The translations under genes were made by a program, and so were the position numbers. The notes under the pieces are model-generated. The model was not told where the DNA came from, ran no database searches, and saw nothing but the letters and a program-made list of their open reading frames with translations. DNA of 64,000 nt, from assembly GCA_902826615.1 (NCBI GenBank), contig CADEFN010000004.1:1-64000 (forward strand), read 5' to 3'. Position 1 is the stretch's first letter; each line of letters starts with the position of its first letter. Shown piece by piece: positions 1 through 64,000 of the stretch. Source of the DNA: an uncultured Gemmatimonadota bacterium (GTDB lineage: Bacteria; Gemmatimonadota; Gemmatimonadetes; Gemmatimonadales; Gemmatimonadaceae).

Positions 1-1010
1 AGTCGACGCCCTATGGAGGCCACCGCGGTCATCCACCGGCAGACGTGAGGTGCGCAGGCACTACCCCAAAAGAGCAAGGGCAGTCGGAGACCATGCCCGT
101 ATCAGTTCTGAGAGAAACTCCGCCTAACTCTGTATTGTGCTGCGTAGCGCGGGCAAGCACAACCAGACTACACAGCGAGCGCCTCCCACCCCACACCGCC
201 TATCACGGCGGTCCTCCCCCCGATAGAGCGCCAGCCCCGCTCCTTTCCTAAGCCCACGCCCCTGGAGAGCCGGCGTCCCAACCGCATGGCAGTCCATGGG
301 TTGCCCCACCTCACAGGGCCACCCACTCCCCAGATATCCCTGCGAGCGACGCGTCATATTCCGCTGCGGCCACCTCGACCAACGCCGCAGCAACGCCCGG
401 TCCCCTGCAGCCTATCCCGGTCCGAGCAGTGCTCGCACCACGCCGCAATATCCGGCTCGTCTCTCGGGTCCGCACCGACACCACCGGCAAACAGCCGACG
501 CCGCGCGCCGTGCTCAGCGCGAGGAGGCCCCCGGTCTTCGCCCCCGACCAGTGTGCGATTTTCGCCGGTGATTCCGAGCAACTTTCGCTGGTGTTGACGC
601 GTGCGTCGCGTGCGATGCGTCGCGCGCTCACAGACCTGCGCCGCACGTCTGACTCTCGACGCCGTCCATCGGCCGCTCGACCCGTGGCAAACGGTGCCGT
701 GCGCGACGGGCTCGTGACCGGACGGCTCGGCCCCGGCATGTGGCGGCCCGTTTCGAGCCCTGCTCTACAGAGGAGGACGGCACTAATGGCAGACCCGACG
801 CTCAGCCAGATGCTGCGGTGGCCGCGCACGGGTGATCGCCGGGCGCGCGGGCTGGACGTGGGACGACGCGCGGCAATCTGTTTCCATGTCGCGTGGTCAC
901 CGCACCGGTGCGCCCGGTTTGTGGCACGGCGTCGGCGGTTCTCGCAGAGATGTGCCTTGCTTCGGCCATTCCGCGCCTCGTTCGCCACCTAACGAGCCCT
1001 GTGCACAGGG

Positions 1011-1073
1011 CGGTGCAGCGTGCACTCATGGCTGTGCGGCGTGTACTCGTTGCTGTGCCGCCTGAATCACTGA
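1011..1073 (+). repeat. Degenerate 21-nt tandem repeat, cluster 1
   Basis: Three consecutive 21-nt units start at 1011, 1032 and 1053. Each begins with (C)(T/G)GTGC followed by a G/C triplet core and a TG. The same unit recurs at 1284-1388 and 1806-1910. In the plus frame that includes 1011 the units read as heptads beginning (A)VQRAL. Units differ at roughly a third of positions, so this is an old or selected array rather than a recent expansion. Confidence 0.55.
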
Positions 1074-1283
1074 CCGTCCTCGAGGCGCCGTCGACCGTGC
1101 AGCATGTCCCCGGGCCGGTGTGTTTGGTGTCGCATGCCAAGCGGGCGTGGGCCGTGGGTGGGGGGCGTGTCTCCCTGGCTGGGTGACACGCGCCGGTGAC
1201 GGCGGCAGCGGTGTCGGGAGCAGCACTGCGTGGCCCTGCCGACGCGCGGCGTGTGCGCTGGGCTTACCGGAGGGCACCGAACG

Positions 1284-1388
1284 CGGTGCATCGTGCACCC
1301 ACCGGCGTGCGGCGTATCGCATTGGCGGCGCGAGGGTTGCGCACTCCTGCGTGCCGTGTGCGCATGGCGGCGCCACGTGTGCCTGCGG
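1284..1388 (+). repeat. Degenerate 21-nt tandem repeat, cluster 2
   Basis: Five consecutive 21-nt units start at 1284, 1305, 1326, 1347 and 1368. They are more diverged than the units at 1806-1910, but the GTGC and GTG positions stay in register every 21 nt. A further similar unit precedes them at about 1241-1261. In one plus frame the units give loosely repeated heptads such as AVHRAPT and GVRRIAL, close in pattern to those of the other two clusters. Confidence 0.5.
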
Positions 1389-1805
1389 TCGCGCCTTCAT
1401 TACATAACGCCGGGTCTCGCGAGGGTAGGCGAAGCGCCATGCCAACCAGGGTGCGCGGGTGGGCCGCGGAGCGCGTCGGTGACATCGAGCCGCAGGCTCA
1501 CTCGCACGGTGAGGCGCTCGCGGAAATCACCTGGCAGTCCGAGATCACCAGGCCCTGAATTGCCAGCGCTGTTGCGTGTGCGGAGGGTGTCTCGCGATGC
1601 GTTGCGCGGGGTGCGCGCGCTCCGGAGTACTAAGCAGGGCGAGCCGAGCGACGTGGGGGTGTGGCGAGGTGGCTACACGAGAGAAACAGGTTACGCAGTC
1701 CCCGGGTGCAGTGGACTGGTGCCAGGGCGGGCTTTTCGGGGGCTGAGTGGCGTGAGACGGCACCGGAGTGGGGTTCTCAGGCGCCTGGGAGCGCTGTTTC
1801 ACTGG

Positions 1806-1910
1806 CTCTGCAGCGTGAACACACAATTGTGCAGCGTGAACACATGGCTATGCAGAGTGAACGCAAGGCTGTGCAGCGTGCGCTCGAGCCTGTGCAGCGC
1901 GCACCGCCGA
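1806..1910 (+). repeat. 21-nt tandem repeat, cluster 3 (best conserved)
   Basis: Five 21-nt units start at 1806, 1827, 1848, 1869 and 1890. The first two share the core TGCAGCGTGAACAC. The third reads TGCAGAGTGAACGC and the last two read TGTGCAGCGTGCGC and TGTGCAGCGCGCAC. In one plus frame this encodes the heptads VQREHM, MQSERK, VQRALE and VQRAPP. There is no separate spacer between units, which distinguishes it from a CRISPR array. Confidence 0.75.
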
Positions 1911-2030
1911 CCCGTTCGACGAGGCAGCCACGGAGGCGAAGTGCCGTTATGGCAGGGTGCCCCTTGAACCGGACCGACGGGGCATTGGCGCCCCCCGTGC
2001 GGGGGCCACCATCTAGCGCTCTCCAAGGGG

Positions 2031-2417
2031 CTACTTGGGGCAGAAGTGCTTGAGCGCCACGTCCCCAAACGATCCGGCGATTGTCGGCCCGTACCCCGGA
2101 ATCTGGTTGACCTTGTGCTGATACACCTTGCCGCTCTTCTCGTTGAAGTAGACCCAACTCTCCTTCACCGCGAAGGTTTTCGCCGAGCAGTTGAACATGG
2201 CATTCGCCTTTGAGGCCGTCAGCGAATCTTTCTGCCCGGGAATGGCCACCTTCTTTGCGTACACCACGCGCACCGACGCCGAGATGATGCCGTCCTTCCC
2301 GGTTTTTACCCCCCGCGCATTGACGTAGACGGGATTGCCGGTGCCGGTCTTGCCGATTTCCTGCCAAGCGCCGGCCTGCAGGGCGAGGGAGACGAGGAAG
2401 AGCTGAAGGGAGGGCAT
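2031..2417 (-). CDS. Exported surface-adhesin-E-like small protein
   Basis: A 128-residue protein with a short hydrophobic N-terminus ending near AGAWQ, consistent with Sec export. The mature part begins W-x-E-I-G and carries the layout of the surface-adhesin E / CNP1-like family: a 'vyvN' strand, a basic 'VYAKK' strand, two cysteines (in FNCSAK and the C-terminal FCPK) that could form a disulfide, and a 'YGPTIAGSFGDVALKHFC' tail resembling the family's ipP-S-...-C ending. Family members are small periplasmic or surface proteins of unclear function. The start ATG follows a GA-rich leader. It lies alone, 70 bases downstream of the oxidoreductase gene on the same strand. The family call is by pattern only. 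Confidence 0.65.
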   Translation of the reverse strand: MPSLQLFLVSLALQAGAWQEIGKTGTGNPVYVNARGVKTGKDGIISASVRVVYAKKVAIPGQKDSLTASKANAMFNCSAKTFAVKESWVYFNEKSGKVYQHKVNQIPGYGPTIAGSFGDVALKHFCPK

Positions 2418-2486
2418 CGGGAAGGGGCAGACGTGGACAGCAGACGAGTCGTGATGGTGCTTGTCGCCGATTAGTCGCGCAAGCGC

Positions 2487-3866
2487 CTAATCCAGGTAGT
2501 CGAAGACGTCATCCGGAGGGCGACGGGGAGCGGCTTGTTGCTGGGCGCGGGCCGCCTCGGCCTTCGTCTCTTCTTCCTCGTAGGTCGTGGTCGGCATCTT
2601 GAACGCTTCAGTGAGCGCCGGGTCTGTGGGTTTGCCAAGCACCCGCTGCGCGACGTACTCCCCGAAGACGGGTCCCTGCTTGAAGGCCTCGGCGTTCCCC
2701 CCACCAGCAATCCAGATGTTGCTGAACTCGGGGTGTTTGTCGATGATGAAGTTGCGCGAGACGGTGCTTTCGTAGTGACAGGCGCGCTGCTCGTTGATGG
2801 GTTGATCCTTGAGCAGCGGGAAACGCTCGGCCAGGAAGGTGCGTAACCGGGCCACGTTAGGCGCGCCCACCATCCGGTCACTCATGTCGGGATCACCGGC
2901 CTGCCCGCCGCCGATGCGCGTGCGGAAGCCGTGATTGTCCACCGGAAGCGCGGGCCAGCCCGTGACACCGGGAAAGTTGTGACTCGGCATGTCGGGCGCC
3001 TGAAAGCGATTGTCACCCACCGGCGTGGCGACGTAGAAGACATTCCCCATCGGACTACGCATCCGCGGCGCAAGGAGGTGCGAAAACACCTTCGGCAGCC
3101 AGGGGCCGCAGGCAAAGACAAACTGCCCGGCGCGCACAGTGTCACCATTCGACAGACGCAGATGGTCGATCTGCCCTTCCCCCTTCATGAGGGTCTGCAC
3201 GCGTTCGATCGTGAGTGTGCCCCCCATCTTCTGGAATCGGGCGGCCACCAGTTCACAGGAGCGACGCGCCCGGACCACGCCGGCACCGGGCTCATAGATG
3301 ATGGCGTTGATCCCCGCGAGATCGAACACCGGCCAGCGATAACGTGCCTCGTCGACCGAGATGGTTTCGTGGGGAATGTTGTTCTTCACCCACCATTCGC
3401 GCGTTTGGGTCAAGAATGGCTCCCAGGCCGCGCGTGTGATAAGGTCACCGGTCGTGAAGTAGACGTGTGCCCCCATCTCCTTCCAGAACACCTCGTCCCA
3501 CTCCTTCCACTTGGCGATGGCACGATATGCCCACTGCATCCATTGCTCCCCGTGCGGGCGGTCGCCGTACGACGTGCGGACCCCACGGGTCACGTCACCC
3601 GAGGTGGAGCGGGAGTTGCCCGGGCCGTAGGCATCGATGATCCGGACGCGGGCGCCCATCAGCTGCAGGTGATGGGCGGTCCAGCCGCCAATACATCCTG
3701 CGCCAACGACGACGATGTCCGGTGCATTGGTGCCCACCTGGGGTGGGCGGCGACGTGGTTGCGGCGCCTGCTCGATCGTCACGCCTAACGATGGCGTCGC
3801 CCCGGAGAGCAGGAGCCCGGTCTGGGCCCCTGCGGCCTTCAGGAAGTCACGCCGGTCAAGGCTCAC
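2487..3866 (-). CDS. Tat-exported FAD-dependent oxidoreductase (DAO/sarcosine oxidase type)
   Basis: 459 residues. The N-terminus MSLDRRDFLKAAG is a twin-arginine signal, so the folded flavoprotein is likely exported with FAD bound. Residues about 51-61 (VVVGAGCIGG) form the ADP-binding Rossmann loop, followed by an acidic residue ending strand 2. C-terminal 'IWIAGGGNAEAFKQGPVFGEYVAQ' is the second FAD-binding signature of the DAO fold. The GTG start overlaps the stop of the cytochrome c gene by 4 nt (GTGA, 3863-3866), so the two are translationally coupled. The cytochrome is the obvious electron acceptor. The substrate is unknown; DAO-fold enzymes oxidise amines or amino acids. The C-terminus is Glu/Ala-rich and may be disordered. 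Confidence 0.88.
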   Translation of the reverse strand: MSLDRRDFLKAAGAQTGLLLSGATPSLGVTIEQAPQPRRRPPQVGTNAPDIVVVGAGCIGGWTAHHLQLMGARVRIIDAYGPGNSRSTSGDVTRGVRTSYGDRPHGEQWMQWAYRAIAKWKEWDEVFWKEMGAHVYFTTGDLITRAAWEPFLTQTREWWVKNNIPHETISVDEARYRWPVFDLAGINAIIYEPGAGVVRARRSCELVAARFQKMGGTLTIERVQTLMKGEGQIDHLRLSNGDTVRAGQFVFACGPWLPKVFSHLLAPRMRSPMGNVFYVATPVGDNRFQAPDMPSHNFPGVTGWPALPVDNHGFRTRIGGGQAGDPDMSDRMVGAPNVARLRTFLAERFPLLKDQPINEQRACHYESTVSRNFIIDKHPEFSNIWIAGGGNAEAFKQGPVFGEYVAQRVLGKPTDPALTEAFKMPTTTYEEEETKAEAARAQQQAAPRRPPDDVFDYLD

Positions 3867-4300
3867 GACCTGGGCGGAATCGAGTCGATCAGCACCAGCT
3901 TGAGCGCCTCCGGGTCGGCGGGCAGCTCGGCCTCACCTTGCGGATATCCGTTGAGATTCAGGATATACGCCACAATGTCCACATACTCGTTGAGTGGCAG
4001 GTTGCCCGGATTGTCGTTCGGCATGGTGGTCCTGATGAGCTCCATCAGGTCGAAGACCGTTTGGCCTTTCCAAGCCTTCTCGAAGGCCTCACCTGAGTAC
4101 GCCTCGGCGCCATGGCACGACGCACACTGCGCGCGGTGACCGGCGCGCCCGCGGGCCACTTGTTCGGAGTTGAAGACACCCGCCATCGCGGAGCGCGTCG
4201 TGGGAGGGGCGGCCGTGGAATCCTGCTGGGCCAGCAAGGACTCACAGGTGAAGAGGCCAACAAGGAGAGCCGCTGTCAGCCGGATAATCGAACGGTTCAT
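3863..4300 (-). CDS. Exported mono-haem cytochrome c
   Basis: 145 residues from the ATG at 4300. The start is chosen because it opens a signal peptide (hydrophobic residues 5-23 ending in LAQQ). CASCH at residues 59-63 is the haem c attachment site, and Met93 in TTMPNDNPGNLP is the likely axial ligand. The 'EYVDIVAYILNLNGYP' helix is typical of class I cytochromes c attached to dehydrogenases. The stop overlaps the start of the Tat-exported flavoprotein by 4 nt, which suggests one electron-transfer unit in the periplasm. The next upstream minus-strand gene, the barrel ending at 4441, is about 140 bases away and may belong to the same transcript. Confidence 0.9.
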   Translation of the reverse strand: MNRSIIRLTAALLVGLFTCESLLAQQDSTAAPPTTRSAMAGVFNSEQVARGRAGHRAQCASCHGAEAYSGEAFEKAWKGQTVFDLMELIRTTMPNDNPGNLPLNEYVDIVAYILNLNGYPQGEAELPADPEALKLVLIDSIPPRS

Positions 4301-4440
4301 GAGGGAAGCAGGGGGGCAGGACGAACGCCCGGAGCGCTGGCTCCGGGCGCGTGAAATGTCCCTGATGTACACCGGAGAGTCCAGAGGGTTGGCGCTCTCT
4401 GGAGCGGTCCCGCCGAGCGGATTTCCGGGGATCGGGCGCT

Positions 4441-5916
4441 TCAACGGATGGGGATGGTGACCATGAAGCGATGCACCATCGAACGTCCCCCATCGAAGGT
4501 GAGAGGAGCGGCGGGCGCGGCAATGACACCGGGAGCCGCCGGGGCCGGCGCCGCAATGGAAACGTCGTCCCCCTGCCCAAACGGAAAACTCATGCACCGG
4601 GAGCCGGAAAGGCAGGTGAGGCGCACGTTGTACATGAACTCGATGTCACGTGCGCGATACCGGTAGCCCAGTGTGGGCGCCCATTCGATCCACGATTCAT
4701 CCTGCACTCGTGAGGTGCCCTGCACATTGTTGCGCTGCTGCAGGCGATAGTTGACGGTGCCAATGGCCAGACCGAACTGCAGTCCCGACACCACACTCGA
4801 GTCCTTCCTGTGCGCGTGCTCGCGGCCGATCCCGATGCGCATCTTGCTGTTGGCAAAACGAAAGGTGTTTTCCACGGTTCTTCCTCCGGCCCGTATCACG
4901 CCGCCCCCCACTCGCGCCGTATCACTGGCCGCGTCGGCCCAGGTGTCGGAGAAGATCGGCTCGTAGATGAAGTCGATCCCGAACGAGGTTGCCCCCTGCA
5001 CCTTTGCGAAACCCACACCGGCATTGAAGCTGTTGGTGAAACCGGGATCACGCGGAATGTTCATGAGCCGGTAGTTCGGGATCTTGGGATGTGAGATGCG
5101 ATTGGCGGTGGCCAGCCATCCCACCCGCCACCCCTCACGCCCAAAGGGACGGACGTACTCCGTGTGGAGACCCCAGATGTTCGTGCGGTCGGCATTGTGA
5201 TCCCACGTGGCAGACTGAGCCCCCCACAGCCGACGTGTGGAATCCCAGCCGAAAGTGGTGGTATGGACGTCATGCACCATCGACGTGCGATTGTGGACGA
5301 GCACCAGCTCGAAGACACGGTTCCCCGCCCACTCGCGTGTCAGCCCGAGGCGAAGGTCGGCCATCGAACCATCCTGCCGAATGGAGTCACTGCCGGCGTA
5401 GAGAAGATCCACACCATCCACCGCCCCCAGCCCGGCGAGGAACACCGAGGCGCCTAACGATACTCCGGAACCGAAACGCCGGGCGATCACCCCGGTGGCG
5501 TACTGATTGGTGGCGCTGCGCTGACTGAGCGGGGTGCCGAACGTGGTGTTGGCCCGGTTGAGCTGCTGCACTGCCACCGTGGCCGCCCCCGACCACGCCC
5601 CGCCGCTGAAGTAGCCGCCGAGTGGCACCGTCCGTCCCCCTCCTCGTTGTCCGGAGATGCTGTGGGCATAGGGGAGCGCAAAGAAGGCATTCTGCCGGTG
5701 CCGGGTCGCCTTGGCAGGATTCACAAAGGGATCGAGCAGGGTATCGTCGAGGGCGATCCAGAGCCCGGCCATCCCGGCCCGGCTCGACGGCAGCAGATCG
5801 AACTGGTCGGCCTGATGCACGGGCACGGTGCGTGGCGTGACAAGTTGCGCGCTGAGCGGCGTGCCTAACGCGATGCCGGCCAGGACGAGGACGAGGACGC
5901 GGACCGAGAGGGCCAT
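4441..5916 (-). CDS. Putative outer-membrane beta-barrel protein
   Basis: 491 residues from the ATG at 5916, which follows an AAGGGAG ribosome binding site and opens a signal peptide (hydrophobic core VLVLVLAGIALG, cleavage after LSA). The mature protein has repeated alternating hydrophobic/aromatic strands (for example 'GVIARRFGSGVSLGASVFLAG' and 'FQLGLAIGTVNYRLQQ'-like stretches), frequent Gly/Arg/Asn turns and a C-terminal strand ending MVTIPIR. This fits an integral outer-membrane barrel. There is no TonB box or plug domain. It lies upstream of the cytochrome/flavoprotein pair on the same strand and may form an export or uptake unit with them. No precise family was recognised; a porin-like role is inference. 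Confidence 0.65.
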   Translation of the reverse strand: MALSVRVLVLVLAGIALGTPLSAQLVTPRTVPVHQADQFDLLPSSRAGMAGLWIALDDTLLDPFVNPAKATRHRQNAFFALPYAHSISGQRGGGRTVPLGGYFSGGAWSGAATVAVQQLNRANTTFGTPLSQRSATNQYATGVIARRFGSGVSLGASVFLAGLGAVDGVDLLYAGSDSIRQDGSMADLRLGLTREWAGNRVFELVLVHNRTSMVHDVHTTTFGWDSTRRLWGAQSATWDHNADRTNIWGLHTEYVRPFGREGWRVGWLATANRISHPKIPNYRLMNIPRDPGFTNSFNAGVGFAKVQGATSFGIDFIYEPIFSDTWADAASDTARVGGGVIRAGGRTVENTFRFANSKMRIGIGREHAHRKDSSVVSGLQFGLAIGTVNYRLQQRNNVQGTSRVQDESWIEWAPTLGYRYRARDIEFMYNVRLTCLSGSRCMSFPFGQGDDVSIAAPAPAAPGVIAAPAAPLTFDGGRSMVHRFMVTIPIR

Positions 5917-6145
5917 GGGATCTCCCTTGCTGTATGGCTGTAGGTGGAGTGGTCTGTGGCAAGGGACCCACCGGTTCGTCAACCGGTCACCGGCCGCGAC
6001 CACAGTGACGGGATCGGTGGTGGCGGGGTCTCAGGCCGGGAAAGCGCCGAGGGGAACCCTCACCCTGATGACAAGCGGGGTGCCGCGCCGTTTATTCCAG
6101 CGGTCCGGTTTCGCGCTGTTCCCACGCCTAACGACTGGTCCGCGT

Positions 6146-6568
6146 ATGCGCTTCCTCCTCACCGCCGGCACCCTGTTTCTGGTCGGGTGTAGCGGCCGCA
6201 CTGCCACCACCGCCAGCACCACCGGGGGCGTTGCTGCGTCAGCCGTCACGGCTCCCGCGCCATCCCGTAATCCGGACGTCATCTCCGAAGCCGAAATCGC
6301 CCTCCAGCGTGATGTGGCGAACGCGTTCGACCTCATCCGCAGGATCCGTCCCAACTTTCTACGCGCCCAGGAGCGCACCAGTCTCCGCACCACCGCGGCG
6401 GCTGCCCTCGTCCGCCTCAACGGACAGCTCCTCGGAGAGATCTCCGAACTGCGGGGAATCGAAGTCTCCCGCATCAAGGAAATCCGCTTCTACTCCATTG
6501 TGCAGGCGGAGAGCCTGTTCAGCGGGGACCGAGGGCGCCCGGTCATCAACGTGACCACCAAGTCGTAG
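6146..6568 (+). CDS. Small lipoprotein with plug-like C-terminus
   Basis: 140 residues from the ATG at 6146. The N-terminus MRFLLTAGTLFLVGC is a lipobox-type signal with Cys15 as the lipidated residue. A Thr/Ala-rich linker follows. The last ~40 residues (RGIEVSRIKEIRFYSIVQAE...PVINVTTKS) resemble the strand pattern of the plug domain of TonB-dependent receptors, where 'I..I.VLrG..A..YG......GVIiITTK' is typical. No barrel follows, so this is a free-standing lipidated plug-like domain. The gene is divergent from the beta-barrel gene that starts at 5916. The heptamer CCTAACG lies 13 bases before the start. Function unknown. Confidence 0.75.
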   Translation: MRFLLTAGTLFLVGCSGRTATTASTTGGVAASAVTAPAPSRNPDVISEAEIALQRDVANAFDLIRRIRPNFLRAQERTSLRTTAAAALVRLNGQLLGEISELRGIEVSRIKEIRFYSIVQAESLFSGDRGRPVINVTTKS

Positions 6569-6590
6569 CGCCGGGGGGGGCCGCGGCGCT
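6567..6590 (+). terminator. GC hairpin after lipoprotein gene
   Basis: AGCGCCG (6567-6573) pairs perfectly with CGGCGCT (6584-6590) across a 10-base loop. The left arm overlaps the stop codon. No U-tract follows, so termination efficiency is doubtful. Confidence 0.4.
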
Positions 6591-6642
6591 AGACTTCGGG
6601 CGTGTGCGTGAACCACTGCCGCAAACCAGCACCCCGCGACTC

Positions 6643-6816
6643 ATGAACGAGAAGCAGCTTCAGGCGCTCATCAAGAAGATGGAGCGCACCGCCAAGCCGA
6701 AGGGCAAGCCCACGCGGTGGGCCGATCCCACACTGTCGGCCACACAGCGTGACGACGAGGCCAAGGCCGAGGAGGCCACTACGATGTTCAAGGAAATGAA
6801 ACGCCGCGAGTTCTGA
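6643..6816 (+). CDS. Small charged protein of unknown function
   Basis: 57 residues starting MNEKQLQALIKKMERT, very rich in Lys and Glu, with no membrane segment. It probably forms two amphipathic helices joined by the 'KGKPTRWADPTLS' linker. An in-frame GTG at 6604 would add 13 residues with no better leader. It is considered real because the composition (Lys-rich in a Lys-poor genome) is unlike shadow frames and because the stop codon sits inside a strong intrinsic terminator. No function can be assigned. Confidence 0.6.
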   Translation: MNEKQLQALIKKMERTAKPKGKPTRWADPTLSATQRDDEAKAEEATTMFKEMKRREF

Positions 6817-6829
6817 TCGCGGCGTTTTT
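6801..6829 (+). terminator. Intrinsic terminator overlapping a coding end
   Basis: ACGCCGCGA (6801-6809) pairs with TCGCGGCGT (6817-6825), with a 7-base loop that contains the TGA stop of the preceding small gene. The run TTTTT at 6825-6829 follows. The 5' arm is the last codons of the gene, so translation to the stop would cover the hairpin. Confidence 0.85.
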
Positions 6830-6846
6830 CATACGCTGACGAACGG

Positions 6847-8970
6847 TCAGGTTCGCCCGGCGACGATGGGCTCGGCTAACACACGGGCCCTGAACTCGTC
6901 GACTTCGAGCGGCTTGCCGAACAGGAAGCCCTGCATCGTCTCGCAGCCATACTGCAGCAGCGCCTGACGCTGCGCTTCGGTTTCGACCCCTTCGGCGATG
7001 GGCTGCAGGCCAAGGCTGACCGCGAGACTGCAGATGGCTTGCACGATCGCCGCCTCACGGCTTCCCTCGTGCAGGTCGCGCACGAACGACCGGTCGACCT
7101 TGAGTGAGTCGAGCTCGAACCGGCGCAAATGGCTCAACGAGGAAAAGCCGGTACCGAAGTCGTCCAGCGCCACCCGAAAGCCCTCACGGCGCAGCCGGCC
7201 GAGGACCTTCTCGGCGCCTTCCGGGTCATCGATAAGGACGGTTTCCGTGACCTCCAGCTCGATCCGCGACCGCGCGACACCATAGTCACTCGCGATCGCA
7301 ATGAGGCCTTCCACCGCGTCCGGATCGCGGAACACCAGAGGGGAAAGATTCACGGCAATCGGCGGCACGGTGATTCCCTCGGAACTCCATCCGGCAATCC
7401 GCGCGCACACATCCTCGAAGATGAGGGAGGTCAGCCGCGTGCCAAGCCCGATACGTTCCGCCAGCGGAACAAAAACCCCCGGCGATACGTGACCGAGATC
7501 GGGATGACGCCACCGTGCCAGCGCTTCGCCACCCACCAGCCGGCCGTCCCGCCCGTCGACCTTGGGCTGATATACCATGCGCAGCCCCTTGTTGGCGATC
7601 ACATCGCGCAGACTCGCTTCGAGGAGGAGCCGCTGGAGCGCCGCCTGGTTGAGCTGGTGATCGAAGAACTCGTAGGTATTGCGGCCACCGTCTTTCGCCT
7701 GGTAGAGGGCGACGTCGGCGTGTTTGAGCAGTTCCTCGAATTCCTCGCCATCGTCCGGGAAGACGGAAATGCCGATGCTGGCTTCGACATGCAGCGGCCC
7801 GCTTTCGAGCATCAGGGGTTCGCGCAGGGAGTCGAGAATGCGGCGGCTCACGGCCGCGGCCTGCTCCCCATCGGCAAGTTCGGTGATTGCCACGAGAAAC
7901 TCGTCCCCCCCCATCCGCGCGACGCTGGTAGGGTCGTCCCCGCGCTCACGCGCGAGCCCGTCATAGAGCCGCACCGCATCCCGCAGACGCTGCCCGACCA
8001 GGCTGAGCACCTCATCGCCGGCTCCGTGACCTAACGAGTCGTTGATCCGCTTGAAGTTGTCGAGATCCACCACCATCAACGCCACCTTGAAACCGCGCCG
8101 ACGTGCGACGGACAGAAAGCCGCGGATCTGGTCCACGAACATGAGGCGGTTGGGAAGCCCCGTGAGCGCATCGTAGTACGCGAGCGTACGAATCTTCTCA
8201 CGCGACTCGACCCGTTCGGTCACGTCCTGCACCGTACCCAGCACGCGATCGGCACGGCCAGCGTTGTCACCCACCGATTCGCCGATGAGGTGGATCACCC
8301 GGGGCGAGCGGCCCTTGGATGCCAGACGATATTCCCCCTCGATGCCAGCACTGTCGCCCGACACGATACTCGCGACGGCCTTGGCGAATCCCTCCTGGTC
8401 TGCGGGCATCAAGGCCTGACGAATGGCGGCGAGCGGCATGACCGCCGCGTGCTCGCCCAGACGCAACAGGCGAAAGGTTTCGGCCGACCCGAAGAAGGCT
8501 CCGCTCCCGAGCGAGAGTTCCCAATTGCCAACACGCGCGATGCGCTGCGCTTCGGCCAGTCGCGCCTCGCTCCGCCGCAGATCGGCAAGGGTGGAGGTGG
8601 CGCGGAGGAGGAACCGCACTCGGTGCACCAGCAGCGCCGGGGCGATCGACTTGAGCTCGAAGTCTGTGGCGCCAACCTCGAAGGCGCGGGCAATGGCCCC
8701 CTGCTCTTCACGCCCCGTGAGAATCAGGATGGGCGTTTCGGCAAACTCGCGCAACGCTCGCAGCCGCGTGCAGACCTCGAACCCATCGACGTCGGGGAGA
8801 CCCACATCGAGGAGAATGAGGTCGGGGTGTGTCCCGCGAGCGGCATCCACGGCGCTCTTGCCATCGCCCGCTTCCACCACCTCGAAGCCCGACGACCGCA
8901 GGATGCCGCCAAAGACCGACCGCATGACCACGTCGTCATCGACCATCAGGATGCGGGTCACGTTAGGCAT
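6847..8970 (-). CDS. Response regulator with PAS, GGDEF and EAL domains
   Basis: 707 residues from the ATG at 8970. Domains in order: receiver (residues 5-120, acidic pocket DDD 11-13, phospho-acceptor Asp54 in LLDVG), a PAS-like sensor (about 145-255), GGDEF (about 262-435, intact GGDEF at 353-357) and EAL (about 445-700, EAL at 481-483, plus DDFGTGFSSLSHL and EGVET). Both c-di-GMP domains keep their signature motifs, so synthesis, hydrolysis or both are possible. In the receiver the usual K-P switch pair reads LKS, so the Pro is missing. The start overlaps the end of the hybrid kinase gene by 8 nt inside ATGCCTAACG. The shared operon suggests that kinase phosphorylates this receiver. Confidence 0.93.
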   Translation of the reverse strand: MPNVTRILMVDDDVVMRSVFGGILRSSGFEVVEAGDGKSAVDAARGTHPDLILLDVGLPDVDGFEVCTRLRALREFAETPILILTGREEQGAIARAFEVGATDFELKSIAPALLVHRVRFLLRATSTLADLRRSEARLAEAQRIARVGNWELSLGSGAFFGSAETFRLLRLGEHAAVMPLAAIRQALMPADQEGFAKAVASIVSGDSAGIEGEYRLASKGRSPRVIHLIGESVGDNAGRADRVLGTVQDVTERVESREKIRTLAYYDALTGLPNRLMFVDQIRGFLSVARRRGFKVALMVVDLDNFKRINDSLGHGAGDEVLSLVGQRLRDAVRLYDGLARERGDDPTSVARMGGDEFLVAITELADGEQAAAVSRRILDSLREPLMLESGPLHVEASIGISVFPDDGEEFEELLKHADVALYQAKDGGRNTYEFFDHQLNQAALQRLLLEASLRDVIANKGLRMVYQPKVDGRDGRLVGGEALARWRHPDLGHVSPGVFVPLAERIGLGTRLTSLIFEDVCARIAGWSSEGITVPPIAVNLSPLVFRDPDAVEGLIAIASDYGVARSRIELEVTETVLIDDPEGAEKVLGRLRREGFRVALDDFGTGFSSLSHLRRFELDSLKVDRSFVRDLHEGSREAAIVQAICSLAVSLGLQPIAEGVETEAQRQALLQYGCETMQGFLFGKPLEVDEFRARVLAEPIVAGRT

Positions 8971-11785
8971 GGGTCGGCACCGGCGGAAAGTCGAGAGCGG
9001 CGATGGCCGCCGAGAGGAGGGGTGATGCCACACTCATTTCGGTTCGGATGGACGCCACAAGGGCCGCCGCGGTCTCCGTGTCCTGCGAAGCCGCGCCAGC
9101 TTCGAGCTGCCGCAGGAGATCAGCCGTCGTGCGCAAGCCGAGCATTCCAGCGCTGGACTTGAGTTTGTGCGCCAGGGCGCGTGTCCCGGCGCGATCACCA
9201 GATTCCACCAGCGTGCCGAGCCGGTCGAGTTCATCCGGCATGGTACGGACAAGCGCATGTCCTGCATCGCGCAGAATGCGGTCCCCTCCGGGAAACTCTC
9301 GGATCGCCATGAGGGCACTGAGTTCGAGCCGGGCGTCGGTCACCTCGTCAACCACGGGCGTTGCGAGCGAGGCCACCGGTATCGGCTCACGCACCGGGAG
9401 CCACTTCTCGAGCACCCGCAGCAGATCGGGACGACGGTACGGCTTGGAGAGGAAGTCATCCATACCAGCCGCCAGGCAGTTGTCGCGCTCCTCGTCCATC
9501 GCGGCGGCGGTCAGCGCAATGATGGTGGCACGTTTGCCAAAATCCCCTTCCCTGGCGCGGATCCTCCGAGTGGCCTCAAAGCCATCCATCACTGGCATCA
9601 TGCAATCCATGAACACCAGGTCAAACGAGTCGCTCGCTGACACCTCAACCGCTTCGGCGCCATCCTGAGCCACCGAAACACTCAGCCCCATCTCCTCGAG
9701 CATCGCACGGACCACACGCTGATTGATCTCGTTGTCCTCTACGACCAGCACCCGTTCACCATGCCAGGGCTTCTTCGGCTCGGTGGGACGCACTGGGACG
9801 GACGCCTGACGAGTGGTGGTGAGCAGCTGCGTCAGCCGTTCACGCACCTCACGCATGCGCGCCGGCTTTGGCAGGACTGCATCGACGGGAAGGTCCTCGG
9901 CGCTGGTGAAGCGAAGTTCCGTCATCGAGGTGAGCATGAGCACGGGTGTTTGCGCGATCCTCGGATCGTTGCGGATCTGCCGCGCCACCTCACCCCCATC
10001 CATGTCGGGCATCGTGAAATCGAGCACCACTGCTTCGAACGGTGCATAACTCGCCGCGCGCTGGAGTCGGGCGAGTCCGGTGGGACCATCGGCCGCCTGC
10101 TCCGATTGCACTCCCCAGGCGAGCAGCTGCTCACGGAGGACTTCGCGGTTCACCTGGTTGTCGTCCACAATCAGGATTCTGCGACCCCTGAGGTCGCCCG
10201 CCAGATCGTCCACTCCCTCTTGCACCGCACGTTTGGGAAGGGGCAGCTGTACCGTGAATGTCGAACCACGCCCCGGTTCGCTGCGGGCACGCACACTGCC
10301 ACCCATGAGCTGCACGAGCTCACGGGAGATGGCGAGACCGAGACCGGTCCCACCAAACTCGCGCGTGGTGCTGGCATCGGCCTGTGTGAAGGGCTGGAAC
10401 AAACGATTCAGTACATCGGGGGCAATGCCCACACCGGAATCCACCACCTCGATGGAGAGTTCCTGTTCCGCCTCGTCGTCGCGCAGCACACTCACCCGGA
10501 CAATCACCGTACCGGCCGCGGTGAACTTGACCGCGTTGCTCACGAGATTGATCAGCACCTGCCGGAAGCGGGTGACGTCGCCCCGCACCGCACCGTGCAC
10601 CTGCTCGGGCAAATGGACGACCAGATCGAGCCCCTTCTCGTGGGCGCGTGGGGCGAGCATCTCGCACACATCTTCGATTTCGAACCGGATGTCGAAGTCG
10701 GCGTGGTGCAGTTCGAGTTTGCCGGCCTCGATCTTGGAGAAATCGAGAATGTCATTGATGATGGCGAGCAGCGCCTCTGCCGATCGATGAGCCGTGTCGA
10801 CAAAGCGCGCTTCGCGCTGCGGGAGACTGGCGCCCTTGACCAGCTCGAGCATGCCGAGCACGCCATTCATCGGCGTGCGGATTTCGTGCGACATGTTGGC
10901 GAGGAACTGCGACTTCACGCGGCTGGCCTCTTCGGCACGCTGGCGCAGCTGGACCGCTTCGGCAGTGGTAGCCTGAAGTAGCGCCGTGCGGTCCACGACT
11001 CGCTCTTCCAGCTGCAGGCGATGACTCTCCACCTCGTCGCGCGACTGGGCGAGACGACGCACCATGGCGTCGAAGGCCAGTCCGAGCTGCTCGATTTCGT
11101 CGCCAGTCTGTGGCACGCTGATGCGCTCGAGCCGGCCTTCGGCGATCGATTCGGCGGCTGTGACGAGCTGTTCGAGTGGGCGTGTCACCCGTTTCGTGAT
11201 GTGCCATGTGAGCCACAACGTGATGGCCAGAATGACCACCAGCGTTACGACAACGGGAAAGAGTGCGCGGCCCACCAACCCCTCGGCGCCGTCGATCATG
11301 CCAAGCACGACATGACCGATGACCCTGGCGTCGCCGCCAGCACGTTGTGACGAGCGCACCGGGGAGACAAACTCCATGTAGCTTTTGTTGCCGACCGTAC
11401 GAACCACCGCCCCTCGCGCCCTCGGCGGAGTCGTGGCGGCGGGTGACTCCTGCCCAGGTTTGCCGTGGTCCTCCGACTCGAGCACGGTGCCGGTGCTGTC
11501 CAGCACCCGCACGTACGCCACCCCGTCGATGGACCCTGCGTGCACCACCAGTGTCTTCAGACTCGACCGGTCGCCAACCTCGAGGGCGGACTCGCTGGTT
11601 GCCGCCAGCAACGACGCGAGGGTTGAACCGGTGTTCATCAAGTCATCGCGATCATGCGCGGCGTCGCGCGTGAGCAGGACCGCTGTGGCACCAGCCATCG
11701 TCAGCGAAACCGCGGCGACGGTCAGGATACAAAAGCGACGAGCCAGGCCGTTCGACCTCACGTGAGTCGATCCTCGACCGGACAT
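8963..11785 (-). CDS. Hybrid sensor kinase, HK-REC-REC-HPt (BarA-like)
   Basis: 940 residues from the ATG at 11785 (a GTG at 11806 is possible). Order: transmembrane helix about 18-38, periplasmic sensor about 40-170, second helix about 173-196, HAMP, HisKA with MSHEIRTPMNG (phospho-His300), HATPase_c (DSGVGI and GGTGLGL boxes), two receivers with intact aspartates (VLDFTMPDMDG; FMDCMMPVMDG), and a C-terminal HPt with phospho-His in LAHKLKSSAG. This is the architecture of multistep phosphorelay sensors such as BarA. The output is probably the REC-GGDEF-EAL protein encoded immediately downstream with an 8-nt overlap. The signal sensed by the small periplasmic domain is unknown. Confidence 0.93.
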   Translation of the reverse strand: MSGRGSTHVRSNGLARRFCILTVAAVSLTMAGATAVLLTRDAAHDRDDLMNTGSTLASLLAATSESALEVGDRSSLKTLVVHAGSIDGVAYVRVLDSTGTVLESEDHGKPGQESPAATTPPRARGAVVRTVGNKSYMEFVSPVRSSQRAGGDARVIGHVVLGMIDGAEGLVGRALFPVVVTLVVILAITLWLTWHITKRVTRPLEQLVTAAESIAEGRLERISVPQTGDEIEQLGLAFDAMVRRLAQSRDEVESHRLQLEERVVDRTALLQATTAEAVQLRQRAEEASRVKSQFLANMSHEIRTPMNGVLGMLELVKGASLPQREARFVDTAHRSAEALLAIINDILDFSKIEAGKLELHHADFDIRFEIEDVCEMLAPRAHEKGLDLVVHLPEQVHGAVRGDVTRFRQVLINLVSNAVKFTAAGTVIVRVSVLRDDEAEQELSIEVVDSGVGIAPDVLNRLFQPFTQADASTTREFGGTGLGLAISRELVQLMGGSVRARSEPGRGSTFTVQLPLPKRAVQEGVDDLAGDLRGRRILIVDDNQVNREVLREQLLAWGVQSEQAADGPTGLARLQRAASYAPFEAVVLDFTMPDMDGGEVARQIRNDPRIAQTPVLMLTSMTELRFTSAEDLPVDAVLPKPARMREVRERLTQLLTTTRQASVPVRPTEPKKPWHGERVLVVEDNEINQRVVRAMLEEMGLSVSVAQDGAEAVEVSASDSFDLVFMDCMMPVMDGFEATRRIRAREGDFGKRATIIALTAAAMDEERDNCLAAGMDDFLSKPYRRPDLLRVLEKWLPVREPIPVASLATPVVDEVTDARLELSALMAIREFPGGDRILRDAGHALVRTMPDELDRLGTLVESGDRAGTRALAHKLKSSAGMLGLRTTADLLRQLEAGAASQDTETAAALVASIRTEMSVASPLLSAAIAALDFPPVPTHA

Positions 11786-11959
11786 GCGATGCGATCGGCT
11801 GCACACCCTTTCTTGGGAGTGTGGAACGGGTAAGGTCGGCGCACGTGGGGCGGTCGCTCGGGAGGGACTTGAGGGGAGAGTCGTTCACTCTCAGAACGAC
11901 CTTGCCCTCCATTCGTCACGAGCCGGAGCGATCAGCCCCTGAACCGTAACCCACTGCAG

Positions 11960-11973
11960 CGTAATGTTTTACG
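11960..11973. promoter_or_regulatory. Inverted repeat upstream of the hybrid kinase
   Basis: CGTAATGTTTTACG is a 14-bp dyad with 5-bp arms (CGTAA/TTACG), lying in the 244-base gap between the SDR stop and the kinase start. It is unusually AT-rich for the region, and flanking CTG/CAG pairs extend it loosely. It could be an operator for the kinase operon; function not shown. Confidence 0.3.
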
Positions 11974-12029
11974 GGGCTACAGTTTGGCACGACATGTGCC
12001 GATACTCCGCTGCGGTCGACTGCGCTGAC

Positions 12030-12731
12030 TCAGCCGTCGACCCACGAAATCGGCTGTCCGTCGCGAAAGAAGCCCCCGTGCGGCCCCGAATCAGTCAGAG
12101 TGGCCGCCCAGACGATGCCGCGGGCGCCGTCTGCGACGGGTCGGCCACCACTTCCTCCCATGTCCGTGGCCACCCAGCCGGGACAGACGGCATTCACCAG
12201 GATGCCCTGTGGCTTCAGGTCGGCGGCGAGCGAAATGGTGAGGGCATTCATGGCAGCCTTGCTCACCGAGTAGGCTGGTCGCGACGCGCCAATCACACCT
12301 AACGCCCCTGCCCCACTCGAGACGTTCACGAGCGTGGCGTGGGTTCGCGCGGCCAGGAGCGGCGCGAACGCAATCGCCATTCGCCAGGCACCCACCACAT
12401 TGGTGGCCAGCGCCTCCTCGACGATCCGCAGATTTGCGCGTGATGCCACCTGATCGGTGTCGTAGTGAATGCCGGCGTTGTTCACGAGCGTATCAAGGGC
12501 CCCGTGTTGCTCTCTCACCTCGCGCGCGAGCGCCTGCACGTCGGCGTCACGAGTCACATCGAGTGTGCGAACGCGCGCGATCGTGCCGAACCGCTCGCCG
12601 AGTGCAGCGGCAGCGCCTCCCACCTCACGCACTCCTACGTACACGATGTACCCCAGCTCCAGCAGCTGGCGCGCCGTCTCGAGCCCCAGGCCGCGGCTCC
12701 CGCCGGTGACCACCGCAATCCGTTCTGTCAT
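12030..12731 (-). CDS. SDR-family oxidoreductase
   Basis: 233 residues from the ATG at 12731. The NAD(P) motif TGGSRGLG is near residue 10, NNAG near 83, catalytic Ser in VNVSSG and the Y-x-x-x-K pair in YSVSKAAMN. The CPGWVATDMGG segment follows strand 6. These are the features of classical short-chain dehydrogenases. The ATG is preferred over the GTG at 12746 because an AGGTGAG ribosome binding site, formed by the stop of the upstream flavoprotein gene (TAG at 12747-12749) and the bases after it, is correctly placed for it. It is probably cotranscribed with that flavoprotein. Substrate unknown. Confidence 0.9.
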   Translation of the reverse strand: MTERIAVVTGGSRGLGLETARQLLELGYIVYVGVREVGGAAAALGERFGTIARVRTLDVTRDADVQALAREVREQHGALDTLVNNAGIHYDTDQVASRANLRIVEEALATNVVGAWRMAIAFAPLLAARTHATLVNVSSGAGALGVIGASRPAYSVSKAAMNALTISLAADLKPQGILVNAVCPGWVATDMGGSGGRPVADGARGIVWAATLTDSGPHGGFFRDGQPISWVDG

Positions 12732-12746
12732 GTGTGCTGCGCTCAC

Positions 12747-15317
12747 CTAGTAGTCGTACAGGTGGTCGATCGTCAGTCCGCCGGCATTCCCGGACAATAC
12801 CGCAGCGGTGAAACGCACCAGCATGGGCACACGCACCCTGAGTACCACACGCTTGCGTGTACTGTCACTCGGAAGCCGCATCGCATAGAGCGGCTCGACG
12901 CCCGGCAGCCGCTGCTGCCAGTCGCCTGGCGCCACGCCGGTCACGATCATGTCGTCGTTACCGGCAACTTCCGTGATACGCACCTCGGGGTGAGACCGCG
13001 CCAGCTCTTCCACGACCCGACGGAAGCCGTCGTAGCGCGGCGTGGACACGAGGGTGTGCGCAGCGGTCACGTCCCGTTCCTTCCGCAGCTGGTCGCTCGC
13101 GACGGCATCGGTCCATCCGGTCATGACCATCGACATGCGTTCTGCTTGTGGTGTGTAGGCCGTTTTGGTACCGACTCCGATGAGCGCCGCATACGCCGCC
13201 TTGACCGAGTATTCCAGCGTCAGGAAGACCCGACGCTCCCATTTCCGGAAGAGATGCGGCCCTCCCCACGGCACATCGCGCCACAGCCCCGTCACCCGCG
13301 GCCAGAAGCGATACATGTACCAGGGGTAGTCATGGATGTATCGCCCATAGTCGGCGGCCACTTCGTACGCATAACGATCTTCCTCCGTCAGCGCATGCCC
13401 CGCCGTCCATCCGGAGAAACGTCCGATGGTGTTCTCGTACAATGCCTTGAGCAGCAGTTCCGCCGAATAACTCGTGCCAATCACCCACAACATCACCTGG
13501 TAGCCGCCATTGAAGCGGTAGTGATGTTTTGTCTCCCGCCGAGCCTGCCCGTAACTCCGCCAGTACTGTCCGATCGATGCCAGATAGGGGAACTCTGTCG
13601 GCAGTTTGTCCTTCATCCACGCCGCGTACTCCTCGGACGAGTAGACGATGTACCACTCGGGATGGGTGAGGAACGTCTGTCCTTCGTCGCGCCGGTAGCC
13701 GCTGATGGAATCGACCGCCACCCGTTCGTCGCTGGCGAGCGGCGCCGCCGCGGGCTCCACGGTGCGCAGGTAGTAGGTATCCCAGAGCGTGTTGCGCAGG
13801 CGGTACTGCGGATCGACCTTCTTCTTGAGGGCGAAGTACTCCCCGAGGCGCGGGAAGGCGGCGGCGACCTGGGCCGGCGTGGCGTGCGGCTGGTACGGGA
13901 GATAGTAGGCCCCGCCCTGCTGCACGGCGAGGTCCACCAGTTCGCGGGTCCACACCCCTACCTCACGACGCGCCACATCATCGGTGTCCTGCTTGTAGTA
14001 GAGGACAAAGGCAAACACTTCTTCACGCGCCCAGGCCAGCAGTGTCCCGGGATCCGTGCGGGCATGCCGGATGGAGATGTTGATGACATTCACCTCGTGC
14101 CGGTTGAGAATCTCCTTTGCCCCACTCACGAATCCCGTGAGTTTTGCTACGGGCACGAAGTACTCCTGCAGCACATACGTTGACGCATCGCGCGACGAGG
14201 GCTCGAGGTCGGCCACATCGTAACTCGCCTCGTTGTTGCGCCACGATACCGGTTCGCCGCGGAAGATCAGCGGATCAATCACATGCTGGCGCAACCACTT
14301 CCCGCCCGGAAACTCCGAGATCACGCGATACGCCAGCCGGTTGACCCGATACGACTTGTCCTTCGGGATGAGCCGTTCGGGAACGGTGACCTCGTCGTCT
14401 GTGCGCTTGTAGGTGACGGCGTTGACCTCCTCGTATTCGTTGGGATAGATGTCGGCATTGTGAAACACCACTGACGCCGAGTCGCGGATGACACGCGCAA
14501 ACCAGTCGCCATACTCGGTGAGCGGCATGGTGACATCACTGCGCTTGACCCGCACATTGTCCGCCAGTTCGAGCGTGGCTTCGGTGATCACGCCAATGCC
14601 GCCATACCCGCCGATGGCACCGTAGAACAACTCCGCGTTCTGCTGCGGGCTGGCCTCCACCTCGGTGCCGTCGGCAAGGACGAGTTTGATGGATCGTACA
14701 GACAACACCAGCGGCCCCAGCCCGATGTAGCGGCCATGCACATTCACGGAGAGTGACCCACCCACCGTGAAGTTGGAGTAGGTCTGCATGATCTTGATGG
14801 AGAGGTTGGCGGCATCGATCCGTTCCTGGATCTGTCTCCACCGCGCCCCCGCCTGCACCGTGATTGTCTTCCCTACCGAGTCAAAGGCGAGTATCTGGTT
14901 CATCTCGCGCATGTCGAGCTGCACACCCCCTTCGGTGGCCGTCTGTCCCCCCATGCTGTATCGGCCGCCACCGATGGAAATGGGCCCAGGATGATCTCGG
15001 AGTGCAGCGACCACATCGGCGGTGGACCGGGGTGTTACAACCGCCTGCACGCCGATGGGATTGAGCTGCGTGACGTCATTAACAACCGGAGACTCGGCGA
15101 AGATCTCAACCGGAGCCTTGCGGACCCCGATGAGGGCAGCGATGGCCGTGAGCACCAGGAGTACCACAAGGGCCTGGCCCGATCGCTTCGTGTAACGCCA
15201 GAGCCGCTGCCGCAGACGACGCAACCGTCCCGGCCGGGCTGGAGCTTTGGCCGCGGATGGGGGAGATTTCGCCGCCAGTTCCGTTTTCTGTTGTCCCTCA
15301 GGAGGGGAATCAGTCAT
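12747..15317 (-). CDS. Membrane-anchored FAD-linked oxidase with unassigned C-terminal domain
   Basis: 856 residues, about twice a typical FAD-linked oxidase. A Lys/Arg-rich cytoplasmic tail (1-45) leads to one transmembrane helix (about 48-65). A PCMH/FAD_binding_4 domain follows (about 80-270), with the signatures ISIGGGRYSMGGQ and VGGSLSVNVHGR. A cap domain runs to about 540. The last ~300 residues (HPEWYIVYSSEEYAAWM to the end) are Trp/Tyr-rich and match no family I recognise. The start codon ATG at 15317 overlaps, on the opposite strand, the ATG of the next gene at 15316. The export side and substrate are unknown. Lactone and glycolate oxidases share the FAD domain. Confidence 0.82.
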   Translation of the reverse strand: MTDSPPEGQQKTELAAKSPPSAAKAPARPGRLRRLRQRLWRYTKRSGQALVVLLVLTAIAALIGVRKAPVEIFAESPVVNDVTQLNPIGVQAVVTPRSTADVVAALRDHPGPISIGGGRYSMGGQTATEGGVQLDMREMNQILAFDSVGKTITVQAGARWRQIQERIDAANLSIKIMQTYSNFTVGGSLSVNVHGRYIGLGPLVLSVRSIKLVLADGTEVEASPQQNAELFYGAIGGYGGIGVITEATLELADNVRVKRSDVTMPLTEYGDWFARVIRDSASVVFHNADIYPNEYEEVNAVTYKRTDDEVTVPERLIPKDKSYRVNRLAYRVISEFPGGKWLRQHVIDPLIFRGEPVSWRNNEASYDVADLEPSSRDASTYVLQEYFVPVAKLTGFVSGAKEILNRHEVNVINISIRHARTDPGTLLAWAREEVFAFVLYYKQDTDDVARREVGVWTRELVDLAVQQGGAYYLPYQPHATPAQVAAAFPRLGEYFALKKKVDPQYRLRNTLWDTYYLRTVEPAAAPLASDERVAVDSISGYRRDEGQTFLTHPEWYIVYSSEEYAAWMKDKLPTEFPYLASIGQYWRSYGQARRETKHHYRFNGGYQVMLWVIGTSYSAELLLKALYENTIGRFSGWTAGHALTEEDRYAYEVAADYGRYIHDYPWYMYRFWPRVTGLWRDVPWGGPHLFRKWERRVFLTLEYSVKAAYAALIGVGTKTAYTPQAERMSMVMTGWTDAVASDQLRKERDVTAAHTLVSTPRYDGFRRVVEELARSHPEVRITEVAGNDDMIVTGVAPGDWQQRLPGVEPLYAMRLPSDSTRKRVVLRVRVPMLVRFTAAVLSGNAGGLTIDHLYDY

Positions 15318-15723
15318 GATCAGAAAGCTCGCCTTGGTGTGGGCCGTGCTCTTCGGAATAGTGGTCGCTGCCGGGTGGGTGCCGCAATTCGTGACCGAAA
15401 CTCAGATCACGCCAGACGGCTACGAACGGACCATGTGGGGGCTCTTCATGATGAGTCTCCTCGACGACATCACCCATGGGCTTACCGCCCTCGCCCTCCT
15501 GCTCGGCGGGCTGACGTCGGCCAAGTGGTCGCGACTCGCCTTTACGGCGTTCGGCTGGTACTACGCCTGCGACGCGCTTTTCTTTCTCACCTGGGGGCTG
15601 TTCAACAGCAAACCCTTCATGGCGGACATCATGCTCAACCTGCCGCACGTGGTGATTTCCATCATCATGCTGCGGATCGCTAGCCGCTCAGAGGGCGACG
15701 ATCGCGTGGCTGGCAAGGTCTAG
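15316..15723 (+). CDS. Small integral membrane protein
   Basis: 135 residues with about four hydrophobic helices (LALVWAVLFGIVVAAGW; GLTALALLLGGL; LAFTAFGWYYACDALFFL; VVISIIMLRIA). A GGAGG ribosome binding site at 15301-15305 fits the ATG at 15316. It is divergent from the large flavoprotein gene, and the two start codons overlap in a CATG. The conserved-looking loop SLLDDITHGL lies between helices 1 and 2. No family was recognised. Because of the shared start region it may be functionally tied to the flavoprotein, which is inference. Confidence 0.8.
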   Translation: MIRKLALVWAVLFGIVVAAGWVPQFVTETQITPDGYERTMWGLFMMSLLDDITHGLTALALLLGGLTSAKWSRLAFTAFGWYYACDALFFLTWGLFNSKPFMADIMLNLPHVVISIIMLRIASRSEGDDRVAGKV

Positions 15724-15730
15724 CCGCGAA

Positions 15731-16525
15731 CTAGAGATCGATCGGGCGGTACCGGGAGGCGAGCAGACCAGTCGCCGCCGAGAGGTCGATCTCCGCGATA
15801 AAGACCCCTTCCACACCGTAGGGTTGGTACGAGTGCAGTGTCCCATCCGGGTTGATCACCGTCGCGGTGGTCGGCGTTCCTTCGCTGGCATAGTTTGCGG
15901 CCGCGATATAGACCGTGTTCTCTGCTGCGCGACAGAGCAGCGCCTTCTCATGGAATGAGTTGGCCTGCTCTCCAAATGTTGTCGGGCGATGACTGTCGCC
16001 TTCGGCCTGATGCAGGTGCGGGATGAATACCACCTGCGCGCCACGTCGCGCCGCCCAGCGCACCGTCTCGGGGTAACGCCACCCCTCGTGACAGATGGCG
16101 ATGCCGAAGGTGAGCGCCCCGGTGGTGAAAACATGACGCCCCGTCCCGTGCACGTAGGTCCCTCCCTCCGACGGGTCGAGCTGCACCTTGTCCTGAAAAC
16201 CGGCGCGTGTGCCATCGCGGTTGATGACCAGTGTGCTGATCACGACGCCGTCATTGACGAAGCGCTCGGTGCCCAGGACAACGGCGATCTGCGCCGCCCC
16301 CGCCGCCGAGGCAATGGTGGTCCAGGCGTTTTCGAGGAAGGCCGAGTCCGGGGGAGGTGGCGTGTGGCCCAAGCCACGGTATCCCGGCACAAAACACTCG
16401 GGGAAGCAGATGACCTCGGCGCGCCGTGCGGCGGCCTCTCGGATCGCGTCCACCGCGAGGGTGATCGACTCTTCAGGCGAGGCCGGATAGCGGAGGTTGG
16501 CGAGGGCGAGGCGCAGTGTTGTCAC
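15731..16525 (-). CDS. Carbon-nitrogen hydrolase (nitrilase superfamily)
   Basis: 264 residues. The catalytic triad of the superfamily is visible: Glu43 in FPECFVPGY, Lys113 in QDKVQLDP and Cys145 in AICHEGWRYPE. The length is normal for cytoplasmic amidases or carbamoylases of this fold. The start is a GTG at 16525 with no evident ribosome binding site. It converges on the small membrane protein with a 7-base gap. Substrate class (amide, nitrile or carbamoyl) cannot be read from the sequence. Confidence 0.92.
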   Translation of the reverse strand: MTTLRLALANLRYPASPEESITLAVDAIREAAARRAEVICFPECFVPGYRGLGHTPPPPDSAFLENAWTTIASAAGAAQIAVVLGTERFVNDGVVISTLVINRDGTRAGFQDKVQLDPSEGGTYVHGTGRHVFTTGALTFGIAICHEGWRYPETVRWAARRGAQVVFIPHLHQAEGDSHRPTTFGEQANSFHEKALLCRAAENTVYIAAANYASEGTPTTATVINPDGTLHSYQPYGVEGVFIAEIDLSAATGLLASRYRPIDL

Positions 16526-16646
16526 AAAGGAGAGGCTGGACGCAGGACCAAGAGGTAGTCAGTCACCGTGCGGGTGCGCAAGACGTCACTGGACTCCGCT
16601 GGGTCTCGTCCGCACTATTGGGTGCCCTCACAGGACGTGCGCACAG

Positions 16647-17909
16647 GTGAACACCTCTTCATGGCCGGACCACTCAAGACAGGCCGACTTCGACGCCGCG
16701 CTCAACGCGCTCGCGCAGGTGCATCATGTTGCTGGCGAGCCACCTCAGGTGACCCTGTTCGAGGTGGCGGGGATTGTCACCTCCGCACTGCGTGTCGAGC
16801 GGTTCAGCGTCTGGTGCGCGACCGAGGACCAGAGCGCCATTCGGCTCTACTTCCTCTACACGCGCGCAACAGGTGCGGTGGCGGACGGCATCATCCTCCG
16901 CAAAGAGGATTTCCCGACATATTTCGGTGAGCACGCGGCACGCACCATCGCCATCGACGATGTCACGACGGACGCCATAGCTGCTGAACTGTTCGAACCG
17001 TATTTGCAGCCGCTCGGCATTGGCGCCCTTCTCGATGCGCCGATTTACACCGAAGGAGCGCCCTCGGGCATGGTGTGCCACGAACATGTCGGTGGGCCGC
17101 GCGAGTGGACCGCCGAAGAGCGCCTGTTTGTCGGTGTGGTCGCCGACAACGTGAGTCGGCTGCTCGAAGAGTGCCTGCGTCAACGTGCGGAGCAGAACCT
17201 TCGGGTGTACCAGCGTGAGCTGCAGGTGCTGAACCGGGTCGAGGTTATGGGCCGAATGGCCGCGGGCATCGCGCACGACTTTCGCAACCTCCTGACCATT
17301 GTGTCGGCCAACGCTGAACTCCTTGGTGAAGAACAGCTCAGCATCGATCAGCGTACGTCACTGGAGAACATCCTCAGCGCGGTGACCCGTGGGCGCGATC
17401 TGGCACATGAGCTCATGCACTTTGGACGCGACGTGTCGGGCCGACCCTCCGTGCAGGCCCTTCGACCCTTTATGGACTCCCTGGTGCGTCTCGCAACGCC
17501 TGCCCTCAAGGGGTGCAGCGTCGAGGTCGTACAGGATCGGGAGGTGAGCCGTGTGCTCATCGATCGTCCCGAGCTGGAACGTGTGATGGTAAATCTGCTG
17601 AACAACGCGCGGGACGCGATGGGCGGCGAGGGCCTCATCAGGGTCGAAATCTCGCAGGCGCGCGGCGACCCGAAGGTGACTGGCCTCACCCGCGCCGTGT
17701 GTATCGCCGTGGTGGATTCGGGTGTGGGGATGGACGCCGATGCTCGGCTGCGCGTCTTTGAACCGTTCTACACCAGTAAACCCGATGGCACCGGACTCGG
17801 CCTCGCGGTTGCACGGCAGATCGTGTCACGCGCGGGCGGCACAATCGAGGTCGAGAGTGCACCAGGAGTCGGGACGACCATGCGCGTCATACTTCCGGTC
17901 ATCGAATAG
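16647..17909 (+). CDS. Soluble GAF-domain sensor histidine kinase
   Basis: 420 residues from a GTG at 16647, chosen because an AGGAC sequence precedes it and longer frames would run into the opposite-strand hydrolase. A GAF domain covers about residues 35-178, followed by HisKA with phospho-His210 in GIAHDFRNLL, and HATPase_c with NLLNNARDAM, DSGVGMD and GTGLGLAVA. There is no transmembrane segment, so it senses a cytoplasmic signal. The HDFRN box resembles NtrB-type and HWE-like kinases. No response regulator gene lies next to it, making it an orphan kinase in this window. Confidence 0.9.
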   Translation: MNTSSWPDHSRQADFDAALNALAQVHHVAGEPPQVTLFEVAGIVTSALRVERFSVWCATEDQSAIRLYFLYTRATGAVADGIILRKEDFPTYFGEHAARTIAIDDVTTDAIAAELFEPYLQPLGIGALLDAPIYTEGAPSGMVCHEHVGGPREWTAEERLFVGVVADNVSRLLEECLRQRAEQNLRVYQRELQVLNRVEVMGRMAAGIAHDFRNLLTIVSANAELLGEEQLSIDQRTSLENILSAVTRGRDLAHELMHFGRDVSGRPSVQALRPFMDSLVRLATPALKGCSVEVVQDREVSRVLIDRPELERVMVNLLNNARDAMGGEGLIRVEISQARGDPKVTGLTRAVCIAVVDSGVGMDADARLRVFEPFYTSKPDGTGLGLAVARQIVSRAGGTIEVESAPGVGTTMRVILPVIE

Positions 17910-17945
17910 TCAACCCACGCGGTCCATGCATTCGGTTCGCGTCGA

Positions 17946-20681
17946 CTACGGTCTCCTCAGGATTACCGCCGGGTCAACGTCTGCTGCTCGACTGGCCGGG
18001 AGCCAGCTTGCCAGGGCCGCAACGGTCATGACCGCGATGGCAACGACCGCGGTCACCACGGCGACACTCACGTCAGGCACTTCGGACGACGGCGACAACG
18101 CAACAACCTGACGCAAGCCGAAGAGACTGATTGGCAAGCCCACCAGCACGCCGATGAACGTCAAGCGGAGCCCGTCGGCCGCGAAGTGACCGACGATCTG
18201 CCCGGCACGGGCCCCAACCGCCATGCGCACGGCAATCTCTCCGGTTCGCTCGCCCACCGCGAAGGCTACGACCGCATATAGTCCAAGTGCGCAAAGCAGC
18301 AGCACCACCAGCCCTGCAGTCGAGAAGAGTCCGATGGCTCCCCACAGGATGGCACGCTCCTCGGCTTGCTGCGAGGCAAGGGTGCGGAGCTCCATGATGG
18401 CGGCACGCGGCGCCTTGTCTCGCACCACATCCCGGATCGTCGAGACGATGGCGTCTGCGCTCGAAGAGACGCGCAGCATGATCAGTCGGCTGACCGCCAT
18501 TGTGGAAAGTCGCGGATCGGGCGGCACCATCACCGTGAATGGGTTGCGCGAATGCCCCAGTGCCGCGACATCCTCCCGATAGACCCCAACAACCTCGAGC
18601 GCCAGGGGATCCTTCGTGCCAGCGCGCTCGACGCGGCGTCCAATCGGGCTCGCCTCACCCCAGAGGCGCCGCGCCATATCATCGCCAATCACCACCGGGA
18701 TCGCGTTCGCCATGACTCCCACCGAATCAGCTGCCACGAGATCGCGGCCGAGCACAACCGGTGTTCCGATGAGGTCCAGATATCCCGGGGTTGCCGAGCG
18801 TCCGATGAGGTAGAACGCGTCGCCTTTGCCCCATGATGAGGATCCCTCGCTGTCGGACAACGTGTATGCCTCGAGATTGACGGGGGCTCGCTCGGGAATG
18901 AAGGCGGCGTAAGAAATGTTCGGGACACCGCGCAGTGCCTGAAGAAGCACTTCGGTTTCCTGACGATCGCGTGACGCTGCTCCCGGGTCAGCGGGTGCGG
19001 CGTCATTGCTCATGCCGCGGGCATTACTCGACGTGAGTCGCAGCTGAATGATCTGCTCACCATTGGGATTGGCCGGGTTCTTCTGGTAGACATCAATCCC
19101 CATGTAGACCATGGCAACGACGCAGACCGCGAGTGGCTGCGTGAGTGCGATCTGCGCCACGACCAATCCGCGTTGCAAACGTGCGCGCCCACCGGCGATC
19201 GCCCGACTGGAGTCTCGCAGGGCACCGGCCACCGCGTTGCGCGTCGCGTGAAGTGCCGGCGACAGCCCGAACAGCAGTCCCACCGGAAGCGCAATCCCGA
19301 ACGCGAAGACGATCGCGGTGTGGTCAAGAACCAGCTCGAAGGAAAACGAACCGACGATGTGCAGCAGCACGCGCACGAGTCCCCATGTCACGCCAACCGC
19401 TCCGAGCGCGGCAATGATCGCGAGCGCCACACTCTCGGTGACGAGCTGCCGGATCACCCGCCCGCGATGAGCACCGAGTGACATCCGGATGGCGACCTCG
19501 CGACGACGCGCGAGCGCAAGTCCTGTTTGGAGTGCGCCGACGTTGGCGCATGTCACCAGCAAGGTGAGGAGTCCCAGAACGGAGAAGGCGATGGTGGCGA
19601 AGCGCGCATCGGCTTCGGCGCCGGGCTCGAGATTGTCCGCAAGGAGCCTCACCACCTCAACGGAAGGATCGCGCGACGCGATCTCAGCAGCGCTGTCCGG
19701 ATAAATGTTGCGGACTGACAGGCTGCGTGCTGCCACTGCTTTGGCGACAACCCCCGCGTCCTCCCGTGTCGTCCCCGGCCGAAGCCGTCCCACTGCAGAG
19801 AAGAGCGCGCTCTCGCGTGATACTCCCGGAAAGGCGCGGTCGTGGCTGGCAAGTGGCACCCACACCTGCATGTCGTCGCGCGCTTCCCATGCGGCACCGC
19901 GAAAGCGTGGTGCGGCAACACCGACAATCGTGAAGGCAACGTCGGCCAGCGTGATCGTGCGGCCAAGAATGCCGGGATCCTGCGCGAACGACCGCGTCCA
20001 GGCAGCGTGCGAGAGAACTGCGACTTGCGCCGCATCCCCTCTGACGAGCGAGCGACCGCGCAGTGCCTTTACACCAAGCACGTCGAAGTAATCGTCGGTG
20101 ACAAACGTTGCCGTGACTGTGAAGGCGGCGACATCTGGCGCTGCGGCAGTGACTGGTTGCGACGTCCATGCGGCGACCGACGAGAAGTGCCGCGTCAGGT
20201 CTGCGTACGCCTCCACCTCGCTGCGGGCAAAGGCACGCTCGCGCCGATTGCCGTCCTTCAGCTCGCTGCCGCGAATGCGCACCATGTCATCCAACGCTTC
20301 AACTCCGCTGGGTGGCCGATCGGTGACTGAGCGCAGTACGGTGAACAACACCACGTTGATCGCGATCCCGATCGAGAGGACGAGGACCATCGTCAACGTC
20401 GAGAGCGGATGTCGGAGAAAGTGGCGGAAGGCAAAACGCATATCGCCGAGGAGGGCGTCGAGGCCCTGAGCACCCCGCGCCATGCGCCCTTCTTCCTGGA
20501 GATCGGTCACACGCCCGAACTCGAGCATTGCCTGACGACGCGCAAGGTCCGGCGAGAGGCCTCGGGCGACGAGGCGTTCAGTCGATCGTGCAAGGTGCTC
20601 GGTCATCTCCGCCTGCATCTCACGCTCCAGGCGCCCGCGGAACATCGCGGAACGGAGCCAGAGCCGTGCGCGCGTGATCAT
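17946..20681 (-). CDS. ADOP-type ABC transporter permease (MacB/FtsX fold)
   Basis: 911 residues. The N-terminal ~70 residues (AEMTEHLARSTERLVARG...ARRQAMLEFG) are the extra domain of acidobacterial duplicated orphan permeases. A MacB periplasmic core and two FtsX-like blocks follow, with helix groups near residues 95-120, 360-470 and 785-900. About eight helices in total fit a duplicated FtsX permease. There is no ATPase gene beside it, as usual for this family. The ATG overlaps the stop of the PadR gene by 4 nt (20678-20681), so regulator and permease are coupled. The role is probably export of a lipophilic compound or envelope remodelling. Confidence 0.9.
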   Translation of the reverse strand: MITRARLWLRSAMFRGRLEREMQAEMTEHLARSTERLVARGLSPDLARRQAMLEFGRVTDLQEEGRMARGAQGLDALLGDMRFAFRHFLRHPLSTLTMVLVLSIGIAINVVLFTVLRSVTDRPPSGVEALDDMVRIRGSELKDGNRRERAFARSEVEAYADLTRHFSSVAAWTSQPVTAAAPDVAAFTVTATFVTDDYFDVLGVKALRGRSLVRGDAAQVAVLSHAAWTRSFAQDPGILGRTITLADVAFTIVGVAAPRFRGAAWEARDDMQVWVPLASHDRAFPGVSRESALFSAVGRLRPGTTREDAGVVAKAVAARSLSVRNIYPDSAAEIASRDPSVEVVRLLADNLEPGAEADARFATIAFSVLGLLTLLVTCANVGALQTGLALARRREVAIRMSLGAHRGRVIRQLVTESVALAIIAALGAVGVTWGLVRVLLHIVGSFSFELVLDHTAIVFAFGIALPVGLLFGLSPALHATRNAVAGALRDSSRAIAGGRARLQRGLVVAQIALTQPLAVCVVAMVYMGIDVYQKNPANPNGEQIIQLRLTSSNARGMSNDAAPADPGAASRDRQETEVLLQALRGVPNISYAAFIPERAPVNLEAYTLSDSEGSSSWGKGDAFYLIGRSATPGYLDLIGTPVVLGRDLVAADSVGVMANAIPVVIGDDMARRLWGEASPIGRRVERAGTKDPLALEVVGVYREDVAALGHSRNPFTVMVPPDPRLSTMAVSRLIMLRVSSSADAIVSTIRDVVRDKAPRAAIMELRTLASQQAEERAILWGAIGLFSTAGLVVLLLCALGLYAVVAFAVGERTGEIAVRMAVGARAGQIVGHFAADGLRLTFIGVLVGLPISLFGLRQVVALSPSSEVPDVSVAVVTAVVAIAVMTVAALASWLPASRAADVDPAVILRRP

Positions 20682-21007
20682 CGCGTGTCCGCGAGAATTG
20701 TCGCGAGGGCGCTCGAGAAGCGGGCCCAGCTCGCGCGCTGCTCGTTGAGCTGTTTGCGGCCAGCGGCAGTGAGCGCGTAGACCTTGGTCTTCCGGCCGTT
20801 CTCCGATTCACTCCACGCGGCTTTGAGCAGTCCGCGCTGTTCGAGCCGATAGAGCGCAGGATAGAGCGACCCCGCGTTGACGTTCAGCACGTCGCGGCTG
20901 ATTGCCTGGATCCGGAGCGTGAGGTCGTACCCGTTTGTCGGCTCGGCGCGGAGAAGCTGGAGGACGATGAGCTCGAGCGTGCCGGTGAGGAACGTGGGAT
21001 TGGTCAT
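20678..21007 (-). CDS. PadR-family transcriptional regulator
   Basis: 109 residues from the ATG at 21007 (MTNPTFLTGTLELIVLQLL), the canonical PadR N-terminus. The winged-helix core shows NGYDLTLRIQ and the NAGSLYPALYRLEQRGLL recognition segment, followed by the wing with NGRKTKVYALTAAGRKQL. Such repressors typically release DNA on binding phenolic or lipophilic ligands. It is translationally coupled to the ADOP permease. Strong dyads lie just upstream of its start (21023-21068), supporting autoregulation. Confidence 0.94.
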   Translation of the reverse strand: MTNPTFLTGTLELIVLQLLRAEPTNGYDLTLRIQAISRDVLNVNAGSLYPALYRLEQRGLLKAAWSESENGRKTKVYALTAAGRKQLNEQRASWARFSSALATILADTR

Positions 21008-21022
21008 CTGCGACGGGGACGT

Positions 21023-21039
21023 CACTAGTTTCTCTAGTG
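21023..21039. promoter_or_regulatory. Probable PadR operator, perfect dyad
   Basis: CACTAGTTTCTCTAGTG has perfect 6-bp arms (CACTAG/CTAGTG) about a 5-base centre, 15 bases upstream of the PadR start. CTAG tetramers are rare in this DNA, so two within 17 bases are notable. Confidence 0.6.
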
Positions 21040-21068
21040 GTAGGGGCAACGTCACGCCTCACCACTAG
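21034..21068. promoter_or_regulatory. Second interlocking dyad upstream of padR
   Basis: CTAGTGGT (21034-21041) and ACCACTAG (21061-21068) are perfect 8-base inverted copies separated by 19 bases. The left arm is shared with the 21023-21039 dyad. Two PadR dimers could bind cooperatively, covering the likely promoter between the arms. Confidence 0.5.
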
Positions 21069-21131
21069 ATTGTCAAGCGGAGCGCCCTCGTGCGACACCT
21101 GTCGAGTCCGACGACGAGGTCCCGCTGCACT

Positions 21132-22604
21132 TCACCGAATCCTCGTGCCCTCCACTCGACGGGTCCCCTGACGCCAGATGATCCCCGTTACGTCGGTTCC
21201 CTGCCGCTTCGTGGTCAACCCGACGTCGTCCGCAAACTCGAAGAAGTGTTCGGTGCGGCTTTCCGATAGCAGGGGCAGCAGCTGACGCCCCGAGGGCCCG
21301 GCAACCAGACGCCCCTCGAGTTGGGCAATCTCGATAATCCAATTCTCGCCAAGCCGATATCGACCGACCATGGCCTGGCGATCCTCGGACGAAAGCGCCA
21401 CGGAGGTACGAATGCTGGGTTTCATATCCTCCCATCCGTATTCGCGCGCGGCGGCGCGTGCGACTTCCATGAGCAGAACGTCACCGTGATCGGCATTCGT
21501 CATGAGCACGATGCCATCACCGCGATCGAGATATCCGATCATCAGGCTTCGAAAGCCGTCGTTCCATCCGGAGTGACTGAAGCGGAACGGGGGATTTCCC
21601 TTGAGCCCGACGCCGAGCCCGGTCTGGTCCTCCGGCGCGCCCTCCAGCGTCATCATGGCCGTGGCGAGCGATGCAGGCAGTATGGCGTTTGTCTCGTGTT
21701 TCGCCGCGCGCTGCAGTGCCATCACAATCTGCGCGTATTCACTCGGCGTGCTCCAGAGCGAGGCCGGCGCCTGCTCCGTGAGGACCTTCCATCCCCCGGG
21801 CACCTGCTTCCCGTCTCGCAGATATCCGCGTGCTCGCGTGTTGTCACCCGGCGCGTCGGCCGGCGTCGCGTACGTGGTCCGGGTCAGACCCAGGGGCGCG
21901 AATAGCTCGCGTTGGGCGATGCTCTCAAACGTTTGTCCTGTCGTCTCCTGCAGCAGCTGTTGCACAATGACGTATCCACCGCCCGAGTATTGGGACCGGC
22001 CACCAGGCGCTCGTTCCACCACCACCGGCGCCGAGTTCGCCGGCGCCTCGCCACGCAGCACCTGCACGAGGCTCGGAAGCGCCGCGCCCTGCCCGTAGCC
22101 GTCAAAACCGCTGACACTCGTGCCGGCCCGGTGGCTGAGCAGCAGGCGCAGGGTGACCGGCTGCTTTCGGGTCAGAGAGTCCTCGGCCACCCGCCAGGTG
22201 CGCAACCAGCGGTTCACATCATCGTCGAGGGTTACCACCCCTTGTGCCACCAGGCGCAGCGCCACGGTGGCTGCGACCGGTTTGCTGAGCGATCCGGCCT
22301 GAAACGGAGTTGTCGGGAGAACCGGGAGTTTCTGGTCGCGATCACGCCAGCCATAACCGCGCGCCCAGGCCAGCGTGCCGTCGCGGATGACCGCGACGCT
22401 CAGGCCCGCCACTCCATGGTGCTGCATCCGTTCGCGCAAACTCCAGCCCGAATCGGGCGTACCCGCGAGCGTAACCGCTGGCCAGAGGCGCCGCTCGATT
22501 CGGTCGGCGGCGCTGCCTGTCTGTTGAGCCGGGAGCGCGACCAGGGGCAAGGTGGCCGCGATGGCCAGACCTCGGATTGGGCGGTTGAGGCGGGAGGGCG
22601 CCAT
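21132..22604 (-). CDS. Exported serine hydrolase (class C beta-lactamase fold)
   Basis: 490 residues with a signal peptide (RGLAIAATLPLVALPAQQ). The beta-lactamase/DD-peptidase motif S-x-x-K is at 105-108 (SLSK). The second motif reads Y-S-G in QYSGGGYVIVQQLL, and HSGWNDGF stands where the K-T-G-like third motif is expected. The C-terminal ~90 residues (MVGRYRLGENWIIEIAQLEGRLVAGPSG...) form the small beta domain commonly attached to these enzymes. Members include esterases, D-aminopeptidases and penicillin-binding proteins, so resistance should not be assumed. Monocistronic, with a gap of about 75 bases on each side. Confidence 0.9.
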   Translation of the reverse strand: MAPSRLNRPIRGLAIAATLPLVALPAQQTGSAADRIERRLWPAVTLAGTPDSGWSLRERMQHHGVAGLSVAVIRDGTLAWARGYGWRDRDQKLPVLPTTPFQAGSLSKPVAATVALRLVAQGVVTLDDDVNRWLRTWRVAEDSLTRKQPVTLRLLLSHRAGTSVSGFDGYGQGAALPSLVQVLRGEAPANSAPVVVERAPGGRSQYSGGGYVIVQQLLQETTGQTFESIAQRELFAPLGLTRTTYATPADAPGDNTRARGYLRDGKQVPGGWKVLTEQAPASLWSTPSEYAQIVMALQRAAKHETNAILPASLATAMMTLEGAPEDQTGLGVGLKGNPPFRFSHSGWNDGFRSLMIGYLDRGDGIVLMTNADHGDVLLMEVARAAAREYGWEDMKPSIRTSVALSSEDRQAMVGRYRLGENWIIEIAQLEGRLVAGPSGRQLLPLLSESRTEHFFEFADDVGLTTKRQGTDVTGIIWRQGTRRVEGTRIR

Positions 22605-22682
22605 GCCAGTTGGATGTCGGTGGGAGGTTCGGTGTTTAACTGCCCTCCCTCCCTACGCCCCCTTTCCCCCCCGCCCACCGAG

Positions 22683-23117
22683 CTAACGAGACGTGGTCTC
22701 TGACTTGCGCTTGAGATCCTGCGCAAACCGGTCGAACGACTCATCGAAGGACGGGATCATCCGCGCGAAGAGCGGGAAGAGAGGCCCACCGATCCGCTCG
22801 TGCATGATGAACGTGGTCTTTGCCCCAATCGGCTTCAGCTCATAGGTGCGGCGCCCCATCGGGTCACCCCAGACCAGGCGGGTCGGTGGCTGAAATTCCT
22901 TGACGGTCAGCTGAAATCGACGTTTCGGATCGAGGGACGACCGCAGCACCAGGCGACCACCCTGCACGATGCTGCCTTCTATGGAAAGCACTGTCGACGT
23001 CCACTCGGGATAGGCGGCGCCGTTGGTCAGGATGGACCAGATATGTTCGGCGCTGGCGGCGATATCGATGCGGACTTCTGTCTCTCTCGAGAAGAAACTG
23101 CGTTTGGTAGTGGCCAT
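22683..23117 (-). CDS. SRPBCC-family protein
   Basis: 144 residues with the START/SRPBCC pattern: EVRIDIAASAEHIWSILTN, then YPEWTSTVLSIEG, FQLTVKEFQPPTRLVWGD and the long C-terminal helix SFDESFDRFAQDLKRKSE. Such proteins bind hydrophobic ligands or act as polyketide-cyclase-like or AHSA1-like domains. It sits 15 bases downstream of the AraC-type regulator gene on the same strand and is probably cotranscribed with it. No catalytic residue can be assigned. Confidence 0.85.
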   Translation of the reverse strand: MATTKRSFFSRETEVRIDIAASAEHIWSILTNGAAYPEWTSTVLSIEGSIVQGGRLVLRSSLDPKRRFQLTVKEFQPPTRLVWGDPMGRRTYELKPIGAKTTFIMHERIGGPLFPLFARMIPSFDESFDRFAQDLKRKSETTSR

Positions 23118-23132
23118 CCGCGCAGGATAGGC

Positions 23133-23948
23133 TCAAGGCGTCGTGGCGTCTTGAATAAACTGGACAAGGTTCGGGCTGAAGTCCGTGGGCGCGGTCGCGG
23201 GGAAGTACCCCACTTGGGCGGTAGGCACCCCACCCGCGAATCGACGATGTTCGCGCACGAAGTGGGCCTGGTCCGAGTACCCACACTCGAGGGCCACCTG
23301 CCCCAGTGTCACTCCCGGGTGCTGCATCAGGCGTCGGAGCGCGCGCTGGAATCGGAGGACCCGAATGTAGGTCTTGGGTGTGATGCCCAGGTGCGCGCGA
23401 AAGAGCCGATCAACGCGACGGATAGCGACGCCGAGCTGGTCGACGCGCACAGCCCCATCTTCGAGCTTCGTCATGCTCTCGAAAAAGGTCTCAATGGGTG
23501 GAGTGATACGGAGTCGCGTGAGGAAATAGGTGTCGAGCAGCCGCGCCTGATCATTGACTTCCCGGTCTCGCAGGCTGTGCTCCAACTCTTCAGAGAATGC
23601 CTCATCGAGGGGCACGATTCGATCCGTCCACTCGTGCAACGACTGGCGCACAAAGGGCGCGAGCCCACCGGCTCGGAATCGCACGCCTGCGAGCACGACA
23701 TGACCTTGCTGCGTAATCTCGATGGGCTGGAGCCGCTGCGCATCGAGATTGGAGTGGCCGATGCTCTCGGTGCCACCCCCCAGCACAGTGCGACGATAGG
23801 GAACGCCGAAGTTGAGGATGAGATCCGCGCGAGCGTCCACAAACACTTTGACGGTGAGGTCGAATGGCGTCGCGGCATCGCTGCGGACAAACCAGTAGTG
23901 TTCGATGTAGCGCGTGAGCGCTGCGTCGGGTGAGCGGAGCTGATACAC
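23133..23948 (-). CDS. AraC-family transcriptional regulator
   Basis: 271 residues from a GTG start. The N-terminal half (YIEHYWFVRSD...VDARADLILNFG) has the layout of the DUF6597 sensor domain often found in AraC regulators. The C-terminal double helix-turn-helix includes VDQLGVAIRRVDRLFRAHLGITPK and VALECGYSDQAHFVREHRRFAG, the second being the characteristic AraC recognition helix. It likely controls the SRPBCC gene directly downstream. The effector is unknown. Confidence 0.92.
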   Translation of the reverse strand: MYQLRSPDAALTRYIEHYWFVRSDAATPFDLTVKVFVDARADLILNFGVPYRRTVLGGGTESIGHSNLDAQRLQPIEITQQGHVVLAGVRFRAGGLAPFVRQSLHEWTDRIVPLDEAFSEELEHSLRDREVNDQARLLDTYFLTRLRITPPIETFFESMTKLEDGAVRVDQLGVAIRRVDRLFRAHLGITPKTYIRVLRFQRALRRLMQHPGVTLGQVALECGYSDQAHFVREHRRFAGGVPTAQVGYFPATAPTDFSPNLVQFIQDATTP

Positions 23949-24014
23949 GCTGGCGCTTGGGAGAGAGGGAGGTTTCTTGTGGCGCGCGTTTCGTCGGGGA
24001 AGCGCTGCCGAGCG

Positions 24015-26141
24015 TTACTTCGGCAGGACCACGCGCTCCTTGACGTTGGCCTCCACCTCTGCCCGGCTGCGCCACACCTCTCGCATTTCCTCCCTGGAGA
24101 ACAGCTCCAGCTGATCCCCACGATGTGGTGACCCCGGCTGTGTGGCATTGCCATACGCGGTGAGCACCTTCGCCCGAATCGGCTTGGAGAACTCCACGAC
24201 CTGGTAGTAGGTGTCACCGGCCATGATGCGCCGCTTGCCATCCTCGTCAGGCGCGTAATAGGCGACGCGGAAGATCCCGAGCGGATCCCCTCCCCCACCG
24301 TTCCCCGGAAGGTCCTTGCCTGCGTAACGCAGGCGGTGCACGTCACCCCACGGCACGTCCAGCGCGCCGAACGCCTTGCGGGTGGCGCGCGCCGCTTGAC
24401 CCAGCGCCCGCACCGCAGCTTTGGGGTCGGCAAGACCCGACGGCGTGGTGACGGCCGAATCGAGACGCCACGGGCGAGCAAACGGGGAGGCCTTGGCGCC
24501 TTCCAGCCATGCAGTGACAAACTCGCCAAAGAGCACGCCTCCGCGGCTCTTCGCCGTGGCCTGGCGATCCCACTGCTCCAGCACCTCGGCCGCCGCCTTG
24601 GCGTCGGCATCACCAGTGGCGCGGGCGGCGGTCACCAGCTCAGGCAGGATGCGGTCGGCCAGCGCCATTCGCGACGAGTGTTTGTACTGCACCAATTCGT
24701 CGAACGTCACGCTCGAGTCCGAGAGCTGCATGAGGGCCGACCGTTGCGGGCGGAAGCTCATGGTCTGCGGGGCGACATACGACGCAAACGAATCGGGGGA
24801 GAACACCACCGGCCAGGTGGAGGTCCATGGTGGGTCGTTGGCGTTCTGCAACCAGCCAGTAGCTGGATCCATCACATGCGGCAGCTGATCGTAGGTCAGG
24901 TACTCATTCCAGACCAGCGCCGAGCTGTCGCCGGCGATGGGGCGTGCCCAGCGCGCGAAATCACCACCGGTGCGCTTGGGCGTCTTGCCGCCAAAGAAGT
25001 AGTAGATGTGCCCATCGGCGCTGGCGGCCATGATATTGAAGAATGGCACGTGCAGCTGACGGACCGTGCCCTCGAACTCGGCCATGGATTTCGCGCCACC
25101 CATGGCCCACCACTGTGTCACCGCGTTTGGGTCATCGAGGCCGGCAACACGCACCGCGTACATCCCCGTGCTGTCGTTGCGGAAGACCGGACCGTGCACG
25201 GTTTCGTTCACATTGAGGGTGTCGACGCGCGTGCCGCTGGCCGTTTTCACCGTCATGAGTTCGGTGCGTGTCGTGAACGCACGCTCGGCGCCATCCAGGC
25301 GGTAGCCGGCACCCATGGGGACGATCTTGTACACGTCGGCCCCATCCTGTGTATTCACCGTGTGCGACCAGGCCACATGATCGTTGAAGCCGATGGCCGG
25401 TGTCGGCATGCCTACCAGCGTGGTGCCGTAGAAATTGCGCGACGGCGTGTTGACGTGTGCTTCGAAAAACAGGTAGAGGTCCGCCCAGAGCAGATGCGGG
25501 TTACCTACTAACATTGCGTTGCCGCTCGTCGAGCGGGCGGGCGAAATGGCCCACATATTGGAACCGGGCCGGATGTCGTTGGCGAGCGTAGGTGGGAGCG
25601 CCGCCTGACCAAAGAGCATAAAGAGGAAGTTGATGATCTTCTGCCCATGCGCGACAGCATCCTGGGGTGTGACAGGGAGGACCACCTCGACCGAATCGGC
25701 GATGGCTTCGCGATGTTTGGTGGCGTAGTCGTTGGCCCCGGCAGCGAAGGCCTCGAGATTGGCGCGCATCTCAGGCGACAGTGCACCGAACCACTCAGAC
25801 GCGCGTCCGGGAATGCCCATGGTCCGCACAAAACGATCCGAAGGCAGGTTCCCTTCTCCCCAGTACTCAGCAGCGCGCCCACGCGCCTGCGCATAGAGCT
25901 TGAGGATCAAGTCACCATGCGCCTGCATCTGCGCATACCCGAAGGCGCGGAAGGCCTCCGCGTCGTCAGGCGCGTAGATGTGCGGGACTCCCCATGAGTC
26001 CCAGAGGATTTCGGTGGATGATGAGGCGGTGGTGACGTCGCCGCCGCCGCGGTCACAGGCCGTGGCGAGGGCGACAAGGGCCAGTGCGGCCAGCCGGGCG
26101 AATCGGCGAGTCGCGGTGGTGGAGCGGGAGTACGATTTCAT
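24015..26141 (-). CDS. Penicillin acylase-family lipoprotein (Ntn hydrolase)
   Basis: 708 residues from the ATG at 26141, which opens a lipoprotein signal (ALALVALATAC; Cys about 29). Features of the penicillin acylase family: DSWGVPHIYAPDDAEAFRAFGYAQMQ (alpha chain), then PGSNMWAISPARS where the Ser in GSNMW is the expected autocatalytic cleavage nucleophile, GNPHLLW, and FNDHVAWSHTVN. The enzyme would be cleaved into alpha and beta chains. Homologues act on beta-lactams, acyl-homoserine lactones or other amides, so quorum quenching or amide scavenging at the outer membrane are both plausible. Confidence 0.92.
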   Translation of the reverse strand: MKSYSRSTTATRRFARLAALALVALATACDRGGGDVTTASSSTEILWDSWGVPHIYAPDDAEAFRAFGYAQMQAHGDLILKLYAQARGRAAEYWGEGNLPSDRFVRTMGIPGRASEWFGALSPEMRANLEAFAAGANDYATKHREAIADSVEVVLPVTPQDAVAHGQKIINFLFMLFGQAALPPTLANDIRPGSNMWAISPARSTSGNAMLVGNPHLLWADLYLFFEAHVNTPSRNFYGTTLVGMPTPAIGFNDHVAWSHTVNTQDGADVYKIVPMGAGYRLDGAERAFTTRTELMTVKTASGTRVDTLNVNETVHGPVFRNDSTGMYAVRVAGLDDPNAVTQWWAMGGAKSMAEFEGTVRQLHVPFFNIMAASADGHIYYFFGGKTPKRTGGDFARWARPIAGDSSALVWNEYLTYDQLPHVMDPATGWLQNANDPPWTSTWPVVFSPDSFASYVAPQTMSFRPQRSALMQLSDSSVTFDELVQYKHSSRMALADRILPELVTAARATGDADAKAAAEVLEQWDRQATAKSRGGVLFGEFVTAWLEGAKASPFARPWRLDSAVTTPSGLADPKAAVRALGQAARATRKAFGALDVPWGDVHRLRYAGKDLPGNGGGGDPLGIFRVAYYAPDEDGKRRIMAGDTYYQVVEFSKPIRAKVLTAYGNATQPGSPHRGDQLELFSREEMREVWRSRAEVEANVKERVVLPK

Positions 26142-26246
26142 GTGGGGAGAGGGGCGTGGAATCGGCCCCAGACTTACGCCCATTTCCCGCACCTCGGAAG
26201 GCCCAGAATCGCGAGCCGACCCCGCCCACCGGGCCCCGCGGCTGGT

Positions 26247-27767
26247 TCAGCGCGCGGAGCCTCCGGTGCTCGGACCCCTGCCCCGCCCCCCGCGACGGCG
26301 TCGCCGGCTCCGGCTCCCCGCGCCCTCGGGTCGCTCGGCGCCATCTGCACGCTGAGGTGCGGAACCGCTTCGCGGTGCATCAGGACGGGCCCCTTCTCTC
26401 GGCGGGCCAGCGGTGCGACCACTACCACGAGCCGGCTGCTGCCCGCGCGCGCCATCACGCGGAGCTGCTCCCTGTGGTTTGCCTCCCCGGCCCCCACCAC
26501 CGCTGCGTGGGGCATCGCCCTGCGACGAGCGCCCCTTGGCTCGCTGCGCCCGATGTGCTGCAAGACGTTCCTGGAGCGGTACTTCGAGTTTGCGTTCTGG
26601 TCGCGCGTTGTAGTCGAAGTCAGGGAGCGTGACACGCGGGAGTGCCTTGCCGAGTGCCCGTTCAATGGCCTTGAGGTCGTCCTCTTCGCCGTGGGACACA
26701 AAGGTGAAGGCCTCACCCGTCATCGCGGCTCGGCCGGTGCGACCCACGCGGTGGATGTAGTCCTCCGATGCGAGCGGGACATCAAAGTTGAGGACGTGGC
26801 CGAGCGCTTCGACGTCAATGCCGCGGGCCGCGATATCGGTGGCCACGAGGACACGAAATGAGCCGTCCTTGAAACCGGCCAGCGCCAGGGTGCGCTGCGC
26901 CTGGGAGCGGTTGCCATGAATACGCGCGGCCGCAATACCACGTTTGTCCAGAAACTCCCACAGCCGGTTGGCGCGGTGTTTCGTTCGCGTGAAGACGAGG
27001 GCCTGATCCATGATGTCGCGCTGCAGCAATTCCAGCAGGAGCGTGGACTTGAGCTCCTGCTGCACGGGGTAGACCGCCTGCGTGATTCCCACCGCAGGCG
27101 CCGCCTTGCGCGCGAGATTGATGCTGACCGGGTTCTTCAGCATGTCGCGTGTGAGCTCGATGATCGGCCCCGGCATGGTCGCGCTGAAGAACAGTGTCTG
27201 TCGTTTGGCAGGGATGTGCTTGAGCACTCGCCTGATGTCGGGCAGGAATCCCATGTCGAGCATCCGGTCGGCTTCATCGAGCACCAGGTGCTCCACACCG
27301 GCAAGGGAGGCGTAGGAGTGCCGCAGGTGATCGAGCAGGCGTCCGGGGGTAGCCACGAGCAGGTCGACGCCGGTGCGGAAGGCGTGTTCCTGCGGTCCCA
27401 TACCTACACCGCCAAAGATGGCAGCCCCACGCACGGGGGTGTGCACGGCGATGGAGTTGAACTCCTCCAGAATCTGCGCGGCGAGCTCACGGGTTGGGGT
27501 GAGCACAAGGGCGCGAGTGGTGCGTCCCTTCTTCGCGAGCAGCTGGTGGACGATGGGCAGCAGGAAGGCCAGCGTCTTGCCGCTCCCGGTCATGGCACAG
27601 GCCAGCAGGTCTCGACCTTCCAGCGCGCCGGGAATAGCCTCGCCCTGAATGGGCGTCGGATTGGCGAATCCGATTTCCTTGAGCGCTTTGAGAAGCGTGG
27701 GGTGGAGATGCAGCGCGGAGAAGGACACAGAATGCGGGAAGCGGGCGCCGCGAGAGGTGCGGCTCAT
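26247..27767 (-). CDS. DEAD-box RNA helicase, RhlE-like
   Basis: 506 residues from the ATG at 27767. The motifs occur in order: Q-motif FANPTPIQ, I AMTGSGKT, Ia PTRELAAQ, Ib TPGRLLDH, II DEAD (VLDEADRMLDMGF), III SAT (FFSATMP), V ATDIAARGIDV and VI HRVGRTGR. The C-terminus beyond about 400 is a long Arg/Gly-rich, low-complexity RNA-binding tail ending RRRRRGGRGRG, typical of RhlE-type helicases in ribosome assembly or RNA decay at low temperature. It is monocistronic, between the acylase gene and a strong terminator. Confidence 0.95.
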   Translation of the reverse strand: MSRTSRGARFPHSVSFSALHLHPTLLKALKEIGFANPTPIQGEAIPGALEGRDLLACAMTGSGKTLAFLLPIVHQLLAKKGRTTRALVLTPTRELAAQILEEFNSIAVHTPVRGAAIFGGVGMGPQEHAFRTGVDLLVATPGRLLDHLRHSYASLAGVEHLVLDEADRMLDMGFLPDIRRVLKHIPAKRQTLFFSATMPGPIIELTRDMLKNPVSINLARKAAPAVGITQAVYPVQQELKSTLLLELLQRDIMDQALVFTRTKHRANRLWEFLDKRGIAAARIHGNRSQAQRTLALAGFKDGSFRVLVATDIAARGIDVEALGHVLNFDVPLASEDYIHRVGRTGRAAMTGEAFTFVSHGEEDDLKAIERALGKALPRVTLPDFDYNARPERKLEVPLQERLAAHRAQRAKGRSSQGDAPRSGGGGRGGKPQGAAPRDGARGQQPARGSGRTAGPPREGARPDAPRSGSAPQRADGAERPEGAGSRSRRRRRGGRGRGPSTGGSAR

Positions 27768-27841
27768 TTCGGGCCGGAATGGCCAGCACGCAATGTACCT
27801 GTTACAGGCACCTGATGCCTGCCCAATCCACGAAAAAGCAC

Positions 27842-27873
27842 AAAGGGCAAGCACCGATCGGTGCCTGCCCTTT
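27842..27873 (-). terminator. Strong intrinsic terminator
   Basis: AAAGGGCA...TGCCCTTT flank a perfect 14-bp palindrome GCACCGATCGGTGC, giving one long hairpin with a single mismatch. On the minus strand it follows the lipoprotein stop at 27894 by about 20 bases, and a CTTTTTC tract lies a few bases beyond the stem. It insulates the helicase gene from the upstream lipoprotein gene. Confidence 0.85.
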
Positions 27874-27893
27874 GCTCTCCCAGCAGCTGTCAA

Positions 27894-29987
27894 TCAGTTC
27901 TGAACGAAGATCTTGATCGTGGTGCGACCATCGTTGGTGGTGCTATCGGTGACACGCATTTCGAGTTCATGCCACCCATTTGTCAGTCCCAGGGTGCTGA
28001 AGGCCGGGGCGCGGTAGGTGCCGGAGGCACCAGTCACCGTCGCAAAGCGGTTGCCGTCGATGGAGAACTTCGCCTCGACAATGGTGCCGCCGGTCGAGGT
28101 TGCCGTGCCCCACACGCTGATGCTCCCGGACACCGTCTCACCATTCATGGGCGCCTGCAGGATGGGTACCGGGAGTGTCGCCTTGCGGTCGCCGTCTACA
28201 CCGCTGATCACCACGTGCGCATTGGCGATGCCAGGCGCATTCAGCAGGATCGTACCGGCATTGTCCACCTTGTCAGAGTCCCGCTTGGTGTAGAATGTCA
28301 CCGTCTGCGCCACGTTCCAGTTTGCCGGCGTGAAGGTGAGTGACGCCGGAGAGAACGTGACCGACATCGTGCCAGCCAGATACGAGAGGTTCACCGTCAC
28401 ATTCGCCGTGATGGGCTGCGAGAGCTTCACGGTGAACGTGCCGCTCTTCCCTTCCTGAATGCGGATTTTCGGAGTGGAGATCACGTATGACAGCGGGATG
28501 ATGGTCACCACCGCCGTGGCCTGATCGCAATTGGCCGGGCTCGCGCTTTCACAGATGCGATATACCAGCGAGTGCGGCCCACCCGTGGTACCAGGAGCCA
28601 CATCCACGGAGCCATCGGCGACGTCGAGCGAGACGGTGCCCGATGTCGATGAGACCATTGTCAGCGTCACCTGGGAAAGAGTCGCAGGCCCGCCATCGAA
28701 CTTGTCGTTGGCCAGTACATTGGCCACCGCGACACCGCCAAGCGCAGACTGCACCGATCCGGCGTCGTTCACGGCATCAATTGCATAGGCCGTAACCGTC
28801 ACACGGGCCGTAGCCTGGTCGCAGTTGGTTGGCACTCCCTGCTCGCAGATTTCGTAAACGATATCGTGCATGCCGACGGGAGTCCCCATCGCCACCCGCA
28901 CCGCGCCACTCGCGGTGATCGAGAGGTACGAGTCGGGTGCCACTTCGCGCAGGGCGACATTCTGCAGCGTAGCCAGGCCGCCGGCAAAGGTATCGTTGGC
29001 GAGCACGTTGGCGATCGCGATGCCACCACCAGTCTTTGCATTCCCGGCATCGTCGACGGCATCGACGGCGTTACCAGTGATTGTGACCGTGACAGTCGCA
29101 AGATCGCAATTCGACGGACGAGCGATTTCGCAGGCCCGATACACCAGCGACGCCGTACCGATCCGCGCGCCGTACGCGACGTTCACCGCGCCAGTGGCGG
29201 GATCGAGCGTGACACCGGAGCTGGTGCTGGACACCTGCGAGATGCTCACGGTTGCCAGTGTCGCTGGGGCCGAGCCGAGGAGATCGTTGTCGAGCACATT
29301 GCCGACGGCAACGCCAGGACCGGGGTGTGCGACGGAGCCGGCGTCGTCGTTGGCCACCACTCCGGAGCCGTCGCTGACGTCAACACGCCACAGCAGCAGG
29401 CCACGCAGCGGAGATGACGTCGAGAGACCGGGGTCGTTGTTGTAACCGAAGAAGGTGCCTCCCCCAAAGTTGGCTTGCGCCGACCATTGTGTCGCGGAGC
29501 CGCCGTACGACGTGGAAGTCCACCCCGACATCACGAAGGCGAACGAACACACGTAGCCGGAGCACCCACCGATGTCGAGTGCGCCGAAGTAGTTGAAGAA
29601 CGAGGTGACACCAGGATTGGACGCCGTCCCAGTCAGCGGATTGGTCGTCAGGATGGCGGGCGAGGCCACCGCCATGAGATCAAGGACTTGTGCCTGGGTC
29701 GCCCAGATCCAGCCGGAGAGATCCACAGCACCTACCGTTCCCCAGCAGGGATCAACGCCATTCTGAGGACAGCGGGCCGCCGCCTGCTGCCAGGAAATGT
29801 TGAGCGTCTGGGTGGCAGGTCTCCAGACTCGCCCCTGTCCATCACTCACATTCTTGTGAACCAGCACCGGGGCCTCGGCCACCGGCGTGCGCACGGGACT
29901 CCGGGGTGCGACGGGATCATCTGCACAAGCGCCGACGAGTGCGGCGAGCAACGGGGTCAGAATACAGCGCGGAGAACGCCACCACAT
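27894..29987 (-). CDS. Surface lipoprotein with three internal Ig-like repeats
   Basis: 697 residues from the ATG at 29987, preceded by GAGG. A lipobox signal (LLAALVGAC, Cys21) is followed by a domain (about 55-201) rich in Trp, Gly and Cys that resembles DUF1566-type regions (GWIWATQAQVLDLM). Three consecutive repeats of about 96 residues follow (211-308, 309-405, 406-500), each with 'VANVLANDxF' and 'VYxxCExxxPxNCDxAT', so one disulfide per repeat is likely. A Calx-beta-like domain (505-600) and a final Ig-like domain complete it. The layout suggests an adhesin or cell-surface protein. Confidence 0.8.
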   Translation of the reverse strand: MWWRSPRCILTPLLAALVGACADDPVAPRSPVRTPVAEAPVLVHKNVSDGQGRVWRPATQTLNISWQQAAARCPQNGVDPCWGTVGAVDLSGWIWATQAQVLDLMAVASPAILTTNPLTGTASNPGVTSFFNYFGALDIGGCSGYVCSFAFVMSGWTSTSYGGSATQWSAQANFGGGTFFGYNNDPGLSTSSPLRGLLLWRVDVSDGSGVVANDDAGSVAHPGPGVAVGNVLDNDLLGSAPATLATVSISQVSSTSSGVTLDPATGAVNVAYGARIGTASLVYRACEIARPSNCDLATVTVTITGNAVDAVDDAGNAKTGGGIAIANVLANDTFAGGLATLQNVALREVAPDSYLSITASGAVRVAMGTPVGMHDIVYEICEQGVPTNCDQATARVTVTAYAIDAVNDAGSVQSALGGVAVANVLANDKFDGGPATLSQVTLTMVSSTSGTVSLDVADGSVDVAPGTTGGPHSLVYRICESASPANCDQATAVVTIIPLSYVISTPKIRIQEGKSGTFTVKLSQPITANVTVNLSYLAGTMSVTFSPASLTFTPANWNVAQTVTFYTKRDSDKVDNAGTILLNAPGIANAHVVISGVDGDRKATLPVPILQAPMNGETVSGSISVWGTATSTGGTIVEAKFSIDGNRFATVTGASGTYRAPAFSTLGLTNGWHELEMRVTDSTTNDGRTTIKIFVQN
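28488..29357 (-). repeat. Three tandem ~290-bp coding repeats
   Basis: Within the lipoprotein gene three tandem units of about 96 codons encode similar beta-sandwich repeats. The protein pattern is well conserved (VLANDxF, YRxCE, NCDxAT), while the DNA has diverged strongly, so the duplications are old. Confidence 0.7.
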
Positions 29988-30271
29988 GGAGGTACCTCGG
30001 GTCGTTGAGGGGTTACGACTGTGTAAGGGAACCCCCTGCAATTCCTCAGCCCTCCGCAGCTGGCCTCAAAGGCTCGGTAACTCGTTGTGGTGAAACGCTT
30101 TGATTGGCGTCTTCCAGTAAGGCAATGCATCCGCCCTATCACATCATGTTACGGCTGGAATGAAACGATGCATACCGCGCGAGACGCCACCCGACAGACG
30201 CCCCATCGGAGGTGAGTTTGGAGTGCGATCAGGGTCACAAATGCACCGTGTCGCCTGTCGCGTCTCGCGTA

Positions 30272-30775
30272 TCAGATCTGGCGTGTCCCGTACACGAACC
30301 GTGCGTACCCGATCTCGGCCGCGTTCTTCATCAGCTCGACGTTGAGCCAGGCGACCACGTCCTCGAACGGACGATCGGCGAAGGGCCAGCGTGCCTGTCC
30401 CGGCCACTTATCCGGTGCGTCGAGCAGCTCGATCCACCTTTGGCGATGTGCGCCAATGCGCCGTTTCATCTCCTCTACACTTCCCCCCCACGCCACCCGC
30501 TCTCTCGTTAGGGTGCCGTCTCCGAGGTGATGGTCGAACGTCATTGACCACCAGAAGTCGATATGCCACGTGAGCCACGCAATACTCGGCGCACCTGCTG
30601 CATACGACTCATCTTCGGGCCAGTCGGCCCGCCACGTCCCGTCTGCAAGCTGGGCGACGTGTGGCGAACGCGGCGCTGGACGCCAGAGGCACTCGGCGTC
30701 CTCGAGCGTCTCGAGATGATAGGCGAGCAACCCCCAGGAAATCTCGAACTGCCGGCGGAGCGTGTGATCCGTCAT
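30272..30775 (-). CDS. DinB-family protein
   Basis: 167 residues starting MTDHTLRRQFEISWGLLAYHLETL at the ATG at 30775. Four-helix-bundle pattern with the candidate metal histidine pair in the first helix (AYHLETL) and in TWHIDFWWSM, and a third region WLNVELMKNAAEIGYARF at the end. DinB-fold proteins include thiol-dependent transferases and many of unknown role. It ends 284 bases from the lipoprotein gene and begins 34 bases from the HI0933-type flavoprotein gene, on the same strand. Confidence 0.85.
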   Translation of the reverse strand: MTDHTLRRQFEISWGLLAYHLETLEDAECLWRPAPRSPHVAQLADGTWRADWPEDESYAAGAPSIAWLTWHIDFWWSMTFDHHLGDGTLTRERVAWGGSVEEMKRRIGAHRQRWIELLDAPDKWPGQARWPFADRPFEDVVAWLNVELMKNAAEIGYARFVYGTRQI

Positions 30776-30808
30776 GTACCCGGTGCCCATCGCGAGTGGT
30801 TCATTTGC

Positions 30809-32041
30809 TCACGTGGGCTGCGGCACGTGCGCGGCGGCTCCGAGCCCCGCCGCCCGCCCAGTCGCCCAGGCCCAGAGAAAGTTGTACCCGCCGATGGGGC
30901 CAAAAGCATCGAGCACCTCGCCGCACAGGAAGAGCCCGCGATGTCGTCGACTTTCCATGGTTTGTGCATGCACGTCGCCGAGTGTGACACCGCCGCCAGT
31001 CACCTCGGCCTTGCGATATCCCTCGTCACCACTCCACGGCAGTTCACCACGGACGAGCGTCTCGATGAGACGATGACGTTCCTCGCGTCGCAAGTCGGCG
31101 AGGGAGCGCGCCGGGTCGACACTGGCCCTGGCAATCAGCACCGCGGCCAGGCGGTCGGGCAACACGGCGCGCACAGCCAGTGAAACGGTGCGCGCCCCCT
31201 GCGGTCTGAAGGCCGCCTCCCACTCGGCGTCTTGCAGCGGCGTCCAGCATACGAGAAGCCGTGCCGCGGAGTGTGCCCCCCCGGCGCGCACCAGCACGTG
31301 GGAGACATCCAGTACCGATGGCCCGCTGAAACCGCGATGGGTGAAGAGAAATCCACCGGTTGCGCGTGCGTTGTGATGAGTACTTCGCGCATCGAGTGAG
31401 ACCCGCAGCGAAACGCCGGAGAGGTCCGCCAGGGTGGACTCGTCGGACAAGAGGGGTGTGAGGGCGGCGTAGGTCGGGTTCATGCTGTGACCGAGCCTGG
31501 CCAGTATGCCGAGTCCGGCGCCGTCACTTCCAGTGTTGGGAACGGACAAACCGCCCGTTGCAACGATCACAGCATCGGCGTGCAGCGCTTCACCCTGATC
31601 GATGGTTACCTCCCATCCGTTTCCACTCGGCGCGATATCGGTGACCCGCGTTTCCATGGCCAGGCGCACGCCCACAGCCCGGGCATGGGAGAGGAGCCCG
31701 TCGCGGATATCGCGCGCCTTGTGTGACGCCGGAAAGATTTTTGCGCTCTCCACTTCCTCCACCAGTGGGATGCCAAGCGTCTCTTCAAAAAAACGCCGCT
31801 GCTGGTCGAGGGGCCAGGCGCGGACCATCTTGCGAAGCAGGGGGTGCGATGAGTCGGTCACGAATCGCGACTCGTCGACGCGTGCCGGGAGGACGTTGCA
31901 CCGGCCTCCCCCACTGATGAGGATCTTGCGGCCCCCATCGCGGCTCCGCTCAACCAGGAGGGTTTCGGCACCCGCCGTGGCGGCAAAAATGGCAGCCATG
32001 GAGCCCGCGGCTCCCGCGCCGACGACGATTACACGGGGCAC
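30809..32041 (-). CDS. HI0933/BaiN-family flavoprotein
   Basis: 410 residues. N-terminal dinucleotide-binding VIVVGAGAAGSMAAI, then the family signature GRKILISGGGRCN at about 38-50, ATGGLSVPNTGSDGAG in the middle and the C-terminal FAD box LFLCGEVLDAFGPIGGYNFLWAWATG. Relatives reduce unsaturated carbonyl or steroid substrates, but most are of unknown function. It is a cytoplasmic protein, probably cotranscribed with the DinB gene 34 bases downstream. Confidence 0.92.
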   Translation of the reverse strand: MPRVIVVGAGAAGSMAAIFAATAGAETLLVERSRDGGRKILISGGGRCNVLPARVDESRFVTDSSHPLLRKMVRAWPLDQQRRFFEETLGIPLVEEVESAKIFPASHKARDIRDGLLSHARAVGVRLAMETRVTDIAPSGNGWEVTIDQGEALHADAVIVATGGLSVPNTGSDGAGLGILARLGHSMNPTYAALTPLLSDESTLADLSGVSLRVSLDARSTHHNARATGGFLFTHRGFSGPSVLDVSHVLVRAGGAHSAARLLVCWTPLQDAEWEAAFRPQGARTVSLAVRAVLPDRLAAVLIARASVDPARSLADLRREERHRLIETLVRGELPWSGDEGYRKAEVTGGGVTLGDVHAQTMESRRHRGLFLCGEVLDAFGPIGGYNFLWAWATGRAAGLGAAAHVPQPT

Positions 32042-32201
32042 GGAGCCTCCGCGACGTCATTCCCGCCAACGCGATCGCTCTCGTGACACGTAGTGACCCC
32101 CTGTTGCGCAGGGGGGAGGAACATCGGGTCGGACACGAATGACGCGAGGAATGCCTGTGCGTAATAGGCTGCCATGCATCAAAGTACCTCATACCTCCCC
32201 G

Positions 32202-32627
32202 TCAGGACTGCGGACCGCGCAGCCGCGGCGTGACCTGCCCCTGCACGAAGTGCCATTGATGCTTCACCAGAGCGGCGAGGGGCTGGGCAACGGTGGTGGA
32301 AGCGGCCCGCGAGCGCGCCGCCTGCAGGGAGGTATGGTTGCCGGTCAGCACCGCCAGCCGCACAAAGGGGGACTTGCCCGCGAAGGATGCCGGCGGAAGC
32401 GGAAGGTGGCTGATGGCCCCCGGCTCCACTCGGCCGAGGAGCCACTCCCGCTGCTCGCCAACGAGATAGACCTGTACCCGCTCGCGACCTTCGTTGTCGA
32501 AGCGGATGGTGAGGGCGGTTGTGTTCTGATCGCTGCGGGGCGCGACGGTGGCGCAGGCGGCGAGCAGGAGGGCGACACCCGTCGTGGCCAGTCGTGAAAC
32601 TGCTGAGCGAAGAGTAGGCGTAGGCAT
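32202..32627 (-). CDS. Small lipoprotein
   Basis: 141 residues from the ATG at 32627. This start is chosen over the ATG at 32639 because GGAGG, inside the first codons of the longer version, is spaced 5 bases from it. The signal ends in ALLLAAC, with the acylated Cys at about 25. The mature part begins with a beta-strand pattern (TALTIRFDNEGRERVQVYLVGEQREWLLGRVEPGA), likely a small beta-sandwich. No family was recognised. It is divergent from the sigma factor gene. Confidence 0.75.
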   Translation of the reverse strand: MPTPTLRSAVSRLATTGVALLLAACATVAPRSDQNTTALTIRFDNEGRERVQVYLVGEQREWLLGRVEPGAISHLPLPPASFAGKSPFVRLAVLTGNHTSLQAARSRAASTTVAQPLAALVKHQWHFVQGQVTPRLRGPQS

Positions 32628-32758
32628 CTCATCCTCCATGTCGTGTAGAGACGCGTCATCGCGCCTTACTCCATAGCGCGGAAAACGAAGACAAACCGAC
32701 TCACACCCCTCCCGTGTCCAAGTCTGCAGTCAGCCGAGTGCACTCCAGAGACGAGTCG

Positions 32759-33379
32759 ATGCCAGGCAGGGAGCCTCACGCCGTTAGCCCCACGAAAGCG
32801 GGGACCGCGGCACCAGAACACCGCGTCACCCAGCTTCTTCGTGCGTGGGGAGCGGGGGACACCGAAGCGAGCGACGACCTCGTGCGGCTTGTCTACGCCG
32901 AGTTGCGACGTCAGGCACAACTCACGCTTCGCCGCGAGAACGCGGGGCACACCTTGCAGCCTACGGCACTGGTGCACGAGGCCTGGCTCAGACTCGGCGA
33001 TCAGCATGGCGTACGCTGGGAGAGCCGCACCCACTTCTTCGCGCTCGCCGCGCAGATGATGCGGCGGGTGCTGATCGACCATGCCAGGACTCGTCAGGCA
33101 GCCAAACGAGGCGGAGGAGAGGTGCAGGTGTCGCTGAGCGAAGCCGACGCAGTGCCTGAGCAGCACGTGGGCGACGAGGCGGTGGACCTGCTGGCACTGG
33201 CCGACGCGCTCGAACGACTGAGCGCCCTCGATCCAAAGAAGGCACAGCTGGTCGATTTGCGTTACTTCGCGGGGCTCAGCATTCCGGAGGTCGCGGCCGT
33301 GTTAGGCATCTCGCCAGCAACGGTGGGCCGCGAATGGGCGGTCGCGCGAATCTGGCTCCGGCGGGAGCTCGACCGATGA
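32759..33379 (+). CDS. ECF sigma factor, Sig-70_X6 type
   Basis: 206 residues from the ATG at 32759. Region 2 (VTQLLRAWGAGDTEASDDLVRLVYAELRRQA) and TLQPTALVHEAWLRL are diagnostic of the TIGR02999 subgroup common in Acidobacteriota, Planctomycetota and Gemmatimonadota. Region 4 ends with LSIPEVAAVLGISPATVGREWAVARIWLRREL. No anti-sigma gene is present. Instead the TGA overlaps the ATG of a Ser/Thr kinase (33376-33379), the usual partner of this subgroup, which probably controls sigma activity by phosphorylation. Confidence 0.93.
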   Translation: MPGREPHAVSPTKAGTAAPEHRVTQLLRAWGAGDTEASDDLVRLVYAELRRQAQLTLRRENAGHTLQPTALVHEAWLRLGDQHGVRWESRTHFFALAAQMMRRVLIDHARTRQAAKRGGGEVQVSLSEADAVPEQHVGDEAVDLLALADALERLSALDPKKAQLVDLRYFAGLSIPEVAAVLGISPATVGREWAVARIWLRRELDR

Positions 33380-35451
33380 CCAGCACCACACCACGCCCGG
33401 CCGACGAGCGTCGCGGCAAAGCGATGACCCCCGAGCGTTGGGCGCAGATTGACGTGGTCCTGCAGGAGGCACTTGGACATGAAGGAGCAGCTCGTGACGC
33501 GTTTGTCGTGTCGGCCTGTGGCGACGACGAATGGTTACGGCGTGAGGTGCTGTCGCTCCTGGTTGCGGGTGACCTGGTGAACACCGGCTTCCTCGAAACG
33601 CCGGCGCTCGCCGCGCATGATATTCCCGATGCGATGTTGTCGCCGTTGCAGCGCCTGACGATGGCACTCGAGGGTCGTTATGTGGTGGAAGGCGAAATCG
33701 CGCAGGGCGGGATGGCAACGGTGTACCTCGCGCGCGACCTGCGGCATCAGCGTGAGGTTGCCATCAAGGTGCTGCACGAGAACGTGGCGTCAGGGGTTGG
33801 TGCCGAACGTTTTCTGGCCGAGATCCGTGTGACCGCATCGCTGCAACATCCGAACATCCTTCCGCTGTTTGACTCGGGCAACGCCGACGGCCTGTTGTGG
33901 TATGCCATGCCCTGGATCGAAGGGGAGACATTGCGCACGCGTCTCACTCGGGAGGGGGCGCTCGCGACCACCGACGCATTGCGGATCGCGCGTGAAGTGG
34001 CCGATGCACTCGATCATGCGCACCGGCAAGGGATCATCCATCGTGACATCAAGCCCGAGAACGTGCTGCTGCGTGATGGTCATGCCCTGGTGGCCGACTT
34101 CGGGATTGCCCTCGCGCTGCAGGAAACGGGTGACGAGCGGCTGACGAGAACGGGGGTTCGGATCGGCACACCGCAGTACATGGCCCCGGAACAGGCCGAG
34201 GGAATGCGTGCCATCGACGCCCGGGCCGACGTCTTCTCTCTGGGTGCGGTTTTGCAGGAGATGCTGACTGGCAAGTCGCCGCTCACGCCGCTGCCTGACG
34301 AGTCCGGACGGCTCATGCAACTCAAGGATGCGCCTGACACGCCGCGGCTGCACGAGGTGATCAGACGCGCGCTCCAGAGACAACCCGAGGATCGCTTTCC
34401 GAGCGCAGCCGCCTTCTCGGCCGCCCTCGAGGTGCCAGCGGCACCCTTCCCCGCCCCACGTTCCAGGCCGCCAGAGGAAACGCCGGGGCGCATGGTGTCG
34501 GCCCGCGTCGCGTCGTATGTGGCACTCGCCATGCTCGTGTGCGGACTTGCGGGCGGGTGGATCGTGTCGCGTTCGCCGCTCGCGCTCGCCTGGAACAAGG
34601 TGGCGCTCCCCGACGCGCTCGCGGACGGAGGAGAGATTGGTGTGCTGGACGCGGGAGCGCTCTCTCTGCTCGATCGCGAGGGGCGTGTGGAGCGTACCAT
34701 CGCCGCGGTGCGACCATGGGCGCCGCGTTTTTCTCCCGATGGCAAGCAGGTGGCGTACGGCGCGTTCAATGGACCACGCGAAACCAGCGATGTGTGGGTG
34801 ACCGACCTCGATGGCGCGGTCACGCGTCGCCTTACCAACGATGAATCGGACTCCAACGATCCGCAGTGGAGTGCCGATGGAGCCTCGCTGGCCTATTCCG
34901 TGACGGCGCCGGGTGGCAAGGACCTCTTCGTCCAGCCAGCCGCAGGTGGCACCGAGCGCCCCGTGGCCGCGCGCGAGGGCATGCAGTACCCAAGTGACTG
35001 GGTGCGTGACGGGAGCGCACTCCTGGTCACGGAAGAAGGAGCCTTCCGCGGGCGTGACGTGCTGGTGCAACCGGTCGACGGTTCATCGGCCCGCCCGTAT
35101 GCCGCCACCATGGCGGAAGAATACGGCGCGCGCATTTCTCCTGATGGTCGCTGGGTTGCGTTTGTCTCCGAGGAGACTGGGCGTCCCGAGGTCTATCTCG
35201 ACTCATACCCCACGCCGGGGCGGCGTGTGCGGGTCTCGTCAGGCGCGGGGATTCACCCGGTGTGGCGCGGCAATGGACGGGAGCTGTACTACTGGAGTGA
35301 AGACCGGCTGATGGCGGTGCCGTTTGCCGCGGGTGGGAGCTGGCCGGCGATCGGGGAGGCGCGACTGTTGTTCCGCGCCCCGTATCCCGGGGGGCCTAAC
35401 GCGATGTACGACGTGTCACCCGATGGGCAGCACTTCATCATCGCGAAGTAG
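33376..35451 (+). CDS. Membrane Ser/Thr kinase with extracytoplasmic TolB-like propeller
   Basis: 691 residues. The start at 33376 is fixed by the 4-nt ATGA overlap with the sigma gene. An N-terminal helical region (1-90) precedes the kinase domain (about 97-350) with GEIAQGGMATVYLA, VAIKVL, catalytic HRDIKPEN, VADFGIAL and APEQAEG. One transmembrane helix (ASYVALAMLVCGLAGGWIV) lies near residue 385. The rest is a beta-propeller with WD40/TolB-like repeats such as FSPDGKQVAYG, WSADGASLAYS and ISPDGRWVAFVS. The propeller probably senses a periplasmic ligand and the kinase acts on the sigma factor or its partners. Confidence 0.94.
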   Translation: MTSTTPRPADERRGKAMTPERWAQIDVVLQEALGHEGAARDAFVVSACGDDEWLRREVLSLLVAGDLVNTGFLETPALAAHDIPDAMLSPLQRLTMALEGRYVVEGEIAQGGMATVYLARDLRHQREVAIKVLHENVASGVGAERFLAEIRVTASLQHPNILPLFDSGNADGLLWYAMPWIEGETLRTRLTREGALATTDALRIAREVADALDHAHRQGIIHRDIKPENVLLRDGHALVADFGIALALQETGDERLTRTGVRIGTPQYMAPEQAEGMRAIDARADVFSLGAVLQEMLTGKSPLTPLPDESGRLMQLKDAPDTPRLHEVIRRALQRQPEDRFPSAAAFSAALEVPAAPFPAPRSRPPEETPGRMVSARVASYVALAMLVCGLAGGWIVSRSPLALAWNKVALPDALADGGEIGVLDAGALSLLDREGRVERTIAAVRPWAPRFSPDGKQVAYGAFNGPRETSDVWVTDLDGAVTRRLTNDESDSNDPQWSADGASLAYSVTAPGGKDLFVQPAAGGTERPVAAREGMQYPSDWVRDGSALLVTEEGAFRGRDVLVQPVDGSSARPYAATMAEEYGARISPDGRWVAFVSEETGRPEVYLDSYPTPGRRVRVSSGAGIHPVWRGNGRELYYWSEDRLMAVPFAAGGSWPAIGEARLLFRAPYPGGPNAMYDVSPDGQHFIIAK

Positions 35452-35540
35452 GCCACGCGGTTGCGCCACGCCGCTCCTGACGCACGTCACGTGGCACAAC
35501 CCGCTGAGAGATTCTACTGGACTACCGCTGCCGACAGGTC

Positions 35541-36662
35541 CTAGCGTGCCGGCCCGGGGCCTGGCCGTGTCAGGGGCAGCACCTCGTTCACCAGCGTCAC
35601 GAGCAGCTTGCCCGGCTCCTCGAACATCAGGAAATGCCCGCTCCGCTCGAAGGTCACCAGTTTCTTCCGTGGGGCCCGGAGTGCTCCCACCCAAAGCGCA
35701 GCCGCCTTGTAGGGTGTGTAGAGATCCCAGCGACCCTGCAGCACCACCACCGGCACATTGAGTCGCGTGATCTGCTTGCTGAAGTCCTGCTTGAACATGT
35801 CGGGAATGAGCCCCCCACCTCCCCACGAGCCGTTGCGAAGGTGCGCCTCGATATCCTGCGGCGTGTACTCCGGACCCCAGTCCCCTGCCTGGTAGAAAAG
35901 CCCGAGGTCGGGTGTGCCATACCACCCGCCGTTGTACACCGAGCTCCACTTGCGAACGACCATGGCCTTGGCCAGCGAGACACTCCCATCCTTCTCGGGG
36001 TATGGCGCGATGCTGTCTATCTCGCGGAGCGCTTCGGTGTTACCGGCCTTTAGCGCCCGTTCTCGCACCCCTTCATAGTTGTACACCTCGGATGCCGACG
36101 AGACCGCCTGGCCCAATCCCACGTACGCATGCAGGAGATCCGGCCGACGACGGGCCAACTCCAGGCCCACCATGCTGCCCCACGAGTACCCCAGCACAAC
36201 AATACGACGCTGCCCAAAACGCCTGCGCAGCAACTCGGCAAGCTCCTCGGCGTCCCGAACAACCCGGTCCAGCGAGAGGGTGGGATAGGTGGTGGCAGAG
36301 TCTGCGCTGACGGCGTTCTTTCCGATGCCCCGCTGGTCCCATTGCACCACGGTGAAGAAGTCTTCCCACGGCTTCTGCCAGAGCCAACGGTTAGGCATCA
36401 TGGGAGTGGCGGGCCCGCCGTGGATCATGAGCAGCACAGGATTTGCCCGATTGAGCCCCCTGACCGAGATCCATTGCTTGACACCGCCGAGTTCCACTTG
36501 CTCGACCGTTTCGACTCCCTCCGGCGTTCGAATACGCTGTAGCTGAGAAATCTGACGCGTGATGTACTCGCGCGAGGGCACGGAGTCACCCGACTGGGCA
36601 ATTGCGGTTGCAGTCGGTACGAAGAGCGACAAGAAGAGTGCAAACCGGGGCACGGGATTCAT
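35541..36662 (-). CDS. Exported alpha/beta hydrolase, proline iminopeptidase-like (S33)
   Basis: 373 residues from the ATG at 36662, which opens a signal peptide (ALFLSLFVPTATAIAQ). Oxyanion-hole HGGPATP at 81-87, WDQRGIGKN at 108-116, nucleophile Ser160 in GYSWGS, Asp in LQGRWDLYTP and His in RSGHFLMFEEP complete an S33 catalytic triad. These enzymes remove N-terminal proline or hydrolyse related esters or amides. Export to the periplasm is atypical for the cytoplasmic Pip enzymes, but such exported forms occur. It converges on the kinase gene and is divergent from the metallohydrolase gene. Confidence 0.9.
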   Translation of the reverse strand: MNPVPRFALFLSLFVPTATAIAQSGDSVPSREYITRQISQLQRIRTPEGVETVEQVELGGVKQWISVRGLNRANPVLLMIHGGPATPMMPNRWLWQKPWEDFFTVVQWDQRGIGKNAVSADSATTYPTLSLDRVVRDAEELAELLRRRFGQRRIVVLGYSWGSMVGLELARRRPDLLHAYVGLGQAVSSASEVYNYEGVRERALKAGNTEALREIDSIAPYPEKDGSVSLAKAMVVRKWSSVYNGGWYGTPDLGLFYQAGDWGPEYTPQDIEAHLRNGSWGGGGLIPDMFKQDFSKQITRLNVPVVVLQGRWDLYTPYKAAALWVGALRAPRKKLVTFERSGHFLMFEEPGKLLVTLVNEVLPLTRPGPGPAR

Positions 36663-36872
36663 CGGTGTGCGTGGAGGGGAACGGCTGAAGGAGTTGCTCG
36701 TACCCGGCGTGTACGCCCGGTGCGAATCGAGTGAGGGAAGTTCGCAATGGTGCTCTCTCACGCAAGTCCGGAAACATCGTGGGTCGCTCCCTCGCGCAAG
36801 TCGGGGCCCAGTGTCGATGTCGCCACCGTACCCTGCCTTGCTCCGCAGCCTTGTGGACGTAGCTTGCCGCCC

Positions 36873-39290
36873 GTGACCACCCGACTCGCTCTCGCCGCCG
36901 CTGCGCTGCTCCTGCCGCTTGTATCGCAGGCACAATGGGTCAATCGGTATCCGCTGCACACGGGATTGCCATTCCATGTCTACTTCGAGGGCTATGAGCT
37001 CCCGACCACAGCTGCGGGTCCGCTCGATGTCGCCCCATCGCCCGATGGAAGTCAACTCGCCCTTGCCGCGCGCGGTTGGTTGTGGCTCCTCGACGTGAAG
37101 ACCGGAGTGGCTCGCCGGGTGACCAGTGGTGCAGGCAGTGACTCACGCCCTGCCTGGTCCCCGGATGGCCGCTCCCTGGTGTTTGTGCGCGATGACAGCC
37201 GCACCCTCAGCGTCGTATTGCTGGACCTGGCATCCGGGCGTGAACGCGAACTCGATCGCGGACTGGCCATGGATCCGGTGTTCAGTCGCGGTGGCGCCAG
37301 CATCATCTATAGCGCCGGTGCGGAAGGACGCGACGTCGACCTGCAGCGGCTGACCCTCGCCAGTGGTGCCATCGAGCGCCTGACGAGTGACACCGGACTG
37401 GAGCTGCGCCCCCAGGTGCTGCCTGGCGATCGCGGGTTTGTGTACGTCTCCAAGTCTCGGGCAAAGGCGGACCGCGTCGTAGTGCGCCCCTCGAATAGTG
37501 ATCAGGAGATGACCCTGGTGCAGGGCAACATCCTGTCAGGCTTGCGACCGGCCCTCTCTCCCGATGGGCGCCGCATTGCCTACAGCTGGCCTGCCTCCGC
37601 CGGATGGGAGCTGCGACTGTTGTCGCTGGCCGACCCAAAGGCCATCACCGTACTGGTCGCCCGCCCGCGGGGCCGGCCAATTACACCAAGCTGGTCGGCC
37701 GATGGGTCGACGATCTATTACAGCGAGGCGGACCGCACGCAACACTTTCGTCTTTGGCGTGTGCCAGCGATTGGTGGCTCACCAACAGAGGTGGTGATAA
37801 AGCACTGGGACTTTGGTACCCCGGCCGCCACACTGGTCGTCGACACCCGCGGTCCGGCACGGCTTGCGGTCACCAGCAGCACCGGACATCCCCTGGTGCC
37901 AGATAGCGCGATGACCCACTTCGATGGCCAGAACGGGATTGTCTTTGCGCACTCTCCGGGCCGCATGACCTACACAGCTCCAGCCGGTGAGGTGCGTGTG
38001 ATGGCTGTCCGGGGGCTGGCCACACCACCCGTGGAACGACGTCTGACACTCGCACCGGGGCGGACAACGCGTGCAACGCTCGCGCTCGCGCCCGTGTGGG
38101 ACGCGCGTGCGAATGGATGGTTCGCTGGCGATCACCACTTTCACCTCAATTACGGAGGACAGGTCGATCTGCAGCCCGGCGACCTCCGGACCTCGTTGCT
38201 GGCAGAAGACCTCGATGTGGCCACACCCATGCTCGCCAATCTGGCCGAACGCAACGACGATCAATCGTTCTGGAGCTGGCGCTCACCCGCTGGCGAACGT
38301 CCGATGGTGCGCTTCGCGCAGGAAGTACGCTCGCACTTCCTCGGCCATGTCGGACTGCTGGGTACACGCGAGCTCTTCTGGCCATGGGGATGGGGACCTG
38401 GCTACGCCACCTATCCCGACGACGACCGGCCTAACGCGGACGCGCTGGCCACCGCACGCGCCGCGGGTGGGCTTGGCATCAGCGTGCATCCGGTGGACAT
38501 CGCCGACCCATTCGCGAGCGACGATGCCCTCGATGCCCTCCCCCTCACCCTGGTCCCCGATGCCGTCCTCGGTGCTGTCGATCTTCTCGAGATCGTCGGT
38601 CTCTGGAACAACAGCGTGGGAACATCCGATGTGTGGTACCGGCTGCTCAACGCCGGACTGCCCGTCATGCCGGTGGCCGGCACCGATGTGATGACCGATC
38701 TCTTTCGCACCATGGCCGTCGGGACTGCGCGGGTTTATGCGCATCCCCGCGGTCCCCTGTCGTGGACGTCCTGGTACGCGGCCCTCCGCGAGGGGCGCAG
38801 CTTTGTCACCTCGGGGCCCATGATCGAACTCTCGGCGGAGGGCGCACTGCCCGGCGGAATAACACGCGGAGGCCGCACCGTACGACTGGGGCTGGGTGTG
38901 CACAGCGCTTCGCGGGTGGATACCATCGCAGTAGTCGTGAATGGCCGCACCGTATCCACCATACCACCGCCAACTGCACCCTTCTCGCGCCGCTTCACGA
39001 TGAATGTGACACTCCCCGATAGCGGGTGGCTTGCGGTGCGCGTCGTGGGGCCTGCTATTGATACCTGGCCGGGAATGGCCGACCGCACCTTTGCGCACAC
39101 GGCGCCCGTCTGGATTGGCGCGCGTGGGAGCAGCGTACCTGCGCAGCGCCGGGCCGCGGCAGCCGACCTGCTGCGGGCCCTCGACCGCGCCGACCAACGC
39201 CTGTCGCGTGGCTATGGCGAGGCATCGATCCCCGCCCTGCGCGCCCAATTTGCAGCCGCCCGCGCTCGGCTCGCTGTCCTTTCTCGTTAG
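36873..39290 (+). CDS. Exported beta-propeller plus PHP metallohydrolase (CehA/McbA type)
   Basis: 805 residues from a GTG at 36873, which opens a signal peptide (RLALAAAALLLPLVSQAQ). Residues about 35-340 form a TolB/WD40-like propeller (APSPDGSQLALAARG, PAWSPDGRSLVFVRD). From about 405 the PHP fold begins with GDHHFHLNYGG, the metal-binding D-x-H-x-H signature, and continues through ISVHPVDIADP and PVAGTDVMTD to RSFVTSGPMIEL. A C-terminal beta domain follows. CehA/McbA-type enzymes hydrolyse carbamates, phosphoesters or amides. The last codon overlaps tail-to-tail with the convergent dimethylformamidase-like gene by 4 nt (TTAG). Confidence 0.85.
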   Translation: MTTRLALAAAALLLPLVSQAQWVNRYPLHTGLPFHVYFEGYELPTTAAGPLDVAPSPDGSQLALAARGWLWLLDVKTGVARRVTSGAGSDSRPAWSPDGRSLVFVRDDSRTLSVVLLDLASGRERELDRGLAMDPVFSRGGASIIYSAGAEGRDVDLQRLTLASGAIERLTSDTGLELRPQVLPGDRGFVYVSKSRAKADRVVVRPSNSDQEMTLVQGNILSGLRPALSPDGRRIAYSWPASAGWELRLLSLADPKAITVLVARPRGRPITPSWSADGSTIYYSEADRTQHFRLWRVPAIGGSPTEVVIKHWDFGTPAATLVVDTRGPARLAVTSSTGHPLVPDSAMTHFDGQNGIVFAHSPGRMTYTAPAGEVRVMAVRGLATPPVERRLTLAPGRTTRATLALAPVWDARANGWFAGDHHFHLNYGGQVDLQPGDLRTSLLAEDLDVATPMLANLAERNDDQSFWSWRSPAGERPMVRFAQEVRSHFLGHVGLLGTRELFWPWGWGPGYATYPDDDRPNADALATARAAGGLGISVHPVDIADPFASDDALDALPLTLVPDAVLGAVDLLEIVGLWNNSVGTSDVWYRLLNAGLPVMPVAGTDVMTDLFRTMAVGTARVYAHPRGPLSWTSWYAALREGRSFVTSGPMIELSAEGALPGGITRGGRTVRLGLGVHSASRVDTIAVVVNGRTVSTIPPPTAPFSRRFTMNVTLPDSGWLAVRVVGPAIDTWPGMADRTFAHTAPVWIGARGSSVPAQRRAAAADLLRALDRADQRLSRGYGEASIPALRAQFAAARARLAVLSR

Positions 39291-41362
39291 TCAGGGCGCA
39301 GCGGAGGTAGCTCGAAGGGTTCCGGATCTGCCATACGCCTCAATGCATTCAGCACGATCCGTCCGGCACCATCAGTTTCGGTAAGTGCACCGGGAAAGAG
39401 GAGCGAGCCTGCTGCAAAGACGGCACCACCTGCGGGGCCCTCGAAGAACGTCATGTCGGCGCGCAATGGGTCGTGTGCGTCGAGCACTTCATGGGTGAGG
39501 CGTTCCTCGTTCACCGGCGCCGTCAACGGACCGAACGGAAGGGATCTTGCCACCACCAGCGCATGCGGTGGTGTGCCCAGCGCGACATCAGCACGATCCA
39601 GCTCGTAACCCGCCGCCGCGCCTAACGGTCCGGCCGCGCCGATCTCTCCCTCGCATACCCCCTCAAAGAGAAACGCGACCCGCGCGTCGCCAGCAGCGGG
39701 AGTGCGCACATAGGCACGGGTCTCCATTTCGCTGCCCTGCGCCGAGAAGCCAACACCCACCAGCTGGTTTGGCGGACGGCCGAGCCTGCGCCAAAGCCCG
39801 CCTAACGCGCCGTCTGATTGATGGTGGTATTCACCCGCGGGCTCGGCCCACATGCGCACACCACCTTCGGCGCGTCGCACCTCCAGCACATGAGGCGTGT
39901 CAGGGAGCGTGCTGACCCGCGTGTAGAAGCCGTTGCCGCCAAGGTAGAGGAGCCGACCACCAGTGGCCGTGAATGACGCCAGCGCATCGAGCGACTCGCG
40001 GGAGTGATACTCCGGATGGCCACCGGTGACCACCACCCGCGCGCCCGCGAGCACTTGCGGTCCCATGGTGTGCAGATCGTGGTCGGTGATCACGCTGAAG
40101 GACATGCCGGTGCCATCGAGCCACTGGAGCACGCGCAGGTCGTCGTTCGCGGTCACCTGACCGCCATGTGCCTCGCCAAAGAGACCAGACACACCGGTCA
40201 GGACGGGGCGCCGAGTGGACACCAGCCCGATCCCGGATCCATCGCGATGTCGCGCATACATCGAACAGCCGTAACGCCGGCAGAGTGCTGCTTCGCGCGG
40301 GTAGGCTCGGGCCAGCGCCGCACCCGACGGCGACGCCCACAGTGAGTTGGCGTACGCAAGCCAGGTGAAGGTCGAGGCGAGAAAGACGACGGCCGGTGTC
40401 TCTCGCGCTCGCACTACAAAGGGGGCGTGGAAGGTTTGCCCGTCGGCGTCGATGCGCACTGCATACATCCCGCTGGGGCTGCTCGAAGGAATCCGCAGTG
40501 TCGCGGTGACCGGCCACTCACAATCGGAGAGGTCGTCGTCGTGGAAATGGATGGAGTCGTAGTGAGAAGGTTGAGTGCGCCAGTCGTGCGCGCTTCCATC
40601 CCACAACACGCCTGTCACACCGCGTCGAGGCGCGTTTACCAGCCGAAGCTCAGAACCCTGTTGCCCGCGACCCGGCACGGACTGCGTGGTGATCGCCTGC
40701 GAGAAGTCCCATGACGCGATGGACTGGTCGTCGGCCTCGAGACGTGGTCCGGCCAGCTTGCCGTTGAAACCGCGCGCCAACGTGAGCGCCCCTGCGATGG
40801 ATCGCGGCGTCACTTTCGCAGCCTGGTGCCGCGCGTGCCGATACCATGCGCCGCCGCCTAACGGTTTCACGGACAACTCGAGTCGGCCCGTGCCCGTGTG
40901 AGCCAGGATCACCTCACTCCACGCACCTGCATCGACAGGGACGATCAGGGTGGTCTCGTTCCAGCGGGCGACCAGCACACCGTCACGCAGGTACAGGACC
41001 GGTCCGTCTGAACCCCACCGCATCACCTCGCCGCGGTCGGTGAGTGTTGGCATGAGATGCAGAGTCCATTGCCAGCGCGAGCTCGCGTCTACCGCGGGGC
41101 CGCGTTCGGTTATGGCATACGATCCCATCGGCACGTTGCGGGGTTCCAGCTCGACGGTTGCCGCCTTCGACGCGGGCTCTTCGATGTAGCCCGTCGGGAC
41201 CACCGCACCCACGAGGCCGCGGAGTCGCACAAGCGAGAGCACCGCGCCGCCCTGCCCCGACGCGTGCACGCTCAGTGACTCGCCTGGAGCCACCGACCAT
41301 CTGTCGAGGTAACAGACCGGGAGAAGCGCCACATCCGCGTCAGCGCCGACGGGCATACTCAT
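39287..41362 (-). CDS. N,N-dimethylformamidase large-subunit-like protein
   Basis: 691 residues. The ATG at 41362 is fixed by the 4-nt ATGA overlap with the permease gene. The N-terminal part includes a LamG-like beta-sandwich (DASSRWQWTLHLMPT, ARWNETTLIVPVDAGAWSEV). The C-terminal part, from about 310, follows the DMFase large-subunit pattern: VVFLASTFTWLAYAN, SVITDHDLHTMG, VVTGGHPEYHSRE and LLYLGGNGFYTRVS. DMFase uses a mononuclear iron site to cleave simple amides. No small-subunit gene is visible here, so the substrate is likely different. It is the last gene of a seven-gene operon. Confidence 0.82.
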   Translation of the reverse strand: MSMPVGADADVALLPVCYLDRWSVAPGESLSVHASGQGGAVLSLVRLRGLVGAVVPTGYIEEPASKAATVELEPRNVPMGSYAITERGPAVDASSRWQWTLHLMPTLTDRGEVMRWGSDGPVLYLRDGVLVARWNETTLIVPVDAGAWSEVILAHTGTGRLELSVKPLGGGAWYRHARHQAAKVTPRSIAGALTLARGFNGKLAGPRLEADDQSIASWDFSQAITTQSVPGRGQQGSELRLVNAPRRGVTGVLWDGSAHDWRTQPSHYDSIHFHDDDLSDCEWPVTATLRIPSSSPSGMYAVRIDADGQTFHAPFVVRARETPAVVFLASTFTWLAYANSLWASPSGAALARAYPREAALCRRYGCSMYARHRDGSGIGLVSTRRPVLTGVSGLFGEAHGGQVTANDDLRVLQWLDGTGMSFSVITDHDLHTMGPQVLAGARVVVTGGHPEYHSRESLDALASFTATGGRLLYLGGNGFYTRVSTLPDTPHVLEVRRAEGGVRMWAEPAGEYHHQSDGALGGLWRRLGRPPNQLVGVGFSAQGSEMETRAYVRTPAAGDARVAFLFEGVCEGEIGAAGPLGAAAGYELDRADVALGTPPHALVVARSLPFGPLTAPVNEERLTHEVLDAHDPLRADMTFFEGPAGGAVFAAGSLLFPGALTETDGAGRIVLNALRRMADPEPFELPPLRPD

Positions 41363-42657
41363 GCCGCCTGCACCACGCGTGTGGCACGCGCCCTCCACCA
41401 GGCGTAACCACCAAACACTACGCAGCAAGCCGCCAGACCGACCAGCGCCTCGCGCTGAGCTGTGACGATAATGGCCGTGCTGGCGACGATGGCCACGACG
41501 GCCGCCACGGGTGTGATGCGCCACGACACGGCCCCCCGCTCACCAATGCCAGCCCGCCGCAGTTTGAGCACCGCGGCGCCGCCGAGCACATACACCACCA
41601 TCGACGCCAGCGAGGCACCAACGGCGAGCGGCCCGAACTGTCCCACGACGGCCAGCGATGCGATCAGAACCGTCTGCACCACGATGGCCAGTGACGGTGT
41701 GCGTCGTTCTGGATGTAATGCACCCAGTGGCGACGGAAGAAGCCCGTCCTGTGCAAGCGCGTAGAGCAGACGCGGCATGGCGACAACAAGGCCGAGGGCG
41801 CACCCACTCATCGAGACTACGCCACCCAGTGCAAGGATGGGCGGCAACCAGCTGCCGATGGCGGCACTGCCATCCACCAGCGGTGCTCGCGCCCCCGCGA
41901 GTTGTCCACCAAGCAGATGCATGGCCGCCAGCTGGACAGCGATGGCCATTCCGGCATAAAGCGCTAACGCTCCGAAGTAACCGAGTGGAAGGGTGCGATG
42001 CGGATCGCGCACTTCGCCGTTCATGAGTGTGGCGCTCTCGACTCCGGCGAACAGATAGATGCCGATGATAAGCAGTGGCGCTGCATCACCGAGGGCCGGC
42101 GTGGGCGTGGGGACCGTCGCAGCGGCAGGGACCGTGGGCGCCAGAAGCACCACCAGAACCAGCGGCGTCAGCTTGAGCAACGTGCTCACCAGATTGGCCC
42201 TTGCACTACTCCGGGCACCGAGGTGAGACACGAGGCCAAAGGCAGCACATAACGAGACCAGCACCGCGGCTCGAGGCACACCTCCCGACACCACGCTGAC
42301 AAAGGGCGTCACCTGATCGATGGCAGCAGCGAGAACGCCAGCCGCAGCGAGGGTGCCGGAGAGCCAGATCATTCCTCCTGCCACGGCGGCCGGGACAACT
42401 CCCAGACTCACTCGCACGACTCCATACATGCCGCCCGCAGCCGGGACCCGGCTCGACGCCTCGGCGAGGCTGAGGGTGACCGCCCCCATGACCAGGGCAC
42501 AGACCACGATGACGGCAACCGACCATGTGCCCAGGGCACCCAGCACGCCAGGAATGACAAACAGCCCTGAGCCGATCACGATATTGAGAATCGTGGCGAT
42601 GACGCCGACGACGCCGATCTCGCGTTTGAGTGTGGCTGCGGGTGCGCTGCTACTCAC
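41359..42657 (-). CDS. APC-superfamily amino acid permease
   Basis: 432 residues, about 12 hydrophobic helices. The N-terminal IGSGLFVIPGVLG in helix 1 is the APC substrate-binding signature, and IIGIYLFAGVESATLMNGEVRDPHRTLP in the middle is the helix 6 region with the conserved Glu. The GTG start overlaps the RidA stop by 4 nt (42654-42657), and its stop overlaps the dimethylformamidase-like start by 4 nt. It likely imports the amino or amide compound degraded by the operon. Confidence 0.93.
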   Translation of the reverse strand: MSSSAPAATLKREIGVVGVIATILNIVIGSGLFVIPGVLGALGTWSVAVIVVCALVMGAVTLSLAEASSRVPAAGGMYGVVRVSLGVVPAAVAGGMIWLSGTLAAAGVLAAAIDQVTPFVSVVSGGVPRAAVLVSLCAAFGLVSHLGARSSARANLVSTLLKLTPLVLVVLLAPTVPAAATVPTPTPALGDAAPLLIIGIYLFAGVESATLMNGEVRDPHRTLPLGYFGALALYAGMAIAVQLAAMHLLGGQLAGARAPLVDGSAAIGSWLPPILALGGVVSMSGCALGLVVAMPRLLYALAQDGLLPSPLGALHPERRTPSLAIVVQTVLIASLAVVGQFGPLAVGASLASMVVYVLGGAAVLKLRRAGIGERGAVSWRITPVAAVVAIVASTAIIVTAQREALVGLAACCVVFGGYAWWRARATRVVQAA

Positions 42658-43139
42658 GGGTGCAGCTCCACCTCACCCTCGATCTCGACCGGAATACCGA
42701 ACGGCAACTCGGCCATTCCCACCGCACTGCGCGCGTGCGCGCCGACCTCGTCCCCAAACACGGAGAGAATCAGCTCCGACGCGCCATTGATCACGGCCGG
42801 CTGGCGGGTGAAGCCCGGGGCAGAGTTGACCATTCCGAACAACTTCACCCAGCAGGCAATACGATCGAGGTCACCCAACTCCCGCTCCAGACTTCCGAGC
42901 ATCGAGAGCGCCGTCAAACGCGCGGCATGGTAGCCCTGCTCCAGCGTGAGGTCGCTGCCCACCTTCCCTCTCGGCGAGGCATCCTCGCCGTCTGGTGCCT
43001 GAGGCCCGTGCCCCGCGATCACAGTGCGACGTCCGACAATCCGCACGGAGCGGAAGGGAAAGGTCACCGTCTGTGGCGGAGGTGGCGCTGGAGGCAACAC
43101 CAGACCCAACTCAGCAAGTCGTGCAGCAATACGGCTCAT
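42654..43139 (-). CDS. RidA/YjgF-family enamine or imine deaminase
   Basis: 161 residues, the longer Rid subgroup. The C-terminal pattern WVKLFGMVNSAPGFTRQPAVINGASEL and AHARSAVGMAELPFGIPVEIEGEVEL matches it closely, including the Arg of AHARSAVG that lies at the position of the catalytic Arg in RidA. The N-terminal IAARLAELGLVLPPAPPPP is also typical. Rid proteins hydrolyse enamine/imine intermediates released by PLP enzymes, which fits the aminotransferase gene two positions upstream. A 3-base gap separates it from the PhzF gene. Confidence 0.93.
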   Translation of the reverse strand: MSRIAARLAELGLVLPPAPPPPQTVTFPFRSVRIVGRRTVIAGHGPQAPDGEDASPRGKVGSDLTLEQGYHAARLTALSMLGSLERELGDLDRIACWVKLFGMVNSAPGFTRQPAVINGASELILSVFGDEVGAHARSAVGMAELPFGIPVEIEGEVELHP

Positions 43140-43142
43140 CGA

Positions 43143-44048
43143 TCACGCTCCAAGTTGCAGTTCACCCGTCATGACAGGCACGGTTTCGCCAGCGAGACGC
43201 ACATCGGTCACCACTCCACGCTCCTTGAATGCCTTGACCTGCAGCAGACTCGGTCTCCCCATCTCTACACCTTGCGTGGCGGTAAAACGAAAGGTGCCGT
43301 CGGACGCGGGATCTAGCGAGGCAAGCCAGGCGCCAAGTGCCGCATTTGCACTCCCCGTCGCTGGGTCCTCGAGTAACGGGTCATCAGCGCAGAACTGCCG
43401 CACACGCAACGAGGATCCATCGGGATCGCGCGCATACAGATGGAGGTACGGGTGTCCTGCCTCTGCCAGCGTGACCAGGGCATCGCGATCCGGCACCGCT
43501 CGGGCGATGGTGGCGGCATCCCGCACTTCAGCCAGAAGAAAGGCAAGTCCTACAGACGCGCTCCGTGGTTTGTGCACGACGGTACGGATGTCGTCGGCCT
43601 CGAGCCTCGCCGCGCGCGCAACCAGAGTCGGATCAGCCTCACTGCCCACGCTGAGCGGCGCCGGCACCGCCAGCTCCGAATAAACCGTCCCGGTGGGGCG
43701 CAGCGCCACGGTGATTGTCACGTCACCCGCGGGCTGTTCAAACACCAGGGGACCGGGCTGCTCTTCGGCCCCTAACACACCATGAATGGTAAGCAGCGAT
43801 GCTGTACCGAGGTTGGGGTGCCCGGCAAATGGCACCTCCCCCGCCGGCGTGAAGATGCGAAGCCGTCGTGTACCACCCCGGACCGGTGGATAGACAAAGA
43901 CGGTTTCCGCATAGTTGAACTCACGAGCAATGCTGCGGAGCTCCTCTTCGCGAATGCTCGTCGCGTCGGGAAGCACGGCGAGCGGATTGCCGCTGAAGCG
44001 CCGGTCCGTAAAGACATCTCCCGTGAGGAAGCGGACGTGTCTCGCCAC
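43143..44048 (-). CDS. PhzF-family isomerase/epimerase
   Basis: 301 residues from a GTG at 44048 that directly follows the TAG of the aminotransferase gene. N-terminal VRFLTGDVFTDRRFSGNPLAVLPDA, REFNYAETVFV with the catalytic Glu, FTPAGEVPFAGHPNLGTA and C-terminal EDPATGSANAALGAWL are the family signatures. PhzF-fold enzymes catalyse proton shifts on cyclic or unsaturated acids. Here it most likely isomerises an intermediate between the aminotransferase, RidA and flavoprotein steps; phenazine synthesis genes are absent. Confidence 0.93.
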   Translation of the reverse strand: MARHVRFLTGDVFTDRRFSGNPLAVLPDATSIREEELRSIAREFNYAETVFVYPPVRGGTRRLRIFTPAGEVPFAGHPNLGTASLLTIHGVLGAEEQPGPLVFEQPAGDVTITVALRPTGTVYSELAVPAPLSVGSEADPTLVARAARLEADDIRTVVHKPRSASVGLAFLLAEVRDAATIARAVPDRDALVTLAEAGHPYLHLYARDPDGSSLRVRQFCADDPLLEDPATGSANAALGAWLASLDPASDGTFRFTATQGVEMGRPSLLQVKAFKERGVVTDVRLAGETVPVMTGELQLGA

Positions 44049-45431
44049 CTAATGCTCGGACACAGCCCGGTCCACCGCTCGCCCGACCATGTCGATGATC
44101 AGTGCGGCGTCTTCACGGTTGAGAATGAGGGGCGGAGCCAATCCGATGATGTCGCCAAAGGGAATGGGACGTGCCAGCACCCCTTCTTCGAGGCACAACG
44201 CCGACACCCGGCTGGAGAAGGCCCACTCCTTGGGCAGGTGCCGGCGCGGAGCCCCCTCGGCGACAAACTCCACGGCGGCGAGCAGCCCTTCCCCGCGTAT
44301 TTCCCCAACGATGGAGTGCTTCGCGAGTCGCGCAGCAAGGCCCGCACGAAGAAATGCGCCGACCTCACGGGCGTTCGCGGCCAGCCCTTCGCGTTCGATG
44401 ATGTCGAGGTTGGCCATCGCGACCGCAGCACACACCGGATGGGCCGACCAGGTGAAGCCATGACCGAGAATGCCATGCCGGTCGGAACCCTCCTTGAGGG
44501 CCTCCCACACCCGCTCACCTACCAGCACCGCAGACAGCGGCGCATAACCACTCGTCAGGCCCTTCGCGAGCGACACCAGATCGGGCTCGATGCCCCACAC
44601 GTCGCTGCCGAACATCGCGCCGGTGCGCCCGAAGGCCGTGATCACCTCGTCAAGGATCAGCAACACATCATGCTGACGCAGCACCTCCTGCACGAGCGCC
44701 CAGTATCCCGGAGGCGGTGGCACAATGCCGCCGGTGCCAATCATGGGCTCCGCAATGAAGGCGCCCACCGTTTCAGGTCCTTCGGCACGAATGAGCGCAT
44801 CGAGGTCGTCGGCGCATTGCTGCGCAAAACGAGCCGGGTCCATGTCGCCACCCCAGAAGGGATCAGGCGCCGTGGTGTGCCTGACGAGTCCAAAGGGAAG
44901 GTCGAAAGCGCCATGATACAGCGGGATGCCCGTGAGACTCCCCGACATGATGGTGGCGCCGTGATAGGCCCGATGCCGCGCGATGATCTTCTTCTTTTTG
45001 GGCAGGCCTCGCACGTTGTTGTAGTACCAGACCAGTTTCACCTGCGTCTCGTTGGCGTCAGAGCCCGAGAGGCCGAAGAAGACCCGTTTCATCCGCGGGC
45101 CGGCCATCTCCAGCAGCCGAGCCCCGAGCGCGATGGCCTGCGGGTGCGTTGCCCCCGCAAAGACGTGGTAGTAGGCCAGCGTTCGCGCCTGCTCGGCCAT
45201 GGCCGTGACGATCTCTTCGCGTCCATACCCTACATTCACGCAGTAGAGCCCGGAGAAGCCGTCAATCACGGAGCGGCCATGGCTGTCGATGACCCGCACT
45301 CCCTCACCGCGCTCTACCACGCGTTGCGGGGAGTTGCCGGACGCATAACGAGATACATGCGTCAGCGGGTGGAGCAGCGTCTGCCGATCGAGTTCCTCGA
45401 GAGAGAGGTGTGCTGGGATTGTCTCGCTCAT
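44049..45431 (-). CDS. Class III PLP aminotransferase (omega-transaminase type)
   Basis: 460 residues. PLP-binding features: GLSGSDANETQVKL, RHRAYHGATIMSGSLTG, ILDEVITAFGRTG and the Schiff-base Lys in SLAKGLTSGYAPLSAV. The GFSGLYCVNVGYGREEI N-terminus is typical of beta-alanine or diamine:pyruvate transaminases. The ATG overlaps the flavoprotein stop by 4 nt (45428-45431). It probably removes a terminal amino group from the operon's substrate. The amino acceptor is unknown. Confidence 0.95.
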   Translation of the reverse strand: MSETIPAHLSLEELDRQTLLHPLTHVSRYASGNSPQRVVERGEGVRVIDSHGRSVIDGFSGLYCVNVGYGREEIVTAMAEQARTLAYYHVFAGATHPQAIALGARLLEMAGPRMKRVFFGLSGSDANETQVKLVWYYNNVRGLPKKKKIIARHRAYHGATIMSGSLTGIPLYHGAFDLPFGLVRHTTAPDPFWGGDMDPARFAQQCADDLDALIRAEGPETVGAFIAEPMIGTGGIVPPPPGYWALVQEVLRQHDVLLILDEVITAFGRTGAMFGSDVWGIEPDLVSLAKGLTSGYAPLSAVLVGERVWEALKEGSDRHGILGHGFTWSAHPVCAAVAMANLDIIEREGLAANAREVGAFLRAGLAARLAKHSIVGEIRGEGLLAAVEFVAEGAPRRHLPKEWAFSSRVSALCLEEGVLARPIPFGDIIGLAPPLILNREDAALIIDMVGRAVDRAVSEH

Positions 45432-47179
45432 CGTCTGGACCCGGCTGTGATGGAGTGCGACGACTCGGTCGTCTTGTGTTGCTGCGCGATGTCGAGCGCG
45501 GCGAGATGTCCGAAGACCAGTGCCGGCCCAATGGACGTACCCGCTCCCGGATAGGTGCCTCCCATGAAACTCGCGGCGTCGTTGCCGGCGATGTACAGGC
45601 CGGGAATCGGCTGGCCGTCGGCGCGCAGCGCCCGAGCTGAGGCATCGGCACGCAGTCCCGTGAATGTGCCGATGTCGCCAGGCACCAGCTTCACCGCATA
45701 GAACGGCGCCTGAATGATGGGTTTGACGCAGGGATTCGGCCGATGCCCCATCGTTCCATTGAAGCGTTCATACACGTCGCGCCCCTTGTCAAACTCCGGA
45801 TCTTCACCACGAGCTGCTGCGTCGTTGTAGCGTGCAACAGTGGCTTCGAGGGCCGCCGCATCGATACCGCAGGCCTTGGCGAGGGCGGCGAGGGTGTCGC
45901 CACGACTGATGTATCCCGAACGCACATGCGGCTCCACACGACCGGGAGCACTCGGCGCGCGGCCCAGTCCATGCCGCCGGATGGCCTCACTGTCGCAGAT
46001 GTTCCAGCAGGCCACCTCGGCGTCGTCGCGACACGCCTCGATCATGCGGGGCACAAAGTCGTGATAGGAGATGGCCTCGCTGCAGAATCGGCGTCCGCGG
46101 CGATCGACACAGATGTAGCCCGCCTTGCCGCGATCATTGAAATGCGGAAAGGGAAGCCGGGATCCGTCGGGCTGTGGGACCAGGGAGACGGGTGTCCATG
46201 CCACGCTGCTGATCTGGTCCTCGATGACATCGACACCCACCGTCTGCGCGATGCGCCAGGCATCACCAGTGTTGTAGCTGCCCGTCAACGTGGTCTGATT
46301 TTTTCCGGCGGCGAGGTGCGGCAGCACCCGCTTTTTGAGTGTGTCATCACCGGGATAGCCACCACAGGCGAGCACCACACCAGCGCGGGCGCGAATGGTC
46401 GTCTTGCCCTCGGGTCCCTGCACCACCGCGCCGGCAATTCGGCCTTCTTCCTCAATGAGCGAGGCAATTGGTGTTTTGAGCTTGAGCTCGACGCCACGGT
46501 CAAAGGCCGATCGTGCCAGCATGGCAATGAGCGCGTTGCCATTGGAAAGTCGGGTGCCTCGTGGCCACCGCAGGCGGTCCTTCAAGAATCGAAGGAACAG
46601 TCGGCCCACATAAACCGCCGACCGCCAGTTGGTGGCAACCGAGTAGAACTTCGGCAAATCCTCGCGCCCGATCATCATTCCGCTAAACAACATGGTGGTG
46701 GCGATGGGTGGGCGGAGCTGGCGGAATCGCTCACCGAGCGTGCGCCCATCGAAGGGAGAAGGTCCCAGGCTTCTCCCGCCGGGCATGCTGCCGGGATAGG
46801 CGGGGTGATAGTCAGGCCAGGCGGGAGCGAGGGTGTAGCGCACGTGTGTGTTTGCTTCGAACCAGGCCAGGATGTCGGCCCCACGTTCTGCATACGCGAC
46901 AGCGGCGTCACGTTGCAGGTGCTCTCCACCCTCGGCTTCGAGATAGCGTAGCACATCGGCCGTGTTGTCCTTTACACCTGCAGCGCGCGCCTGACGACTG
47001 CCGGGGATCCAGACAATGCCCGCCGATGAACACGTCGATCCGCCGAACACCGGCGCTTTCTCCACCATGACAACATCGAGCCCCTGAGCGGCGGCGGTGA
47101 CGGCGGCGCTGAAGCCGGCCACACCCGAACCCGCCACGAGCACGTCGCACACCCGCTCCTGCGCACCGGGTGATGTCAT
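45428..47179 (-). CDS. Fumarate-reductase-type FAD oxidoreductase
   Basis: 583 residues. N-terminal FAD box VLVAGSGVAGFSAAVTAAAQGLDVVMVEKAPVFGG is followed by the FRD/ketosteroid-dehydrogenase pattern GSTCSSAGIVWIPG, the cap domain, and C-terminal GLYIAGNDAASFMGGTYPGAGTSIGPALVFGHLAA. Such enzymes add or remove double bonds next to a carbonyl group. The absence of a signal peptide places it in the cytoplasm. Both ends overlap neighbours by 4 nt (regulator stop at 47176-47179; aminotransferase start at 45428-45431). It likely desaturates or reduces an operon intermediate. Confidence 0.93.
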   Translation of the reverse strand: MTSPGAQERVCDVLVAGSGVAGFSAAVTAAAQGLDVVMVEKAPVFGGSTCSSAGIVWIPGSRQARAAGVKDNTADVLRYLEAEGGEHLQRDAAVAYAERGADILAWFEANTHVRYTLAPAWPDYHPAYPGSMPGGRSLGPSPFDGRTLGERFRQLRPPIATTMLFSGMMIGREDLPKFYSVATNWRSAVYVGRLFLRFLKDRLRWPRGTRLSNGNALIAMLARSAFDRGVELKLKTPIASLIEEEGRIAGAVVQGPEGKTTIRARAGVVLACGGYPGDDTLKKRVLPHLAAGKNQTTLTGSYNTGDAWRIAQTVGVDVIEDQISSVAWTPVSLVPQPDGSRLPFPHFNDRGKAGYICVDRRGRRFCSEAISYHDFVPRMIEACRDDAEVACWNICDSEAIRRHGLGRAPSAPGRVEPHVRSGYISRGDTLAALAKACGIDAAALEATVARYNDAAARGEDPEFDKGRDVYERFNGTMGHRPNPCVKPIIQAPFYAVKLVPGDIGTFTGLRADASARALRADGQPIPGLYIAGNDAASFMGGTYPGAGTSIGPALVFGHLAALDIAQQHKTTESSHSITAGSRR

Positions 47180-47826
47180 GATGCGTCTGCGGACTGCATA
47201 CGTCCCTCCCGCAAGTGTTTGAAGACAGTGGCCCGCCCCATGCCGAGCACACGAGCGACATAGGCGGCGGTGCCGGGATTGCCAAAGGCCCCCTCGGAGT
47301 CGAGGGCGAGCACGGCCTCGCGTTTCTGGTGACGACTGAGGGAGCCTAACGAGAGATGCCGTTCGGCGAGCCAGGCGTGCAGGTATGTCTGGACCTTTTC
47401 CTGCCAGTCGTCCTTGAAGAGCCCCTCAGGCGCGGGCGCGGTACGGACCCCTCGCATGAGCAGATCGAGCACCCCGCGTGCCTGCTCGAAGGCACCCAGG
47501 GCGAGGTTGACGCAAAGGAGTCCGATGGGTCGATCGCGCTCGTCGCGGAGCAGGAGCGTGATCGAACGCAGGGGAGAGCCGTCCCAGCCCCGCTTTGCAT
47601 AGGGCCCGATGACACTCTCACCCGGCAGGAACTCGAAATCGTCGAGAGCCGTCGGATCGCCGATCGCGCGTCGCGAAATGTTGTTGGCGATGTGCACGAT
47701 GCGCTGGGTGCTGAGGTCGTGCACCACGGCTTCGACAAGCGGGTGGAACAGTGCGGCAAGGCCGTCCGCGAGGGGGATCGCAGTGGCAATGAGACGCGGG
47801 TGAGTCTTGGGGCGACGGGTAGCCAG
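47176..47826 (-). CDS. YheO-like PAS/HTH transcriptional regulator with unclear start
   Basis: The conserved part runs VVHDLSTQRIVHIANNISRRAIGDPTALDD (YheO-like PAS) and ends in a helix-turn-helix TAAYVARVLGMGRATVFKHLREGR. The first ATG/GTG/TTG in frame is the GTG at 47727 (183 residues), but that lies inside a conserved motif. The open frame continues upstream with IPLADGLAALFHPLVEAVVHD, which matches the normal N-terminal helix of the family, as far as a TAG at about 47844. No canonical start occurs there. CTG at 47826 (used here) or ATT at 47790 would have to serve. It heads the seven-gene operon and is probably its regulator. Confidence 0.75.
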   Translation of the reverse strand: MATRRPKTHPRLIATAIPLADGLAALFHPLVEAVVHDLSTQRIVHIANNISRRAIGDPTALDDFEFLPGESVIGPYAKRGWDGSPLRSITLLLRDERDRPIGLLCVNLALGAFEQARGVLDLLMRGVRTAPAPEGLFKDDWQEKVQTYLHAWLAERHLSLGSLSRHQKREAVLALDSEGAFGNPGTAAYVARVLGMGRATVFKHLREGRMQSADAS

Positions 47827-47959
47827 GTTCGAATCCGCGAGACTGGGGCGTGCAAACTAGACTCCAGTGTCCAGATCCGCCAGAAGTCCCGTGGCCCGGG
47901 GAGAGACGATTGCCGGCTGTCAGGCAGAGGCGAGGTGCGCTTGGTGCCTTGCGTCCGCG

Positions 47960-49195
47960 TTACCGACGCGGAACTGGAGTCAGCCGGTAGATCGGCGTCA
48001 GGCCACCATCGGTGCCACGAACGTCGGCGTCGATGCCGATGTAAATGGAGCCGTCCGGCCCCTGCGCCACCTCGCGCATTCGACCCATCCCGCGAATCAG
48101 CGTCTCCTCCTCCACCACCTTCTGCCCTGCGATCCGCAGCCGTACGAGGCGCTGCCCACTCATCCCGCCGACGAACATGTCGTTCTTCCATTGGGGGAAG
48201 GCCTTCCCGGTGTAGAAGATCATGCCCGACACACCAATCGAAGGCACCCACACATGCACAGGCGACTCCATCCCGCCTTTCATCGTACCCTCATGAATCG
48301 CGCGGCCAGAGGCGTAGTTCACACCATAACCTACCACAGGCCAGCCGTAGTTGAGCCCTGCACGAATGAGGTTGACCTCGTCGCCACCTTGTGGGCCATG
48401 TTCGTTCTGCCACACGTCACCGGTCACCGGATGCACCGCCATTCCCTGGGCATTGCGATGCCCCAAGGTGTACAACTCGGCCAATGCGTCGACCTTGCCG
48501 GCAAAAGGATTGTCCTTTGGCACGGTGCCGTCGTCATGCAAGCGAACGGTTTTCCCGTTGTGCATCATCAGGTTCTGCGCGGGGTGCTTCGAGAGGTCAC
48601 CCGATGAGGACCACTGACGATCGCCGAGTGTGACCAGGAGGTACCCGTCACGATCGAAGACCATGCGACCGCCCCACATTGAGCTGCGGTTCGTCCCGTT
48701 GCCCGGCGCGTTGGCGTGAAAGAGCTCCTGCAGATCGGTCAGGCGATCGTTTTCAAAGCGCCCGCGCGCAACTGCGAGGTTGCCATAGCCATCGGCGCCC
48801 GGTTTGACAAAGCTGATGTACAGCAGGCGATTTTCGGAGAACTTCGGGTGCAGCACCACATCACGCAGCCCGGCCTGTTCGCGTCCATCCTGCGGAGTCG
48901 CGCCATTGCCGAGGTAGAGGATGTTCGGGAGCCCCGCAACGGGCTGCGCCAGCAGCTTGCCTCGGCGCACGATACGCAACCGACCCGGGCGCTCCGTGAC
49001 CAGCATGTCGCCGTCGGGAGTAAAGGCGATGGAGTGCGGATGCACGAGCTCCACGAACTTCTCGATCTTGAAGTCGTGCAGCGCCGTGCGAATGATCCGC
49101 GCTGAAGCAGCAGCCGCGGGCTTCGCAGGTTGTTGCGCGGGCAGAAGCGATGCGGCAACGGCCGCACCAAGAAAGGCACTAACGATTGGACGCAT
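47960..49195 (-). CDS. PQQ-dependent aldose sugar dehydrogenase-like protein
   Basis: 411 residues with a signal peptide (VSAFLGAAVAASLLPAQQ). It is a six-bladed propeller of the soluble glucose/aldose sugar dehydrogenase family: HPHSIAFTPDGDMLVTERPGRLRIV, GLRDVVLHPKFSENRLLYISF, LGHRNAQGMAVHPVTGDVWQNEHGPQGGDEVN (cofactor and Ca2+ binding region) and NYGWPVVGYG. Periplasmic oxidation of sugars to lactones is expected. PQQ synthesis genes are not in the window. It precedes the YheO-type gene on the same strand by about 130 bases and is probably a separate transcript. Confidence 0.92.
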   Translation of the reverse strand: MRPIVSAFLGAAVAASLLPAQQPAKPAAAASARIIRTALHDFKIEKFVELVHPHSIAFTPDGDMLVTERPGRLRIVRRGKLLAQPVAGLPNILYLGNGATPQDGREQAGLRDVVLHPKFSENRLLYISFVKPGADGYGNLAVARGRFENDRLTDLQELFHANAPGNGTNRSSMWGGRMVFDRDGYLLVTLGDRQWSSSGDLSKHPAQNLMMHNGKTVRLHDDGTVPKDNPFAGKVDALAELYTLGHRNAQGMAVHPVTGDVWQNEHGPQGGDEVNLIRAGLNYGWPVVGYGVNYASGRAIHEGTMKGGMESPVHVWVPSIGVSGMIFYTGKAFPQWKNDMFVGGMSGQRLVRLRIAGQKVVEEETLIRGMGRMREVAQGPDGSIYIGIDADVRGTDGGLTPIYRLTPVPRR

Positions 49196-49272
49196 AATTG
49201 GACATTGCCTCGAATCAGGTCCTTGTCAGTATCAGTACAGAGCCGTCCGGATCACGCGGCAGCGGGCGTTGG

Positions 49273-49971
49273 TCAGCGCGAGCCCGCACTCCCTCGCAAA
49301 GCACCCGGACGAAGACGGAACAGCATGGCTTCGATCCACTGCATAACGCGGATCGAGCGCGGAAAGGTCGATGCCGCGGGATTACGCAGCTTGATGCTGC
49401 GAATGCCTGCGAGGTTTGCTCCAGCGATGTCGGTAAAATGCTGATCGCCAACCATCACCACGCCAGAGGGGTCAACGCCAAGTTCAGCAATCGCCAGGCG
49501 CACCAGCTCTGCGCTTGGCTTCCTGAGTGGCACGGCGCCGGCCGCCAGCCTCGCGGCGAGTTCCTCAGCTGTCCACGAATCGTCGTCCCCGAGCAGCCGG
49601 CGGCTCAAAACCTCCCCGCCCTGATCGTAGCCGCGAATGACAGCAAGCTGCGGAAACATCCCCGCCAGTTCGCGCACACGCCACTCCGGTGCGTTCGACA
49701 AGATGACATGACCGAGACCAGCGATTCTCCTGAGCGCACCAAACGGCCCCACCGCTTCAGGGAGGAGTTCGCGATAGTGATATGCGGTCAGGGTGCCGTC
49801 GATATCCCAGATGAACCCGGTAATGCGATGGTGCGCCACGAAGGCAGCGTCCAGCTGCGCCAGGGAATGCAGAGACCACGTAGGGTCCATGCTGCGAAGC
49901 AGCGTGGGTAGCCGGCCCAGCGACTGGGTGAATGTGCCAAGTGGGGATTCGCGCGCCGCGAGCCGTGTCAT
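49273..49971 (-). CDS. HAD-superfamily hydrolase
   Basis: 232 residues. Motif I reads FIWDIDGTLTAY (nucleophile and acid Asp), motif II ILSNAPEWR, motif III Lys in PLRKPSAELV, and motif IV VGDQHFTDIAGAN. The arrangement without a large cap resembles the HAD-IIIA (YqeG-like) phosphatases. It lies 77 bases upstream of the sugar dehydrogenase gene on the same strand. The substrate is probably a small phosphorylated metabolite or protein; this is not resolvable here. Confidence 0.9.
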   Translation of the reverse strand: MTRLAARESPLGTFTQSLGRLPTLLRSMDPTWSLHSLAQLDAAFVAHHRITGFIWDIDGTLTAYHYRELLPEAVGPFGALRRIAGLGHVILSNAPEWRVRELAGMFPQLAVIRGYDQGGEVLSRRLLGDDDSWTAEELAARLAAGAVPLRKPSAELVRLAIAELGVDPSGVVMVGDQHFTDIAGANLAGIRSIKLRNPAASTFPRSIRVMQWIEAMLFRLRPGALRGSAGSR

Positions 49972-50025
49972 ACGGTGGAATCTACTCGTCCGGCGTACAA
50001 TGGGACGGGGACCGGGTCCGGTTCG

Positions 50026-50616
50026 CTACTCGCCGTGCCCTCCGTCGCCCCACTCCAGATGACCCTCTGCAAAAAGGCGCAGCAGATTGATCTCCAGGGG
50101 CATGAGCGACGGCACGGACGGCCACCGGATCAGGTCCCGGTGCAACTCCGGCCTGGTATCGTTCGGCAACCACCGTTCGACGAGACGGGCATCGGGATCT
50201 ACAATCCAGTATTCGGTCACCCCCTGCTCCTGATACACTTTGCGTTTGGTCCAGCGGTCGTGCCTTGCGGTGCTCGGGGACAGGATCTCGACCGCGAGCA
50301 GGACACTCCCTGACTCTCCGAAGTCGGGCGTATCAGTGGCACTCGCGCCGACGCGCACCACCAGCAGATCTGGCTGCAACTCGCGTTGTTGCGAGAAGGT
50401 CAACGCATATGGCGCATAAAACAGTTCGCAGAGCCGGGTCTGCCGCAGGTAGGGTGACAGCAAGTCGCCCAGGAGTCGCTGGATACGCTGATGCACCACT
50501 GTTGGGGCGGCACTCACCAGCAGCTCTCCGTCGACCAGTTCGTAGCGCTTGCCGTCGTCTGGCAGGGCGTGGACCATCTCCAGGGTCCATCCGGTGTTGG
50601 GCAGTGGCATGGCCAT
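50026..50616 (-). CDS. Uma2-family (DUF820) endonuclease-fold protein
   Basis: 196 residues. N-terminal DDGKRYELVDGELLVSAAPTVVHQ, then QPDLLVV, AVEILSPSTA and KRKVYQEQGVTEYWIVDP are the Uma2 signature, a PD-(D/E)xK nuclease fold with the D...ExL...K pattern. The family is multicopy in many genomes with no settled role. It ends 54 bases from the HAD gene and lies near the AAA/DUF4143 gene, with no evidence for a shared operon (126-base gap). Confidence 0.92.
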   Translation of the reverse strand: MAMPLPNTGWTLEMVHALPDDGKRYELVDGELLVSAAPTVVHQRIQRLLGDLLSPYLRQTRLCELFYAPYALTFSQQRELQPDLLVVRVGASATDTPDFGESGSVLLAVEILSPSTARHDRWTKRKVYQEQGVTEYWIVDPDARLVERWLPNDTRPELHRDLIRWPSVPSLMPLEINLLRLFAEGHLEWGDGGHGE

Positions 50617-50743
50617 AGTATAGGCTCGGCGGCGGCAGGTGGGGAAGCGAACATACGCCGAGGCTAATGACGCCGAGCCGGCGGCGTGTCATCGTTCTGT
50701 CCCCTGTGGTGACATTGTTTTGGCCTTTCCCTCAGCGGACAAC

Positions 50744-51907
50744 TCAGCGAGCATTGAGGGCCCGAATGAAGTCGGCGACATCGACCGCGCGCACGCCTGG
50801 TGCAATGGCCTCGGTCATCGCGCGCTGCCTGCCTTGACGATAAACGAGGAGTACACGCGGAGGTGAAGGGAAACGGCCGGCGAGGTGCGCCAGGTTTGCC
50901 GCGTCCCGTGGGAGAGGCGTACTCGTCGTCTTGGCCTCCACAACGCACATCTGCGAACCCTGGCGGAAGATAAAGTCGACTTCGAGCCCCTGGTGATCGC
51001 GAAAGTAGTACAACTCCCTGCGCTGTCCTTTGTTGAGCTGCGACTTGACGATCTCCGCCGCCACATACCCTTCAAAGAGTGCGCCCTTGAACGGCGAGCG
51101 CTCCACTTCGCTCGAACTTGTCAGGCCCAGCAGATGACAGGCAAGTCCGCTGTCCGCGAGAACGATCTTCGGCGTCTTCACGAGTCGTTTGCCGAAGTTC
51201 TCGAAGTAGGGCGGAACGACAAACAGATGGCCGGTGATCTCGAGGACGCCAATCCACTCGCCGATGGTGGGAATTGTGACACCAAGCGGCGCAGCAAGAT
51301 CGGCTTTGTTGAGCATCTGCCCCGTGCGGCTGGCGAGCAAGGAGAGGAAACGGCGGAACGTGGAGAGGTCCCGCACGTTGAGCACCGCGCGCACATCACG
51401 CTCGAGATAGGTCTGGAGGTAGGACTCGAACCAGAGTGCCCGGTCCCGTGGTCGCTTGACGACTTCGGGGAAGCCTCCGTGCAGCAGGCTCACTTTCGGC
51501 GACTCGGCCGCCGACAGGGGAAGCATACCGACCACCGCGGCGCGACCGGCGAGCGACTCGGAAACTCGCTGCATGAGTGGCGCTTCCTGGGAGCCTGTCA
51601 GGAGCCACCGTCCCTTCAGTCGCGGCTCCGCGTCGACACGTTCCTTGAGATATGCGAAGAGCTCCGGGGCGTTCTGGATTTCATCGAGGATGGTGACGCC
51701 GCGGCGCTCATCGAGAAAGCGGCGTGGATCGGCCCGGACTGCCGCCAGGACATCCGGGGCGTCGAGCGGCACCACCGTGGCGCCCGGGAAGGTGTGGGCG
51801 AGCACTGTGGTCTTGCCAGCGCGTCGCGGGCCGGTGACAACAACGGTCGGGTACGACTTGGCCGCTCGCTTGAGCAGTGGAGTTACCAGTCGAGGGATGA
51901 TGGCCAT
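50744..51907 (-). CDS. AAA ATPase with C-terminal DUF4143 domain
   Basis: 387 residues. Walker A GPRRAGKTT at 26-34, Walker B VTILDEIQNAPE, sensor LLTGSQEAPL. The C-terminal DUF4143 (ALFEGYVAAEIVK...YYFRDHQGLEVDFIF...VVEAKTT) resembles a PD-(D/E)xK nuclease fold. Such proteins are frequent, mobile and often lie near defence genes, but their function is unknown. The ATG at 51907 sits 6 bases after a TATAAT box, so the mRNA is probably leaderless. The AT-rich promoter contrasts with the surrounding DNA. Confidence 0.93.
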   Translation of the reverse strand: MAIIPRLVTPLLKRAAKSYPTVVVTGPRRAGKTTVLAHTFPGATVVPLDAPDVLAAVRADPRRFLDERRGVTILDEIQNAPELFAYLKERVDAEPRLKGRWLLTGSQEAPLMQRVSESLAGRAAVVGMLPLSAAESPKVSLLHGGFPEVVKRPRDRALWFESYLQTYLERDVRAVLNVRDLSTFRRFLSLLASRTGQMLNKADLAAPLGVTIPTIGEWIGVLEITGHLFVVPPYFENFGKRLVKTPKIVLADSGLACHLLGLTSSSEVERSPFKGALFEGYVAAEIVKSQLNKGQRRELYYFRDHQGLEVDFIFRQGSQMCVVEAKTTSTPLPRDAANLAHLAGRFPSPPRVLLVYRQGRQRAMTEAIAPGVRAVDVADFIRALNAR

Positions 51908-51909
51908 GT

Positions 51910-51942
51910 GAGTATTATAAATTGATACTTTAGATTACTCAA
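51910..51942 (-). promoter_or_regulatory. Sigma-70-type promoter with nested dyads
   Basis: On the minus strand TTGAGT (51937-51942), a 17-base spacer and TATAAT (51914-51919) lie 6 bases before the ATG of the AAA/DUF4143 gene. Nested inverted repeats GAGTA/TACTC (51910-51914 and 51936-51940) and AGTAT/ATACT overlap the -35 and -10, suggesting a repressor site. Confidence 0.8.
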
Positions 51943-52168
51943 CACTTTCTTCCCGGTCCGGCACAGGCATCCTGTCGTCTAGCTTGTGGGCAAGGAGGTT
52001 GCCTCTCGAGGGGCAGGTCGGCGACCCGCCAAGGCCGTACTCGTGGCGTGCATGCCCTGTCTCCTTGTGCTCCTGAACGCACTGCTGCAGACCAATCGGC
52101 CGTGTCGTGCGTCTCAGGCCCTTGCACCACACACAGATACTCGCTAGTTCCGAGCATCACGGCTCGAC

Positions 52169-53725
52169 CTACTCTTTGCGCAGCTGGTCGACTAGTCGTT
52201 GTAGTCGGACGTGTACGATTCGAACCTCGGCTGGTTTTTGCCGCTTCGCTGCGGCCAGAAGCTCTTCAGCTAAAGGAAGCGCTGACCTATTCTTTGAAGA
52301 CAGCTCCTCAAGAGCGAAATACAGCGCTGCCTGCTCGGCCAAGTCTTTCAGCCCCTCCTGTTGAGCAAGCTCGATCGCATCCTGGTATGCTCTTCGGCCA
52401 GCCTCCTGGCCACCGCTCCGCAGCTGTATCAACCCCCAGTTTGCCAGCAACACAACCTGCCCTGAAATGTCGCCTGACGGGGCGTGCAGTCCACGCAACA
52501 GTATCTTCGCTTCGTCTACACGCCCAATCTTCGCGAGATTGTAGACTAAATTCGTCTGAAGCAGGAACTGTCCGGGGCTCGCCCTCAATCCAGCTTCGAG
52601 GATGCGAATCGCAACATCGTATCTCTCGAAAGCGACAGCTTCGAGAACGGACACGTGGACAACTGCTCGACCAGAGAAGGGCTCGTCCTCGTACCAAAAC
52701 CAAGCCTGCTTGAGCGCGTCAGCCCACTCTCCCTTATTGTAGCTTGCCATAGAGCGAGCTTCGAACGACCGCGGCGTTTCCAACCCCCCCACCACAGCGT
52801 TCGACACTCCGTGAAGGTCGCCCGCCCTCGCAATCCAAAGAGCCTGCGCCACGGCGTTCTCTGTCGGCCGGCGTAGTGATTCCTGTAGCAACCTCTTGGC
52901 GTCTCGCCTACGGCCGTCGATTAGGGAAGTCGTCGCGAGGGCCGAACGAAGCTCAGAGAGGTCGTGATCGTTGAACTCACCTGCCTGGAGAATCTCTCGT
53001 GCATAGCGTAATGTCCGCGGCTCGTTGCCCGAAACCTGCTGAGCAGCAATCTCAGCGGCCGACAACCAAGGATCTTGCCTGGAGCGAGGACTCCTACTGA
53101 TGACATCGGCTGCTAAGTCGGGCCTCCCTGCGTGGAGGTAGAACCGCGACGCACTTCTGAGAACGTAGCGGCTCTGCGGCGCGAGTGTGTGAGCCACCCT
53201 TACTGCACGCATTGCTTGGTTGAAATTGCCTTGGGTCGCGTGCAGTCTCCCCATTTCAAGCCACGCCAGCGCGTCACGAGGATCTGCCCGAACGCGCGAC
53301 TTCAATGGCGCGATCTGGCTCCTAGCCTCCGCATGTGATGAGATGACCAGGCCCGTCGCGGCTTGGCTCGACTCCCGTGGAAATTGACCTAGGTCGCGAA
53401 TGCTATTCAGAAGGTGTTCGGCGCGCTCCAGAAGTAACGGTCCCGCCTGTTCCTTCCTGTCAACCACGAACTCACCAGCCTCTGCGGCTTCCCTTTCTCG
53501 CCCAGACATCGAGGCAGAGGCGATGACTTCGGCAGCCGTACCGAGCGATGGCCTGTCGCGCCACTGGTCCAACGACTCGGCTAGCTCCCTTTCCAAGCTT
53601 GGGGCGAGCGCCGACGTTGACGTTGCCTGGTCGATCGTCGCGAACTCACCTGCTTCTACAGTAGCCTGCGGACTTCGCCATCTGGGGACGATCCTGCGCT
53701 TGTCGTCGCCGCGGCTTGGGATCAC
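52169..53725 (-). CDS. TPR-repeat protein coupled to a Ser/Thr kinase
   Basis: 518 residues from a GTG that overlaps the kinase stop (GTGA, 53722-53725). The first ~150 residues are polar and low in predicted order, with a repeated AGEF motif. From about 160 the protein is all-helical with TPR-like units (DALAWLEMGRLHATQGNFNQAMRAVRVAH, GRPDLAADVI, YDVAIRILEAGLRASPGQFLLQTNLVYNLAKIGRVDEAKILLRG, GQEAGRRAYQDAIELAQQEG). No enzymatic motif or signal peptide. By eye the GC content is clearly below that of the flanks, suggesting acquisition. It may be the substrate or sensor scaffold of the kinase. Confidence 0.82.
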   Translation of the reverse strand: MIPSRGDDKRRIVPRWRSPQATVEAGEFATIDQATSTSALAPSLERELAESLDQWRDRPSLGTAAEVIASASMSGREREAAEAGEFVVDRKEQAGPLLLERAEHLLNSIRDLGQFPRESSQAATGLVISSHAEARSQIAPLKSRVRADPRDALAWLEMGRLHATQGNFNQAMRAVRVAHTLAPQSRYVLRSASRFYLHAGRPDLAADVISRSPRSRQDPWLSAAEIAAQQVSGNEPRTLRYAREILQAGEFNDHDLSELRSALATTSLIDGRRRDAKRLLQESLRRPTENAVAQALWIARAGDLHGVSNAVVGGLETPRSFEARSMASYNKGEWADALKQAWFWYEDEPFSGRAVVHVSVLEAVAFERYDVAIRILEAGLRASPGQFLLQTNLVYNLAKIGRVDEAKILLRGLHAPSGDISGQVVLLANWGLIQLRSGGQEAGRRAYQDAIELAQQEGLKDLAEQAALYFALEELSSKNRSALPLAEELLAAAKRQKPAEVRIVHVRLQRLVDQLRKE

Positions 53726-54792
53726 CGTGACGTCCGCGCCCGGAGGACTGCCGCCTCGGCCTTCCGCCGCAGGAGATCTAGAAGTGTCGTGTAGCGACGA
53801 AGCTCAAATGGATTCCCCCGCTTGTGTCTCCGCTCCGCAGGGTGCCCCCTGAGGTTTGGATCTGGATCACAAAGCTCCCGAATCATCTGCACCACCTGTG
53901 AACGAATCTCCAACGGCAGGTGTGGCTCGACCTTAAGAACGATTTCGTTTGTGGCCGTGCGAAGAAAAGGGAGCAAGTCCGCACTCGATCCGCGGAAGTT
54001 CGTCCATCTCAATTCCTCAGGAAGCCGAGCCTGAATCTCTGCGGCGAGGCAGAGGCGAGTAAGTAGGAAGAGGCCTAGAGAGCCAAACATGTAGGCGTCG
54101 CATCCGAGACGCCTCTCTCCCCAATCATTGCTACCCCAACCATATAGCAGTTCAGGTGGTGTATACTTTGCATCGCCCGCCCATCGACTAAGGTCGTGAT
54201 CAATCGGCGAACCCTCCGCCGATGCTCTCCCCAAGTCGCCAAGCTTCGCTCCAAAGCCTTCAAAGACCATTACATTGGAGGGCTTAATGTCTTGGTGCGC
54301 TATTGACTGCTCATGAAGCTGAACTAGCGCTACACTCACCTCGTGTAGCGTCTTCATCGAAAGCGCTGCATCGATTCCAGCAGAGAAGTCGAGATGTGCA
54401 TGTACGTCTCCGCTCGCCATCTCGAAGACCAGGTATGGGACCAAGCTGAACGGGTTGCCGGGCTCCACCTCAATCTCCCCCGAATCCCATACCGTCACAA
54501 CACGATCCATCTTCTTCGAAGCACAGCGCTGAACCAAGTCTCGTTCGTAGCGATACGCGCGTAGAATCCGCTCCATCTCTCTGAACACCTCGTTGGTGCT
54601 GTGGCGGGCAGCGGTTAGGTCAAACGCTTTGCAGAATGCCTCCCGACCGTGTCTATCAGTCACTGCGTAGGGCTTTGAGAATGCACCTCCAGTTGCATTC
54701 TCACCACGTACAACGCGTCGTACCACGTGCCAGCCGTTGTTCAGCGTTTGGCCCACAAGTTGGTCCGCGAAATTCTGGACTGGAGCGGTCAT
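53722..54792 (-). CDS. Cytoplasmic Ser/Thr protein kinase
   Basis: 356 residues from the ATG at 54792, after a purine-rich leader. All catalytic elements are present in variant form: a glycine loop around GENATGG (30-36), Lys55 in AFCKAF, the alpha-C Glu in FREME, HQDIKPSN (Asp168, HRD replaced by HQD), DLG at 186-188 in place of DFG, and PPE at 212-214 in place of APE. It is therefore probably active. No transmembrane or sensor domain; the last ~90 residues after the C-lobe are helical and basic. Lower GC than its surroundings. It forms a two-gene unit with the TPR protein, unlike the sigma-linked kinase at 33376. Confidence 0.9.
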   Translation of the reverse strand: MTAPVQNFADQLVGQTLNNGWHVVRRVVRGENATGGAFSKPYAVTDRHGREAFCKAFDLTAARHSTNEVFREMERILRAYRYERDLVQRCASKKMDRVVTVWDSGEIEVEPGNPFSLVPYLVFEMASGDVHAHLDFSAGIDAALSMKTLHEVSVALVQLHEQSIAHQDIKPSNVMVFEGFGAKLGDLGRASAEGSPIDHDLSRWAGDAKYTPPELLYGWGSNDWGERRLGCDAYMFGSLGLFLLTRLCLAAEIQARLPEELRWTNFRGSSADLLPFLRTATNEIVLKVEPHLPLEIRSQVVQMIRELCDPDPNLRGHPAERRHKRGNPFELRRYTTLLDLLRRKAEAAVLRARTSR

Positions 54793-55156
54793 CCACTCAC
54801 TCTCTACTCTGTGTGATTGGCGATATGCCCCTAGTGTGAGGCATGTGAAGAGCCCCCAGTCGACTGAAGGCTCAAGGATCTCCAAACGCTAAGCCTGCCT
54901 CAGGCAGCTCTGTCTCGCGCGTGCGTGCGGGTCCCAAGAACCCGCTGCCACGGCGACTCAACGCATCGCGCTCCCTTCTCGCCTGCGGAGCAGGAGCATG
55001 TGGTGGCGCTTGCCCGTCGACGTTGACCTGGGCGCAAACTTCTACCGCCTTCCCTACCAGCGACTGCCGCAAATCGACACCCACGAGTGCGCGTCCCGGT
55101 CTTCCGGCGCTGGCGCTCTCCGGCGTCCTACGAACGCACTCCCCATCGCTCGATTT
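54793..55156. other. Intergenic gap between ribonucleotide reductase and kinase genes
   Basis: 364 bases with no supportable gene. The kinase-proximal ~80 bases look AT-richer and should hold its promoter. The rest is high-GC with several short inverted repeats (for example around GCGCTGGCGC) that could terminate the reductase transcript, but no U-tract follows. It is probably the boundary between core DNA and the lower-GC kinase/TPR unit. No tRNA or clear attachment site was found. Confidence 0.5.
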
Positions 55157-57649
55157 TCACCCGCACTCACTGAACCCGCACACATGGCACTTCACACACC
55201 CCTCGGCAAACTCGAGCTGCGAGCCGCAGTCGGGGCAGGTGCCGATAAAGCTCTGCGCGGCGTCATCGGTGAAACCGAACGAGGTCTGCTCGCCCGCGGG
55301 GCCGGTGGCCGTGACCGGCACAACGGTCTCGATGGCAGGGGCAGCGCCCACGGAGGGCGATGCGATGAGCTCCTGCTGCACACCCTGCTTTTCCATGTGC
55401 CAGTCGTGCAACGCGGCACCAATCGCATCGGGCACCGACATCACCTTGTTCGGCCCGAGCCCAACCGCGCGATCGGAGGAGATGCCGCGGAGCTGCTTGT
55501 GCACGGAGGCCAGCGGGATACCGGAGCGCAACGCCAGGGAGATGAGGCGCCCGATGGCTTCGGCGTCGGCCATGGCCGAGCCGCCGGCTTTGCCGAGGTT
55601 GATGAAGACATCAAAGGGCTGGCCTTTTTCGTCCTCGGAGATGTGCACGTACATGGTGCCTAACGGTGTTTCCTTGCGGATGGACGTGGAGCGGAGCTTG
55701 TCCGGCCGCGAACGCTTGGCACGGCGCTGCAGGTTTTCGCTTTCGGCGTCGAAGAGCGACTTGCGGAGACGCTCGATTTCGGCCTCGAGCTCGGCGATGG
55801 TGCCCTGGAGTGCGCCAAGCTCACGCTTGTCCGTGCCCTTGCCATCGCGCTCGGCCTTTGCCTTTTCGGTGGTGCCGGTGGAGAGCACCTGACCATCACG
55901 CGAACCATCGCGGTAGACAGTGACACCCTTGCACTTGGCGTCGTAGGCCATCTCGTAGATAGCCTGCACATCCTCGCGGGTGGCGGCGTGCGAGAAGTTG
56001 GTGGTCTTGGAGATCGCCGAGTCGGTGTGCTTCTGGAAGGCGGCCTGCATGCGGATGTGCCATTCCGGCTTGATTTCGTTAGCCGTGACAAAGACCCGCT
56101 GCCAGCGCTGCGGCACTTCGGGGAAGTGGACGTGCCCGTCCCTGGCGATGCGCGCCATCAGTTCTTCGGTATACCAGCCCTCGGCCTTGGCAATGGCCAC
56201 AAAGTCTTCGTTGACATCGGGCATCATGACGCCGGCCTGATTGCGCATGAAGGCCACGGCAAAGAGGGGCTCGAGCCCGGACGAGCAGCCGGCGATGATG
56301 GAGATGGTGCCGGTGGGTGCTACGGTGGTGACGTTGCAGTTGCGCAGGAGCTGCATGGGGCGGATGCGCTTGCCTTCGGTGTCGCGGGCGCAGGTTTCGT
56401 CGGGGCCGAAGATGGAGCGGGCCCATTCCGGGAAGGCGCCACGCTCCTCCGCGAGCCGCTGGGACTCGCGCTTCGACTCCACGTCCACGAACTCCATGAT
56501 CTTGCGGCCGAACTCCACCCCTTCGTCGGTGTCGTAAGCAATGCCGAGCCTGACGAGTGCGTCGGCAAAACCCATGATGCCGAGCCCGATGCGGCGGATG
56601 CGCTTGCTGAGCTGGTCGATCTCGGGCAGCGGGTACTTGTTGACGTCGATGATGTTGTCGAGGAAGTGCGTCGACAGGTGCACATCACGGCGGAAGGCAT
56701 CCCAGTTCATTACGCCATCGACGACATAGTAGCCGATGTTGATGGAGCCGAGGTTGCAGACGTCGTAGGCGAGGAGAGGCTGCTCGCCGCAGGGGTTGGT
56801 GGCCTCGTACGCGCCGAGATGCGGGACGGGGTTGTAGCGATTGGCCTCGTCGATGAAAAAGACGCCGGGCTCACCGGTACGCCACGCCCCTTCGATCATG
56901 CGGTCCCACACGACACGCGCTTCCATCTGGCCGGTGACCTGGCCGCTGGAGGGATCGACGAGGTCGTAGGAGCCATTGGCCTTGAGCGCCTGCATGAACT
57001 TGGTGGTGATCGCCACCGAGATGTTGAAGTTCGTCACCTGCGTGAGGTCTTCCTTGCAGGTGATGAAGTCCATGATGTCGGGGTGATCGACACGCAGGAT
57101 GCCCATGTTGGCGCCACGACGTGTGCCACCCTGCTTGACGGCGTCGGTGGACGCGTCGTAGAGCTTCATGAAGGAAACAGGCCCCGACGCAACACCGGTG
57201 GTGGAACGCACCATGGCACCCCGGCCGCGCAAACGCGAGAAGGAGAAGCCGGTGCCGCCGCCGCTCTGATGGATAAGCGCCATCGAGCGCAGCGTATCAT
57301 AGATGCCGTTGCTGCCGTTGGAGAGCGCGTCCTCGACGGGGAGCACAAAACAGGCCGAGAGCTGGCCCAACGGACGCCCGGCGTTCATCAGCGTCGGAGA
57401 GTTAGGCTCGAAGCGACGCTCCGTCATGAGACGGTAGAAGGCGTCGGCCACTTCGTTGACGGCCCCTTCGGAAGCGCCATAGCGGCGATCGGCTTCTGCC
57501 ACCACCGTCGCCACGCGCCAGAACAGTGCCTCCGGCGTCTCCTGCGGCGTACCCTTGGCGTCCTTGATGAGGTATCGCTTGGACAGAACGGTGAGCGCGT
57601 TCTGGTTCAGCTGGACGGGGCCGGCAGGGGGTTTGGTGGGAAAGGGCAT
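55157..57649 (-). CDS. nrdJ: Adenosylcobalamin-dependent ribonucleotide reductase (class II)
   Basis: 830 residues from the ATG at 57649. Ten-stranded barrel signatures: EPNSPTLMNAGRPLGQLSACFVLP (redox Cys100), GGGTGFSFSRLR, TRRGANMGILRVDHPDI, TNPCGEQPLLAYDVCNLGSIN (N-P-C-G-E and partner Cys), CNVTTVAPTGTISIIAG. A coiled-coil insert (about 610-650) precedes a domain with VFINLGKAGGSAMADAEAIGRLISLALRSG. The end is a zinc ribbon CPDCGSQLEFAEGCVKCHVCG, whose cysteines may also shuttle electrons. It makes deoxyribonucleotides with or without oxygen. No ATP-cone is evident at the N-terminus and no cobalamin riboswitch was recognised upstream. Confidence 0.95.
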   Translation of the reverse strand: MPFPTKPPAGPVQLNQNALTVLSKRYLIKDAKGTPQETPEALFWRVATVVAEADRRYGASEGAVNEVADAFYRLMTERRFEPNSPTLMNAGRPLGQLSACFVLPVEDALSNGSNGIYDTLRSMALIHQSGGGTGFSFSRLRGRGAMVRSTTGVASGPVSFMKLYDASTDAVKQGGTRRGANMGILRVDHPDIMDFITCKEDLTQVTNFNISVAITTKFMQALKANGSYDLVDPSSGQVTGQMEARVVWDRMIEGAWRTGEPGVFFIDEANRYNPVPHLGAYEATNPCGEQPLLAYDVCNLGSINIGYYVVDGVMNWDAFRRDVHLSTHFLDNIIDVNKYPLPEIDQLSKRIRRIGLGIMGFADALVRLGIAYDTDEGVEFGRKIMEFVDVESKRESQRLAEERGAFPEWARSIFGPDETCARDTEGKRIRPMQLLRNCNVTTVAPTGTISIIAGCSSGLEPLFAVAFMRNQAGVMMPDVNEDFVAIAKAEGWYTEELMARIARDGHVHFPEVPQRWQRVFVTANEIKPEWHIRMQAAFQKHTDSAISKTTNFSHAATREDVQAIYEMAYDAKCKGVTVYRDGSRDGQVLSTGTTEKAKAERDGKGTDKRELGALQGTIAELEAEIERLRKSLFDAESENLQRRAKRSRPDKLRSTSIRKETPLGTMYVHISEDEKGQPFDVFINLGKAGGSAMADAEAIGRLISLALRSGIPLASVHKQLRGISSDRAVGLGPNKVMSVPDAIGAALHDWHMEKQGVQQELIASPSVGAAPAIETVVPVTATGPAGEQTSFGFTDDAAQSFIGTCPDCGSQLEFAEGCVKCHVCGFSECG

Positions 57650-57773
57650 GTCGTGACGGGGCTCCGGACTGGCGGTTCTATGAGGATAAATCTGGCTATC
57701 GGCGGGCTGGCGCGCGGAAAAGAGCAGATCCAACGCGGGCGGGCATACTAAGGGGGCTCGTGAATGCGCGCCA

Positions 57774-57803
57774 GTGTTGTTGTATCCCATTGCACAGCAA
57801 CAC
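57774..57803. promoter_or_regulatory. 30-bp imperfect dyad upstream of nrdJ
   Basis: GTGTTGTTG (57774-57782) and CAGCAACAC (57795-57803) are 9-base inverted copies with one mismatch around a 12-base centre, about 125 bases upstream of the reductase start. A plausible operator, or the terminator stem of the upstream SDR gene, although no U-tract is adjacent. Confidence 0.35.
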
Positions 57804-57900
57804 TTTGGGCAATCAACATCACGAACATGCGATCGCCTCCGAGTTGTCCAGAGATCGCAGCTGGGCCTTGCGCGGACCAGTCGGACCAGTACGGGTTTTC

Positions 57901-57934
57901 AGACGGCAGATGGTAATGGCAGATAGCAGGCGGC
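57901..57934 (+). repeat. Heptanucleotide repeat AGANGGC, degenerate copy
   Basis: AGACGGC, AGATGGT, a 6-base AATGGC, AGATAGC and AGGCGGC follow each other. It is the same heptamer family as at 58771-58819 on the other side of the SDR gene. Confidence 0.55.
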
Positions 57935-57975
57935 GATCGACGGTCTTAATCGCACAGCTCCGGCTCGCACAACCT

Positions 57976-58767
57976 TCACCCCTGCATACCCGGCGGATCA
58001 AAGCGCCCATCCACCGCGAGCCAGCCGCCGTCGACCACCAGGCACGACCCCGTGACATAACTCGCGGCATCAGACAGCAGGAAGACCGTGGGCCACGCCA
58101 TTTCGTCAGCCGACGCCCAGCGCTTGAGGGGGTTCTTGTCAGCGTACGCTCCGTACCAGGTCGCATTCGACTTGATCGGCGCGGTGAGCGGCGTCTCGAC
58201 AACCCCCGGCGCAACAGCATTGACCCGAACACCAAAGGGCGCAAACTCGGCCGCACCTGCTCGAGCCATCTGGACAATGGCCGCCTTGGTGGAGGCATAC
58301 ACACTCTGGCCCGGCTCCACCACCTGCGACCTGATCGACGAAAAAAGCACGATGCTCCCACGCTTTTCGACCTGCAGCAATCGCCCGGCGGCACGCAACA
58401 CGTTGAAGGTGCCCTTCATGTTCACACGAATGACACGATCGAACTCGTCGTCAGCGTAGGCGGTGATCGGCTTTCGCACATTGATGCCCGGAGTACACAC
58501 CACACCGTCGAGACGGCCATGCCAGTCGCGAGCTTTGGCGAGAGCGGCGTCGACCTGACCGCTTTCGGTAATATCGCAGCCGATGAACGCGGCCTCTCCC
58601 TCGGCCTTCTGCAATCGTTCAGCTGTGGCGGACGCCAGGTCGGTCTTGATGTCGATGCAGGCGACGCGGGCGCCCTGGGCGGCACAGGCTACGGCGACGG
58701 CTTCACCAATGCCGGAGCCGGCGCCAATGACGGCGATGGTGCGCTGGGAGAGGGAGAAGGGGGACAT
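57976..58767 (-). CDS. SDR-family oxidoreductase
   Basis: 263 residues from the ATG at 58767. The NAD-binding loop reads AVIGAGSGIGEAVA (a variant of TGxxxGIG), then CTPGINVRKP in place of NNAG, LFSSIRSQ with catalytic Ser, YASTKAAIVQMARAGAAEF with Tyr and Lys, and PGVVETPLT. The substrate is unknown; the closest pattern is sugar or hydroxyacid dehydrogenases of the classical group. An upstream extension to 58851 would be encoded by the heptanucleotide repeat and is rejected. The gene is bracketed by AGANGGC repeats at 57901-57934 and 58771-58819. Confidence 0.9.
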   Translation of the reverse strand: MSPFSLSQRTIAVIGAGSGIGEAVAVACAAQGARVACIDIKTDLASATAERLQKAEGEAAFIGCDITESGQVDAALAKARDWHGRLDGVVCTPGINVRKPITAYADDEFDRVIRVNMKGTFNVLRAAGRLLQVEKRGSIVLFSSIRSQVVEPGQSVYASTKAAIVQMARAGAAEFAPFGVRVNAVAPGVVETPLTAPIKSNATWYGAYADKNPLKRWASADEMAWPTVFLLSDAASYVTGSCLVVDGGWLAVDGRFDPPGMQG

Positions 58768-58770
58768 GAT

Positions 58771-58819
58771 AGAGGGCAGATGGCAGACAGCAGAAGGCAG
58801 AGGGCAGAGGGCAGACGCG
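58771..58819 (+). repeat. Heptanucleotide tandem repeat AGANGGC x7
   Basis: Seven consecutive 7-base units start at 58771: AGAGGGC, AGATGGC, AGACAGC, AGAAGGC, AGAGGGC, AGAGGGC and AGACGCG. The array forms the untranslated leader of the SDR gene, ending 3 bases before its start codon. The period of 7 is not codon-compatible, consistent with a non-coding repeat. Confidence 0.85.
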
Positions 58820-60217
58820 TCAGGATGTGGCTGGTGTGCGACGAATGGCAAGCGTGATCGCTGCTGCGCCTAACGACGCCATCAGGCCGGCCATGGCGGG
58901 AGTGACCATGCCGATCCCCTTCCCTCCCGTTCCGAGCCGCAGGGCCACCATCACCACAATGCCACCAACAATCGCGGCCAGCGCGCCGACACGATCGAAT
59001 CTCCTGACAAAGAGGCCGCCGAGCAGTGGCACAAACAACGAGACACCGAGCACGCTATAGAAGAACTCGAGGGTCCCGATGATCGTGCTGGCGACCAGGG
59101 CCAGCAGCACGCCCAGCGTTCCGCCAGCAAGGGCCGACCACCGCGCAACCCTGAGCACCTCGGCGTCAGTTGCGGCGGGTTTGATCGATCGGCGATAGAG
59201 GTCCTGCGACAACGAGGTGGCGAGCATGAAAAGAATGGCGTCGGCGGTGCTCACCTCGGCCGAAAAGAGGGCGGCCAGGCCTAACGAGCCGAGGGCCACG
59301 GGGAGGTCTGACACCAGCAGACGCGGGAGCGCCTCCTGGGGGATCGCGAGGTCGGGATGTGATGCGCGTGCCATGATCCCGAGCAAGGGCGGGACAAAGG
59401 CAAAGCCCAGCAACACCAGGGCGTTGGCGGCCGTGCCGATACGCACAGTACGATCGTCCCGAGCACCAAATGTTTTCTGCAGCAACCCGGGTGACACAAT
59501 GAAGGCTGGGCCGAGGAGGGCCAGGTACATCCACCCCGACGGCCCGTTGCGCCAGAGGCTCCAATAGCCAGGATCGGCGGGCACGCGCGCCACGACGGCG
59601 TCCCAGCCACCAGCTCCACTCAGCGCGACGGGAACGGCAAGCCCGAAACCGGCGAGCAACACCACCAGCTGCACCATGTTGACCCAGGCGCTGGAGAGGA
59701 GCCCACCAGCCATGAAGTAGAGCGTCATGACCGCACCGCCCAACAGGCACCCCACCCACTTGGGTGTCCCGGCAACCACGGTAAGCAGGGTGGACAAGGC
59801 GATGAGCTGACCGGCGAGAATGGCGATGGTGCCTAACCAGAGCAGGACCGTGACCAGCGTGCGCACCTGCGGGCCATACCGATACTCGAGGTAATCGCCC
59901 ACTGTCCGGAGATTGCGCGACTCGGCCTCGCGTCGCATCCGCGGGCCGATGAGGAAGGCCAGGACAAACGATCCGATGGCGGCCGCTCCCACCCACCACC
60001 AGGCGGCAAGCCCGTTGGTGTAGCCGAGCCCGGCGGCGCCGACCGTGGAACCGGCGCCGATATTGGCCGCGAGCAGGGTGGAAAAGAGGAGACCGGGGCC
60101 GAGTTTTCGTCCCGCGACGAAAAAGGAGTCGGCGCTGGTGACACGTCTGCCAATGAACCACCCCAGCCCGACGAGGAGGGCCGAGTAGGCGAGAAGGACG
60201 GGAAGATGCGGGGACAC
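58820..60217 (-). CDS. Sodium:solute symporter family permease
   Basis: 465 residues, about 13 hydrophobic helices, from a GTG start. SSF signatures: GRRVTSADSFFVAGRKLGPGLLFSTLLAANIGAGSTVGAAGLGY in helices 1-2, RTVGDYLEYRYGPQVRTL, LLGPAFIVSPGLLQKTFGARDDRTVRIG, and LAALFSAEVSTADAILFMLATSLSQDLYRR with the Na+-site serines and threonines. The substrate could be a sugar, proline, pantothenate or similar. It is divergent from the M20 peptidase gene, so the pair may share control. Confidence 0.93.
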   Translation of the reverse strand: MSPHLPVLLAYSALLVGLGWFIGRRVTSADSFFVAGRKLGPGLLFSTLLAANIGAGSTVGAAGLGYTNGLAAWWWVGAAAIGSFVLAFLIGPRMRREAESRNLRTVGDYLEYRYGPQVRTLVTVLLWLGTIAILAGQLIALSTLLTVVAGTPKWVGCLLGGAVMTLYFMAGGLLSSAWVNMVQLVVLLAGFGLAVPVALSGAGGWDAVVARVPADPGYWSLWRNGPSGWMYLALLGPAFIVSPGLLQKTFGARDDRTVRIGTAANALVLLGFAFVPPLLGIMARASHPDLAIPQEALPRLLVSDLPVALGSLGLAALFSAEVSTADAILFMLATSLSQDLYRRSIKPAATDAEVLRVARWSALAGGTLGVLLALVASTIIGTLEFFYSVLGVSLFVPLLGGLFVRRFDRVGALAAIVGGIVVMVALRLGTGGKGIGMVTPAMAGLMASLGAAAITLAIRRTPATS

Positions 60218-60334
60218 GCCGGGAGTTTAACGTCGCCGGAGAGATGGGGTGAGGGCGTTGACTCGCGATGCGAAGTGGACATATGTAGCGGTGTGCCAGC
60301 CCAAGCCAACTCACGCAACCGTATACTGCGCGCC

Positions 60335-61600
60335 GTGGACGACGCCCGCGACGAACTGGTGGAACTCACCCGTCAGCTGATTCGATGGCCGACGGTGAAC
60401 CCGCCAGGAGACGCGTACGAACCCTGTGCCCAGTGGCTTGGGGGTGAACTTGGCCGGCGCGGATATACCGTTGAGTATCACGTGGCCAACGGGCGTCCCG
60501 AACACACCACGCAGCATCCACGCGTGAATGTGATCGGGCGGCGCGACGGAGCGATGCCCCGCCCGACCCTGCACTTCAACGGTCACATCGATGTGGTGCC
60601 CGTGGGGCTGGGATGGACACTCGACCCTTTTGCCGGTGTGGTGCGCGACGGGCGTGTGTATGGTCGCGGGGCCGCCGACATGAAGGGCGGGCTTGCCGCG
60701 GCAATCATTGCGTGTGATGCGGTGCAACGCGCTGGCGTGCCGTTGCGCGGCTCACTGGAAATCAGCGGGACGGTGGACGAGGAGACGGGTGGATGGGCCG
60801 GGGTGGCGCACCTGGCGCAGATCGGGCGCCTGACGAGTGCGCGTGTGGACTCCGTGATCATTCCCGAGCCACTGAATGTCGACCGCATCTGTATCGGGCA
60901 TCGCGGTGTGTACTGGTTTGACGTGATTACCCGCGGGCTGATTGCGCATGGCAGCATGCCCTACCTCGGTGTGAACGCCATTGAGCACATGGGCGAAGTG
61001 CTGCACGAGATTCGCGCGGTGCTGGCGCCAAGGCTGGCCACCCGTGTCACGGCGATGCCGGTGGTGCCTGACGAGTCGCGACGGGCGACGATCAATGTGA
61101 ACACCATCGCCGGAGGCCAGGTGGGGCACGCAGTGCAATCCCCCTGTGTGGCCGATCACTGCTCCGCCATTTTCGACCGGCGCTTTCTGCGTGAGGAGGG
61201 GTTTGACGCCACCCGCGCCGAGCTGGTGGAGGTGCTGGAGGGCGTCCGCGGGCGCATTCCACGCTTTGCCTACGAGCTGATTGACCGGCTGGTGGTGCAT
61301 CCCGTGGAGACACCGGCGTCGTCACCCCTGATTGCCACGCTGCGTCGCGGTATTGGCCACGTCATCGGCCACGAGGCCACGGTTGTCGCGAGTCCCGGCA
61401 CCTACGACCACAAACACGTGACCGGCATCGGTGGCATCGTGGATTGCGTTGCGTACGGCCCGGGCGTGCTCGAGGTCTCCCATCAGCCTGACGAGTGGGT
61501 CTCGATCGACGACCTGGTGCATTCGGCACAGGTGATGGCCCTGGCGACGCTCGACATCGTGGGCGACCCCAGGACCCCGGTCACCTGGCCTTCACAATGA
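60335..61600 (+). CDS. M20-family metallopeptidase (ArgE/DapE type)
   Basis: 421 residues from the GTG at 60335; a GTG at 60293 would add 14 residues. Zinc ligands follow the M20 pattern: His84 and Asp86 in FNGHIDVVP, Asp115 in GRGAADMKGG, the catalytic Glu pair in TVDEETGG, Glu in IIPEPL, and a late His in VSHQPDEWVSIDD. The IRWPTVNPPGDAYEPCAQWLGGELGRRGY start is typical of succinyl-diaminopimelate desuccinylase or acetylornithine deacetylase relatives. The segment with DHKHVTGIGGIVDC is unusually His-rich. Substrate unresolved. Its last 20 bases overlap the convergent macroglobulin gene. Confidence 0.9.
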   Translation: MDDARDELVELTRQLIRWPTVNPPGDAYEPCAQWLGGELGRRGYTVEYHVANGRPEHTTQHPRVNVIGRRDGAMPRPTLHFNGHIDVVPVGLGWTLDPFAGVVRDGRVYGRGAADMKGGLAAAIIACDAVQRAGVPLRGSLEISGTVDEETGGWAGVAHLAQIGRLTSARVDSVIIPEPLNVDRICIGHRGVYWFDVITRGLIAHGSMPYLGVNAIEHMGEVLHEIRAVLAPRLATRVTAMPVVPDESRRATINVNTIAGGQVGHAVQSPCVADHCSAIFDRRFLREEGFDATRAELVEVLEGVRGRIPRFAYELIDRLVVHPVETPASSPLIATLRRGIGHVIGHEATVVASPGTYDHKHVTGIGGIVDCVAYGPGVLEVSHQPDEWVSIDDLVHSAQVMALATLDIVGDPRTPVTWPSQ

Positions 61601-64000
61601 ACCATCCCCCGTCGCTCGCTCCGTTGAGCGCGGGGTTGTACATCTCCTCGGCCCAGGCCTGTGGCCGGACAAAGCGTCCGGGGGTGGTGGCGCGCACCAC
61701 GTACTCCAGCGCGTGGCTCCCACTGCCCAGGGTTCGGGCGTGGAACACCATGCGATCGTCGTAGGCCTCGCTGCTGTCCCACGGCCACCATCCCCAGGAG
61801 AGCCACCATGGAATGTCCTGCCCCATGGTGCGTCCCGCCTCGGCATCACCCCGCCGGTCACTCTGCAGCGCCTCGGGCGTGAGGAACGGTGACAGCGATG
61901 ATGTCCTCAGTTTGGGGTCGACGATTTCGAGACCTGCAGGCAGGGGATCCTCGATCGCGACGAACTCCCGATCGGAGGGCGCAGTGATGCGGAGACGAAC
62001 GCGGACCAGATCTCCCTCCTGGACTTCGGTGACGGTAGCGCCGTCGGTGTAGCGCTCGTACCAACGCTCCACGATGAGGCCGCGGGCGTCTGGTGCGACC
62101 GGTCGTTCCTGCAATTCCTCGCGCACGGTGAGCGTGACATAAAGTGGACCACCGACCGGGATAACGGAGATTGGCAGCTCAACGACGTTGCCACGGCCGA
62201 TGGTGAGGCGCGCAAGGTCCATGGAGCGTTCGCTCGCCGTGTCGCCTGCCACACCACTGGCGATCACCGCGCCGTTGCTGCCCCGCATGCGATACGGGGT
62301 CGCAGCAGCGGCGTCGCCACGCATGAAGCCGGCAACTGCAGCCGCCGCGTAGGCATAGTCCTGCGTGTTCCACCAGGCGCCCATCTCGGCGCGTTCGCGC
62401 TGGATGATGCGCTGCGCGAGCGGGCCGATTCCGGGATGGTTGGGGTTGATGGCTTGCGTCGCCCTCAGCAGCAGGGCGGCGGGACGAATGCGAGACGGAA
62501 ATCCGGTTGTGACCAGCGTGGAGTCCGGCATATCAACGCGGTTACCAACGATGGTCACGCTCTGCCAGAGGAGATCGAGCAGGGTGGAGGCCTGTGGGTC
62601 GCGGCCGGACGCCCGCTTGAGATGCAAGGCAAGCCGGGCGCGATCTTCAAACGTGAGCCCCCACTGCACCCCGACCATGTCGTCGATGGCAACCGGTTTC
62701 CCCACTCGGACAAGGAACTCCGCCTGCGCCAACCGTTCGCCGAGGTGTCCCTGAATGGTGCGTTGACGCTCCCGTCTGGTGCCATAGGTGGTGTCGGGCA
62801 TGAGGGCCTGGCTGTTCCAGGCATTCGACAGGTAGCGCTCCAGTCGGTCGATGACCTCCTGGGGCACGGCGATGTCGAGGTCACGGGCGTCGAGCAGCAC
62901 CTCGCCGACGTAGGTGCTCAACTGCGGAGTCGTCCACGAACCCGATGACCAGTAGCCGAAGCTCCCGTCCACCCGCTGCCGGGTGGCAAGTTGCCTGACG
63001 ATCGCGTGCAGCCTGACGCGCAGCATCGGCACGTCCGGGAGGCGTGCTGCCCGAGCCTGGTGCAACTGCAGAAGGGCAATGACACCTCGGGCTGCGCTGG
63101 CCAATTGCTCCGTGCAGGCGTAGGCATACGTGTCGAGGTACGAGACCCAGGTGCGAATGACCGGGAGTGGCGTCGGGCCGACTCGAATGGTGAGTCGTGA
63201 GCGCACGGGGTCGATGCCGGTCGGCAACGTGAAGCGAAGTGTCGTGCTGTCCCGCACGAGGGCGACGATCGACTGGGCACGTGCGTGCTGATCGGGGCGC
63301 ACGGGGAGTTCGAGGGCCACGGCGTCCTGGAGCCCTCCACCGCTCACCGCCAGGGTGGCCTTTCCAGAGGTTCCCGGTCGAGCGATCCAGTCAAAGCGGG
63401 TGAGGGTGCCGTTCTGGCCTACCTGTTCGTTGCGTGCGACAGCGCCGGTGAGCGACAGGGCTCCCTCACCGGTCGCGCTGACACGGGTGGGAAGCACTCC
63501 GCTGCGGCCCCGGGTGTTGACGACACCCCCAGCCTGAAAGGTGTCGGTGACGCGCACAAAGCGCGGCAGCGCGGCGCGCACCAGCAGCGGCTTGGTGACG
63601 ACAAGTGGCGCCTCGCCGCTCCCGGCCCGGTCGCGTGCATCCACGGCGACCGCCATGAGGCGGTAGTTCGTGATGTTGTCGGGGAGTTTCACACGCACGC
63701 GGGCCAGGCCAGCGGCATTCGTGATGACGGCGCCCTTGAAGAAGGCGGTTGAACGGAAGTCGCTGCGCGTTGTGACACTGTCCGCTCGGCCGACCTTGGC
63801 CATGTCAGCGACGTCCATCGCGGCGACGCTGGTAACCACCACCTGGTCCAAGTGCAACGTCGCCACACCGCGAAGACTCCGAAACTCGCGATACCCCTCG
63901 CCGCGTAACCTCGCCAGTTCGAGCGCCAGAGACGTGAGGGTGGTCCCAAACGCCAGGCCCGGCGCACCCTCGGTGTACACCTGCTGCAGCAACGCCGGTG
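61581..64000 (-). CDS. Alpha-2-macroglobulin-family protein, 5' end outside the window
   Basis: About 806 residues of the C-terminal part are visible; the frame is open to the window edge. The thioester motif is present as YACTEQLAS (CxEQ), inside the alpha-helical thioester domain with VDGSFGYWSSGSW and SNAWNSQALM. Upstream are the MG-type segment with ITNAAGLARVRVKLPDNITNYRL. Downstream is a C-terminal receptor-binding-like domain (RGLIVERWYERYTDGATVTEVQEGDLVRVRLRI and PLPAGLEIVDP). Bacterial members are periplasmic protease traps. The usual partner penicillin-binding protein gene, if any, would lie beyond the window. Confidence 0.92.
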   Translation of the reverse strand, partial: PALLQQVYTEGAPGLAFGTTLTSLALELARLRGEGYREFRSLRGVATLHLDQVVVTSVAAMDVADMAKVGRADSVTTRSDFRSTAFFKGAVITNAAGLARVRVKLPDNITNYRLMAVAVDARDRAGSGEAPLVVTKPLLVRAALPRFVRVTDTFQAGGVVNTRGRSGVLPTRVSATGEGALSLTGAVARNEQVGQNGTLTRFDWIARPGTSGKATLAVSGGGLQDAVALELPVRPDQHARAQSIVALVRDSTTLRFTLPTGIDPVRSRLTIRVGPTPLPVIRTWVSYLDTYAYACTEQLASAARGVIALLQLHQARAARLPDVPMLRVRLHAIVRQLATRQRVDGSFGYWSSGSWTTPQLSTYVGEVLLDARDLDIAVPQEVIDRLERYLSNAWNSQALMPDTTYGTRRERQRTIQGHLGERLAQAEFLVRVGKPVAIDDMVGVQWGLTFEDRARLALHLKRASGRDPQASTLLDLLWQSVTIVGNRVDMPDSTLVTTGFPSRIRPAALLLRATQAINPNHPGIGPLAQRIIQRERAEMGAWWNTQDYAYAAAAVAGFMRGDAAAATPYRMRGSNGAVIASGVAGDTASERSMDLARLTIGRGNVVELPISVIPVGGPLYVTLTVREELQERPVAPDARGLIVERWYERYTDGATVTEVQEGDLVRVRLRITAPSDREFVAIEDPLPAGLEIVDPKLRTSSLSPFLTPEALQSDRRGDAEAGRTMGQDIPWWLSWGWWPWDSSEAYDDRMVFHARTLGSGSHALEYVVRATTPGRFVRPQAWAEEMYNPALNGASDGGWFIVKAR

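Follow-up and report, generated by a model that had tools for sequence, protein, structure and literature searches.

The window analyzed here (a 64,000-nucleotide stretch, contig CADEFN010000004.1 of an uncultured Gemmatimonadota bacterium) carries a run of seven genes at 39287-47826 on the minus strand. A sequence-only reading had proposed that they encode a catabolic route for a nitrogen compound, running through uptake, amide cleavage, transamination, Rid-assisted hydrolysis, a PhzF proton shift and a flavin-dependent step. This raises the question of whether the seven genes form one functional unit, whether the same set occurs elsewhere, and on which kind of compound the encoded proteins could act.

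Gene order, junctions and flanking regions

All seven genes were recovered as six-frame ORFs and all seven families were confirmed by Pfam or NCBIfam matches, which upheld the earlier labels YheO, class III aminotransferase, PhzF, APC permease and dimethylformamidase (DMFase)-like. Four of the six junctions are 4-base ATGA/GTGA overlaps; of the other two, one is a direct abutment and the other a gap of 3 bases. Following the minus strand, ATGA overlaps join the regulator to the flavoprotein (47176-47179) and the flavoprotein to the aminotransferase (45428-45431), the aminotransferase and PhzF genes abut with no gap (44049/44048), three bases separate the PhzF and Rid genes (43143/43139), a GTGA overlap links the Rid gene to the APC permease (42654-42657), and a last ATGA overlap links the permease to the DMFase-like gene (41359-41362). 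The overlapping or tightly spaced arrangement described earlier is thus borne out by the ORFs, the family matches and the junction sequences; the coincidence of seven unbroken reading frames, each strongly matched to its family, with six couplings lies far beyond chance, and the layout supports reading all seven genes as one transcription unit. Plus-strand ORFs opposite the operon genes (e.g., 43782-45554) face genes that match their families strongly and were taken as mechanical.

Downstream, a CehA/McbA-type metallohydrolase gene on the plus strand (36747-39290) converges on the last operon gene with a 4-base tail-to-tail overlap, and its product is fused to a TolB-like beta-propeller. Upstream, on the same strand as the operon and 133 bases from it, lies a gene for a PQQ-type sugar dehydrogenase (47960-49195, minus strand). 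The leader between this gene and the operon (47827..47959, minus strand) is the likely promoter region, and no sigma-70 consensus was found in it. Both the GC content of the operon (65.0% vs. 64.4% for the window) and its GC3 match the window, so that composition gives no hint of recent transfer. Within the bacterial family, the closest matches of the sugar dehydrogenase gene are only 56-59% identical and come without the other flank, and an empty site could therefore not be defined. A defence system was also considered for the operon and rejected.

The first gene (47176..47826, minus strand) encodes a YheO/DauR-type regulator, with both the PAS_6 sensor domain (PF08348) and the HTH_22 domain (PF13309) that define this type. 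The codon at 47826, where the sequence-only reading had placed its start, is CTG. From the upstream stop until halfway into the PAS domain (47727-47859, minus strand), the regulator frame contains no ATG, GTG or TTG, and none that gives a complete PAS domain; the PAS_6 match rises from 59.6 to 81.1 bits once the protein begins at this CTG. Because the PAS homology reaches above any standard start codon, translation likely begins at CTG (47826), ATT or another non-standard codon, unless the sequence holds an error.

Enzyme classes and catalytic residues

The second gene (45428..47179, minus strand; Pfam PF00890, NCBIfam PRK06134 family) encodes an FAD enzyme that had been called a fumarate-reductase-type flavoprotein. 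This identity was rejected: the closest solved relative is AcmB (7p18), a 3-oxosteroid 1-dehydrogenase, at 1.2e-91, while fumarate reductases match only at about 1e-31 or weaker, which places the protein in the 3-ketosteroid-Delta1-dehydrogenase-like branch. The similarity to AcmB extends over the full length and includes Tyr118, Tyr363, Tyr536, and Gly540 (AcmB numbering, alignment to 7p18), the last of which we take to be a catalytic position of flavoproteins of this kind. In AcmB, Y118, Y363, and Y536 are catalytic, the tyrosines serving ketone enolisation ahead of hydride transfer (PMC9736390). Unlike the setting of AcmB, the operon has no steroid pathway genes, and the best NCBIfam models, which lie around 3-ketosteroid dehydrogenases and 4-oxocyclohex-2-ene-1-carboxylate 5-dehydrogenase, are all matched below their equivalog cut-offs, as are all other named models. 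Judged from the retained tyrosines, the enzyme most likely carries out an alpha,beta-dehydrogenation on a ketone, and ketone desaturation would fit a ketone-making transaminase. As 3-ketosteroid dehydrogenase (KstD) reactions are reversible (PMC9736390), the flavoprotein could instead reduce an enone or a related unsaturated nitrogen compound, in a reductive assimilation or detoxification; we hold this to be quite improbable, given that the operon has no dedicated electron donor gene and that dehydrogenation is usual in the branch to which the flavoprotein belongs.

The class III (omega) aminotransferase (44049..45431, minus strand) is PRK07482/GABA-TA-like. It matches PF00202 with 278 bits, with the PLP-lysine motif AKGLTSGYAPLSAV aligned, and NF005684 with 655 bits, under the 687-bit cut-off of that model. 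It lies near the 5kr6/3gju/3fcr group, with 5kr6 as the closest solved structure, and its closest plasmid relatives (54-56%) are placed in ectoine-utilisation operons. The PhzF-type isomerase (43143..44048, minus strand) scores above the TIGR00654 cut-off and, aligned to PhzF (1t6k/1u1v), keeps the EDPATGSA motif together with E45 and H74, the catalytic residues of PhzF isomerases.

The next gene (42654..43139, minus strand; PF14588) had been labelled RidA. The Rid family assignment stands and the subtype is corrected to a Rid1-type imine deaminase, as the closest solved relatives are PA0814 and ACIAD3089 (9bk9, 9bkb), which have been functionally tested and assigned to Rid1 (PMC5619798). The operon protein has the conserved Arg (RidA Arg105) in common with them, HARSAVGMAELP being aligned with HARAAVGVAELP of PA0814. 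This Arg is required for imine deamination (PMC4433059, PMC5619798), and Arg-bearing Rid1 proteins deaminate imines (PMC5619798). The operon Rid differs from PA0814 and ACIAD3089 in being grouped with an aminotransferase and a PhzF gene.

The sixth gene (41359..42657, minus strand; PF13520, 99 bits) encodes an APC-superfamily amino acid/amine permease, a distant member of the superfamily for which the best plasmid relative reaches 32% and none is close. PhzF is best known through phenazine biosynthesis and transaminase reactions are reversible, both of which would suit a biosynthetic or tailoring operon whose product is a small molecule, unsaturated or aminated; the permease would then act in export and the aminotransferase run towards the amine. 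We consider such an operon unlikely: the seven genes include no synthase, ligase or carrier-protein gene, a hydrolase with a Rid protein suits breakdown better, and many DMFase-like loci adjoin uptake transporters (ABC, TRAP).

The DMFase-like amidase and the missing small subunit

The last gene (39287..41362, minus strand) encodes a predicted Fe(III) amidohydrolase, similar to the DMFase large subunit and to N-acylases, which matches the DMFase beta C-terminal model PF20254 with 280 bits. Its closest solved relative is an N-acetyl-(R)-beta-phenylalanine acylase (8huy, E 6.7e-92; also 8i59 and 8i5a) of the same DMFase-like family, with about 40% identity over 480 residues, and the less similar Paracoccus DMFase (DmfA1/DmfA2, 6lvb) comes second at 2.8e-77. 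In DMFase, the mononuclear Fe(III) is bound by Y399, Y440, and E521, H519, N547, and E657 are implicated in catalysis, and the large subunit on its own is inactive (PMC7686228). When 77 members of the family are aligned, the operon amidase keeps equivalents of all six residues; it has the PF20254 fold, the iron ligands and the other three positions in common with the Paracoccus enzyme, and equal iron-site residues with the acylase.

The Paracoccus DMFase needs its small subunit, which is encoded directly upstream, whereas none was found for the operon amidase. An HMM made from 12 small subunits, which matches about 40 DMFase-related loci, had no match in the window, operon included, and a profile search of the organism's own genome, run without a positive control, was empty. 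The PF20254 match and the identical set of catalytic residues would agree with a true DMFase in an operon for the degradation of dimethylformamide or another small formamide. This is very improbable, however, as a large subunit alone is inactive (PMC7686228) and neither the window nor the genome yielded a small subunit, among the solved relatives the acylase comes nearer than DMFase, and the breakdown of dimethylformamide has no role for an aminotransferase and a ketone desaturase.

The sequence-only reading had taken the missing small subunit as a pointer to a new amide substrate, and the phylogeny does not bear this out. Presence and absence of the small subunit are strongly clustered on the DMFase-like tree (6 changes vs. 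25.6 expected from shuffles), and 26 of the 77 sequences, nearly all alphaproteobacterial, form one group wholly without it, whose plasmid-borne members carry an N,N-dimethylformamidase-like annotation. The solved acylase sits inside a clade without the small subunit. The operon amidase, a long branch in the trees, was placed within such a clade by two mixture-model trees (98 and 99% SH-aLRT), the 99% value referring to one small-subunit-free clade that unites it with the acylase; one simpler LG+G4 tree put it outside, joined to another long branch (L006). Whereas the operon amidase stands on its long branch, the acylase has alphaproteobacterial sequences as its nearest relatives in the set (58%). 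On these placements the operon amidase most likely belongs to a large DMFase-like clade that is without the small subunit throughout, and its absence would be ordinary for the branch, most likely indicating a one-subunit N-acylase or amidase. As a property of the clade, the absence is not by itself a sign of a new substrate. Neighbours within the clade are, by their sequences, peptide-type ABC transporters and amidase-like proteins, with no constant partner. The clustering of members with and without the small subunit helps annotation, and many of the proteins now annotated as N,N-dimethylformamidase are probably amidases of another kind, N-acylases among them.

Occurrence of the gene set and proposed function

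The proposed pathway had been staked on co-occurrence of the seven families, and in the genomes and plasmids searched they do not travel together. The searches covered 298 genomes of the phylum, 385 Alphaproteobacteria, 198 genomes of a third group and 72,556 plasmids, and none of them yielded a second copy of the seven-gene set. Proteins closely related to the amidase occurred in 4 of the 298 (own genome included), 62 of the 385 and 1 of the 198 genomes as well as in 83 plasmid records, and a scan of a genome collection with the amidase gave only four distant loci. At the threshold applied, none of the 149 other genomes of the phylum had the flavoprotein, FAD and aminotransferase genes never lie together in 240 Alphaproteobacteria and were found as a pair nowhere else, and phylum searches centred on the PhzF, FAD or aminotransferase proteins gave no co-location. 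A tblastn of the plasmids with the flavoprotein, aminotransferase, PhzF, Rid, permease and amidase sequences recovered single-gene relatives and no locus with the set. When about 80 DMFase-like loci were read for neighbours, an aminotransferase homologue (AT3) was present in 11, a weak homologue of the FAD enzyme in three and PhzF near the amidase in one (L075), and one locus alone (L043) held two of the other six operon families. A conserved seven-gene pathway is thus not supported. The statement that no named pathway has this exact set still holds for the literature searched, where no characterised one was found, and searches of genomes, plasmids and literature for the same gene set or order gave none. 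The operon is a new combination of known enzyme types.

The only recurring pair is a DMFase-like gene with a class III aminotransferase, a pairing that is rare in chromosomal alphaproteobacterial loci (3/60) and involves at least three aminotransferase subfamilies. For instance, the aminotransferase of locus L013 is 36% identical to the type in the window, and that of L016, related to the aminopentol aminotransferase 6hbs, is only 26% identical to that of L013. Since the pairing recurs with different kinds of aminotransferase, deacylation followed by transamination seems to have been assembled more than once, which the present numbers, too small for a firm statistic, can only suggest. Some Rhizobiaceae DMFase-like clusters include, in addition, a gene for an APC permease or for a Rid protein. 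Plasmids of Roseomonas (p1318-3), Palleronia, Variovorax (VAI-C), and Rhizobium (CB3171) resemble the operon in that a class III aminotransferase and a transporter lie next to or near an amidase/acylase gene; they differ in the aminotransferase subfamily and in mostly using ABC or TRAP transporters, and none has the set of KstD-like flavoprotein, PhzF, Rid1 and YheO proteins.

Our preferred reading, to which we assign a probability of roughly 45%, is that the genes form one regulated operon through which an N-acylated amine or (beta-/omega-) amino acid serves as a nitrogen/carbon source. We infer the kind of substrate, the catabolic direction, the action of all seven proteins on one compound and, from the chemistry, the order of the steps. 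The APC permease would take up the N-acylated compound and the DMFase-like protein, as a one-subunit N-acylase, would hydrolyse its amide bond at a mononuclear Fe(III) site. The class III aminotransferase would then convert the freed amine to a ketone, next to which the 3-ketosteroid-dehydrogenase-like flavoprotein would introduce a C=C bond. PhzF may move a proton or double bond, the Rid1 protein may hydrolyse reactive imine or enamine by-products, and the YheO-type protein would act as the sensor-regulator of the operon. Of the route proposed earlier, the order of cleavage, transamination and imine handling remains chemically sensible, with intact catalytic residues in the amidase, Rid and PhzF proteins, and what the searches speak against is a conserved seven-gene pathway. 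More specifically, one N-acylated compound, alicyclic or of the beta-amino type, might be processed in series, along a catabolic route not yet described, by the single-subunit Fe(III) N-acylase, the omega-transaminase, the KstD-like ketone desaturase and the PhzF isomerase; this idea is tentative and on balance rather unlikely.

Also doubtful, if conceivable, is a set of co-transcribed and loosely related genes, in which permease, amidase, aminotransferase and Rid protein form an N-acyl amine core, the isomerase and an oxidoreductase of broad specificity act on other metabolites, and there is no linear seven-step route. The failure of the seven genes to co-occur elsewhere, the placement of flavoprotein relatives with CoA-dependent degradation genes or SDRs, and the finding of PhzF and Rid relatives singly would all agree with such a set, while translational coupling over all seven genes suggests selected co-expression.

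If the regulated-operon reading is true, a little-studied family of iron amidases, the DMFase-like proteins with dozens of uncharacterised members in Alphaproteobacteria, would be tied to amine and ketone chemistry. The operon would also offer a defined set of seven genes for finding substrates of PhzF, Rid1 and KstD-like proteins, groups with few known physiological substrates.

Three further observations were made among the DMFase-like loci. On the Variovorax paradoxus VAI-C plasmid (L016, CP063167.1 881994-903580), a two-subunit DMFase-like pair lies near the class III aminotransferase that matches 6hbs at E 4.7e-179, along with genes for TetR, an ABC transporter, FabG and a flavin oxidoreductase; this may be a cluster for long-chain amine degradation that has gone unrecognised. 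Two-subunit DMFase-like genes also recur in plasmid clusters (L038, L040, L041, L042, and L044) that look like an amine catabolic system. Their partners vary and include genes for a glutamine synthetase-like protein, an aldehyde dehydrogenase, an N-formylglutamate amidohydrolase, an aminotransferase, an APC permease and a D-amino acid dehydrogenase. In L075 (9033-11728, an alphaproteobacterial genome), the PhzF gene, whose product is 44% identical to that of the window, adjoins the DMFase-like gene on the opposite strand.
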